Shown here piece by piece: positions 1 to 50,619 of a stretch of DNA of 50,619 nt. Under the pieces are notes generated by a model. The model was not told the DNA's origin. It saw only the letters and a list, made by a program, of their open reading frames with translations, and ran no database searches. Position 1 is the stretch's first letter, and each line of letters opens with the position of its first letter. Both the position numbers and the translations under genes were made by a program. Origin of the DNA: an uncultured Pseudomonadota bacterium (GTDB taxonomy: Bacteria > Pseudomonadota > Gammaproteobacteria > Methylococcales > Methylomonadaceae); NCBI GenBank assembly GCA_903847275.1, contig CAINDC010000100.1:1-50619 (forward strand), written 5' to 3'.

Positions 1-7
1 ACACGGT

Positions 8-652
8 GTGGTACGGGGAATTTGTAAATTACCGAATTGGGCATTTAACAGTTTGTTGTGGCTGAGTGTTGCGGCAGGTTTATTGATTTATATCGGGATT
101 TTTCTGCATAATCGTTTGGAAATTGAAACGCTTGAACAACTTAAAAACGCAGCGGGTTTTTTGACAACCATTTTAGTTTTGCTTGGGTTGTATTGTCAGC
201 GTTATGTGCCGACGAATTTTGCGAAAGCATTTTTTTGGGCAAATATCTTTTTAGTTGTTTGTAGTTTTTATTTGTTCACGCAAGAGTATTACTTTTTCGC
301 CATTTTAATTCCGCGCTTAGTCCACGATGCAACGGCATATATTTTTTACGTCACGCACGATTTCAATAAACATTCTATCGAACCGAAAAACGCGCTTTAT
401 CGTTTTGCTAAAAAGTATTCGATTTCGATTTTTATTTTGTTACCCGTTTTGACATTTGCATTAGCATTTTTATTGCAGGCTTATGGTGATGCGACAATTG
501 CGTGGCTGACACGAGAAATTTTCGGCGTGGAAATTCGTAAAGCAATCACGTTAGGTTTATTGGGCTATTTTGCGTTAATGCACTATTTCAGCGAGGCAAT
601 AACGTGGAAAAACGGTTCGCCTTATCGAGAATTTATTTCGTTTTCAAAATAG
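8..652 (+). CDS. Multi-pass membrane protein, probably the C-terminal part of a longer gene cut by the window edge
   Basis: Several hydrophobic segments in the translation; the frame stays open upstream to the window start, so the GTG at 8 may not be the true start. Confidence 0.5.
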   Translation: MVRGICKLPNWAFNSLLWLSVAAGLLIYIGIFLHNRLEIETLEQLKNAAGFLTTILVLLGLYCQRYVPTNFAKAFFWANIFLVVCSFYLFTQEYYFFAILIPRLVHDATAYIFYVTHDFNKHSIEPKNALYRFAKKYSISIFILLPVLTFALAFLLQAYGDATIAWLTREIFGVEIRKAITLGLLGYFALMHYFSEAITWKNGSPYREFISFSK

Positions 653-656
653 AAAT

Positions 657-686
657 TGGCGCGAAAGTTTCGCGCCTATCGTTTTT
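657..686. terminator. Putative intrinsic terminator between convergent genes
   Basis: GGCGCGA-AAGTT-TCGCGCC inverted repeat at 658-676 followed by TATCGTTTTT, between convergent ORFs. Confidence 0.6.
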
Positions 687-690
687 CAAA

Positions 691-1788
691 TTAGGCAACG
701 TGTTCTGAAACTTCTAAATCAAAACCCGATAACGCAACATATTTCTTTTGTGCGCCTAAAACTTTCAGTTTTTTCACCCCTAAATCTGCCAAAATCCGTG
801 CGCCCGTCCCTGTTGTACGCCAATCGACATCATTTTTTCCTGTGACTTGATGACCGTTATCTGCCAACTGATAACGATGAATTTGTTCTGCTAAGGCTTG
901 ATTATTTTCACTTTGACGAATTAACACCAAAATACCGCGTTTTGCTTCTGCAATTTTTTCCATTGCCGAACGAATCGACAAACTGGCTTCACCGCGTTTT
1001 GACGAAAAAATATCATCTAAAACATTTCGCGCATGAACACGAACTAATACAGGTTCGTCGCTGCTAATATCCCCCATTACTAACGCAAGATGCAGATTGT
1101 TGTCGTTGCGATCTTGATACGCAAATAAACGAAAATCGCCAAATTCAGTTGGATAATCACATTCGCTGACGCGTTCTAACGTATTTTCATGCTGAATACG
1201 GTAATGAATTAAATCCGCAATCGTGCCAATTTTGAGTTTATGTTCAGCGGCAAAAACTTCTAAATCCGTTCGACGAGCCATTGAACCATCATCGTTTAAA
1301 ATTTCAACAATAACCGCAGCGGGTTCAACGCCCGCGAGTCGTGCAAAATCACAACCTGCTTCTGTATGACCTGCGCGATTCAATACGCCACCCGCTTGCG
1401 CCATTAACGGAAAAATATGTCCTGGTTGAACTAAATCGTCAGCCGTTGCATTTTTAGCAACGGCAGCTTGAACGGTTCGCGCTCTATCTGCTGCCGAAAT
1501 TCCAGTCGTTACACCTGTTGCTGCTTCAATCGATACAGTGAAATTTGTGTAATGGGGTGTTTTATTATCGCTGACCATTAACGGTAAACGTAATTGCTGA
1601 CAACGTTCTTGTGTCAAGGTCAGGCAAATCAAGCCGCGTCCGTAACGCGCCATAAAGTTAATGTCTTCGGGACGGGCAAACTCTGCTGCCATGAGCAAAT
1701 CGCCTTCATTTTCACGGTCTTCATCGTCCATGATGATGACCATTTTGCCTTGTTTGAGGTCTTCAATAATTTCTTCGGTACTATTCAT
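691..1788 (-). CDS. ribBX: 3,4-dihydroxy-2-butanone-4-phosphate synthase with a C-terminal GTP cyclohydrolase II-like domain lacking the zinc cysteines (RibBX type)
   Basis: DHBP synthase motifs (DDEDRENEGDLLMAAE, HTEAGCDFARLAG); C-terminal GCHII-like domain reads RVHARNVLDDIFSSKRGEAS where RibA has the SECLTGD...RCDCG cysteines. Start set at MNSTEEI, overlapping the ribE stop (ATGA). Confidence 0.9.
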   Translation of the reverse strand: MNSTEEIIEDLKQGKMVIIMDDEDRENEGDLLMAAEFARPEDINFMARYGRGLICLTLTQERCQQLRLPLMVSDNKTPHYTNFTVSIEAATGVTTGISAADRARTVQAAVAKNATADDLVQPGHIFPLMAQAGGVLNRAGHTEAGCDFARLAGVEPAAVIVEILNDDGSMARRTDLEVFAAEHKLKIGTIADLIHYRIQHENTLERVSECDYPTEFGDFRLFAYQDRNDNNLHLALVMGDISSDEPVLVRVHARNVLDDIFSSKRGEASLSIRSAMEKIAEAKRGILVLIRQSENNQALAEQIHRYQLADNGHQVTGKNDVDWRTTGTGARILADLGVKKLKVLGAQKKYVALSGFDLEVSEHVA

Positions 1789-2444
1789 TGCGTGATAAAT
1801 CCACTGTTTTGCAAAAGTTCCATTGTAACAGCCGAACACGGTTTTGCGGCGGCTTCACCTTTCATAAGTCGTTCCATGTATCGCGCCAACACATCGACTT
1901 CTAAATTCACTTTTGTACCAATCGTTGCATCGTTCAAGGTGGTTTCTTTCAACGTGTGTGGCACGATGTTAATGTCAAAATTTGCACCATTCACTTTGTT
2001 CACCGTCAAACTAATTCCGTTAATGCAAATCGAACCTTTTTGCGCGATATATTTTGCTAGTTCGTCAGAAGCTTGCACGGTAAACCGAATCGAACGCCCA
2101 TCATTTTTTTTGTCGATGATTGTGCCAACGCCATCAACGTGACCGCTTACAATATGACCACCTAAACGAGTGGTTGGTGTTAACGCGAGTTCTAAATTAA
2201 CTGGCGTGCCGATTTGTGCATGAGCTAAACAAGTATGCGATAACGTTTCATTGGACACGTCAGCCACAAAATAATCGTGTCCTAATTCCACTGCCGTTAA
2301 ACACACACCATTTACCGCAATGCTGTCGCCCAAATTCGTATCGGTAAGCGGTAATTTACCTGTATGAATGCTTAAACGCACATCGCCGCCGCGTGGTGTT
2401 ATCGCGGTGATTTTACCGACTGCTAAAATAATTCCTGTGAACAT
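1785..2444 (-). CDS. ribE: Riboflavin synthase alpha subunit
   Basis: MFTGII start, duplicated lumazine-binding halves (NGVCLTAVE / NGISLTVNKV; GHIVSGHVDGVG). Confidence 0.95.
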   Translation of the reverse strand: MFTGIILAVGKITAITPRGGDVRLSIHTGKLPLTDTNLGDSIAVNGVCLTAVELGHDYFVADVSNETLSHTCLAHAQIGTPVNLELALTPTTRLGGHIVSGHVDGVGTIIDKKNDGRSIRFTVQASDELAKYIAQKGSICINGISLTVNKVNGANFDINIVPHTLKETTLNDATIGTKVNLEVDVLARYMERLMKGEAAAKPCSAVTMELLQNSGFITQ

Positions 2445-2479
2445 AATTGACCTTAATTGAAATAAAGTGAGTGTTGAAA

Positions 2480-4615
2480 TTATACGCTACCCAACGCAGC
2501 ACGAACGCAACGTAAAATTCCGTAGCTGTATTTTTCGCCAAAATGCTCAAAAACAGGTTTGAGCGAATTTTTCAATTCATCTTGTAACGCCAAAATTGCG
2601 GTTTCAATTTCATGTATTTCTTCCGCAGAAATGGGCATCACATCGCTTAACATCAATTCATTTGTTGCAATACCATCTGCTAAATGTCCATAAACTGTTG
2701 CTGGCTGTAATTTTCGCAATTCCGCGATTGTTTCTGCACTATTTCCCAATTTATACAACCGAATCGAAATCTCGCTTGAGCTTAAATTATCGTTATCCAA
2801 TGTTGTATGCAATTGAATTATTTTCAAAAAATCTTCGCCGTATTGCATTAATTTATGTTCGCCAACACCCGATAATTCGCCCAACTGCGCCAAAGTTTTT
2901 GGTTTTGATTCCATCATTAGCATTAACGTAGCATCTTGAAAAATAGTGTATGGCGGTACATTTTGCGCTTCCGCAAGTACACGACGTTTATCACGCAACG
3001 CATTCCAAAAACGAGTTTTGAAATCATCAGTAATAATGGCTTTTTTTACCACGGTTCGGGTGCGAACTGATTTTTCAGGACGTAGATCTAATCTCAACAT
3101 TAGCTTTCGTTCGCCACGCAAAACAGGATGTCCAGCCACAGCAAGTTTCAACGTGTTATAAGTAAAATCAACTGTGACACAATTTAACGCAATCAATTGT
3201 CGAAACACTGAACGCCATTGATCACTGTCTAAATCTTTGCCAATACCAAAAGTCGGTAATTCATCATGTTTATGTTGTTGTACTTTTGGAGTCTGAATGC
3301 CGTGTAAAACTTCGATTAAATGAGAAACCCCAAAGCCAAAAGATTGTCCTGTCCGAAGAACGCATGACAATGCTTTTTGCGCGGCGATTGTGCCGTCCCA
3401 TGTTTGTGGCGGATTCAAACAACAATCACAATTACCACAAGGTTTCGCCAACGTTTCACCAAAATACTGCAACAACGTTTGTCGGCGACAATGTACTTGC
3501 TCACACAATGCCAACATCGCATCAAGTTTGTGCGTTTCCAAACTTTTGTGTAATTCGTCAGCTTCAGATTGAGCAATCCATTTTTTTAAAATTACAATAT
3601 CCGATAAACCATAAGCCATCCACGCATTCGCGGGCGCACCATCACGTCCTGCGCGTCCTGTTTCTTGATAATAGGCTTCAACGCTTTTGGGTAAATCCAA
3701 ATGTGCCACAAAACGCACATTCGGTTTATCAATCCCCATTCCAAAAGCAATCGTGGCGACAATGACAATTTTGTCTTGCATCAAAAATTGCTGCTGGTTT
3801 TGTTGGCGCACGTCTGTGGGCAAACCCGCATGATAGGGCAGGGCGTTAATGCCTTTTTCGGTTAACCATTCTGCAATCGCATCCACTTTTTTGCGTGATA
3901 AACAATACACAATGCCAACATCACCGTCGTGATTTTTACGAATAAAATCGAGTAATTGCTGTTTATCTTTACCTGTTTGTTTTTGCACGATGGTGTAGCG
4001 AATGTTCGGACGATCAAAACCACTGATATAAAGTGGTGAATCTTCGAGTTGAAGTCGCTGTTGAATTTCAAGGCGTGTACGATCATCAGCGGTTGCCGTC
4101 AATGCGATGCGTGGAATATCTGGAAATTGCTCATTCAAAATCCATAAATTCAAATAATCCACTCGGAAATCATGCCCCCATTGGGACACACAATGCGCTT
4201 CATCAATCGCAAATAATGAAATTTGCAGCGTTTTTAAAAATTCCAATGTCGTCGAAATTTTCAATCGTTCTGGCGCGATATACAACAAATCGAGTTCACT
4301 ATTCACTAATTGTTGTTCAACCAGCCGAGCATCTTGTTGTGATAAAGCTGAATTTAAAAATGCTGCACGAATGCCTAATTGTTTAAGCGCATCGACTTGG
4401 TCTTGCATTAAAGCAATTAACGGTGAAATTACTACGCCAACGCCATTCCGAATTAACGCTGGGATTTGGTAACACAACGATTTTCCACCACCTGTTGGCA
4501 TTAAAACTAACGCATTTTTGCCTGCAATTATGTCGTTAATAATCGCTTCTTGTTGACCCCGAAACTGCGGATAACCAAACACGGTTTTTAGTATTTTGAG
4601 TGGTGTGTCGCTCAT
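2480..4615 (-). CDS. recQ: ATP-dependent DNA helicase RecQ
   Basis: FRGQQEAI, MPTGGGKSLCYQIPAL, DEAHCVSQWGHDFR, QETGRAGRDG, Cys cluster CGNCDCC, RQC and HRDC regions. Confidence 0.97.
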   Translation of the reverse strand: MSDTPLKILKTVFGYPQFRGQQEAIINDIIAGKNALVLMPTGGGKSLCYQIPALIRNGVGVVISPLIALMQDQVDALKQLGIRAAFLNSALSQQDARLVEQQLVNSELDLLYIAPERLKISTTLEFLKTLQISLFAIDEAHCVSQWGHDFRVDYLNLWILNEQFPDIPRIALTATADDRTRLEIQQRLQLEDSPLYISGFDRPNIRYTIVQKQTGKDKQQLLDFIRKNHDGDVGIVYCLSRKKVDAIAEWLTEKGINALPYHAGLPTDVRQQNQQQFLMQDKIVIVATIAFGMGIDKPNVRFVAHLDLPKSVEAYYQETGRAGRDGAPANAWMAYGLSDIVILKKWIAQSEADELHKSLETHKLDAMLALCEQVHCRRQTLLQYFGETLAKPCGNCDCCLNPPQTWDGTIAAQKALSCVLRTGQSFGFGVSHLIEVLHGIQTPKVQQHKHDELPTFGIGKDLDSDQWRSVFRQLIALNCVTVDFTYNTLKLAVAGHPVLRGERKLMLRLDLRPEKSVRTRTVVKKAIITDDFKTRFWNALRDKRRVLAEAQNVPPYTIFQDATLMLMMESKPKTLAQLGELSGVGEHKLMQYGEDFLKIIQLHTTLDNDNLSSSEISIRLYKLGNSAETIAELRKLQPATVYGHLADGIATNELMLSDVMPISAEEIHEIETAILALQDELKNSLKPVFEHFGEKYSYGILRCVRAALGSV

Positions 4616-4679
4616 TTTTTATTCCAGTAAAACGATAATAGTTGCACAATATAAGTAATAGCGTTTCATTTTAACTTTT

Positions 4680-5750
4680 GTGTCATTTTTTATGTTTAAA
4701 AATTCGATTGAATCGTATACCGCTGATGTGCTGATTGTCGATGATACATTAGCGAATTTACAGTTGCTTTCATCTATTTTAAAAGATGAAGGCTACAAAG
4801 TTAGACCCGCCACGTCGGGTGCGATGGCGTTACAAGCAATTGCACAAAAATTGCCAGATTTGATTTTACTCGACATCAAAATGCCCGATATGGATGGCTA
4901 TGAAGTGTGCAAAGAATTAAAGCGACACACTCGAACCAAAGATATTCCAATTATTTTTATCAGTGCATTGAATGAACTTTCAGATAAAGTAAAAGCGTTC
5001 AGCGTTGGTGCGGTTGATTACATTAATAAACCATTTCAATTTGAAGAAGTTAAAGCCCGCGTTTTTACGCATTTGAAATTGAAAGCGTATCAAAATGATA
5101 TGGCGCAACAAGTTAGCAAAGGAATTAAAGAAATAAACGATTTAAATCAGGAAATTATTGATACGCAACGTGAGTTGATTTTTACAATGGGTGAAATTTG
5201 TGAAACTCGCTCGTTTGAAACAGGGCAACACGTTAAACGTGTTGCAGAATACTCGTGTTTATTAGCGAATTTATATGGTTGTAGTGCTGATGATACCGCG
5301 TTAATTCAACACGCTTCGCCGATGCACGATATTGGTAAAGTGGCGATTTCCGATGTTATTTTGAATGCAGACCGTAAATTAACGATTGAAGAATTTGAAG
5401 CAATGAAAAACCACACGACATTAGGTTTTTCAATGTTATCTATATCACAACGCCCGTTGTTACGAATGGCGGCAACGATTGCAGTGGAACACCATGAAAA
5501 ATGGAATGGCACAGGTTATCCAAATGGTTTGATGCGTGAACAAATCAGTGTTTCAGGGCAGATTGTTGCGATTGCTGATGTTTTTGATGCGCTGGGTTCA
5601 GTGCGTTGCTACAAATCAGCATGGGAATTGCCTAAAATTTTAGATCATTTTCACGAACAGCGTGGCGAACATTTTAATCCAGAATTATTGGATTTATTTT
5701 TTAAGCATTTAGATGAATTTTTAGTTATTAGAGATAAATTTACAGATTAA
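4680..5750 (+). CDS. Response regulator with HD-GYP domain (RpfG-like, putative c-di-GMP phosphodiesterase)
   Basis: REC motif VLIVDD...LILLDIKMPDMDGYEV...NKPF; HD-GYP motifs HDIGKVAI and HHEKWNGTGYPNGL. Confidence 0.92.
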   Translation: MSFFMFKNSIESYTADVLIVDDTLANLQLLSSILKDEGYKVRPATSGAMALQAIAQKLPDLILLDIKMPDMDGYEVCKELKRHTRTKDIPIIFISALNELSDKVKAFSVGAVDYINKPFQFEEVKARVFTHLKLKAYQNDMAQQVSKGIKEINDLNQEIIDTQRELIFTMGEICETRSFETGQHVKRVAEYSCLLANLYGCSADDTALIQHASPMHDIGKVAISDVILNADRKLTIEEFEAMKNHTTLGFSMLSISQRPLLRMAATIAVEHHEKWNGTGYPNGLMREQISVSGQIVAIADVFDALGSVRCYKSAWELPKILDHFHEQRGEHFNPELLDLFFKHLDEFLVIRDKFTD

Positions 5751-5762
5751 AAGGAGCGATAA

Positions 5763-6635
5763 ATGAGTAATTCTTCAATGTTGAAGAAGCGAGATTTGAT
5801 AATTAACAAATTATCATTGTTGGCTAAATACAAAACGACAATAAATGTCACGACTTCAAATGACGGCGAGAAAAGTGCGACTACAACGATTGTCGGCATA
5901 GATGATAAAAAAAATGCGATTTTCTTGAGCTATATGGCAGTCATTAACGCAAGTGAAAATGGCGAGTCTATTTTAGATTTCGATGCTTCCGACGATTTTA
6001 ATAAAAATATAGTTAAAGCATCATATATTGAGTTCACGACGGTATTTCATGATATTGAAGTGGAATTTTCAAGTAAATCGATTAAAAATACTACATACGA
6101 AGACACCAATGTTTTAACGGTTGCAATTCCACCCTTGTTGAATTGGCAAAATAGACGTGAACACGATCGCAACAAAATATTTTCTGATGCTGCCAATTTT
6201 TGCGAAATTATTTTGAAAGCACCTGTTCCTAACGAATCAACGGTTGAATATAGAGATAAATATCGTGAGGCTACCGATCATATAGAGCGTATTTTATTAA
6301 AAGAACGTAAGGTTTTGTTTGAGAAAACAGGAATAAAAGTCACAGGAGATATGTACGCTGATGTAATGAGCTTAAGTTTGCGCGATGTCAGTTTGTCTGG
6401 GTGTTCCGTCATCAATGTGGATAAAGAATTTTCATATTTTTTAAAGCCTGGGACGATACATGAAAATTGCAAAATTATGATGGCAAATGGCAGTGAAATT
6501 AACGTTACGCTCGAAGTAATGACAAATCGAGCAAGTGATCCTAAAAAAGAGGATTTTTCGGAGTTAGTCGGTATTCGATTTGTCAAAGTACATCGTGAAG
6601 CGGTCGAAAATAACAACGAAAGAGATACAAGATAA
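5763..6635 (+). CDS. YcgR-like PilZ-domain protein (putative c-di-GMP effector)
   Basis: RxxxR (REHDR) followed by DVSLSG and VGIRFV, with a YcgR-like N-terminal region; 12 nt downstream of the HD-GYP gene. Confidence 0.7.
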   Translation: MSNSSMLKKRDLIINKLSLLAKYKTTINVTTSNDGEKSATTTIVGIDDKKNAIFLSYMAVINASENGESILDFDASDDFNKNIVKASYIEFTTVFHDIEVEFSSKSIKNTTYEDTNVLTVAIPPLLNWQNRREHDRNKIFSDAANFCEIILKAPVPNESTVEYRDKYREATDHIERILLKERKVLFEKTGIKVTGDMYADVMSLSLRDVSLSGCSVINVDKEFSYFLKPGTIHENCKIMMANGSEINVTLEVMTNRASDPKKEDFSELVGIRFVKVHREAVENNNERDTR

Positions 6636-6679
6636 AATCTTGTATTCAAAAATCAAACAACCACGAGAGATTGAAATAA

Positions 6680-7570
6680 ATGAGTCAAAAAATCAGAAAA
6701 GCAGTATTTCCAGTCGCAGGTTTAGGAACCCGTTTTTTACCTGCGACCAAAGCAAGTCCAAAAGAAATGTTGCCGATTGTCGATAAACCGTTGATTCAAT
6801 ATGCGGTCGAAGAAGCGGTTGCCGCTGGTGTTGATACGATGATTTTCATCACAGGTCGCAGCAAAAACGCGATTGTTGACCATTTTGATAAAGCCTATGA
6901 ACTTGAAAATGAATTGATGATTCGCGGCAAAATCGAAACATTGCAAATGATTCGCCAAATGATGCCGCCGAATGTGACGTTTATTTTTATTCGTCAAGCT
7001 GAAGCGTTAGGTTTAGGTCACGCCGTACATTGCGCGAAACGAGCGATTGGTGATGAACCGTTTGCGGTTATTTTGGCGGACGATTTAATTGTAAATGGTG
7101 AAAATAGTGGTTGCTTAACGCAAATGGTCGCGCAATATCACAAAAATCAATGCAGTATTTTAGGCGTTGAACGTATCAATCCGAGCGAAACTGACAAATA
7201 CGGGATTGTTCAAACCAAAGAAATGTCGCCGACATTGGGGCAAGTAGATTTGATTGTTGAAAAACCTGCGCCAGATCGTGCTCCGTCGAATTTAGCAGTG
7301 GTTGGACGTTACATTTTAACGCCAGCAATTTTTAAAAAAATCGAGGAAACGGGCAAAGGTGCAGGTGGTGAATTCCAATTGACCGATGCAATTGCTGCGT
7401 TGATGCTGGATCAAAATGTGTTTGCGTATGAATTTGAAGGCAAACGTTATGATTGCGGTTCAAAACTTGGTTATTTACAAGCCAGCGTTGAAGAAGCCTT
7501 AATTCACCCTGAATTGAAAGAAGACTTTTTGGCGTATTTGAAAAGTTTTGTTGCTAATTTGCCTGAATGA
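6680..7570 (+). CDS. galU: UTP--glucose-1-phosphate uridylyltransferase
   Basis: KAVFPVAGLGTRFLPATKASPKEMLPIVDKPLIQYAVEEA signature; full-length 296 aa. Confidence 0.96.
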   Translation: MSQKIRKAVFPVAGLGTRFLPATKASPKEMLPIVDKPLIQYAVEEAVAAGVDTMIFITGRSKNAIVDHFDKAYELENELMIRGKIETLQMIRQMMPPNVTFIFIRQAEALGLGHAVHCAKRAIGDEPFAVILADDLIVNGENSGCLTQMVAQYHKNQCSILGVERINPSETDKYGIVQTKEMSPTLGQVDLIVEKPAPDRAPSNLAVVGRYILTPAIFKKIEETGKGAGGEFQLTDAIAALMLDQNVFAYEFEGKRYDCGSKLGYLQASVEEALIHPELKEDFLAYLKSFVANLPE

Positions 7571-8328
7571 AAAAGTTAATTAAAAAAGGTTCATTTGTTA
7601 CGATTATCATGCTCGCGTTGATGTTGACGGGTTGCGTGTATTGGTTACGAGCGTTTCAGGTTTATCAACAAATGAATGATTTTGATAAACACTTTGCGAT
7701 TGTTGTCACCGACGAATTTACATTGCAATTTAAAGAGCCAATTTTGTACAGCAAAGATTTTGTGTCATTGTCGCGTTTGTATCCGAGTGACGATTCGCCC
7801 ACGCCTAATGGACGAAAATGGCGATATTGGTTTCGGAAAATTGATAAAGACGGGAATTTGATTAAACCTGAAATCCATTTTTACACCGATTTGTATTTCA
7901 ACAAAGAAAGTAAGCTGACAGCGTGGTCGTTTTCATCGTTGTTTTTACAAATTGCGCCGCCGAAGTTTTTAGAAGTGTCTTTACGTTCAATCGGTGGCGC
8001 GGAAATCGACAAAGAGAAGCATCAACTCAAAGCGAATAGCGCGTTGCTGGAAAAAATATCTGAACATTTGCCGAAAAAAGCGGCTGTTGTGGCGAAATTA
8101 GGCGAACCGTTAGAAATAAAGGATGAGCCTGAACAGGAAATTTATGTTTATCATTTTTTGCTCGACACGCACGAAATCGAAAAAGGTTATGAAGACCGCG
8201 CGTTGAATGAAGTTAAACTTTCGTTTGATAAAAAAACTCAAGAATTAACGCGCATGGCAGGACGATTTGCGGGTTTGAAAGTGTCGATTAACTATAAAAA
8301 GTTTTTAGTTGAACAATCTGAAGACTAA
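7567..8328 (+). CDS. Putative lipoprotein of unknown function
   Basis: N-terminal signal with lipobox LTGC; ATGA overlap with galU. Confidence 0.6.
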   Translation: MKKLIKKGSFVTIIMLALMLTGCVYWLRAFQVYQQMNDFDKHFAIVVTDEFTLQFKEPILYSKDFVSLSRLYPSDDSPTPNGRKWRYWFRKIDKDGNLIKPEIHFYTDLYFNKESKLTAWSFSSLFLQIAPPKFLEVSLRSIGGAEIDKEKHQLKANSALLEKISEHLPKKAAVVAKLGEPLEIKDEPEQEIYVYHFLLDTHEIEKGYEDRALNEVKLSFDKKTQELTRMAGRFAGLKVSINYKKFLVEQSED

Positions 8329-8340
8329 TTTTTGGATGTA

Positions 8341-8368
8341 AAAAAGGGCGATTTTGTCGCCCTTTTTT
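8341..8368. terminator. Bidirectional intrinsic terminator between convergent genes
   Basis: AAAAAGGGCGA-TTTTG-TCGCCCTTTTTT, an 11-bp perfect stem with A/T tracts on both sides. Confidence 0.85.
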
Positions 8369-8371
8369 GAT

Positions 8372-9085
8372 TTAGTTTTTCACATTCCCCGCGTGTAAAC
8401 CGCATTCTTTTTTCGCTGCATCTTCCCACCACCAACGACCCACACGTTCATGTTGATTTGGCAAAATGGCGCGTGTACACGGCTCGCAACCAATACTAAT
8501 AAAACCCTGTTGATGCAGCGGATTATAAGGCACTTGATACGCTTCGATATAATCCCACACTTGCGCCGAAGTCCAATTCAATAACGGATTAAATTTAATT
8601 AACGCATGTTCATGCGTTGAAAACGCGCTATCAATTTGCACTTCGGGAATATCTTGGCGCGTGTCCAAACTTTGGTCTTTTCGTTGTCCTGTAATCCACG
8701 CATCGACATTCGCTAATTTACGGCGTAATGGTTCAACTTTACGAATTCCGCAACATTCCGAATGCCCATCTTCATAAAAACTAAACAAGCCTTTGGTTTT
8801 AACAAACGCATCGAGCAATTCACGATTTGGGCTTAAAATTTCGATTTCAATGCCGTAATGTTTTCGCACTTGTTCAATATAACGATACGTTTCAGGGTGC
8901 AGCCGTCCCGTATCAAGGCAAAAGACTTGAATATCTTTGCGAATGTTCAACGCCAAATCAATCAAAATAACGTCTTCCGCGCCACTGAATGAAATCGCGA
9001 TATTGTCGAATTGTGCTAACGCGGCTTTTAAAATCACACGCGGATTTTTGCCCGCGAGTTCGGTTTGTAACGTTTCAATGTTCAT
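8372..9085 (-). CDS. cysH: Phosphoadenylyl/adenylyl-sulfate reductase (assimilatory), with Fe-S type cysteine pairs
   Basis: [60 protein letters not shown]...CxxC pattern. Confidence 0.93.
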
Positions 9086-10632
9086 AATTGGGAAAAATAA
9101 TTGGTTAAAAATTGTTCAAAAGGCACAGATGGCGCGGCTTCTAATTCACGTTGTTTTGCGTGCGATTCCGCCGCCAAATTCATGAATTTCTGCCGTGTGG
9201 ATTCGTCTAACGTTTGCGCGGCGAAAATTTTGGCTAATTCTGCCGATTGATTTACCGCAAAACACGCAAACGGTTTTTTAGTGTCGCGCATCGCCGCTAA
9301 CACTCGCGCAGATGGCGTTAAATCAGGATTTTCAACCAATTCACGCTGCAATTTCAACGCTTCAGAATACGGATTTTCGGTTTTACTCGAATCCAATGCT
9401 TCACAAATCGGTTGCATCGAAATCAAAATTTCACGCGCCCAGTTTTGCAACGTCATTGTTTCGCCATTTTTTACCAATTTCACATTCAGTTTGCGTCCGC
9501 TATTCGCCACGATTAACTGATTAGAATTATTCACGCGCAATTCATCGGCATTAATTTCGGGGCTGTCAGTTAATAAGCACGTTAGTAATAACGCTTCAAT
9601 AAAACGCGCCGTCGGTTCGTCAATGCCTAGCGGTTGAAATGGATTTAAATCTAACGCCCGCATTTCCACATATTCCACACCACCGCGCCGCAATGCCGAA
9701 GTCGGTTTCTCGCCCGATAACGCAATCTGTTTCGGGCGCATGATGCTGTAAAACTCGTTTTCGATTTGTAAAATGTTAGCGTTTAACTGTTTATATTCGC
9801 CATTTTCACATACACCAATCTTTTCATAATCCGCATAAGGCGTACTAATCGCTGCACTCAAGCTCTCAACATAACCGTCGAGCGAATTGTAATCAATGTG
9901 CAAATCCGCCTGATTTTTGCTTTTATAACCGATGTCGCTCATTCGCAAAGACGTAGCGTAAGGATGATAAAGCGTGCCGTTGTCGAATTCTTCAAATTGC
10001 GCCATCAACGCTGGTCGGCTCTTGAAAAAGTTTTTACAAATTGCTGGTGACGCGCCAAATAAATACAAAATTAACCAGCCAATTCGTTGAAAATTCCGAA
10101 TCAATCCGAAATAAGCGGCATTTTTAAAGTTGGCTAAAGATTGCGATTTATCACTTTTTTCATATAAAAATCCCCATAACGGTTCAGGCACTGAATAATT
10201 AAAATGAATCCCCGCAATTGCCTGCATCGTGCGCCCGTAGCGATGCCAAAGTCCATGACGATAAACGTGTTTCATTCGCCCGATATTTGAAGTGCCATAT
10301 TCGGCAATCCGAATGCTCTCATCACCATCAATTCCACACGGCATACTCGCGCATAACAACTGCTCATCACCCAAATTTTCATAAACGAATTGGTGAATTC
10401 TTTGTAGTTCTTTTAGCGTGTCTCGAATGTCGGCAAATGGCGACGTAATCAATTCAATTAAGGCTTCTGAATAATCCGTCGTGATTTGTGAATGCGTCAG
10501 CGTCGAACCCAACGCGTGTGGGTGAATACTTTGAGAAATAAAACCTTGAGCATTAATGCGAAGGCTTTCTTTTTCGATGCCTTTTAAACCGCAGCTTAAT
10601 AAATATGTGTAATCTGTGTGCCAATCAGTCAT
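9082..10632 (-). CDS. gshA: Glutamate--cysteine ligase
   Basis: [58 protein letters not shown]; 4-nt overlap with cysH. Confidence 0.95.
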
Positions 10633-10680
10633 GAAGAAATGTAAAAAATAAAGATGTTGAATCGGCGCATTATACGTTAG

Positions 10681-10715
10681 AAAAGGATGCGGGCGTTATT
10701 TCACCCGCATCCTTT
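10681..10715 (-). terminator. Intrinsic terminator downstream of the cheBR-like gene
   Basis: AAAAGGATGCGGG...CCCGCATCCTTTT, a 13-bp perfect stem directly after the stop codon. Confidence 0.8.
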
Positions 10716-13661
10716 TTACAATTCACTTGGATTTTCCCAGCGAATAAAAATGGACAATAAAATCATTTTTGGTACGCCGATTTTACCCGCAATACGTCGT
10801 GCGTTTAGCGTGAGTAATCGCTTTCCGATGACAGGGAAATCGTAATAAATTTCATAATTGTCCATCGGCTTATCTATTTCTAAAATGTTATCGAATAATT
10901 CATGCAACGTGGGCGTATCCCATTGTTTATCACCCATTGTATAAATTGAACGTTCAATCGCTTCTTCTTGGGTTGCTTTAAAAATGCGATAAAACGTGCG
11001 GCTTGCAAACACGATATTTAAATTACCATCGAGAACAACAAACGGTTCACGAATAGTATTCACGATACCTTCTGCCAAAATTAACGCATCTTCTGTTGCT
11101 ATCGCTTTGACGCGAGAAGTGATATTTGTAAATGTTAGCACTACGCCATCAATGACATTATCTAGCGTGCGATAAGGTTGAATGCGTGCCAATATCCATT
11201 CATTATTTCCAATGCTCATTTCGCGTTCATACGGAATCAATGAATCTAAAACTTGTTGTGCAGCAACCAGCAAATCATCGCCTTCCGCCATACATCGTAT
11301 GTCGTTTAACGACCGCCCTACATCAGATTCTGCTAAACGATAAATTTTTGTCGCTTCACGAGTAAAACGGCGAATCAATAAATTTCTATCCAGAAAAAGA
11401 ATGCCGACGTTAATCGTATCGAGCAAATTTTTCATATCGTTTTGAATGTCGGCCAGTTGTTCGATTTTGCCTTGCAACTCCGAATTTACCGTAATCATTT
11501 CTTCGTTAACAGATTGTAATTCTTCTTTTGAGGTTTCTAGTTCTTCGTTAGTCGATTGCAATTCTTCGTTGGTCGATTGCAATTCTTCGTTCGTTGATTT
11601 GAGTTCCTCATTCGAGGCTTGTTGTTCTTCATGATTGAACTGATGACTTTCTTTTACATACGCTAAATCACGTTCAAGTTCTTCGATGCGCGTTAATTCA
11701 GCTGGTTTAATAGCAACGTGGCGCTTGCGACGGGTTTTAGTAATTGGTGTGGGAACATCTTGAAAGCTGACGAGCAATTGTTTTTGACTACCACTTGAGT
11801 CTGGCAATGCTCGAATAGTTAAATTTACAGTACTAAAGCCGCCATTTGTTTTCACTTGTATTTCACGATTTAGGGTTGGCGCACCCTCGGAAGCGGCTAA
11901 ATAAAGCCCGCTGCGTAGCTCTAAATCTAATCCTTCTCGCGCCATTTCAACGATGTTTAATGTGGCGTGACCAGGAGGCGGGCGTAAATATTTTCCTGTA
12001 TCACCATGCACATAAAGAATATCGCCATTTAAATCTGTCACGACAGAAGCTGGAGCAAAAAATTGAATTAAGACACGTCGTGTTAATTCAGCAAAATTGG
12101 TTTCTTTCATCATGGGAGCTGTTCCAACTTCATTATTACCACTTTTTGCTGCAGCCCACGCCAATGGGCGTGTCATCATTGTTCGACTGGACGCGGTAGT
12201 ATTTATGGCGCGATAAAATTTCCATTTATGATTAATAGCAGAAAACAAATTGGTGTGATTGCCAACACTTTCGGAAGGAGATAAAAGCAAAACGCCTTCT
12301 GGCTTCAGTGCATAATGAAATGCCGTAATCAATCTATCTTGCAATTCTGGCGTTAAATAAATCATCAAATTGCGGCAACTGAGAAAATCTAATTTGGTAA
12401 AAGGCGGATCTTTAATGACGTTTTGAATAGCGAAAACTATCATTTCACGAATTTCTTTTTTGATGCGATAACTATTTTCTTCTTTTATGAAAAAACGATG
12501 TAACCGTTCTGGTGTGACATCTTGTGCGATATTGATTGGATAAATACCTGCTCGTGCCTTGTCAATCGCGTCATCGTCTAAATCTGTGCCATAAATCTGT
12601 ATTTTCAGTTCTTTGCGTGTTTCATCTAAAAGTTCGCGTAATAATATCGCGATGGAATAGGCTTCTTCACCTGTTGAGCAACCTGAAATCCAAACCCGAA
12701 ATACGTCACCGTTCGTTTTATTTTTAAATAATTCGGGCAAGATTTTCTTTTCTAACACTTCAAATGCAGCGGTATCGCGGAAAAAACAAGTGACGTTAAT
12801 CAGCAATTCTCTGAATAAAATATGCGCTTCGGCAGGGTGTTCTTTGATGTAATTGGCATAATGTTCGGTGTCATCAATGGAATGTTGCAACATTCGCCGT
12901 TCGATACGTCGCCCGATGGTGCTTTTTTTGTAAAGTGAAAAATCGTGACCTGTAATACTGCGAAGATGTAGCAATATGCTATCAATTTCTTTTGCTGGAG
13001 CGGATTTTGGACGTGTTAATGTTGTTTGAACTGCGAAATTTCGGGTGCTATTCATCAGAGCTTCTAGCATTTTCTCAACAGGCAAAACGTGTATTACATA
13101 ACCCGATTGAATCGCGCTCTGTGGCATACCATCGTATTTTGCGGTATTGGGTTCTTGCGCTAATGTTACGCCACCCACTCCTAAAATAGCGCGAAATCCA
13201 AGTGTTCCATCAGTTCCCGTCCCTGAAAGAATAATGCCGACCGCATTTTCAGCTTGATCTTCTGCCAACGAACGAAAAAACGCATCAATCGGCATACGTT
13301 GACCACGCGGAGCTTTCGGAACACTCAGTTGCAATTTACCATGAAGAATTTTCATGTCACGATTCGGTGGAATAACGTAAACGTGATTCGCTTTTACGAC
13401 CGCTTTGTTTAACGCTTCAACCACTGGCATTGCTGTGGCGCGTTGTAAAATCTCAGTTAATAAACTGGCATGACTTGGGTCGAGATGCGGCACAAGAACA
13501 AATGCCATGCCGCTATCAATTGGCGTATGGCGAAAAAATTGCTCAAATGCTTCTAAGCCACCCGCTGATGCACCGATACCCACGATAATTGGCAAAATGT
13601 TTTCATTTTTTATAATAGGCTCAACAAGCGACGGTATGATTTCATTGATATTATTTGGCAT
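10716..13661 (-). CDS. CheB-CheR fusion with coiled coil and PAS domains (chemotaxis-type methylesterase/methyltransferase)
   Basis: CheB (GIGASAGGLEAFEQFF, VPHLDPSHASLLTEIL, LSGTGTDGTLG), CheR (FRDTAAFEVLE, VWISGCSTGEEAYSIAI, CRNLMIYL), NEELQSTNEELQSTNEELETS coiled coil, PAS repeats; ends with no histidine kinase domain. Confidence 0.92.
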   Translation of the reverse strand: MPNNINEIIPSLVEPIIKNENILPIIVGIGASAGGLEAFEQFFRHTPIDSGMAFVLVPHLDPSHASLLTEILQRATAMPVVEALNKAVVKANHVYVIPPNRDMKILHGKLQLSVPKAPRGQRMPIDAFFRSLAEDQAENAVGIILSGTGTDGTLGFRAILGVGGVTLAQEPNTAKYDGMPQSAIQSGYVIHVLPVEKMLEALMNSTRNFAVQTTLTRPKSAPAKEIDSILLHLRSITGHDFSLYKKSTIGRRIERRMLQHSIDDTEHYANYIKEHPAEAHILFRELLINVTCFFRDTAAFEVLEKKILPELFKNKTNGDVFRVWISGCSTGEEAYSIAILLRELLDETRKELKIQIYGTDLDDDAIDKARAGIYPINIAQDVTPERLHRFFIKEENSYRIKKEIREMIVFAIQNVIKDPPFTKLDFLSCRNLMIYLTPELQDRLITAFHYALKPEGVLLLSPSESVGNHTNLFSAINHKWKFYRAINTTASSRTMMTRPLAWAAAKSGNNEVGTAPMMKETNFAELTRRVLIQFFAPASVVTDLNGDILYVHGDTGKYLRPPPGHATLNIVEMAREGLDLELRSGLYLAASEGAPTLNREIQVKTNGGFSTVNLTIRALPDSSGSQKQLLVSFQDVPTPITKTRRKRHVAIKPAELTRIEELERDLAYVKESHQFNHEEQQASNEELKSTNEELQSTNEELQSTNEELETSKEELQSVNEEMITVNSELQGKIEQLADIQNDMKNLLDTINVGILFLDRNLLIRRFTREATKIYRLAESDVGRSLNDIRCMAEGDDLLVAAQQVLDSLIPYEREMSIGNNEWILARIQPYRTLDNVIDGVVLTFTNITSRVKAIATEDALILAEGIVNTIREPFVVLDGNLNIVFASRTFYRIFKATQEEAIERSIYTMGDKQWDTPTLHELFDNILEIDKPMDNYEIYYDFPVIGKRLLTLNARRIAGKIGVPKMILLSIFIRWENPSEL
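11518..11622 (-). repeat. Five tandem 21-bp units encoding coiled-coil heptads inside the cheBR-like gene
   Basis: Units such as aattcttcgttggtcgattgc repeated in register, encoding STNEELQ-type heptads. Confidence 0.8.
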
Positions 13662-13696
13662 TTGAAGTAATTTTCCTAAAATGAAGCGAGAGATTA

Positions 13697-14521
13697 TTAT
13701 TTTTGTAATTTTTGTGATTTCGCAGCCACACTAAATCGTTGTGTGTTGTCGCCATCTAAACGTAACGCGGTTAATTCACGTCCCCAAATACACCCCGTAT
13801 CAATCGCAACACAATTATATCCTTCGTAATATCCTAACGCCGCCCAATGCCCAAAAATGAATTTTGTATTTGCAGACTTTCGATTTTTAACAGCAAACCA
13901 CGGCAATAAATTTGCAGGTTGTGAGCCAATTTCACCGCTATTTTTAAAATCTAAACGTCCTTTTTCATCACAAAAACGTATGCGTGTAAAACAATTTAAA
14001 ATAAAACGTAGTTGCTCAATGCCTTCTAATTTTTTCGACCAGATATTGGGTTGATTGTCATAAAGTTGTGCTAATAAATCTTTATAATCTGCACATCGCA
14101 ACGCAGTTTCAGCCAATGTCGCCATTGCTCGTGTTTGCTCCAAATCCCATTGTGGTGGCAAACCTGCGTGCAATAAGCCTATGTCATTTTCATAATGAAA
14201 TAACGGTTGTTGTCGTAACCAATCGAGTAATTCGTCTCTATCTGGCGCGTTGAAAATGGCTTGTAACGTGTCTTTTTTCTTGATACGTTCGGGAAAATTT
14301 GCAGTAACTAATAAATGAAGATCGTGATTGCCTAAAACTGTCGTTGAAGCTGAACCAAGATTTTTAATAAAACGCAGTGTTTCTAAAGATTTTTCGCCAC
14401 GATTCACTAAATCACCTGTAAACCACAGGCGGTCTGAATGTTCATTGAATGAAATTTTATCGAGTAAATTTAACAGTTCGTCAAAACAGCCTTGAATGTC
14501 ACCAATTGCGTAAATAGCCAT
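13697..14521 (-). CDS. apaH: Symmetrical bis(5'-nucleosyl)-tetraphosphatase
   Basis: YAIGDIQGCFDELLNLL, WFTGDLVNRG, LGNHDLHLL, FGHWAALGYY, CVAIDTGCIWG. Confidence 0.96.
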   Translation of the reverse strand: MAIYAIGDIQGCFDELLNLLDKISFNEHSDRLWFTGDLVNRGEKSLETLRFIKNLGSASTTVLGNHDLHLLVTANFPERIKKKDTLQAIFNAPDRDELLDWLRQQPLFHYENDIGLLHAGLPPQWDLEQTRAMATLAETALRCADYKDLLAQLYDNQPNIWSKKLEGIEQLRFILNCFTRIRFCDEKGRLDFKNSGEIGSQPANLLPWFAVKNRKSANTKFIFGHWAALGYYEGYNCVAIDTGCIWGRELTALRLDGDNTQRFSVAAKSQKLQK

Positions 14522-14527
14522 AACGAT

Positions 14528-14905
14528 TTAGTGCAGAGTACGTGGAATAGCAAGTGTGAAACAAGGAATTGGCGCGTTAAAGGTTTCCCCGTTTTCGTCA
14601 CGAAATGTGTAATAACCTTGCATAATACCGACATCTGTTTCAAGTAATGCGCTACTAGTGTATTGAAATTTTTCACTGGAATTAATTTGTGGCTGCATTC
14701 CGATGACACCATCGCCGTGAACTTCTTGTGTCTTACCATTGGCATCAGTTAAAACCCAATGGCGTTGTAATAGTTGCGCCGTACTTTTACCCGTGTTGGC
14801 GATAGTGATAGTATAGGCAAAAATGTAGCGGTTCTGATTTGCGTCTGATTCCGTTTCGATGAATGACGCAGTAGCGGTGACGCTGATATTATGATTTTCG
14901 TTCAT
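14528..14905 (-). CDS. apaG: ApaG family protein
   Basis: RYIFAYTITIANTGKSTAQLLQRHWVLTDANGKTQEVHGDGVIGMQP signature, upstream of apaH. Confidence 0.96.
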   Translation of the reverse strand: MNENHNISVTATASFIETESDANQNRYIFAYTITIANTGKSTAQLLQRHWVLTDANGKTQEVHGDGVIGMQPQINSSEKFQYTSSALLETDVGIMQGYYTFRDENGETFNAPIPCFTLAIPRTLH

Positions 14906-14985
14906 GAAGGTAAAATTCCATTAGTTCATTGGTTTTTTGCATTCATTCTATCCCAATTTTCTCTAAACGCAGGTAGCGATTCCGT

Positions 14986-15537
14986 ATGAAGTATAGAAAT
15001 TATTTGATTATGTTATTACTCGCATCTTCGCCACAACTACACGCCGAAGATGGCAAAGATTTATTTCTCGCCGCAATGAATGGTAATGAAGGACGTGTGA
15101 TTACTTTATTGAATCAAGGCATAGACGTAAATAGTAAAAATGCAGGTGGACGAACGGCGTTAATGGCTGCGTGTTTTAGTGGTAATTTGCATAGCATAAA
15201 AACGTTGTTAGCTTATGGTGCAGATGTAAATACCACTGACAACGTTGGTACGACAGCGTTAATGGACGCATTGATTTTTGGTGATGAAGATATTATTAAT
15301 TTGCTGATTAAAGCTGGCTCAAATGTAAATGCTCAAGATGCACAACAAGTACCTCTGTTAGAGCGTGCGAAAAAAATCAGCACTGAAAGTATTGTGAAAC
15401 TTTTAGAAGCTAATGGCGCGAAAGGTGCCGAACCACCAAAACCCCCTGAACCCACAGCTGAAGAAATTGCAGCTAAAAAAGCGGCTGAAGAAGCGGCTGC
15501 CGCTGCCGAATCTGAAAAGCCGAAGAAAAAACGTTAA
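14986..15537 (+). CDS. Exported ankyrin-repeat protein
   Basis: Signal peptide followed by ankyrin repeats (GGRTALMAACFSGNLHSIKTLLAYGADVNTTDNVGTTALMDAL); Ala/Glu/Lys-rich C-terminus. Confidence 0.85.
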   Translation: MKYRNYLIMLLLASSPQLHAEDGKDLFLAAMNGNEGRVITLLNQGIDVNSKNAGGRTALMAACFSGNLHSIKTLLAYGADVNTTDNVGTTALMDALIFGDEDIINLLIKAGSNVNAQDAQQVPLLERAKKISTESIVKLLEANGAKGAEPPKPPEPTAEEIAAKKAAEEAAAAAESEKPKKKR

Positions 15538-15552
15538 GCGGAGATAAGACAA

Positions 15553-15999
15553 ATGCGGATACACATTATTGGCGTGGGGACGACATTTATGAGTGGATTA
15601 GCTTTGTTGGCACGACAAGCAGGTCATGACGTAACAGGTTCAGATAGTTGTATTACTCCTGATATTCGCCGTAAATTAGAGGCAGCGGGGATTCAATTAA
15701 AAGAACCTTTTAGCATTAAAAATTTAGAAAGTAATCCAGACTTAATCGTTATTGGAAATGAATTATACCCAGGTAATATTGAATTACTTGAAGCGCGTCA
15801 TCGTGCGTTACCTTATGTTTCAGGTGCGTTGTGGTTAGAAGAGTATGTATTGCATGATAAATGGTCAGAAACAGGAACAGATATTATGAAAGATGTTCAA
15901 AAATCCGCTGCGAAAAAAGACCTTTCACCAAAACCAGCCAAGCGCGCACCTAAATTGCATGAGCTTGATGCCAAATCAAAACAACGGATTTTGCGATAA
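15553..15999 (+). CDS. Stand-alone Mur ligase N-terminal domain (Mpl paralog without ATPase or C-terminal domains)
   Basis: MRIHIIGVGTTFMSGLALLARQAGHDVTGSD...VSGALWLEEYVLHDKW aligns with the start of the downstream Mpl, then diverges just before the position of its GTHGKTT P-loop. Confidence 0.85.
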   Translation: MRIHIIGVGTTFMSGLALLARQAGHDVTGSDSCITPDIRRKLEAAGIQLKEPFSIKNLESNPDLIVIGNELYPGNIELLEARHRALPYVSGALWLEEYVLHDKWSETGTDIMKDVQKSAAKKDLSPKPAKRAPKLHELDAKSKQRILR

Positions 16000-16002
16000 T
16001 TT

Positions 16003-17334
16003 ATGCGTATTCATATTCTAGGTATTTGCGGCACATTTATGGCGGGTTTAGCGGTGCTTGCTAAACAGTTGGGACATGAAGTTAGCGGTTCTGATCAAAA
16101 TGTCTATCCTCCAATGAGTGATCAACTTATTACCCAAGGTATTACGCTTAAAGAAGGATATTGTGCTGAAAATTTAGATGTTCCCGATTTAGTCATTATT
16201 GGCAATGCGTTATCGCGCGGAAATGCAGAAGTCGAAGCGGTATTAAATCGTGGGCTACGTTACACCAGTGGCGCACAATGGTTAGCTGAAAATGTGTTGC
16301 AAGATAAGTGGGTTTTAGCGGTTGCAGGGACGCATGGTAAAACGACGACGAGTAGTATGGTTGCGTGGATTTTAGAAGCAAATGGATTTAATCCGAGCTT
16401 TTTAATTGGCGGTATTCCGTTGAATTTTGGTGTGTCAGCACGGCTAACAGATTCTAATTTTTTTGTGATTGAAGCTGATGAATATGACGCAGCATTTTTT
16501 GATAAGCGATCAAAGTTTGTCCATTACCACCCACGCACCGCTATTTTGAATAATTTAGAATATGACCACGCAGATATTTTTCCTGATTTAGCCGCTATTC
16601 AAAAACAGTTTCATTATTTTGTCCGCACTGTACCAAGTGAAGGTTTATTGATTGCGCCAGAAGGTGATTTAGCGTTAGAAGAAACGTTGGCATTGGGGTG
16701 CTGGACACCTGTTTCTTATACCAGCATTTTAGGTGAAGGCAGTTGGAATGCGGATTTATTAACCTCAGATGGCAGCCATTTCGGTGTATATTTTGGCGTT
16801 CATCATCAAGGCGAAGTACATTGGCATTTGACGGGCGAACACAATGTACGAAATGCTTTAGCGGCAATGGCGGCAGCGCATCATGTTGGAATTTTGCCGC
16901 ATAATGCGATTAGCGTGTTATCAAATTTCCAAAATGTGAAACGTAGAATGGAAGTCTTAGCATCGAAAAATGGGGTGACAATTTACGACGATTTCGCGCA
17001 TCATCCAACGGCAATAGCAACTACGTTAGATGGTTTGCGACAACGAGTAGGTGGTGAAAAAATTATTGCAATTGTTGAACCGCGTTCCAATACTATGCGC
17101 TTGGGAATACATCAGCATACGTTAGCGGCTTCATTACGCGCTGCTGACATAGCAATTATCTATCAGCCTGAATCGCACAGCACAATGACATTGGCGAGTA
17201 ATACCGTAGTTTGTCAAACGTTGACAGATATTGTGACGAGGGTTCGCAATGAAATTCAACACGGATGTCATATTGTTTTGATGAGTAATGGTAGCTTTGG
17301 TGGACTGTCTTCGCTTTTGATAACAACGCTTTAA
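16003..17334 (+). CDS. mpl: UDP-N-acetylmuramate:L-alanyl-gamma-D-glutamyl-meso-diaminopimelate ligase
   Basis: MRIHILGICGTFMAGLAVLAKQLGHEVSGSD, AGTHGKTTTSSMVAWIL, EADEYDAAFFDKRSKFVHY, DDFAHHPTAI, VEPRSNTMRLG. Confidence 0.96.
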   Translation: MRIHILGICGTFMAGLAVLAKQLGHEVSGSDQNVYPPMSDQLITQGITLKEGYCAENLDVPDLVIIGNALSRGNAEVEAVLNRGLRYTSGAQWLAENVLQDKWVLAVAGTHGKTTTSSMVAWILEANGFNPSFLIGGIPLNFGVSARLTDSNFFVIEADEYDAAFFDKRSKFVHYHPRTAILNNLEYDHADIFPDLAAIQKQFHYFVRTVPSEGLLIAPEGDLALEETLALGCWTPVSYTSILGEGSWNADLLTSDGSHFGVYFGVHHQGEVHWHLTGEHNVRNALAAMAAAHHVGILPHNAISVLSNFQNVKRRMEVLASKNGVTIYDDFAHHPTAIATTLDGLRQRVGGEKIIAIVEPRSNTMRLGIHQHTLAASLRAADIAIIYQPESHSTMTLASNTVVCQTLTDIVTRVRNEIQHGCHIVLMSNGSFGGLSSLLITTL

Positions 17335-17422
17335 ATTTGTATTTATTTTGCAATCTCATTTTTCGATAAGGCTTACTTTTATAGCACGAGCCATCTTCCA
17401 TAACGAGAATTGCTGCATTAGG

Positions 17423-17452
17423 TTGGACGGTATGGCACGTTTCGGCTATACT
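17423..17452 (+). promoter_or_regulatory. Candidate sigma-70-like promoter upstream of rho
   Basis: TTGGAC (17423-17428), 18-bp spacer, TATACT (17447-17452), about 130 nt before the rho start. Confidence 0.4.
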
Positions 17453-17581
17453 TAGCAGACGTTGCAGTCGTGACGTACTTCAAACACATCATTCCAAAAT
17501 AAAAATCCCTTAATTTTTTACTCCAATAATCGTTTTGAACATTAGTTCTTAACGCTATTCCTTTCTTTTGAGCTGTCTTTT

Positions 17582-18838
17582 ATGAATCTTACCGAACTAA
17601 AACTAAAACAAATCAGTGAAGTTATCGAAATCGCCGAATCTCTTGGGCTTGAAAATGTGGCTCGTTCACGAAAACAAGATTTGATTTTTGCAATTTTGAA
17701 AAAACAAGCCAAAGCTGGCGATGATATTTCTGGCGACGGCGTATTAGAAATTTTAGCTGATGGTTTTGGTTTCCTTCGTACCCCTGGATGTTCCTACCTC
17801 GCGGGTCCTGATGATATTTATGTTTCACCAAGCCAAATTCGCCGTTTTTCGCTGAAAACAGGCGACACGATTACAGGAAAAATTCGTCCTCCGAAAGATA
17901 ACGAACGTTATTTTGCCATGTTAAAAGTGGATCAAATCAATTTTGAACCGCCAGAAAACACAAAAAACAAAATTACCTTTTCAAATTTAACACCGCTTTT
18001 TGCTCACCAACGTTTTGTTTTAGAACAAGGAAATGGAACAAGTGAAGATTTAACACGGCGCATGATTGATTTGATTGCACCAATCGGTAAAGGTCAACGT
18101 GGACTCATTGTTTCGCCGCCCAAAGCTGGAAAAACAATGATTTTGCAAAGTTTGGCACAAGCCATTGCTGAAAAACATCCCGAATGTTATTTGATTGTTT
18201 TATTGATTGATGAACGCCCAGAAGAAGTCACGGAAATGGAGCGTTGCGTACATGGTGAAGTGATTTCAAGCACTTTTGATGAACCTGCCACTCGTCATGT
18301 TCAAGTTGCCGAAATGGTGATTGAAAAAGCTCGCCGATTAGTTGAGCATAAACACGACGTAGTCATTTTATTGGATTCAATCACTCGTTTAGCGAGAGCT
18401 TATAATACAGTTGTGCCATCATCTGGAAAAATTCTAACAGGCGGTATTGATGCAAACGCATTAGAAAAACCTAAACGTTTTTTTGGTGCGGCACGAAATA
18501 TCGAAGAAGGCGGCAGTTTAACCATTATCGCCACAGCATTGGTTGATACAGGTTCCAAAATGGACGATGTGATTTTTGAAGAATTCAAAGGCACGGGAAA
18601 CATGGAATTACATTTAGACCGTAAAATTGCTGAAAAACGCATTTACCCTGCAATTAATATAAATCGTTCTGGAACTCGTCGCGAAGAGTATTTAGTGGAT
18701 GCTGATACATTGCAAAAAACGTGGATTTTGCGAAAAATCTTGCATCCAATGGATGATATGGCAGCGTCAGAATTTTTAATTGGTAAGCTGAAAGACTTTA
18801 AAACAAATAGTGAATTTTTTGAATCGATGAAGCGTTAA
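17582..18838 (+). CDS. rho: Transcription termination factor Rho
   Basis: [10 protein letters not shown]-terminus, DGFGFLR cold-shock-like RNA-binding region, [13 protein letters not shown]-loop, [25 protein letters not shown]. Confidence 0.98.
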
Positions 18839-18864
18839 TTCTCATTTCCCGACGTTCAATTATC

Positions 18865-19548
18865 ATGCTAAATAACGCACTAATTTTAAAAAAATTGAAT
18901 TTATTGTTTGTCGAAGACAACATCGCTACCTGTGCCGATGCTTATAACCTGCTATCTGGCTTTTTTAATGCCATGTATTTAGCCCATGATGTCGAGAATG
19001 CTCTGAAAACACTGAGTAATGAGCATATCGACATTATTATTACCGACATTCAAATGCCCAGCGTAGATGGTTTGTGCTTTATTGAGCAGCTGCGTCAATG
19101 CAATAATCAAACATCAGTTATTATTTTAAGTGCGTTTACTAACACAGAATATCTTCTTCGAGCTACCAATTTACAAATTGATGGCTATATGACTAAACCT
19201 CTAAATTTTAAAAAACTTAACATTGCATTAGAAAATGTAGTTAAGCGAATTGGTACGAGATTAAATTTCATACAGATAAAACCTGATGTTCGCTACGATA
19301 TAACGCAAAAACGATTGTTTGTAGCGAATGAAGAAGTAAGTTTAGGACGCAAAGAATGTCTTTTGCTCGAATTGTTCATTTCGAGTCAAAATAAAACAGT
19401 GTCAAAATCTGAAATTAACCAAGTTATTTGGGCGAATGAGGAAATGACGGACTCTGCATTAAAAAATTTACTTGGTGAATTACGAAAGAAATTGCGATAT
19501 GACGTGATTAAAAATCAGCCAGCGAGAGGGTGGTATCTTGAAATGTAA
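18865..19548 (+). CDS. OmpR-type response regulator (REC plus winged helix)
   Basis: LLFVEDN...DIIITDIQMPSVDGLCF...TKPL; C-terminal LGRKECLLLELF...VIWANEEMTDSALKNLLGELRKKL. Confidence 0.9.
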   Translation: MLNNALILKKLNLLFVEDNIATCADAYNLLSGFFNAMYLAHDVENALKTLSNEHIDIIITDIQMPSVDGLCFIEQLRQCNNQTSVIILSAFTNTEYLLRATNLQIDGYMTKPLNFKKLNIALENVVKRIGTRLNFIQIKPDVRYDITQKRLFVANEEVSLGRKECLLLELFISSQNKTVSKSEINQVIWANEEMTDSALKNLLGELRKKLRYDVIKNQPARGWYLEM

Positions 19549-19972
19549 AAAAGAAAAAATAATTATCTCTTTAGTGAGTTTATTATTTTTATCCATACCA
19601 ATCAGTGCTTATGCCTTAGAACTCAAATCAGATTCGACAACTTTTAATTTGTTGTTGGGTGTAACGCTTTTATTGCTGATTGTTAGCTTCGTTGTTTTGC
19701 ATTTTTTTCGATTGAATAAACAACTTCGGGCAGACTTGCTCGACATTCAACATCGACAAAATGATGTAAGTGCGTCAATGAGTGTCATTGCTCATCAATG
19801 GAAGCAACCTTTAAATCAATTAGGTATGTTAATGATGACGATTGAAGTGCTGTTAGCGCGTCAATCTGAATCTGAAAATAGCAAAAAAATTAATGAAACT
19901 GTTCTTAAAGCGCATGATGTTTTAGCGTCAATGGCGAAGACGATAGACAACGGTGTGAATAACTTGGCATAA
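19538..19972 (+). pseudogene. Histidine kinase reduced to signal/TM and H-box region; HATPase domain absent
   Basis: Signal peptide and TM followed by SVIAHQWKQPLNQLGMLMM; ORF ends 144 aa in and no N/G-box sequence follows. Starts (TTG) inside the response regulator end. Could be a functional short protein rather than a pseudogene. Confidence 0.65.
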
Positions 19973-20051
19973 CCGTAAATTTTTAAAACTGTAAAATAAT
20001 GGTTATTTTTCACTGAAACACACGCGCTTTTTATTCAAAGTTAATTCACTA

Positions 20052-20375
20052 CTATCGTCTAAAACTCATCACATTTGTTCTCAACAAAAGATTTAGTCTT
20101 ATTTCCGATGCAATTTCATTAACCGATAAAGATTGTGTTACAAAAACAGGAATATCTTTTGTTTCCCAGTTATTTTGTAAGTGCAATACAGTTTTACCTG
20201 ATGATTTTGAGCTTATGACTACAATCAAAGATGGTTTTTTCTTAGATGATATAGCGACAACACTGTCATCATCGAATGCTGATGCAACTATGTTGCAGCC
20301 CTCAATCGAAACATTAGAGAATGTGTTTAAGTAATCACTTGCAATTACAACGGTTGGTTCAAATGCTGTAGTCAT
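20052..20375 (-). CDS. Putative degenerate receiver-like (pseudo-REC) protein
   Basis: MTTAFEPTVVIASD...KKKPSLIVVISSKSSGK...NNWETKDIPVFVTQSL resembles a REC domain layout, with the phospho-acceptor Asp replaced; GGAG ribosome-binding site upstream of the ATG at 20375. Confidence 0.5.
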   Translation of the reverse strand: MTTAFEPTVVIASDYLNTFSNVSIEGCNIVASAFDDDSVVAISSKKKPSLIVVISSKSSGKTVLHLQNNWETKDIPVFVTQSLSVNEIASEIRLNLLLRTNVMSFRR

Positions 20376-20701
20376 TTTAATCTCCAAAACTTCAAAAAAA
20401 TTGAAATCTAAATCTGAGTTAAAATTTAACACGGTGGGAGGCTCAAAACGGTCTGACTTTAAAAATAAAAATAGTTTCACTATTTTTTTGAATGATTCCT
20501 TTGGCATTTCAATCAATGAATTAGCAAAAAATTACCTAACGAGTTTAATGCTTTTAATGACTCTAATTTGTTCACCTATCCAGTGGCTTATTTCGCACAG
20601 AGCTTCTACATAAACACTTTCCCCTTATTTCACATTAGTTGACGTTGGTTTTTTACGTCTGCTACAGTTGCTGTCAACTTCATGATCTTTTTAAAATTCG
20701 G

Positions 20702-21589
20702 ATGATATTCACTATGCCTACACCTCTTTGGAAAAGTTACCTCACGCTCTGTAAACCTAATGTGGTTGCAGAAATGTTATTTACCGCAGTCGTTGGAATG
20801 TTGCTTGCAATGCCAATGTTGCCGCCACTTGATCTGATGTTTTACAGCTTAGTCGGGATTGGTTTTGCGTCCGCCTCAGCCGCTGCTATTAATCATTTTA
20901 TTGACCGCAAAGCAGATGCAGAAATGCGCCGCACGGAAAATCGTCCGTTGCCACAAGGCGATTTAAGTACCACGAATGTTTTAAGTTTTGCTGCAATTTT
21001 AGGTGTTGTGGCAATGCTTTTGTTAATTGTAAAAGTGAATATATTGACCGCCGTACTGACCTTTTTATCGTTGTTTGGCTATGCAATTGTTTACACCTGC
21101 TATTTAAAACGTGCTTCGCCACAAAACATCGTGATTGGTGGATTATTCGGTTCAACACCGCCATTATTGGGTTGGTGTGCAATGACAGGCGAAGTACATC
21201 CTTACGCTTTGTTGTTGGCGTTAATTATTTTCGTTTGGACACCCCCACATTTTTGGGCATTAGCCATTGCTCGCCAAGAAGAATATGCCAAAGTAAATAT
21301 CCCGATGTTGCCAGTGACGCACGGCGCAGATTACACGCGATTGCAAATTTTGCTTTATACCGTATTGCTTTTTATCGTGACGATGTTGCCGTATTTAACA
21401 GGCATGAGTGGACTCATTTATTTAGGCGTGACGTTGATTTTAAATATCGTTTTTTTGTATTACGTTATTGCGATGATGCGAGCAAAAGATAATAAAACCG
21501 CGATGCGGACGTTTTGGTATTCGATTGTTTATATCACGGTAATTTTTGCCGCATTGTTACTTGATCATTATTTGAGATTTACGTTATGA
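20702..21589 (+). CDS. cyoE: Protoheme IX farnesyltransferase (heme O synthase)
   Basis: NHFIDRKADAEMRRTENRPLP, Y.CYLKRASPQNIVIGGLFGSTPPLLGW, WTPPHFWALA; UbiA-type membrane protein. Confidence 0.94.
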   Translation: MIFTMPTPLWKSYLTLCKPNVVAEMLFTAVVGMLLAMPMLPPLDLMFYSLVGIGFASASAAAINHFIDRKADAEMRRTENRPLPQGDLSTTNVLSFAAILGVVAMLLLIVKVNILTAVLTFLSLFGYAIVYTCYLKRASPQNIVIGGLFGSTPPLLGWCAMTGEVHPYALLLALIIFVWTPPHFWALAIARQEEYAKVNIPMLPVTHGADYTRLQILLYTVLLFIVTMLPYLTGMSGLIYLGVTLILNIVFLYYVIAMMRAKDNKTAMRTFWYSIVYITVIFAALLLDHYLRFTL

Positions 21590-22602
21590 CTTTTACTCAC
21601 CACGAAAATACACCTTCTGAAGAACATCCATTTGCTGAAATTGTCCGTATTTTAGGCAAAGGCAAGAAAGGTTCACGTCCTCTCACACGAGAAGAAGCCT
21701 ATAAAGCGATGAAAATGATTTTGGCAGATGAAGTTTTGCCAATTCAATTAGGCGCGTTTTTAATGTTAATGCGGGTAAAAGAAGAAACCGCCGAAGAATT
21801 AGCGGGCTTTGCTCAAGCAGGACGCGAGTTTTTTCATTTTCAAAATAGTATTCACGTTGATTTAGATTGGTCGTCGTATGCGGGAAAACGTCGGCATTTA
21901 CCGTGGTTTTTATTATCGGCTTTATTGTTAGTTGAAAATGGCGTGACGATTTTTATGCACGGCGCAGAAGGACACTCGCCAGACCGAATTTATACCGAAA
22001 ACGTATTGCATTATTTGGGTTTGAAAGCAGCTACTTCAATTGAAGTAGCAGAAAACCAATTAAAAATGCAAAAATTCAGTTATTTGTCACTCGAACATTT
22101 TTGCCCAAAATTGCACGATATTATTCAATTACGTCCGATTTTAGGACTTCGTTCACCTGTTCACACATTGGTGCGTTTGCTAAATCCATTTGATGCACCT
22201 TACAGTATTCAAGGTATTTTTCACCCCAGTTATAGAGCAGTTCATCAACACGCAGCAATGCTTTTAAATCAACCACACATGGCAGTTTTGAAAGGTGAGG
22301 GCGGTGAAACTGAACGAAATCCTGACGTAGAATGTTTGGTGCAAAGTGTTCATAACGGCGAATTAAGTGACGAAATGTGGGACGCATTATTTACGCATCG
22401 ACACGTTAAGCCCGAAAATTTAAATCCTAAACAACTCACGTTGTTGTGGCGCGGTGAATTTGAAGATGATTTTGCAGAAGCCAGTGTTATTGGCACAGCT
22501 GCTGTGGCTTTGAAATTGCTGAATAAAACGGAAACAAAAGAACAAGCACATCAATTAGCGACAAATTTTTGGATGAACCGAAATAAACAAAAATACGGTT
22601 AA
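21586..22602 (+). CDS. TrpD2/YbiB-like family protein (anthranilate phosphoribosyltransferase-related)
   Basis: REEAYKAMKMILADEVLPIQLGAFLMLMRVKEETAEELAGFAQA, FMHGAEGHSPDRIYTENVL, LKGEGGETERNPD; ATGA overlap with cyoE. Confidence 0.75.
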   Translation: MTFTHHENTPSEEHPFAEIVRILGKGKKGSRPLTREEAYKAMKMILADEVLPIQLGAFLMLMRVKEETAEELAGFAQAGREFFHFQNSIHVDLDWSSYAGKRRHLPWFLLSALLLVENGVTIFMHGAEGHSPDRIYTENVLHYLGLKAATSIEVAENQLKMQKFSYLSLEHFCPKLHDIIQLRPILGLRSPVHTLVRLLNPFDAPYSIQGIFHPSYRAVHQHAAMLLNQPHMAVLKGEGGETERNPDVECLVQSVHNGELSDEMWDALFTHRHVKPENLNPKQLTLLWRGEFEDDFAEASVIGTAAVALKLLNKTETKEQAHQLATNFWMNRNKQKYG

Positions 22603-22697
22603 GTTTTGGGCAGCTTCTTGAAAATGTCATCTTGATGCCGACAACTGAATTCAATATAACTATTTAAATTACAAAATAAAACAGAGGCTGCTCAATC

Positions 22698-24785
22698 ATG
22701 CTTAATAATCTCACCGTTAAAAATCGTCTGCTTTTCCTTATTGGATTAATGTCAGCCGTGATGCTCACGTTGAGCGGTTTAAATCTATATGCGTTGCATC
22801 AAACTAATGAGGGTTTAAAAACGGTTTATGCCGATAGAACAATTCCTATTGCTGATCTTTCTGAAATTAAAGCAATGCAAATTGATGTTCGTCTGAAAAT
22901 TGCAAATGCGGTTAATGATCCAGCAGAAAATGAACGTAGTTTGGAAAAAATAGAAAAAATTCGCACTGAAATTAACACGCTTTGGGACAGTTATGCGTCA
23001 ACTGAAATGACACCCGATGAAGCAATACTTGTTAATAAATTTGTCGAATCTCGGAAAAAATATATAACAGAAGGTATTAACCCAGCATTAGAAAAACTTA
23101 AAAATGGCGGTGATTCCGAATCTGTAAAAAAAATAGTCATTGAAAAAATCCGTCCACTATTTGTTCCCGTTTCAGACGGTATTGATGCGTTAGTTCAATT
23201 ACAAAAAGACATCGCAAAACAAGAATATGAAAATGCACAAAATCGTTACCAATTTTCGTTGATTACATCAATTGTTATGGTAATCGCTGGATTGGCGTTA
23301 TCTGTATTTTTTGGAATGATGATTGTGCGTCGATTGCTTAGTGAATTGGGTGGCGAACCAAGTTATACGGCAAGTGTTGTTAAAGAAATTTCGAGTGGTA
23401 ATTTATCAATAAATGTTGAAGTTCACTCTGGCGATACCAGCAGTTTAATTTATTCAATTAATGAAATGCGTAAAAATTTGTCTGACATTATTATGGATAC
23501 TGCGTTTGTAATGAGTAGTGTTTCAAAAGGTGAATTATCGGTACAAATAACTGCGGCGACAGAAGGCGATTTCGTAAAAATGAAAGATAGCATCAATCAA
23601 ACGATTGCTCGGCTTAGAATTACGATGTTTGCTTTAAATGACGTGACGACTTCAATTTATAACGCCGATTTTTCTAAAGTAATTGTGGCAAATGTCGAAG
23701 GCAAATTTAAAGAAACTATTGAAAAAGGTATTTTGACTCAGGCAGCAATGCGAACGATGTTGAACGACATTGTGCAAGTAATGGAATACATTGCGGAAGG
23801 TGATTTTGAACATCGTGTCACCGCTGACGGACGAGGCGAAATGTTATCTCTCAAAGAAAATATCAATAAAACAATTACTGCATTAGGTTGTTTAAATGAA
23901 ATTGATCGTGTCATTTCAGCACTTGCAAAAGGTGATTTAACACAAACAATTAAGACTGAATATCCAGGTGTGTTTGGAAAAGTGACTGAAAGTATCAATC
24001 ATACCAATGCGAATTTGAAAACATTGATGGCAAGTATTCGGACTTCTAGTGATGAAATTGCAACAGCTGCTGATGAGATTTCCGCAGGTAATAATGATTT
24101 ATCGCATCGAACCGAAGAGCAGGCCGCAAGTTTGGAACAAACTGCCGCAAGTATGGAAGAATTAAGTACGACGGTACAACAAAACACAGAACACGCAAAA
24201 CACGCAAATCAAATGGCTTTAGGTGCGGCAAACACTGCAAGAAAAGGTGTTTCAGTGGTGAATGAAGTTGTGTTGACGATGGCGAATATCAACGAATCAT
24301 CACATCAAATTGTCGATATTATTACGGTAATTGATGACATCGCGTTCCAAACTAACATTTTGGCATTAAACGCGGCAGTAGAAGCGGCTAGAGCGGGCGA
24401 TCAAGGTAAAGGTTTTGCGGTGGTCGCTATCGAAGTTCGTAATTTAGCACAACGCGCTGCGAGTGCAGCAGGTGAAATTAAACGCTTAATTAGCGATTCG
24501 GTTGATCGAATTTCAAGTGGTAGCAAACAAGTTGAACAAGCAGGAAAAACAATGGAAGACATTGTGAATTCAATTCAAAAAGTGACAGAAGTAATGTCTG
24601 AAATTGCTGCCGCATCGATTCAACAAAACGCGGGGATTGATCAAGTACATCAAGCGGTCACTCAAATGGATTGTGTTACCCAGCAAAATGCCGCATTGGT
24701 GGAAGAAGCTGCGGCGGCTGCGGAATCATTAGAAGAACAAATTCGCAGTTTAGCGGGTGAAATTGCTCATTTTAAAACACATTAA
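22698..24785 (+). CDS. Methyl-accepting chemotaxis protein
   Basis: N-terminal TM and four-helix-type sensor, second TM, HAMP-like repeats, signalling tip [43 protein letters not shown]. Confidence 0.97.
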
Positions 24786-24821
24786 GCCGCTTTAAATTTA
24801 TTGTAAAACCTAATTTTAATG

Positions 24822-24863
24822 GTCGATAGTCTTTGCAAAAAAATGCAGGGGCTGTCGATTTTT
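24822..24863 (+). terminator. Intrinsic terminator after the MCP gene
   Basis: TCGATAGTCTTTGCA / TGCAGGGGCTGTCGA stem (with G-U pairs) followed by TTTTT. Confidence 0.65.
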
Positions 24864-24981
24864 CAACATTAAAACCCGCCATTTGTAATTCGTTCAGAAA
24901 ATTTTCGGATGACTTATTTCGACGAAATAGCGCATTTACGCTAAACTTTCACTCATTCTTAATTTCAGATTTCAATCACAA

Positions 24982-25911
24982 GTGACTATTAAAATTATCC
25001 GAATTGCTACCCGTCAAAGCCCTTTAGCTCTCTGGCAAGCCGATCACGTCGCGGCACTTTTGCAACAAGCGTTTCCAAATATCAAAACTGAACTTGTTAA
25101 GATGGTGACGCGCGGCGATAAAATCCTCGATGCACCGCTCGCTAAAATTGGCGGAAAAGGGTTATTTGTCAAAGAGCTAGAACAAGGAATGCTCGAAGGA
25201 AATGCTGATATTGCGGTGCATTCTATGAAAGATGTGCCGATTGATTTCCCCGAAGGTTTACACCTTGCAGCAATTTTAGAACGCGAAGATCCAACGGATG
25301 CGTTTGTGTCGAATCATTATCAAAATCTCGACGATTTGCCAGAAAATGCACGAATTGGAACGTCGAGTTTGCGTCGTCAATGTCAAATCAAAGCACGTTT
25401 TCCGAATGCCGAGATTTTATCGTTACGCGGTAATGTAAATACTCGTTTGGCGAAACTCGATGCAGGTGAATATGATGCAATTATTTTGGCTTCCGCTGGT
25501 TTGAAACGATTAGGAATGGGCGAAAGAATTCGCCAAAGTTTGCCAACTGAAATTAGTTTGCCCGCGTGTGGACAAGGTGCGATTGGCATTGAATGTCGCG
25601 TCGATGATATTGAAATAAATGAAATGTTAAAATCTTTGCATGATGAAACGACCGCCGTTTGCGTAATTGCTGAACGTGCCATGAATGCAAAATTAAACGG
25701 CGGTTGCCAAGTGCCGATTGCAGGATTTGCCGAATTAAAAAATGGTGAAATTTGCATGCGTGCATTGGTTGGAAATCCTGACGGCAGTGTAATTTATCGT
25801 GCTGAAAAACAGGGTGATTTTAAAAATCCTGTTGAAATTGGCGAAAGCATTGCTGACGAGTTGCTCAAACAAGGTGCGGCTGAAATTTTAAAAGCGTTAA
25901 TTGATGGCTGA
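24982..25911 (+). CDS. hemC: Porphobilinogen deaminase (hydroxymethylbilane synthase)
   Basis: [69 protein letters not shown] start. Confidence 0.96.
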
Positions 25912-26668
25912 TTTAAAACAGGCGCGAATTTTAGTCACACGACCCGCGCATCAAGCTGAAAATTTATGTGATTTAATTCTCTTAAATAATGGCATTCCGA
26001 TTCGTTTACCGACACTTGAAATTATTCCGATAATGTTAAGTGGTGATGAAATTGAATCATTTTTAACACATACGGATTGGTTTATTTTTACCAGCACAAA
26101 TGCCGTCCATTGTTATTGTTCACAGTTAGATAATGCTAGAATGCGCCGATTAAAAACTAAATCGTGTTTAGCTATTGGCAAAGCCACCGCGCAAGCCTTA
26201 AAAACAGTGGGGTTGAACGTCGATTTAATGCCGCAGCATGGTTATAATAGCGAAGCATTGTTAGAATTAAACGAATTACAAAATGTTTCACAAAAAAATA
26301 TCGTGATAATTCGAGGCGAAAATGGACGTGAAACGCTAGCAGATACGTTGAAAAACCGTGGCGCAAATGTCAATTATCAAGATGTTTATAAACGTGAAAT
26401 TCCGCTAGTCAATTGCACTGAAATTTTGCAACAAAAGTTAGATTTCATAACAATAACAAGCGGCGAAGCAATACAAAATTTAGTGAAAATATTGCCAGAA
26501 ACGCAATATGATTTGTTAATAAAAATACCTTTAATAGTAGTCAGCGAGCGCATTCAAACCATCGCAAAAAATCTCGGTTTTGAAGACATTGCACTCGCGC
26601 AAATGCCGTCAGATGGCGCAATTCTTAATACAATAACGACGATAATAAATGGGGAAGAAAGTGGCTGA
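25904..26668 (+). CDS. hemD: Uroporphyrinogen-III synthase
   Basis: [50 protein letters not shown]; between hemC and hemX. Confidence 0.88.
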
Positions 26669-27800
26669 ATTGATTGAAGCAATTGAACAACAAACTGTCA
26701 AAGAGACACCGCCAGAAGTCAGACGTTCTCGCAGCGGATTTTGGTTTGGTTTAATTATTTTTCTAGTTATCGCTGTTGTGGCGGGTGTTGGTTATTATTT
26801 TTTACAGCAATTACGCGACAAACAAGAAGGTTTGGGCGGTGAAGTTAAAGGCGCGGTGTCGCAACAAATCAGTGATTACCAATCTCAGCTTGCGGCAATA
26901 CAATCACAACTCGCCGCTGTTCAAACTGATGTAGGTAATAAAGAAGCGCATTTCACAAATAGCGTGACCGAATTTTCAAATTTACAAAATGAAAAATTAG
27001 ATGCAACCCGCAAAGATTTATCCGAAGAAATTCAAAAATTACAACGCCAATTAGGCAAAACACGCGGCGATTGGTTGCTTGCTGATGCAGAGTATTTATT
27101 AAGCGTTGCAAATCAACGTTTGCTTTTAATGGGTGATGTTAATACTACAATGGAAGCCTTAGAAGCCGCCGATCAGCGTTTGCGTGAAAGTGGCGACGCG
27201 GCTGCTTATAAAATTCGTGAACAATTAGCCAAAGATATTTCTGCGATGAGCAAAGTAAATGCAGCAGATGTCGTTGGAATCTACGCTACGTTGCAAAATT
27301 TAGAATCTCAAATTGACTCACTCACTTTATTGTTGCCTTATGCAGGTAAAGATGAAACTGTGAAACCTATCGTCCCAGACGTTAAAAAAGATCCAAAAGA
27401 TTTAATCGGGCAATTAGAATCAATGGTAACAATTCGCCATGTTCAACAACACGTCAATGAAATTTTAACGCCTGAACAAGCGCAGTTTATTCGCGAGCAA
27501 TTACGAGTGAAATTAGAAATTATCAAAATTGCATTGGTTCAACAAAACGATGTGCTTTATCAGGCAAGTTTGGCAGATACACAAAAATGGATAGCCAGTA
27601 ATTTTGTGAAAGAAAAAGCGGCTGAACATTTCACGCTTGCACTCGATAAGCTCACAGACGTTCGGATTCGCACGCAATTCCCTGATATTAGTTTGTCATT
27701 GAAAATGTTGCGTGACATCACAAAATTACGACTTGAAACAGATAAAGCGTTATCGAATACATCTGCTGTAAAAACCGAAACCGCGCCAGCGCAACAATAA
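26649..27800 (+). CDS. hemX: HemX-like membrane protein
   Basis: Single N-terminal TM, coiled coil, DWLLADAEYLLSVANQRLLLMGDVNTTMEALEAADQRL; hemCDXY order. Confidence 0.88.
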   Translation: MGKKVAELIEAIEQQTVKETPPEVRRSRSGFWFGLIIFLVIAVVAGVGYYFLQQLRDKQEGLGGEVKGAVSQQISDYQSQLAAIQSQLAAVQTDVGNKEAHFTNSVTEFSNLQNEKLDATRKDLSEEIQKLQRQLGKTRGDWLLADAEYLLSVANQRLLLMGDVNTTMEALEAADQRLRESGDAAAYKIREQLAKDISAMSKVNAADVVGIYATLQNLESQIDSLTLLLPYAGKDETVKPIVPDVKKDPKDLIGQLESMVTIRHVQQHVNEILTPEQAQFIREQLRVKLEIIKIALVQQNDVLYQASLADTQKWIASNFVKEKAAEHFTLALDKLTDVRIRTQFPDISLSLKMLRDITKLRLETDKALSNTSAVKTETAPAQQ

Positions 27801-27811
27801 GAGAATTCATC

Positions 27812-29044
27812 ATGAAAAAAATGCTTTTTCTTTTGGTTATTTTAGGCGGTTTAGGTTATGCGGGATTTATTGGTAGCCAGTTTTTAACGCATTTAAACAG
27901 CGCGGGTTATGTACTCATTGGCATCGAACAATGGTCTATTGAAACGTCACTCGTGGTTTTTTTAATAGGGTTGATTGCCTTATTTTTCGCTTTATATTTT
28001 AGCTTTCGATTACTTGGTTGGTCATTTCGATTACCAAAACAAATTAAAAAACGGGTTGCTACCAATAAACTTAACATTTCTCAGCAAGCGTTAATCAAAG
28101 GGTTGGTGGATTCGGCAGAAGGAAATTGGGAAGACGCTGAAAACATTTTAATTAAACACGCTTCACACAGTGGCGCACCGTTAATTCATTATTTAACAGC
28201 AGCAAGAGCCGCTCAATCGCGTGGTGCGTTTGATAAGCGTGATGAGTATTTACAATTTGCTGCTGAACATGGTGACGATGCCGAAATTGCAGTTGGATTG
28301 ACGCAAGCTGAATTGAATTTATCGGGTCAACAATACACCGAAGCGTTAGAAACGTTAACTCGTTTACATTCTGTTAATCCAACTCAAGCCAGTGTGTTAC
28401 GTTTGTTGCATTTAACGTATCAACAATTAGGCGATTGGCAAGCATTACGTTCATTAATTCCCTCGTTAACCACGCACAAAGTTTTAATGGAAGCCGAGTT
28501 AAAATTAATCGAAACAGAAGTATTTAGTAACCTTCTTAAAGAAGCGGCTGAACAAAAAAATCGTCAAATGCTTCAATCGCTTTGGGTAGAAATGCCATTA
28601 TCGATAAAAGTCATGCGTGGTGTGGCAGCGATTTATTTTGCAGCGATGATTGATGTTGGTGCAGGTGCAAGTATTGAAGATGAATTAGTTAAAAATTTGT
28701 CTGCGAACTGGAACGAAACTTTATTAGTTTTGTTTGGAAATATTCAATCAGTCAATCCAATTTTACAACTCGAAACAGCTGAACGTTGGTTGATTGGTCA
28801 CGCGAATGATGCAATTTTATTGATGGTCGTGGGTAAATTAAGTGGTCAACAGGCAGATTACACAAAAGCGCAACGTTATTTGCAACAAAGTATTTCACTT
28901 GATCCGAGTGTGCAAAGCTACCGTTTGTTAGGTGATTTGGCGATGACACAAGGCGATACAAATGCTGCGAGTCAGTTTTATAAACAAGGTTTAGAACTTG
29001 CGTCAGGTGGGTTCGTGAATCACATTGAAGCGTTAGTGGTTTAA
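27812..29044 (+). CDS. hemY: HemY-like TPR membrane protein
   Basis: Two N-terminal TM segments, TPR-like repeats, position after hemX. Confidence 0.88.
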   Translation: MKKMLFLLVILGGLGYAGFIGSQFLTHLNSAGYVLIGIEQWSIETSLVVFLIGLIALFFALYFSFRLLGWSFRLPKQIKKRVATNKLNISQQALIKGLVDSAEGNWEDAENILIKHASHSGAPLIHYLTAARAAQSRGAFDKRDEYLQFAAEHGDDAEIAVGLTQAELNLSGQQYTEALETLTRLHSVNPTQASVLRLLHLTYQQLGDWQALRSLIPSLTTHKVLMEAELKLIETEVFSNLLKEAAEQKNRQMLQSLWVEMPLSIKVMRGVAAIYFAAMIDVGAGASIEDELVKNLSANWNETLLVLFGNIQSVNPILQLETAERWLIGHANDAILLMVVGKLSGQQADYTKAQRYLQQSISLDPSVQSYRLLGDLAMTQGDTNAASQFYKQGLELASGGFVNHIEALVV

Positions 29045-29045
29045 C

Positions 29046-29396
29046 GTGTTCAGAAAATCATTTATCGTCGTAAATGTCGCATTGTTATTTGGATGTAATG
29101 CCATGTTACTTGGCAGTTACGGCGAACAAAATCAGTCGTTAAAAGATTTTGCAGAAAGTGTTTTCATATTTCAAAACAGCATGACAAATGCAGTGATGTT
29201 CAGTGAAATTGAACCGTCTGCTGCCATGTTAGATGCAGAACAAAAAATGCAAATAGCCTGTGAGCCACTTAACAAAGCAGGAATTCTTCAATTTGATGGA
29301 TTAGATGTTGATTTTGAATTAGTTCGACGCATCGAACAAACCGCTGTCAGCTGTGAAAAAGCAGCAAAGCGACTACAATCTTTATTAACGCGTTAA
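29046..29396 (+). CDS. Small putative lipoprotein
   Basis: GTG start 1 nt after the hemY stop; signal peptide followed by LLFGCNAM. Confidence 0.5.
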   Translation: MFRKSFIVVNVALLFGCNAMLLGSYGEQNQSLKDFAESVFIFQNSMTNAVMFSEIEPSAAMLDAEQKMQIACEPLNKAGILQFDGLDVDFELVRRIEQTAVSCEKAAKRLQSLLTR

Positions 29397-30227
29397 ATTG
29401 CCTTTTGTAACGCGCGGTTGACCTGCTAAATCTTGATGCGTTTGAACATCAAAATAATTTAATTCTTTCAAAATATGTTGCACTTTTTGTGCTTGGTTGT
29501 AGCCATGTTCAAACCAAAGTTGTCCTTGCAGTTTCAAGTAATTTTTCGCAACAGCAGCAATTGTTTTTATATCACTCAACCCCTCGTCGGCAGCAATTAA
29601 CGCAGATTTAGGTTCAAAACGAACATCGCCTTGTGACAAATGTTCATCATTTGCAGAAATATATGGCGGGTTACTGATGATTAAATCGAATTCGATTTTT
29701 GGAACAGAAGAAAACCAATTACTCAAAATGAATTCGACATTTTTACAATCGTGTTGATGCGCGTTTTTTTGAGCGACAACAAGTGCTGAAGAACTTGCAT
29801 CAACCGCAAGAATATGGGCATTTGGACGTTCGGCAGCAAGTGTAATGGCAATCACACCAGAACCTGTCCCCAAATCCAAAATTTTAAAAGTTGAATCTTC
29901 TGGAATTTGCGCTAGACATAATTCAATCAATAATTCAGTGTCGGGGCGAGGAATTAAAACGTCAGGCGAAACAATAAATTCTCGTGACCAAAATTCGCGT
30001 GTACCAATCAAGTAGGCAATCGGTACACCATCTAAACGTTGTGAAATCAGTGCATCAAAACGTTCGACAACTGAAAAATCTAAAATTTTGTCATTCCAAG
30101 CGCGTAAATAACTACGATTTTTTCCCAATGCAAACGCCAATAAAACCTCAGCATCTAAACGCGGCGAGTCAGAAACTGCAATTAAATTATTGGCAGTAAT
30201 ATCGAGATGATTTTGAATGGTGGTCAT
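29385..30227 (-). CDS. prmC: Release factor glutamine methyltransferase
   Basis: VLIPRPDTELLIE, ILDLGTGSGVIAITLA, DLIISNPPYI motifs. Confidence 0.95.
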   Translation of the reverse strand: MTTIQNHLDITANNLIAVSDSPRLDAEVLLAFALGKNRSYLRAWNDKILDFSVVERFDALISQRLDGVPIAYLIGTREFWSREFIVSPDVLIPRPDTELLIELCLAQIPEDSTFKILDLGTGSGVIAITLAAERPNAHILAVDASSSALVVAQKNAHQHDCKNVEFILSNWFSSVPKIEFDLIISNPPYISANDEHLSQGDVRFEPKSALIAADEGLSDIKTIAAVAKNYLKLQGQLWFEHGYNQAQKVQHILKELNYFDVQTHQDLAGQPRVTKGNLTR

Positions 30228-30853
30228 TCAATGAGTTTGACTAAACGTTGTACTTCTATTTGAATTTTTTTACGAAAAAACAAAAATCTCCACCGTCGTC
30301 CGCCGCATTGTTTCCACAACATCGCTGAACGAATTCCTGCCAACAAACAAGCACGAATTTTATTTGCTGTTTCAGCCCGCGATAAATAATCAGGTACACC
30401 ATTCACCATAATGCGTGGTTCTAATTTACTGACGGTTTGTAAATAAATATCGCCAAAATTTGCTAATACATTTTCATGCAGCAAACTAAAATGGTCAGTC
30501 TGTGCTTTGGCGCGATCAAGTCCAATTGAAATTGTTCTAAGCATCGCAACTTGTTCACTTAATTCCCGTTCTAAAAATACCATTGACGCGGAATAGCGAG
30601 CTTCATCGGGATAAGCTATTTCGTAACCCGTTAATTGGGCTTCGAGATGCGTTAATCCCATTTTTAAGTTTGCTAAATCGTTGCCATAAATTTCTAACAC
30701 GCTGTCAGATTCGGTTTTTAATAAACTATTTAACGACGTTTCAAGTGCTAATTCATCTGCTTTTCCAGTCGTTGCCAATTGTTGCACCAACGCTGCCGCT
30801 TGAGCAATTCCAGCTAAGGCAATGACTTGATGCGTTAGTGTGTTAAGTTCCAT
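30224..30853 (-). CDS. hflD: HflD family protein
   Basis: QVIALAGIAQAAALVQQLA, NFGDIYLQTVSKLEPRIMVNG, NKIRACLLAGIRSAMLWKQCGG. Confidence 0.9.
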   Translation of the reverse strand: MELNTLTHQVIALAGIAQAAALVQQLATTGKADELALETSLNSLLKTESDSVLEIYGNDLANLKMGLTHLEAQLTGYEIAYPDEARYSASMVFLERELSEQVAMLRTISIGLDRAKAQTDHFSLLHENVLANFGDIYLQTVSKLEPRIMVNGVPDYLSRAETANKIRACLLAGIRSAMLWKQCGGRRWRFLFFRKKIQIEVQRLVKLIE

Positions 30854-30871
30854 TTTGAATAATCCTAAAAG

Positions 30872-31279
30872 TTAATAACGTGATGATTTTTTGTGGCGAT
30901 GATGGGTGGATTTTTTACCTGAAAAAATAATCAGTAATGACCACGCAATCAAAAAGCTCACGCCACCTAACGGCGTAATAGCTCCAAGTATGGGTAAATC
31001 CAAAATCGCTAATAAATACAAACTGCCCGAAAATAAAATAATGCCTAAAAACATTAAACCACCTGCCCATTTCAATAATTTCGATTGCAGGTCATGTTGC
31101 TGCATTAAGGCAATCGCAATCAACCCGAAAGCGTGCCACATTTGATAGGTTACGCCCGTTTGATAAACAGTAAGTAATTCGGGACTAATCATTGTTTTCA
31201 AACTGTGTGCGCCAAATGCGCCCATCGTTACACCAATAAATGCACAAGTTGCACCCAGAAATAAAAAAACAGAAGACAT
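30872..31279 (-). CDS. DUF423 (YgdD-type) membrane protein
   Basis: GVTMGAFGAHSLK, YQTGVTYQMWHAFGLI, GSLYLLAI, ITPLGGVSFLIAW. Confidence 0.88.
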   Translation of the reverse strand: MSSVFLFLGATCAFIGVTMGAFGAHSLKTMISPELLTVYQTGVTYQMWHAFGLIAIALMQQHDLQSKLLKWAGGLMFLGIILFSGSLYLLAILDLPILGAITPLGGVSFLIAWSLLIIFSGKKSTHHRHKKSSRY

Positions 31280-31284
31280 AATAA

Positions 31285-31797
31285 TTATTTTTCCAAAAGT
31301 CGTGGCATAAGTTGAACTAAATTACAGGGGCGTGTACGCGAATCGAGTTGAGTGAGAATAATCGAATCCCATGCTGTACGACACGCGCTACTTGAACCTG
31401 GTAAACAAAAAATATACGTTCCATTTGCTACACCTGCAACCGCTCGTGATTGAATCGTAGATGTTTTAATTTCTTCAAAAGATAACCAGCGAAATGTTTC
31501 TCCAAAACCGTCTAATACTTTATCAAGCAAGGGTGTAATTGCTTCGGGTGTTCCATCGCGTCCAGTTACACCTGTGCCGCCTGTGCTAATAATTACATCA
31601 ACTTTTTCGTTGAAAATCCATTGTGAAACAGTGGCGCGAATTTGATAAATGTTATCTCGCACAATTTGTTTTTCAACAACGAAATGACCCGCCTCAATAA
31701 TTCTATCAACTAAAATTTTTCCAGACGTATCATTGGTTTCGTCGCGTGTATCAGAAACTGTCAAAACTGCGATATTTAAAGCAGTGAAATCTTTCAT
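31285..31797 (-). CDS. moaB: Molybdenum cofactor biosynthesis protein B
   Basis: AVLTVSDTRDETNDTSG, ISTGGTGVTGRDGTPEAI, LPGSSSACRTAWD. Confidence 0.93.
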   Translation of the reverse strand: MKDFTALNIAVLTVSDTRDETNDTSGKILVDRIIEAGHFVVEKQIVRDNIYQIRATVSQWIFNEKVDVIISTGGTGVTGRDGTPEAITPLLDKVLDGFGETFRWLSFEEIKTSTIQSRAVAGVANGTYIFCLPGSSSACRTAWDSIILTQLDSRTRPCNLVQLMPRLLEK

Positions 31798-31799
31798 AT

Positions 31800-32177
31800 T
31801 TAATCCAACGAACCTGTTAATTTACCATCGCGAAAAATACGATCTTTGCCTTTTGTGCCATCACTAAACCATTCACTAGCAAATCCGTCTAGCTTGCCTT
31901 CATAAAAATTGGCATCATTGCTTAATTGTCCGTTGTTGTACCACATTTTTGCAGAACCATGTTGCCTGCCGTTTTTAAAATGAATTTCTGCTTTTTTATA
32001 GCCGTTACGATAATAACCTTCAAAAACACCTGTGAACGGTTTTTTTGATTTTTTCTCATAGGCGATACCATTTCGTTGTTCAATATATGTTGTTACTTTT
32101 TCTTCAGGTTCAACTTTTTCATCTGTGCCGCAACCAGAAAGCAAAAGATAGGCGATTAAAAGGGAAGTTTTTTTCAT
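31800..32177 (-). CDS. MORN_2/YwqK-like repeat lipoprotein
   Basis: Lipobox LLLSGCG; repeats GYYRNGYKKAEIHFKNGRQHGSAKMWYNNGQLSNDANFYEGKLDG. Confidence 0.8.
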   Translation of the reverse strand: MKKTSLLIAYLLLSGCGTDEKVEPEEKVTTYIEQRNGIAYEKKSKKPFTGVFEGYYRNGYKKAEIHFKNGRQHGSAKMWYNNGQLSNDANFYEGKLDGFASEWFSDGTKGKDRIFRDGKLTGSLD

Positions 32178-32209
32178 AAAATCTCTATCTAAATCTTATT
32201 TTACAAAAT

Positions 32210-32998
32210 TTATTTTTTAGGTTTTAAACGGCGTTTTTTCGCATTTGTTGGAATGATAATTTCATTCGTTTTTTTCGGACGCATTTTTAATCTCGCAAAA
32301 AATAATCCGACTTCAAATAATAACCACATCGGCAACGCTAACAGCGTTTGTGAAATTACGTCAGGTGGCGTTAAAAACATACCAATAATAAATGCGCCAA
32401 CAATCACATAAGGGCGTTTTTCAATCAAACTTTCTACCGTCGTAAAACCTGACCACACGGCAACAATTGTGAAAATTGGGACTTCAAAACATATACCGAA
32501 GGCAAAAAATAACGTCAATACAAAATCTAAATAAGCTTCAATATCGGTCATGACCGCCACACCTGTTGGCGCAGCAGAAGTGAAAAAAGCTAAAGCTAAC
32601 GGCGCAACAACAAAATACGCAAACGCAACACCACAATAAAATAAAACGGTGCTGGCAAGCAACAAGGGAAAAATTGCTTTACGTTCATCTTTATAAAGCG
32701 CAGGCGCGAGAAATCCCCAAAATTGATACAGAATAAATGGCACTGACAAAAATACCGCCGTCACCAATGATAATTTGAACGGAGTCATAAATGGCGACGT
32801 GACATTCGTAGCAATCATGCTGCTATTTTGCGGTAAGTGCGCCATGAGTGGTTGTGCCATCAGTGCGTAAATATCATTCGCATACATTGACAATGGCAAC
32901 GCAAGAAAGGCGATACATAACACAATATGTAACAACCGATTTCGCAATTCAATTAGATGCGCGATAAATGGCAACTCCGTAGTATTAGCGTTATTCAT
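32210..32998 (-). CDS. tatC: Sec-independent protein translocase TatC
   Basis: LPFIAHLIELRNRLLH, FW.FLAPALYKDERKAIFP, FGICFEVPIFTI, FLTPPDVISQTLLALPMWLLFE. Confidence 0.96.
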   Translation of the reverse strand: MNNANTTELPFIAHLIELRNRLLHIVLCIAFLALPLSMYANDIYALMAQPLMAHLPQNSSMIATNVTSPFMTPFKLSLVTAVFLSVPFILYQFWGFLAPALYKDERKAIFPLLLASTVLFYCGVAFAYFVVAPLALAFFTSAAPTGVAVMTDIEAYLDFVLTLFFAFGICFEVPIFTIVAVWSGFTTVESLIEKRPYVIVGAFIIGMFLTPPDVISQTLLALPMWLLFEVGLFFARLKMRPKKTNEIIIPTNAKKRRLKPKK

Positions 32999-33296
32999 GC
33001 GTTTGTTTCGTTTGTTTTTGTAAAATTTCAGCCGAAAGCGAGTCTAATTGTGAACCCATCGGTGGTGTTTTTTCATCATTCAAATATGCCATTGTTTCGT
33101 TTTCTTTGAGTAATTGCCGAATTTCTTCCGCGTGTAATTCTTGGCTGATTTCTACTTTTACGTTGGCAATCATTTGTTGTATTTTGCCAATCCAAAAACC
33201 AGCAACTCGCGCCACTTTCGGTAAACGTTCGGGACCAATTACTAACAAACTGACTAATCCCACCATCACTAATTCTGAAAATCCCACATCAAACAT
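32991..33296 (-). CDS. tatB: Sec-independent protein translocase TatB
   Basis: MFDVGFSELVMVGLVSLLVIGPERLPKVAR; overlaps tatC. Confidence 0.92.
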   Translation of the reverse strand: MFDVGFSELVMVGLVSLLVIGPERLPKVARVAGFWIGKIQQMIANVKVEISQELHAEEIRQLLKENETMAYLNDEKTPPMGSQLDSLSAEILQKQTKQTHE

Positions 33297-33386
33297 AATT
33301 TTTAAGCTCACTTACTCGCGTTTTCGATGTACGCATTATTACAGCACTATTAGCAACATACAAGGCACAACCAAGGCGGCATTTCA

Positions 33387-33415
33387 TTACTTACCGTCTT
33401 ATTTTCCGCTATAAT
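33387..33415 (+). promoter_or_regulatory. Candidate promoter for glyQS
   Basis: Perfect TATAAT at 33410-33415 about 35 nt before the glyQ start; weak -35 (TTACTT). Confidence 0.4.
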
Positions 33416-33449
33416 CTGCGCTCTTTTCTCGTTTCAACTGGTCAAACTC

Positions 33450-34367
33450 GTGTCAACAATCAATCAAAAAATAACTACCTTTCAAGGGCTGATTTTAGCT
33501 CTACAAACTTATTGGGCAGAACAAGGTTGTGTTTTGTTACAGCCATTGGATTTAGAAGTCGGCGCGGGAACATTTCATCCTGCGACTTTTTTACGCGCCA
33601 TTGGTCCTGAACCTTGGAGTGCGGCTTACGTTCAGCCATCACGCCGTCCGACAGATGGGCGGTTTGGTGACAATCCGAACCGTTTGCAGCATTATTATCA
33701 ATTCCAAGTCATACTCAAACCATCACCTGAAAACATTCAAGAGTTGTATTTAGGTTCGCTCAAAATGTTAGGTTTTGATTTGCTTGAACACGATATTCGT
33801 TTCGTCGAAGACAACTGGGAATCACCAACTTTGGGTGCGTGGGGGTTGGGTTGGGAAGTATGGTTGAATGGCATGGAAGTCACGCAATTCACTTATTTTC
33901 AACAAGTCGGCGGGCTGGAATGCAGTCCTGTGACAGGCGAAATCACTTACGGTTTGGAACGTTTAGCGATGTATTTGCAAGGCGTGAACAGCGTTTATGA
34001 TTTGGTTTGGACAGAAACACCGAATGGAATTGTGACTTACGGCGACGTATTTCATCAAAACGAAGTTGAAATGTCGGCGTTTAATTTTGACCACGCAAAT
34101 GTTGATTTTCTGTTTCACAGTTTTTTGATTTACGAACAAGAATGCCAAAAATTGATTTTGGAAGATTTACCTTTGCCTGCGTATGAAATGGTGTTGAAAG
34201 CCTCGCATACCTTTAATTTGCTCGATGCACGTCATGCAATTTCAGTCACAGAGCGTCAACGTTATATTTTGCGCGTTAGAAATTTAGCCAAATCTGTTGC
34301 CGAAGCCTATTACGCTAAACGTGAAGCCTTAGGATTTCCGATGTTAAATACGCAAGGAGCAAACTAA
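33450..34367 (+). CDS. glyQ: Glycine--tRNA ligase alpha subunit
   Basis: [50 protein letters not shown] start. Confidence 0.98.
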
Positions 34368-36430
34368 TGACAGCCCAGAATTTATTATTTGAACTTGGTT
34401 GCGAAGAATTACCACCGAAAACTTTATTGAAATTAAGCAACGCTTTATCCGATGGCATTTTGGCGGGTTTGAATGAAGCCGAATTGACATTTTCAAGCGT
34501 GAAAAATTATGCCGCGCCACGTCGTTTAGCGATTTTGATTGAAAATTTGCAAGCCAAACAAGCCGATAAAACCGTGCAAAAACGTGGCGTTTCAATTCAA
34601 GCGGCTTTTCAAGCAGACGGCACGCCAAGCAAGGCGGCATTAGCTTTTGCACAAAGTTGCGGTGTTGAATTTGACCAACTCGAACGTTTGAAAACCGACA
34701 AAGGCGAATGGCTGGCATGTACTCAAACGATTGCAGGACAAACCACACAACACATCATTCCTGACATTATTCGCAAAAGTTTGGGGAATTTGCCGATTGC
34801 AAAACGGATGCGTTGGGGAAATTCAATAGTTGAGTTTGTCCGACCAGTGCATTGGGCGGTTTTGCTTTATGGCGAACAAATTATCGAAACCGAAATTTTA
34901 GGGCTGAAAACAGGCAATCAAACTCGCGGTCATCGTTTCCACGCGCCACAAGCGATTACGATTGAAAAACCAGAAAATTACGCGGAAATTTTATTTTCAC
35001 AAGGCAAAGTGATTACTGATTTTGATACGCGAAAAAATCAAATTCGTGCTGATGCTGAAAAAGCGGCTTCTGCTGTAAATGGTATTGCACATATTGACGA
35101 AGATTTGCTCGAAGAAATTGCCGCGTTAAACGAATTGCCAACGCCGATTACAGGACATTTTGATGAACGTTTTTTAGCGTTGCCTGCTGAAGTTTTGATT
35201 ACCACGATGCAGGAAAATCAAAAATACTTTCCTGTAAAAAATGCCGATGGTTCATTGCGTCCGTATTTCATTACGTTTAGCAACATTCAAAGCACAAATC
35301 CCGAGTCGATTAAAAACGGCAACGAGCGTGTTGTTACGCCGCGTTTATCCGATGCGGAATTTTTCTGGAAACAAGACCGCCGTTATACACTCGCCGATTT
35401 TGCACCACGTTTAGAAACCATCGTTTTTCAACAAAAATTGGGAACGGTCGCGCAAAAAGTTGAACGTTTAGTAAAACTTGCTGAATACATTGCGCCAAAA
35501 ATTAACACTGATGTTGAACTCGCAAAACGTGCCGCTTTTTTAGCCAAAAACGATTTGATGACTGAAATGGTCGGCGAATTTGGTAATTTGCAAGGCATCA
35601 TGGGACGTTATTACGCGCTGGCAGATGGCGAAAATCCAATCGTCGCGCAAGCGATTGAAGAACATTATTTGCCAAAACAAGCAGGTGGCGCGACTCCGAG
35701 CAGTGATATTGGTTGTGTCGTGGCGTTGGCTGAAAAAGTCGATACACTGGCGGGAATTTTCAGCGCAGGATTGATTCCGACAGGCGACAAAGACCCCTAT
35801 GCGTTGCGACGTGCTGCGCTCGGTGTGTTACGAATTTTGATTGAACATGATTTAAAACTCGATATTCACGCGCTAGTTGAATTTGCCTTGTCGTTGTTTG
35901 AACACGAATTCGACAAACCCAAAACACAAACGCTCGTTACAGATTTTATTTTTGAACGTTTGAAAGGTTATTGCCTCGACAAAGGTTTTACCGCTGATGA
36001 ATTTGAAGCCGTTTTGGCTGTGAATCCTGCCGAACCGTTAGATTTCATGCAACGTTTGCAAGCGGTAAAAGCGTTCCGTCAATTGCCCGAAGCCGAAAGT
36101 TTAGCGGCGGCAAATAAACGAATTTTGAACATCTTGAAAAAATCCGATTCACCTGCTAAAACGATTGCGAAATTGGTTGAAGCTGTTGAAATTAACTTGT
36201 TGGAACTTGCACAAAAATCGGCTGCGGATATTCAGCCTTTGCTCGAAAAACGCGATTATCAAGCGACCTTGAATCGTTTGGCTGAATTGAAACAACCTGT
36301 TGATGCGTTTTTTGACGGCGTGATGGTAAATTGTGACGATTTAGAACTTCGAGCAAACCGTTTAGCGTTGCTGAATTTGTTATCGCAACAATTTTTAACT
36401 TGTGCGGATATTTCTAAGTTGCAAGCGTAA
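34367..36430 (+). CDS. glyS: Glycine--tRNA ligase beta subunit
   Basis: NLLFELGCEELPPKTL, MRWGNSIVEFVRPVHW, TTMQENQKYFPV, GDKDPYALRRAALGVLRI. Confidence 0.98.
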   Translation: MTAQNLLFELGCEELPPKTLLKLSNALSDGILAGLNEAELTFSSVKNYAAPRRLAILIENLQAKQADKTVQKRGVSIQAAFQADGTPSKAALAFAQSCGVEFDQLERLKTDKGEWLACTQTIAGQTTQHIIPDIIRKSLGNLPIAKRMRWGNSIVEFVRPVHWAVLLYGEQIIETEILGLKTGNQTRGHRFHAPQAITIEKPENYAEILFSQGKVITDFDTRKNQIRADAEKAASAVNGIAHIDEDLLEEIAALNELPTPITGHFDERFLALPAEVLITTMQENQKYFPVKNADGSLRPYFITFSNIQSTNPESIKNGNERVVTPRLSDAEFFWKQDRRYTLADFAPRLETIVFQQKLGTVAQKVERLVKLAEYIAPKINTDVELAKRAAFLAKNDLMTEMVGEFGNLQGIMGRYYALADGENPIVAQAIEEHYLPKQAGGATPSSDIGCVVALAEKVDTLAGIFSAGLIPTGDKDPYALRRAALGVLRILIEHDLKLDIHALVEFALSLFEHEFDKPKTQTLVTDFIFERLKGYCLDKGFTADEFEAVLAVNPAEPLDFMQRLQAVKAFRQLPEAESLAAANKRILNILKKSDSPAKTIAKLVEAVEINLLELAQKSAADIQPLLEKRDYQATLNRLAELKQPVDAFFDGVMVNCDDLELRANRLALLNLLSQQFLTCADISKLQA

Positions 36431-36456
36431 AAATTTTTAAAATTGGAGATTGTGCA

Positions 36457-38514
36457 ATGAAACGTTTGTTTTTATTTGTATTACTAGTAGGTTTTACAGG
36501 CATTGTCATTGCCCAATCTGATAAATTAGTTTGCAAAGATTTAAAAAATTTGGATTTGCTTGATGCGCCACTCGAAGAATTGATGGATATTTCTTTTGTA
36601 ACAAGCGCATCACAACAAGCTGCTTGCTCTAACGAAGCAGCAAACATTGTTACGTTGATTAGTAACGAAGAAATTTTAAATCGAGGCGCACGCGATTTAA
36701 CTGACGTTTTACAATTGATTCCTGGTTTTGCACCTGGAATGAGCATTTCGGGGGTTGTCGGAATGGGAATTCGGGGCATTAGTGCGGATGAAGGCAAAAT
36801 GTCGGTTTTTATCGATGGCATCATGCTGACGGAACAAATTTTTAGTTCTACGGCAATGGGCGGACGTTTCCCGATTGAATTGATTGATAGCGTTGAAATC
36901 ATTCGTGGCTCAAGTTCGATTCAAAACGGTAATTTTGCTGAAATGGGCGTAATTAACATCATTACCAAAAATGCTAAACAAGCCAAGGGACTTGCTGTCA
37001 CAACAGATTACGGACGATTTGAACGTGGCGAAGCGCGTAAAAATATCAATGTTGCAGCGGGAAAAATTTTTGATGATTTAGAAATCAGTTTTTCAGGCAA
37101 AGCTAATGAATCTCAACGTAGCGATAGAATTTACACAGACGCACACGGCGCAAGTTTCGATATGGCAAACAACAGCCAATTCGATTCACTTTATGGTAAT
37201 TTAAATTTCAAATATAAAGAATTCAATTTACGTTTTTTATCGGACGAATATAACGTTGAAAGCCGTGATGGTTATGCCGATTCGATGTCCGATAAAAATT
37301 CATATTTAAGCAGCTCTTTTAAAACCAAAGCAGCAAAATTGGATTTTGAGCATTTGTTTAATGCGAATTTCAAAATCAATTCTAATGTCGATTTTTCACG
37401 TCAAACACCTTGGGCTGGAAAAATAAATTTTGACGATAATCGTCCATCTAAAACGTTTCCAAAAACAGTTGTTAATCATTACAAGTTTAATGGCAAAGCC
37501 ACATGGATGGTGGATTCTGGTAGTTATGTTACGCTCGGTAACAGTTATCAAATTGATGATTATGCGATGCCCGCTTCGTCGTATGGCATTACCCCAAATA
37601 ACCCTGAACAGAATTTACTTTTTACCGATTACACAGCGTATGTTGAAAGCGTTTATAAAACAAATTGGGCTGATATTTTGGTGGGTGGACGATTTGATGT
37701 TTACAACAAATTTGGCACAAACTTCGCGCCGCGTGCCGCGTTAACAAAACAGCTGGACGAATTTCATTATAAATTGCTTTACACGCAGGCTTTTCATGTC
37801 CCAACGGGTGGCGGTTACGCATTAAATATGGCGTTCAATCAAAATCATAAAGACGAGAACAACAAGCAGCTCGGAAAATTCAATCCAGAATCAACGAATA
37901 CCTATGAAATGGAAGTCGGCTATCAATTCACACGAAATTTGGATGTCATTGCTAACGTTTTTTACACACACATCGACAACCTTTTTACTTATGCGTTTGA
38001 TGAAGATTATGATGACTATTATTTTAATGCGAAACACCAAGCCACTTATGGCATTGAATCGACCGTAAAATACAAAAACTCGACCGTCGGGAATTTTGAT
38101 TTCAATTATTCATTTTATGCGTCGGCGAAAAATAGTGAGCCAATGTCTTATCAAGCAATAAATCAAAATGGCGAGGTGATTCATCCTGCGATGAATTTAG
38201 GTTTTCCAACGCACAAAGCCACGCTGAATCACACGTTTAATTTCACATCTAATTTTTCGTTTAATCACAATTTGATTTTCATGAGTGATAGATTTGGTTA
38301 TAGCGGCACGGAATTACAGCATTACAAACCCGAATGGATTTATAACACTTATTTTCGTTATCAAAATATGCCGATTAAAGGCGCGGAGATTGGTTTAGGT
38401 TTGTACGATGTTTTCAATGCGCGTTATCAATATATCCAACAATACAATGGGTTGGATCCGCCTTTGCCTGCTGAATCGCGTGAATTGATGTTGCGGTTAT
38501 CGTATAAATTTTAA
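36457..38514 (+). CDS. TonB-dependent receptor (paralog A)
   Basis: Signal peptide; plug domain (GARDLTDVLQLIPGFAPG, IDSVEIIRGSSSIQNGNFAEMGVINIITK); C-terminal aromatic beta-strand LRLSYKF. Confidence 0.92.
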   Translation: MKRLFLFVLLVGFTGIVIAQSDKLVCKDLKNLDLLDAPLEELMDISFVTSASQQAACSNEAANIVTLISNEEILNRGARDLTDVLQLIPGFAPGMSISGVVGMGIRGISADEGKMSVFIDGIMLTEQIFSSTAMGGRFPIELIDSVEIIRGSSSIQNGNFAEMGVINIITKNAKQAKGLAVTTDYGRFERGEARKNINVAAGKIFDDLEISFSGKANESQRSDRIYTDAHGASFDMANNSQFDSLYGNLNFKYKEFNLRFLSDEYNVESRDGYADSMSDKNSYLSSSFKTKAAKLDFEHLFNANFKINSNVDFSRQTPWAGKINFDDNRPSKTFPKTVVNHYKFNGKATWMVDSGSYVTLGNSYQIDDYAMPASSYGITPNNPEQNLLFTDYTAYVESVYKTNWADILVGGRFDVYNKFGTNFAPRAALTKQLDEFHYKLLYTQAFHVPTGGGYALNMAFNQNHKDENNKQLGKFNPESTNTYEMEVGYQFTRNLDVIANVFYTHIDNLFTYAFDEDYDDYYFNAKHQATYGIESTVKYKNSTVGNFDFNYSFYASAKNSEPMSYQAINQNGEVIHPAMNLGFPTHKATLNHTFNFTSNFSFNHNLIFMSDRFGYSGTELQHYKPEWIYNTYFRYQNMPIKGAEIGLGLYDVFNARYQYIQQYNGLDPPLPAESRELMLRLSYKF

Positions 38515-38543
38515 TAATGAAACCTTAAACAAGGAAGAATACT

Positions 38544-40745
38544 TTGAAAAATGTAAGGTGTAAATACTTCGCTGTTTGTGCCGCCCTTGTTTGCTTCAAT
38601 TCTCAAGAGGCGATGGCAGCGTGTAGTAAATCTGTCGAGCAAATGTTAGACGCGCCAATCGAAGAATTACTTGAAACACCGATTAGTGTTGCCTCTAATG
38701 TATCACTTGATCCTAAAAAACAACCCGCTTCCGTCACTGTAATTACACGAGATCAGCTGCAATTAAGCGCAGCTCGCACACTTAATGAAGCATTGATGAC
38801 GTATGTTCCAGGCTATTTTGTTGTTGAAGGACACAGCGATACGGTGGGGGCATTTCGTGGTCTTGCGGCTGATAGTAATGCCAAAATTATGATGCTTATC
38901 AATGGGCATAATATCAATGCTGAACGTTACGGCGGTATGCCTGATGGAATTATTAACGGTAACAATTTTGATTGGATTGAACGAATTGAAGTTGTGCGTG
39001 GCTCAGGTTCTGTGACGCTTGGACAAGGTGCATTGCAAGGCGTGGTCAATATCATCACGCGCACGGCCGATAATTTAGCTTCTGAATGCGGTGATACCAA
39101 AGTAAGTTTGTTAGGGGGTGGCGGTTTAAATGGTGCGGTGCAAGGCGGCATGGAAGCTGCGTTTAATCATGAAGACTATGACGGTTATTTATTTGTTCAA
39201 CAAAAAAATTATGATGGTCAGCCTTTGCGTCGTGAAGGTTGGGCTGCAAAATCACCGTTACTCGGTGATAGCGCACCAGGAGTAGATGGTGTGCTGGCTG
39301 ATGTTGGACATCATTTAAAGCGCACTGATAATTTAAGTGTCTTTGCACATTTGCGTTATGGAAAATTGAATTTTGATATGTTGCATGTTGACCAAACACG
39401 CGATATGTATTTCTTTGGACGTGATTCAGATGGCGTTGGCGAGGGACTTAATTATTTTGGTCTTGACCACAGTTTTGATTTTGCAAAAGACATAAATCTT
39501 GAAAGCAAATTAGATGCAGCGATTGATGATGCGTCGCAATACACAGTTCAAACTGGCAGCACAGCAGGTGGAAATCGAGAAATTCGTTATGGTGTTAAAG
39601 AAGTTCTGCATTTAAATAATTTATGGGAAGGCAATAATCTAGCACTCGGTTCTGAGGCTCATCTTTATGAATTAGGTCTAAATAATTCAAGCGGCGCAAA
39701 CTTTATTATCAATAATATGTCCCAGCTTGGTGGAGAAACCATTGGCTCTTTGAACAAAAAGAACGCTTTTGTTTTCCCTGCAAATATCAATATCTATAGT
39801 TTTTTTCTTGAAGACAACTACCAAATTAACCAGTGGCTAACGCTATTTGGTGGTATTCGTTTTGACCAACATCAATACTGGGGTGAACATTTTACGCCGC
39901 GTGCTGGTGCATTTATTACGCCTTGGCAAGATGGTGTTTTTCGCATTTCTTATCAAGAAGGTATTCGTGGTGCAGTAGGTTTAGCTTATAGCGGCGGCTA
40001 CATTGGTGATGGTTTTTTAAGCATACCAAACCTTGGTAAACTGGGGAGTGCAAATATACCTGGTTATGGCAATATGTCTGTTAAGCCTGAAGTTTTGAAA
40101 ACATTTGAATTAGCATTTAATCAACGACTAAACAAAAATTGGCAGTTTGAAAATGTGCTGTTTTATAGCAAATCATTGAATGTGATTGATGTAGATGCCG
40201 TTGGCGGCGATGACTTCGGAATCACTTTGCCACCTGTGGGCAGCGATGTTCCTGGTTATAACTGGTACTGGTTTTACATGAATAAGGCTGGCAGTAGTGA
40301 ACAATTTGGACTTGAATCAAGTGTGCATTATGTGGCTGAACCTTTTAACATCACGGCTAGCCATTCATTTGTCGATGCACTTTCATACATGGGTCAAACT
40401 GCGGGGGGGCAAGCGCAACTCCCTGGCGTAGCGCCAAATGTAAGTCGTCTAAATATTATTTTTAAGCCTTGGGAAAAAGTTTCTTTTGGTGTGAATTATT
40501 TATTTTATAATTCGTGGAACTCTCCAAATGGCACGAAAGCGGAGGGGGCGCATTTGCTTAATGCCAGTGTAATGTATTCACCTTGGAAGCAATTGGAATT
40601 ATCTGCCAGCGTCAAAAATATCTTGGATGAAAATAGCCTTTACCCGATGCTTAATTATCTACCAGATATAAAGCCAGGCGCACCAGCACTTGAAAGCACT
40701 ACCTTTTGGCTAAATTTTCGGCTTAGTTTTGGTGGAAATCTTTAA
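38544..40745 (+). CDS. TonB-dependent receptor (unrelated subfamily, between the two paralogs)
   Basis: Plug motifs PASVTVITRDQLQLSAARTLNEALMTYVPGYFV and IERIEVVRGSGSVTLGQGALQGVVNIITR; beta-barrel C-terminus; TTG start. Confidence 0.9.
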   Translation: MKNVRCKYFAVCAALVCFNSQEAMAACSKSVEQMLDAPIEELLETPISVASNVSLDPKKQPASVTVITRDQLQLSAARTLNEALMTYVPGYFVVEGHSDTVGAFRGLAADSNAKIMMLINGHNINAERYGGMPDGIINGNNFDWIERIEVVRGSGSVTLGQGALQGVVNIITRTADNLASECGDTKVSLLGGGGLNGAVQGGMEAAFNHEDYDGYLFVQQKNYDGQPLRREGWAAKSPLLGDSAPGVDGVLADVGHHLKRTDNLSVFAHLRYGKLNFDMLHVDQTRDMYFFGRDSDGVGEGLNYFGLDHSFDFAKDINLESKLDAAIDDASQYTVQTGSTAGGNREIRYGVKEVLHLNNLWEGNNLALGSEAHLYELGLNNSSGANFIINNMSQLGGETIGSLNKKNAFVFPANINIYSFFLEDNYQINQWLTLFGGIRFDQHQYWGEHFTPRAGAFITPWQDGVFRISYQEGIRGAVGLAYSGGYIGDGFLSIPNLGKLGSANIPGYGNMSVKPEVLKTFELAFNQRLNKNWQFENVLFYSKSLNVIDVDAVGGDDFGITLPPVGSDVPGYNWYWFYMNKAGSSEQFGLESSVHYVAEPFNITASHSFVDALSYMGQTAGGQAQLPGVAPNVSRLNIIFKPWEKVSFGVNYLFYNSWNSPNGTKAEGAHLLNASVMYSPWKQLELSASVKNILDENSLYPMLNYLPDIKPGAPALESTTFWLNFRLSFGGNL

Positions 40746-40811
40746 TCACTTTTTCAATCTGATTTTGAATTTCTAAATTTACTGGGCGTAAAAACTACAC
40801 CATCAAAAAAT

Positions 40812-42866
40812 ATGACATCAAATATGACATCTCCTAACCAATTAAAATTTATCTTTTTTACAATGACAATTTTAGGCTGTGGGAATATTCACGCCAAAGA
40901 AAATTTAACGTGTTCGAATTTGAAAAATGTTGATGTCGAAGATATTTCGATTGAACAATTGATGGATACACCTTTGTTTCTTGGTGCATCACAACAAGCA
41001 GCTTGCTCAAAAGAAGCCGCTAACATTGTGAGTTCAATTAGTGGCGAAGAAATTTTAACTCGTGGCGCACGCGATTTAGCCGACGTTTTGCAATTGATTC
41101 CAGGTTTCACATTGGGTACGACCTATCAAAATATGGTCGATGTTGGAAGTCGAGGAATTACGGGTGATGATGGAAAAATGTCTATTTTGGTCGATGGCAT
41201 TATGCTCACAGAACGCGGTTTTGATTCCAACATCGTTAAAGGCAATTTTCCGATTGAACAAATTGATCGAATTGAAATTATTCGCGGTTCAAGTTCCATT
41301 GTGAATGGTAATTTTGCCGAAACGGGTTTAATTAACATCATTACCAAAAATGCTAAAAAAGCGAACGGATTGACGGTGGCAGGAAATTATGGACGAATGC
41401 AGCGTGGTGAAGCGCGTAAAAATATCAACGTGACAGCGGGGAAAGTTTTTGATGAGTTAGAAGTGAGTTTTTCTGGCAAAGCAAACGAATCACAAAGTAG
41501 CGATAGAATTTATAACGACGCGCACGGCAACAGTTTTGACATGGCAAATAATAGCCAATTAGCTTCTTTGTACGGTAATTTGGGATTGAAATATAAAGAT
41601 TTCAACATCCGTTTGCTTTCTGATGAATACAGCATTGAAAACCGTGATGGTTTGGCGGATTGGATTCAAGAAGAAAATACTTTCACAACAAATAAATTTA
41701 GCACGAAAGCCGCCAAGTTAGATTTTGAACATGCGTTTAGTCCGAATTTTAAACTGAATTCTAATTTTGATTTTTCGCGGCAAAGTCCGTGGAAACTTTC
41801 AACGCATTATGACGATGGCAAGCCGACGGAATTAAATACCAAAATGCTCGTTGATTATTATAATTTCAACGGAAAAGCAACGTGGATAGCGGATTCTGGC
41901 AGTTATTTGGCGGTTGGAAATAGTTATCAAATGACAGAATCGTCTTATTCTGTGCCGACAAATGAAATACCGATGTTAATGACCGATTATTCAATTTATG
42001 CCGAAGGCGTTTATAAAACAAATTGGGCTGATCTTTTGGTGGGAGGACGTTTTGATGTTTATAACAAATTTGGTACAAATTTCGCGCCGCGAACTGCGTT
42101 GACAAAACAGTTCGATAACTTTCATTATAAATTGCTTTATACAAAGGCGTTTCACGTTCCAACGGGTGGAGAATATGAACTCAACTACAGTTACAACATG
42201 AGCAATCCCCTTGCACGACATGTTGACAATTTTGTCCCTGAATCGGGCAATACTTACGAAATGGAATTAGGTTATGCGTTTTCGAGTCATTTTGAAGTGG
42301 TCGCCAATGTTTTCTATACCAAAATTCATAATCTTTTTACTTTTATGGTAGACGAGGACGAGCTAGAGTATTGTAAAAATAGCAAAGTCATGGCAACAAG
42401 TGGTATTGAAACCACGCTCAAATACAAAAATTCCATGTTTGGGCAGTTTGATTTGAATTATTCGATGTATCAATCAGTAAAAAATAGTGAACCAAGTGCT
42501 TATCAAGCGATAAATGTTGATGGCAATTTATTACATTCCAGCATCAATGTAGGCTTTCCAACTCACAAAGCAACGCTTAATCATACGTTTAAATTCACGC
42601 CTAATTTCTCGTTCAATCACAGTTTAATTTTTATGAGTGATAGATATGGATATAGCGGCACAGAATTACAGCATTACAAACCCGAATGGATTTATAACAC
42701 TTATTTCCGTTATCAAAATATGCCGATTCAAGGCGCGGAAATTGGTTTGGGTTTATACGATGTTTTTAATGCGCGTTATCAATACGTTCAAGAATACAAT
42801 GCGCGACATCCACCGTTACCCGCTGAATCGCGCGAATTGATGTTACGGTTATCTTATAAATTTTGA
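40812..42866 (+). CDS. TonB-dependent receptor (paralog B of 36457-38514)
   Basis: Extensive protein similarity to paralog A and near-identical 3' end; plug motifs GARDLADVLQLIPGF and IDRIEIIRGSSSIVNGNFAETGLINIITK. Confidence 0.92.
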   Translation: MTSNMTSPNQLKFIFFTMTILGCGNIHAKENLTCSNLKNVDVEDISIEQLMDTPLFLGASQQAACSKEAANIVSSISGEEILTRGARDLADVLQLIPGFTLGTTYQNMVDVGSRGITGDDGKMSILVDGIMLTERGFDSNIVKGNFPIEQIDRIEIIRGSSSIVNGNFAETGLINIITKNAKKANGLTVAGNYGRMQRGEARKNINVTAGKVFDELEVSFSGKANESQSSDRIYNDAHGNSFDMANNSQLASLYGNLGLKYKDFNIRLLSDEYSIENRDGLADWIQEENTFTTNKFSTKAAKLDFEHAFSPNFKLNSNFDFSRQSPWKLSTHYDDGKPTELNTKMLVDYYNFNGKATWIADSGSYLAVGNSYQMTESSYSVPTNEIPMLMTDYSIYAEGVYKTNWADLLVGGRFDVYNKFGTNFAPRTALTKQFDNFHYKLLYTKAFHVPTGGEYELNYSYNMSNPLARHVDNFVPESGNTYEMELGYAFSSHFEVVANVFYTKIHNLFTFMVDEDELEYCKNSKVMATSGIETTLKYKNSMFGQFDLNYSMYQSVKNSEPSAYQAINVDGNLLHSSINVGFPTHKATLNHTFKFTPNFSFNHSLIFMSDRYGYSGTELQHYKPEWIYNTYFRYQNMPIQGAEIGLGLYDVFNARYQYVQEYNARHPPLPAESRELMLRLSYKF

Positions 42867-43411
42867 TGATGCAAAAATATATTCTCCTCGACCGTGATGG
42901 CGTAATTAACCAAGATTCCGACGAATTCATAAAATCGTCCGAAGAATGGTTGCCGCTTGATGGCAGTTTGGAGGCGATTGCACTTTTAAATCAGCACGAT
43001 TACAAAGCTATTGTCATAACCAATCAATCAGGTTTGGCGCGTGGTTTGTTTGATGAAAAAACGTTAAATTTCATTCACCAGAAAATGCGTGATGAATTGA
43101 TGAAAGTTGGTGGCGAAATCGAAGCAGTTTATTTTTGTCCACATCAAGCAAACGATTTATGTGAATGTCGCAAACCGAAAGCGGGTTTATTGTTAAAATT
43201 TGCCGCCGATTACAACGTGGATTTATCCGAAATCGCGTTTGTCGGCGATTCGTTACGCGATATTCAAGCCGCGCAAAATGCGGGAGCAATTCCCATTTTG
43301 GTTAAAACAGGCAACGGTGCAAAAACATTACAAAATAATCCACAACTTTTAACTTCACTTTTAATTTTTGAAAATTTATATGACGCAGCAAAACACATCA
43401 TCGATCGATAA
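42866..43411 (+). CDS. gmhB: D-glycero-beta-D-manno-heptose-1,7-bisphosphate 7-phosphatase
   Basis: ILLDRDGVINQDSDEFIKSSEEW, ITNQSGLARGLF, CPHQANDLCECRKPKAGLL, FVGDSLRDIQAA; TGATG overlap with the preceding receptor. Confidence 0.94.
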   Translation: MMQKYILLDRDGVINQDSDEFIKSSEEWLPLDGSLEAIALLNQHDYKAIVITNQSGLARGLFDEKTLNFIHQKMRDELMKVGGEIEAVYFCPHQANDLCECRKPKAGLLLKFAADYNVDLSEIAFVGDSLRDIQAAQNAGAIPILVKTGNGAKTLQNNPQLLTSLLIFENLYDAAKHIIDR

Positions 43412-44123
43412 TCGTCCGAAAAATTATATTGGTTCAGCCTTACTTTTTTTCGCTATTTTTTTTACCGCTACCATTGAAGCAACGATTTTATTTGCGTTAT
43501 TTTGGACACCGTTTGAAGTACGTTACAAATTTGGACGGCAATGGTGTCGTTTAATGCTTTGGATAATGGAAATGACAGTCGGTTTGAAATACGAAGTCGA
43601 AGGCTTGGAAAACGTGAATCCAGAACAAGCGACGATTATTTTCAGTAACCATCAATCGGCGTGGGAAACATTGGGCTTGCGCTACATTTTGCCGATGCAA
43701 TCGGCAGTGATAAAAAAAGAATTATTGTATTTACCGCTTTGGGGCTGGTCGTTATTATTGTTGAAATCCATTGTAATTGATAAAAAAAATGCACGTGGTG
43801 CGTTGAAAAGTTTGATTGCAGACGGTACGAACTATTTGAACGAAGGAATTTGGGTGTTAATTTTCCCCGAAGGCACACGCGCTGGCGCACGCGAAGTTTT
43901 ACCGTTTAGCATTGGTGGCGCGATGTTGGCACATAAATCAGGTTTTCCTGTGATTCCTGTTGTTCATAATGCAGGGGATTTTTGGACGCGATACAGCTTT
44001 TTCAAATATCCAGGCACAATCAAAGTAAAAATCGGTGCGCCCATTGAAACCAGAGGGCGCAAAGCGGCTGATATTAACGCCGAAGCCGAGGCGTGGATAA
44101 CAGCGGAATTAGCAAAATTGTAA
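43380..44123 (+). CDS. plsC: 1-acyl-sn-glycerol-3-phosphate acyltransferase
   Basis: SNHQSAWET (HX4D-like region read as HQSAWE), FPEGTRAG, IPVVHNAG motifs; overlaps gmhB. Confidence 0.88.
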   Translation: MTQQNTSSIDNRPKNYIGSALLFFAIFFTATIEATILFALFWTPFEVRYKFGRQWCRLMLWIMEMTVGLKYEVEGLENVNPEQATIIFSNHQSAWETLGLRYILPMQSAVIKKELLYLPLWGWSLLLLKSIVIDKKNARGALKSLIADGTNYLNEGIWVLIFPEGTRAGAREVLPFSIGGAMLAHKSGFPVIPVVHNAGDFWTRYSFFKYPGTIKVKIGAPIETRGRKAADINAEAEAWITAELAKL

Positions 44124-44126
44124 AAT

Positions 44127-45020
44127 TTACACTTTGCAATAAGACGGAATCCAGCTTTTTTCAATCATGTGATTTGGGACGGCATTGAAATCAAAATCTT
44201 CGCCGTCTTGAATCATTTTTTTCACGTCGAATAATTGCGCGACTTCTGGAATATCATTGAAGAACATTGTGTAAAACGGTTTGACTAACCATTTCGATAC
44301 TTTAATGCCAACGCTACCAATAAAATTACGTCGTTGTCCAACGTGTGCAATCTCATCAATAGTGATTTCGTCGAGCAATTCTTTTAGACGCTCACGCACT
44401 TCGGGTTCATCTGCAAGCACGTCATCAAATAGTGCGTGTAAATGAAAGTAAAACGTCACGCCCATTAACTCTGTTACGAATGCTGGTGTGTCCATTAAAA
44501 AGCCAGGAAATTTCGGAAATTGTTCGTACACTTTTTCTTTCCACGGTGATAATGGCACCCATTCGACTTTGTCCAAACCAACTGTTTTTAGCATTTCGTC
44601 GAATAATCGAACGTGACAGAATTCTTCCGCTAAATGAATGCGACTAATTTTATCTTCGATGCTGTGTGAATTTGCCATATTCGGAACAACGTCCCACGCG
44701 CCTTTGATACCAACCCATTCATGTCGCGCAAATTTATAAATCCCCGTCAGCATCAATGTCATTTTATCTAATGATTCTGATTTGTCCTGCATTTCAACGT
44801 AGTTGCGATAAAAGGCTTCTGGATTCGCTAATGGCTGACGTAATTTAACAGGATTGTCTTGAAAATACTGAAGGCGGGCGCGTTTAATAGCTAAGTCTTT
44901 GTCATCTTCTAACAATTCACCACCATGTTGCTGAGTGAATTCCCAGTAGTTATCGAAATTTTCTTTACGTTGTTGGGCAGTTGAAGATGAAAAAATTGAA
45001 CGGTATTTTGCAATGGTCAT
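44127..45020 (-). CDS. Ferritin-like/di-iron fold protein of unknown function
   Basis: Helical protein with HLAEEFCHVRLFDEM (EExxH) and LDEITIDEIAHVGQRR (DExxH) motifs plus FVTELMGVTFYFHLH. Confidence 0.65.
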   Translation of the reverse strand: MTIAKYRSIFSSSTAQQRKENFDNYWEFTQQHGGELLEDDKDLAIKRARLQYFQDNPVKLRQPLANPEAFYRNYVEMQDKSESLDKMTLMLTGIYKFARHEWVGIKGAWDVVPNMANSHSIEDKISRIHLAEEFCHVRLFDEMLKTVGLDKVEWVPLSPWKEKVYEQFPKFPGFLMDTPAFVTELMGVTFYFHLHALFDDVLADEPEVRERLKELLDEITIDEIAHVGQRRNFIGSVGIKVSKWLVKPFYTMFFNDIPEVAQLFDVKKMIQDGEDFDFNAVPNHMIEKSWIPSYCKV

Positions 45021-45094
45021 GCGGGATATTCCAGATTTTTGAGGAGTGAGGTTTGGATTTTACAGTAATCACTTATTTTTGTTACGGATAATTT

Positions 45095-45967
45095 TCAATG
45101 ACTCCAATTCAGTTTATTCCGCAAAATCTCAAAAAAATCATGTCCAATCGGATGCAAAATGGTAATTGGCAAGGGTTCTTTTTTAATCAAAATTTTATCG
45201 CTAATTAACACGTCGGGAATTTCAATATGATCACATGTCACCAACGCATTGATTTGTTTATTTTGGCAAAAGCTAATTTCAATTTCTGCTGAATCATGAA
45301 TCACAATGGGACGATTCGATAACGTGTGCGGATTCAATGGAACTAAAACCAGTGCGGGTAATGACGGATATAAAATAGGACCTCCCGCTGATAATGAATA
45401 AGCTGTTGAACCTGTTGGCGTGGCAATAATTAAACCATCTGAGCGTTGAGAGTTCAAAAACACACCGTCAATTTTAGTGATAATTTCAATCATGCTAGGT
45501 GTAATCCAACGATGAATAGCGACTTCATTCACCGCAGTTTCTTCATGAATTACTTGTTCATTACGAATAATTTTGGCGCGTAGTAAATAACGTTGTTCTT
45601 CGGTGTAATTTCCTACCAGCATTTGAGCCAATGTTTCAGGCAATGCTGTCGGTGAAATATCAACTAAAAACCCTAACCGTCCTAAATTCACACCGATCAG
45701 CGGAATATCATCTGCGACAATTGCCCGTGCTGCGGCTAAAAATGTTCCATCACCACCTAATGCAATGACCACGTCACAATGCTTACCAAATGCCGACACA
45801 TTACACGATTCAATGACAACGTCATGCACAAATGGCGCACTATTTTGTGCAACTAAAACCCGATAATTTTGTGCAACTAAATAGGCACAAATATGAGTCA
45901 GTGTTTCAGAAATACTGGGATCACTCGGTTTTCCAATAATGCCGATTGTATTAAAAGGGCGTTGCAT
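45095..45967 (-). CDS. nadK: NAD kinase
   Basis: IGIIGKPSD, IALGGDGTFLAAAR, IGVNLGRLGFLVDI, SDGLIIATPTGSTAYSLSAGGPI. Confidence 0.97.
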   Translation of the reverse strand: MQRPFNTIGIIGKPSDPSISETLTHICAYLVAQNYRVLVAQNSAPFVHDVVIESCNVSAFGKHCDVVIALGGDGTFLAAARAIVADDIPLIGVNLGRLGFLVDISPTALPETLAQMLVGNYTEEQRYLLRAKIIRNEQVIHEETAVNEVAIHRWITPSMIEIITKIDGVFLNSQRSDGLIIATPTGSTAYSLSAGGPILYPSLPALVLVPLNPHTLSNRPIVIHDSAEIEISFCQNKQINALVTCDHIEIPDVLISDKILIKKEPLPITILHPIGHDFFEILRNKLNWSH

Positions 45968-45985
45968 ATTATGTCTCGTTTAAAA

Positions 45986-46024
45986 CTAAAAACGCCAAAC
46001 CCAGCTTCAGCTAAGTTTAGCGTT
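45986..46024 (-). terminator. Intrinsic terminator downstream of trxA
   Basis: On the minus strand AACGCTAAACTTAGC-TGAA-GCTGGGTTTGGCGTT followed by TTTAG, 15-bp stem with G-U pairs. Confidence 0.65.
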
Positions 46025-46045
46025 ATTACTTAAAATTACAGGCGA

Positions 46046-46372
46046 TTACAAATGCGCGTTGATAAATTCTACTAGCTGCACTTTGCTTAACGCGCCAACT
46101 TTCGTGCCTTCGATTTCACCTGCTTTAAACAACATCAACGTTGGAATGCCGCGCACGCCGTATTTCTGTGGTGTATTTGGGCTTTCGTCAATGTTAAGTT
46201 TAGCAACGGTTAATTTACCCGCAAACTCATCAGCAATGATGTCTAAAAGTGGTGCAATCATTTTGCAAGGTCCACACCATTCAGCCCAATAATCTAACAA
46301 CACAGGCAATTCTGATTCTAAAACTAATTCATTAAAATCATTGTCATTTACATAAACTACGGCATCACTCAC
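46046..46372 (-). CDS. trxA: Thioredoxin
   Basis: [44 protein letters not shown] start preceded by GGAGAA. Confidence 0.97.
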
Positions 46373-46438
46373 TTGTTTTCTCCAGATTAAAAAAAATAAA
46401 AGATTTAAGGCATTCAAACTATAAGCGGCAGAGTGAAA

Positions 46439-48181
46439 TCACGTCAATGGTTTTTCGGTGATATTCGTGTTGCCGCTGATAAAAAATGGCGAAGCTAAGA
46501 CACTTAAACTTGCCAACCAAAGTAATAATTGTGTATTGACCAGTGTAAATAAAATCGCAATTTCCAAACGATTCATAATTGATGGATGCGCCATAATAAA
46601 ATCACGGCTCACCATAAACGAATAACTTTCACCCAAAATTAGTGCGAAACTTAAAATCGCCAACGAATAACTCACTCGTTTAATACACGTTGGTTTACTT
46701 GGAATGTAACCCAATAATGCAGTCAATGTTAGGCTATTTGCGAGCGGCATTTTTTCAATAAAACGATTGATAATTGCCATTGCGATTAAGCTGATAACCA
46801 TTAGTTGTACAACTCCTGTTGGGAAATCAACGTAACGTCCATCCCACGCCAAAATTGCCGTTTTAAATAATGCGAAAATAATGACTGCCAACAAACAATA
46901 ATATAAACGTTTCCCCAATTCAGGCACAGGTGTTTGTTTCGTTAAAACTGTGATAATTCGTTGCAACATGAAACTTGTAAACACAATGTTAAAACTCAAA
47001 ATAAACAACGTTTGAAAACGCTGAAAATCCGTATAACTGGTCAACCAAAGTGTCACACTTTGCGATACAAATAATGTTGCTAAAATTTGTGTAATCGTTA
47101 AAAAAGCCAACAAACGAGTAGGATTTAAAGTTGTTAATTCTTTTCTGAAAATGCAAATAATGCCTAAAAATAGAATTGTCGCGGCGATTAGTGGGGTGTA
47201 CCAATTTGGATTTTCATAAACTTTACCTGTTAAGGGAAAAACTTGCTGACGTGAACTGTCATACAATCCCCATTTTGCGCCAATTGTGCCTTCAAATGCC
47301 GCTTTCCACGGCTGATTAAATGCTTCAACGATGTTGTAATCAAAATTGTTTTGAGTTGCCACTTTGATGAAAGCACGAATAAATTGGGCTTCATTTAAAA
47401 CACTTGGCACAGAAAGCCCGCGTTGTTTTCCACCACTGGGCCAACCTGATTCACCAATTAAAATTGGTTTATTTGGCACAATCGCATCCGCTTCTTTTTG
47501 AACTTGTTTGTAAATTCGCTCAATATGCGCGGGTGCATCTGTGACAGAAATGGGTTCGTCTTCCCAATAGGGCAAAATGTGAATTGTGATGAAATCGACT
47601 TCTTTTATCAATTCAGGATATTTCATGTACATCGACCACACGTCAGCGTAAGAAACAGGCTGTTTCACCGCGCGTTTAACTTGTCGAATATATTCAATCA
47701 ATTCGCTGGGTTCTAAATCACCGCGCAACAACACTTCATTGCCAACAATTACTCGTTTCACTACATCAGGATGTTCGTTTGCGGAGCGAATCAATTCTGC
47801 CATTTCGAGTTCATTTTTAGCTTTTAATTTAGCGGTTTTAATTTCATCATTACCTTTTGACGTGCCTAACCAACCACCTTGCAACATTGTTAAACCATGC
47901 TTTTTCGCTAAATCAGGAATTAACGGCATCGTACCTTCTGCACTCGCGTAAGTACGAATGTTGTGTGTAACTTGCCCCATCAGTTCCAAATCTTCATCAA
48001 GTTCTTTTGCATTTGGAAAAATTTCTAACATCGGATCCTGTCCATCTCGAAATGGCGCGTAAGACAGACTTTTGAGTTTGCCAGCGGGTACATCATCGCC
48101 AACATTTTTGGGCAGATTTGTAACAAAAGTGAAAAGACTATTGAGCAAAATAATTATTGTGAGCCATGAAAAAAGTTTCAT
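46439..48181 (-). CDS. Membrane-anchored glycoside hydrolase family 17-like protein (beta-1,3-glucan active)
   Basis: Catalytic motifs VIVGNEVLLRGD and PILIGESGWPSGGKQRG; C-terminal block of multiple TM segments. Confidence 0.85.
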   Translation of the reverse strand: MKLFSWLTIIILLNSLFTFVTNLPKNVGDDVPAGKLKSLSYAPFRDGQDPMLEIFPNAKELDEDLELMGQVTHNIRTYASAEGTMPLIPDLAKKHGLTMLQGGWLGTSKGNDEIKTAKLKAKNELEMAELIRSANEHPDVVKRVIVGNEVLLRGDLEPSELIEYIRQVKRAVKQPVSYADVWSMYMKYPELIKEVDFITIHILPYWEDEPISVTDAPAHIERIYKQVQKEADAIVPNKPILIGESGWPSGGKQRGLSVPSVLNEAQFIRAFIKVATQNNFDYNIVEAFNQPWKAAFEGTIGAKWGLYDSSRQQVFPLTGKVYENPNWYTPLIAATILFLGIICIFRKELTTLNPTRLLAFLTITQILATLFVSQSVTLWLTSYTDFQRFQTLFILSFNIVFTSFMLQRIITVLTKQTPVPELGKRLYYCLLAVIIFALFKTAILAWDGRYVDFPTGVVQLMVISLIAMAIINRFIEKMPLANSLTLTALLGYIPSKPTCIKRVSYSLAILSFALILGESYSFMVSRDFIMAHPSIMNRLEIAILFTLVNTQLLLWLASLSVLASPFFISGNTNITEKPLT

Positions 48182-48215
48182 TTAATTTTTCTAAGTGATG
48201 AGTAAAAAATAGTTT

Positions 48216-49430
48216 TTAAATTGCCGAATTTATAGCTTGAACTCGCAATTGACGAATCGCTTCGCCAATTTTGGCACCTTGTAAACCAAGATTTAATGCG
48301 GTCGATGTATCGGTATTAACAGCAATGTCAGCGGCACGGCGAAATATTTCAGATTGTGGGTAATCAGATTTTTCAAATCCTAATCGTCCACACGCATCCG
48401 CTTTACAAGCAAGAATAAAATCGTGTAAATGATTTTCTGGTTTGAATGCGCCTAATGTTTGTAATAAATCGACCAATGTCGTAGCGCGTAATTCTTTTAC
48501 CGTGTGGCAATGTGTGTGGTATTGCGTAACGTGCAAAGCCAATGATTTAAAGTGATTCGGCACACGCAAACGAGCGCATAGTTTTTCAACAATCTGTACA
48601 CCTTTTGCTTCGTGTCCGTAATGATGCGGTAAATTCTCTTTCGGTGAAATCGCTTTGCCTAAGTCATGAACCAACGCAGCAAAACGCACTTCTAACTTAG
48701 GCGATAATAATGCCGCTTGCTCTAATGACATTAGGCTATGCACACCACAATCAATTTCTGGATGATAAATTTCGGGTTGTGGAACGCCAAACAGTGCATC
48801 GATTTCAGGAAAAATTTTTGCCAACGCGCCACACTCTTTCAATGCATAAAAAAATGCGGATGGTCGCGATTCTCCTAATACTTTAACAACTTCAGCCCAA
48901 ATACGTTCAGGGACAAGGGCATCGACTTCGCCAGTTTTAACCATTTCAGACATGAGAGTTTGAGTTTCAGGTGCAATCGTAAAACCCAATGGTGCGTAAC
49001 GAGCAGCAAATCGAGCTACTCGTAAAATGCGTACAGGATCTTCTACAAATGCGGGTGAAACGTGACGAAATAATCGTTGTTCTAAATCACGTTGTCCACC
49101 GTAAGGATCAATCAATTTGCCTTGCTCTGTCATAGCAATCGCGTTAATTGTTAAATCACGACGCAATAAATCTTGTTCTAACGTCACCTCGGGCGAGGCA
49201 TCGACGCTAAAACCTTTATAGCCTTTTGCTGTTTTACGTTCTGTTCGAGCCAGTGCATATTCTTCGTTAGTTTTAGGATGCAAAAACACAGGAAAGTCTT
49301 TACCAACCGCACGAAAACCACGTTGCAATATGGATTCGGGGGTTTCACCTAAAACCACCCAATCACGTTCGGTGACAGGACGATTTAATAATTTATCGCG
49401 GACTGCACCGCCAACAAGATATGTTTTCAT
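48216..49430 (-). CDS. cca: Multifunctional CCA tRNA nucleotidyltransferase
   Basis: MKTYLVGGAVRDKLLNRPVTERDWVVLG, DLLRRDLTINAIA, EDPVRILRVARFAAR, HD motif LVHDLGKA. Confidence 0.96.
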   Translation of the reverse strand: MKTYLVGGAVRDKLLNRPVTERDWVVLGETPESILQRGFRAVGKDFPVFLHPKTNEEYALARTERKTAKGYKGFSVDASPEVTLEQDLLRRDLTINAIAMTEQGKLIDPYGGQRDLEQRLFRHVSPAFVEDPVRILRVARFAARYAPLGFTIAPETQTLMSEMVKTGEVDALVPERIWAEVVKVLGESRPSAFFYALKECGALAKIFPEIDALFGVPQPEIYHPEIDCGVHSLMSLEQAALLSPKLEVRFAALVHDLGKAISPKENLPHHYGHEAKGVQIVEKLCARLRVPNHFKSLALHVTQYHTHCHTVKELRATTLVDLLQTLGAFKPENHLHDFILACKADACGRLGFEKSDYPQSEIFRRAADIAVNTDTSTALNLGLQGAKIGEAIRQLRVQAINSAI

Positions 49431-49560
49431 GTCAAAATATCCGAGAGAATTAAAAATGCGTTGCACTATTTTAATCGACTGCGTTATCGTTAAATGAACT
49501 AAATTTAAGAAACTGTTATTTTTGCCGTTAAAACCGAACACTAACAAAGGAGTTTTCCCT

Positions 49561-50229
49561 ATGAATCATCATCATTTTAAACCTGTTTTATTTGGCGTAT
49601 TGTTTGGTGCCGTGTTGTCAGGCTGCACGGCAATGACTTCAATGTCTATGACTACGCACGGCGGCAATGCCGACGAATTTGCATTAGAAACGAAACAATT
49701 AACCGCAACAGGTTATGGCACAGCTGAAAAAAGCGACAAATACTCGCTTTCACAAATCAAATTGATGGCGATGCGCTCATCAAAATTAGATGCTTATCGC
49801 AGTTTATCTGAACAAGTTTATGGCGTTCGTTTGAGCGGCGTAACAACTGTTGAAAATATGATTATCACGCACGATAGTTATAAATCGTATGTTGATGCCT
49901 ATTTACGAGGGGCTAAAGTGCTTCGTACTGTAGCAATTAATCATGATAAATATGCAGGTGATGATACGTTTGAAACAGTTGTTGCTATCGAACTTACTCC
50001 GCGTTTTTACGAGTGCATGAATGGTTCGCCAGCATTGGTGAAACAATGTATGCAGATTCCTGTTCCACCAAAAGAACAACCAGAATTAGTTACGCCATTT
50101 TCAAGTGCTGCACCTACTGTTCAAGTCGCGAGTGCAATGGTTTTAACACCTACGAATTGTAATAGTTCTGATTGTTATGGTTATCCGCTTACATCTGGTT
50201 TTAATCGTCCTTTGCCGATTGCGGAATAA
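49561..50229 (+). CDS. LPP20/FlgP-like lipoprotein
   Basis: Lipobox VLSGCTAM; ATGYGTAEKSDKYSLSQIKLMAMRSSKLDAYRSLSEQVYGVRLSG; AAAGGAG ribosome-binding site. Confidence 0.7.
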   Translation: MNHHHFKPVLFGVLFGAVLSGCTAMTSMSMTTHGGNADEFALETKQLTATGYGTAEKSDKYSLSQIKLMAMRSSKLDAYRSLSEQVYGVRLSGVTTVENMIITHDSYKSYVDAYLRGAKVLRTVAINHDKYAGDDTFETVVAIELTPRFYECMNGSPALVKQCMQIPVPPKEQPELVTPFSSAAPTVQVASAMVLTPTNCNSSDCYGYPLTSGFNRPLPIAE

Positions 50230-50232
50230 TCT

Positions 50233-50619
50233 ATGGCTACGTTCTTGTTTAGGCTTGCTGCGCTAAGTGCTATTTTAGGCACAGCGTCATGTGCAACACC
50301 CATTCCGCAAAATTTGTCACAACAAAATATCGCCACGGTTGAAGGGCAAGCGGCTGTTCATAATGGCGCGGTTTTGCTCGCCAAAAAACAAGCCTTACAA
50401 GATGCGATTCGTGTGGCTTCGCAACAATCTTCTGTGGCTATTCGTAGTCAATCATCGGTGAGTAACAATAATTTGCAATTTGATTCGATGTCGATGCGTT
50501 CAGCGGCGGCAGTGAGCAATACAAAAATTTTGCGTGAATGGCAAACAGGCGATGTTTATCACGTTAAAGCGATGGTGGAATTATCGCCGACTGGAATGTG
50601 TCAGCAAATATATCGAAAA
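50233..50619 (+). CDS. FlgT-like flagellar assembly protein, N-terminal part (cut by window end)
   Basis: Own translation: signal peptide then VEGQAAVHNGAVLLAKKQALQDAIRVASQQSSVAIRSQSSV...TKILREWQTGDVYHVKAMVELSP, open to the window end. Confidence 0.6.
   Translation, partial: MATFLFRLAALSAILGTASCATPIPQNLSQQNIATVEGQAAVHNGAVLLAKKQALQDAIRVASQQSSVAIRSQSSVSNNNLQFDSMSMRSAAAVSNTKILREWQTGDVYHVKAMVELSPTGMCQQIYRK

Follow-up and report, generated by a model that had tools for sequence, protein, structure and literature searches.

A stand-alone Mur-ligase N-domain protein encoded beside mpl in a genus of uncultured Methylococcales

The analysis of a 50,619-nucleotide stretch of DNA from an uncultured member of the Methylomonadaceae (the window) established that a short gene directly upstream of mpl encodes an old, selected, domain-only protein of single origin, which lacks the catalytic domains of Mpl. 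Mur ligases are normally three-domain enzymes, and a free N-domain kept beside its parent is a new variation on them. A literature search of partial coverage returned no description of a free-standing Mur-ligase N-domain. The case is also a clean natural example of a partial duplication that gave rise to a separate non-catalytic protein. Our best guess for the role of this paralogue, held at a probability of about 40%, is a neofunctionalised, translationally coupled, non-catalytic accessory protein that modulates Mpl.

The gene and its product

The features of the region were as follows.

14986 to 15537, forward strand: ankyrin-repeat protein (ank), first gene of the ank-paralogue-mpl string (Pfam ankyrin models)
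15534 to 15549, forward strand: leader segment with a GGAG ribosome-binding site before the paralogue (predicted anti-SD pairing)
15553 to 15864, forward strand: stand-alone Mur-ligase N-domain, residues 1-104 (PF01225, 52% identity to Mpl 1-103, AlphaFold, Foldseek, omega 0.127)
15865 to 15999, forward strand: C-terminal tail, residues 105-148, and stop codon (low pLDDT, basic pI, omega 0.377)
16003 to 17334, forward strand: mpl, encoding the intact UDP-MurNAc:tripeptide ligase from which the domain was presumably duplicated (642 bits with TIGR01081, cut-off 388.7)

The open reading frame at 15553-15999 on the forward strand starts with ATG, ends with TAA at 15997-15999 and encodes 148 amino acids. 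Only three nucleotides (TTT) separate this stop codon from the ATG of mpl at 16003, and the initial annotation was correct in describing an intact frame and start with mpl beginning 3 nt downstream. In BLASTP the product was identical to the adjoining Mpl at 54 of 104 positions (52%, E=4e-33, Mpl residues 1-103). The similarity ended at DKW, just ahead of VLAVAGTHGKTT in Mpl, which agrees with the earlier description of a product tracking the N-terminal 105 or so residues of Mpl. The only Pfam domain found was PF01225 on residues 2-99, with 56.1 bits against a gathering cut-off of 21. The NCBIfam mpl model (TIGR01081) matched only at its positions 1-104 of 448 and scored 100.5 bits, short of the full-length cut-off of 388.7. 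Neither the ATP-binding GTHGKT motif nor the middle and C-terminal domains of Mur ligases were present, as judged by Pfam and BLASTP. By PF01225 score and by fold the paralogue is a member of the Mur-ligase N-domain superfamily. Judged from its sequence it is not an Mpl enzyme, as it falls short in length, in catalytic domains and in ligand-site residues.

Beyond the domain boundary the Lys/Pro-rich tail described earlier was found again. It consists of a helix extension followed by a basic Lys/Pro segment with an ending resembling K-x-K-Q-R-I-x-R. The tail of the window copy contains 12 Lys and Arg and 6 Asp and Glu residues (pI 10.1), and the tails of all 16 orthologues are basic, with pI values of 9.5-12. 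The ank product carries a signal-peptide-like N-terminal stretch and a Lys-rich end, and in several genera its gene has either the paralogue or mpl as a neighbour.

Occurrence and loss

An intact short orthologue was present directly upstream of mpl in 16 of the 18 genomes of the genus. The 15 orthologues besides the window copy had an open frame and identities of 36-86%, and their start, position and C-terminal end were preserved. The gene is therefore not a recent broken duplicate but a retained domain, as the initial annotation had proposed, and it is syntenic with mpl. Genome G017, which is 72% complete, gave no match at all. Genome G005 (97% complete) had no intact copy, and a frameshifted and deleted remnant was found beside an intact mpl. 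This remnant lies between ank and mpl at L038:3460-3644. Its first 45 nt matched the paralogues with a score of 49, while shuffled sequences reached at most 33 and mpl at most 27. A 2-nt insertion after codon 5 shifts the frame, and a large deletion and a shortened remainder follow. The paralogue-like 45 nt indicate that the gene was once present in G005 and was then lost. Since mpl is intact there, Mpl is not strictly dependent on the paralogue.

In a search of 237 genomes of the family the paralogues scored at least 190 bits and topped the list, and among the matches listed short orthologues were confined to the genus. No intact stand-alone copy occurred among the matches listed for the 219 other family genomes, which were mpl-sized open reading frames or truncated mpl genes. 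Short mpl-like frames in G021, G522, G455 and G456 were rejected as paralogues because all of them run into contig ends, and a short frame in G622 proved to be a frameshifted mpl. A third match in G598 was also rejected; stretch L066, the one examined there, carries a single full-length mpl. A class-wide sample of 369 genomes contained no further short match among the matches listed, and no homologue was found in the viral contigs searched. The genome of the window itself yielded three matches. Two are the paralogue and mpl; the third is weaker, has an open frame 485 codons long, and from its size and score we infer it to be MurC.

Origin of the paralogue

When the N-domains were placed in a tree, the paralogues from the 16 genomes grouped as one clade (100/100) apart from all Mpl N-domains; the 105 columns of the alignment did not resolve the exact branching point of this clade. 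Relations within it broadly tracked the Mpl tree (pairs G000/G004, G002/G015 and G010/G011; group G006/12/13/16), as expected under vertical descent. Several genomes of other genera had ank directly upstream of mpl with nothing paralogue-like between the two genes, which indicates that the copy was inserted into a pre-existing ank-mpl pair. Where the ank-mpl gap of other genera was testable, no paralogue remnant scored above shuffled sequences. The common ancestry and conservation of the paralogues are evident from these data. We infer the duplication event itself, for which a duplicated 5' end of mpl would be the simplest source. In the Mpl tree the stem branch of the genus was long (0.47) compared with most other family lineages, and it coincides with the presence of the paralogue.

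Structure and ligand pocket

Residues 1-100 were well modelled by AlphaFold, most of them with a pLDDT of about 95. A helix spanned residues 91-116, and the tail was poorly predicted (pLDDT about 46-57) and is probably disordered. The first and second Foldseek hits for the model were 3hn7 and 3eag, both of them Mpl structures, at an rmsd of 1.1-1.3 Å. In Mpl the ligand region comprises the loop GI(C/G)GTFM, Asp31 at the diphosphate and Ala32, Tyr53 and Met71 at the uracil, and the Mpl-conserved ligand-site residues include Tyr35, Asn69, Arg73 and Gly74 (PMC3060825).

The pockets of the 16 paralogues were compared with those of Mpl N-domains from the genus, the family and the class, in which the compared positions were 97-100% conserved. 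Phe12, Met13 and Asp31 were kept in all 16 paralogues and Gly7 in 94%, and Asn69 (69%) and Gly74 (25%) were partly kept. Gly10, Tyr35, Tyr53 and Arg73 occurred in none of them; position 10 was Thr in 94% and position 53 was Phe in 100%. Ser39, which is invariant in Mpl, was replaced by Arg in all 16 paralogues, so that Arg39 and Phe53 are paralogue-specific invariants. These substitutions suggest that the fold was kept and that the Mpl-type UDP-MurNAc pocket was not. The label of a UDP-sugar-binding domain given in the initial annotation is doubtful as worded because these four Mpl-conserved residues are substituted in every copy, although Asp31 is retained. Another ligand, or UDP held through altered contacts, could still be a candidate for binding.

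Such binding is the core of the alternative that survives best, which we nevertheless regard as rather unlikely. The paralogue would be an independent sensor of a nucleotide or nucleotide sugar, its remodelled pocket would bind a different ligand, its basic tail would contact RNA, DNA or a membrane, and mpl would be a mere neighbour. The retention of Asp31 and of the fold residues, the new pocket residues Thr10, Arg39 and Phe53, two of them invariant, and the conserved basic tail are consistent with a sensor, whereas the loss of Gly10, Tyr35, Tyr53 and Arg73 weakens the claim that UDP-MurNAc is what it binds.

Gene order, translation and selection

The order ank - paralogue - mpl was found in 16 of 16 genomes, with 11-26 nt between ank and the paralogue. 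In the window the predicted anti-SD pairing was -6.6 kcal/mol at the start of the paralogue versus -3.3 kcal/mol at that of mpl, and across the 16 genomes the paralogue starts ranged from -3.7 to -11.9 kcal/mol. In 12 of the genomes mpl began 2-3 nt past the stop codon of the paralogue and had weak or no SD pairing (-3.8 to +2.2). The other four had a gap of 12-15 nt and an mpl with a strong SD (-6.8). The short gap and weak mpl SD in the 12 genomes make translational coupling of the paralogue and mpl likely in most species.

A co-translational helper is a further explanation, which we consider doubtful. The protein would mimic the N-domain of Mpl during folding or dimer assembly of the enzyme and would have a structural or chaperone role, not a regulatory one. 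The Mpl homologues studied are dimers in solution (PMC3060825), and the probable co-translation with Mpl fits such a role, as does the SGxxWLxE segment by the boundary of the N-domain and middle domain, which is among the best-kept parts of the paralogue. The conservation of fold residues accounts equally well for this segment, however, and Mpl elsewhere in the family manages without such a helper.

In codon models on the Mpl tree the N-domain of the paralogue had an omega of 0.127 and the tail one of 0.377, compared with 0.048 for the N-domain of Mpl and 0.064 for the rest of the enzyme; these IQ-TREE values are rough in absolute terms because the codon tree, with a length of about 17, may be saturated and the tail alignment is uncertain. 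By omega the paralogue domain evolved about 2.6 times faster than Mpl's own N-domain. With omega fixed at 1 (kappa 2) the lnL of the domain fell from -3616.4 to -3888.6 and that of the tail from -1624.1 to -1645.4. The paralogue is under purifying selection that is more relaxed than in Mpl. Absence or disruption in all relatives and a dN/dS near 1 had been named beforehand as the marks of a decaying copy; neither was observed, the N-domain omega being 0.13.

The same data make it improbable that the frame is only a translational leader, on which ribosomes finishing the short gene re-initiate at mpl and so set the dosage of Mpl, with a protein product of little weight. The short distance of 2-3 nt and the weak SD of mpl, seen in 12 of 16 genomes, fit this explanation, but such a role needs neither amino-acid conservation over 104 residues nor paralogue-specific invariants. 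Moreover, the four species with a strong mpl SD still keep the protein, and in G005, where the protein is lost, mpl is still intact and its SD is weak. A slowly decaying, functionless duplicate is very improbable and is accepted for G005 alone, since the pseudogene there and the faster evolution than in Mpl are outweighed for the genus by the low omega and by the other copies with open frame, start, position and C-terminal end intact.

Proposed function

A link between the role of the paralogue and Mpl is probable, given the descent of the paralogue from an enzyme with dimeric homologues and the fact that the two are encoded, and probably translated, together. From the operon context and the coupling, the earlier suggestion that the protein regulates or partners Mpl is plausible; the operon position could also be a mere relic of tandem duplication. 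For the accessory protein that we favour, the following course may be proposed. A tandem duplication in the ancestor of the genus would have placed a copy of roughly 105 codons from the 5' end of mpl between ank and mpl, and this copy would have gained a short basic tail. Since then selection has preserved the copy as a protein of its own, which is non-catalytic and retains the Rossmann-like N-domain fold but has a remodelled Mpl-type ligand pocket. The paralogue and Mpl belong to one gene string and are probably made together. The domain may dock on Mpl, which is dimeric in the studied homologues, in the role of accessory subunit or of decoy N-domain and may thereby modulate the opening, assembly or activity of the enzyme, while the cationic tail would help to place the complex. 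An in-silico fold of a read-through paralogue-Mpl fusion was of low confidence (pLDDT 50.7, pTM 0.34) and gave no usable model.

AmpG was found in 17 of the 18 genomes of the genus, which makes muropeptide recycling via Mpl plausible. Two AmpG-family genes above the cut-off were present in G010 and G014, and one in the other genus members with a match. A search of the 18 genomes with PF02016 found no LdcA-type Peptidase_S66; in this genus another enzyme may carry out the LD-carboxypeptidase step of recycling. A bolder version of the proposal, in which a duplicated substrate-binding domain with a remodelled pocket serves as a genus-specific regulatory subunit of Mpl, senses another metabolite and adjusts peptidoglycan recycling accordingly, is speculative and we think it unlikely. 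The paralogue is a testable candidate for the control of peptidoglycan recycling in methanotrophs, and the natural loss in G005 offers a comparison point.

Comparison with known Mur-ligase systems

The closest known relative is the N-domain of Mpl (TIGR01081; 3hn7, 3eag). The paralogue shares with it the fold, 52% identity to its neighbour, the frame of the GxxxTFM loop and the residues Asp31, Asn75, Gly91 and Trp94. Unlike Mpl, it is free-standing, has a basic tail of its own, lacks the ATP-binding middle and the C-terminal domains, and has Gly10, Tyr35, Tyr53 and Arg73 replaced. The N-domain of MurC (1p3d, 2f00, 9ir6) has the same Rossmann-like fold but is more distant, the paralogue scoring 53.6 bits with TIGR01082 versus 100.5 bits with the mpl model, and the catalytic domains of MurC are absent from the paralogue. 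MurT of the MurT/GatD pair, a possible parallel, is related to the Mur ligases and functions together with a partner whose gene adjoins its own. MurT keeps the middle and C-terminal domains of the Mur ligases, whereas the paralogue is the N-domain alone.
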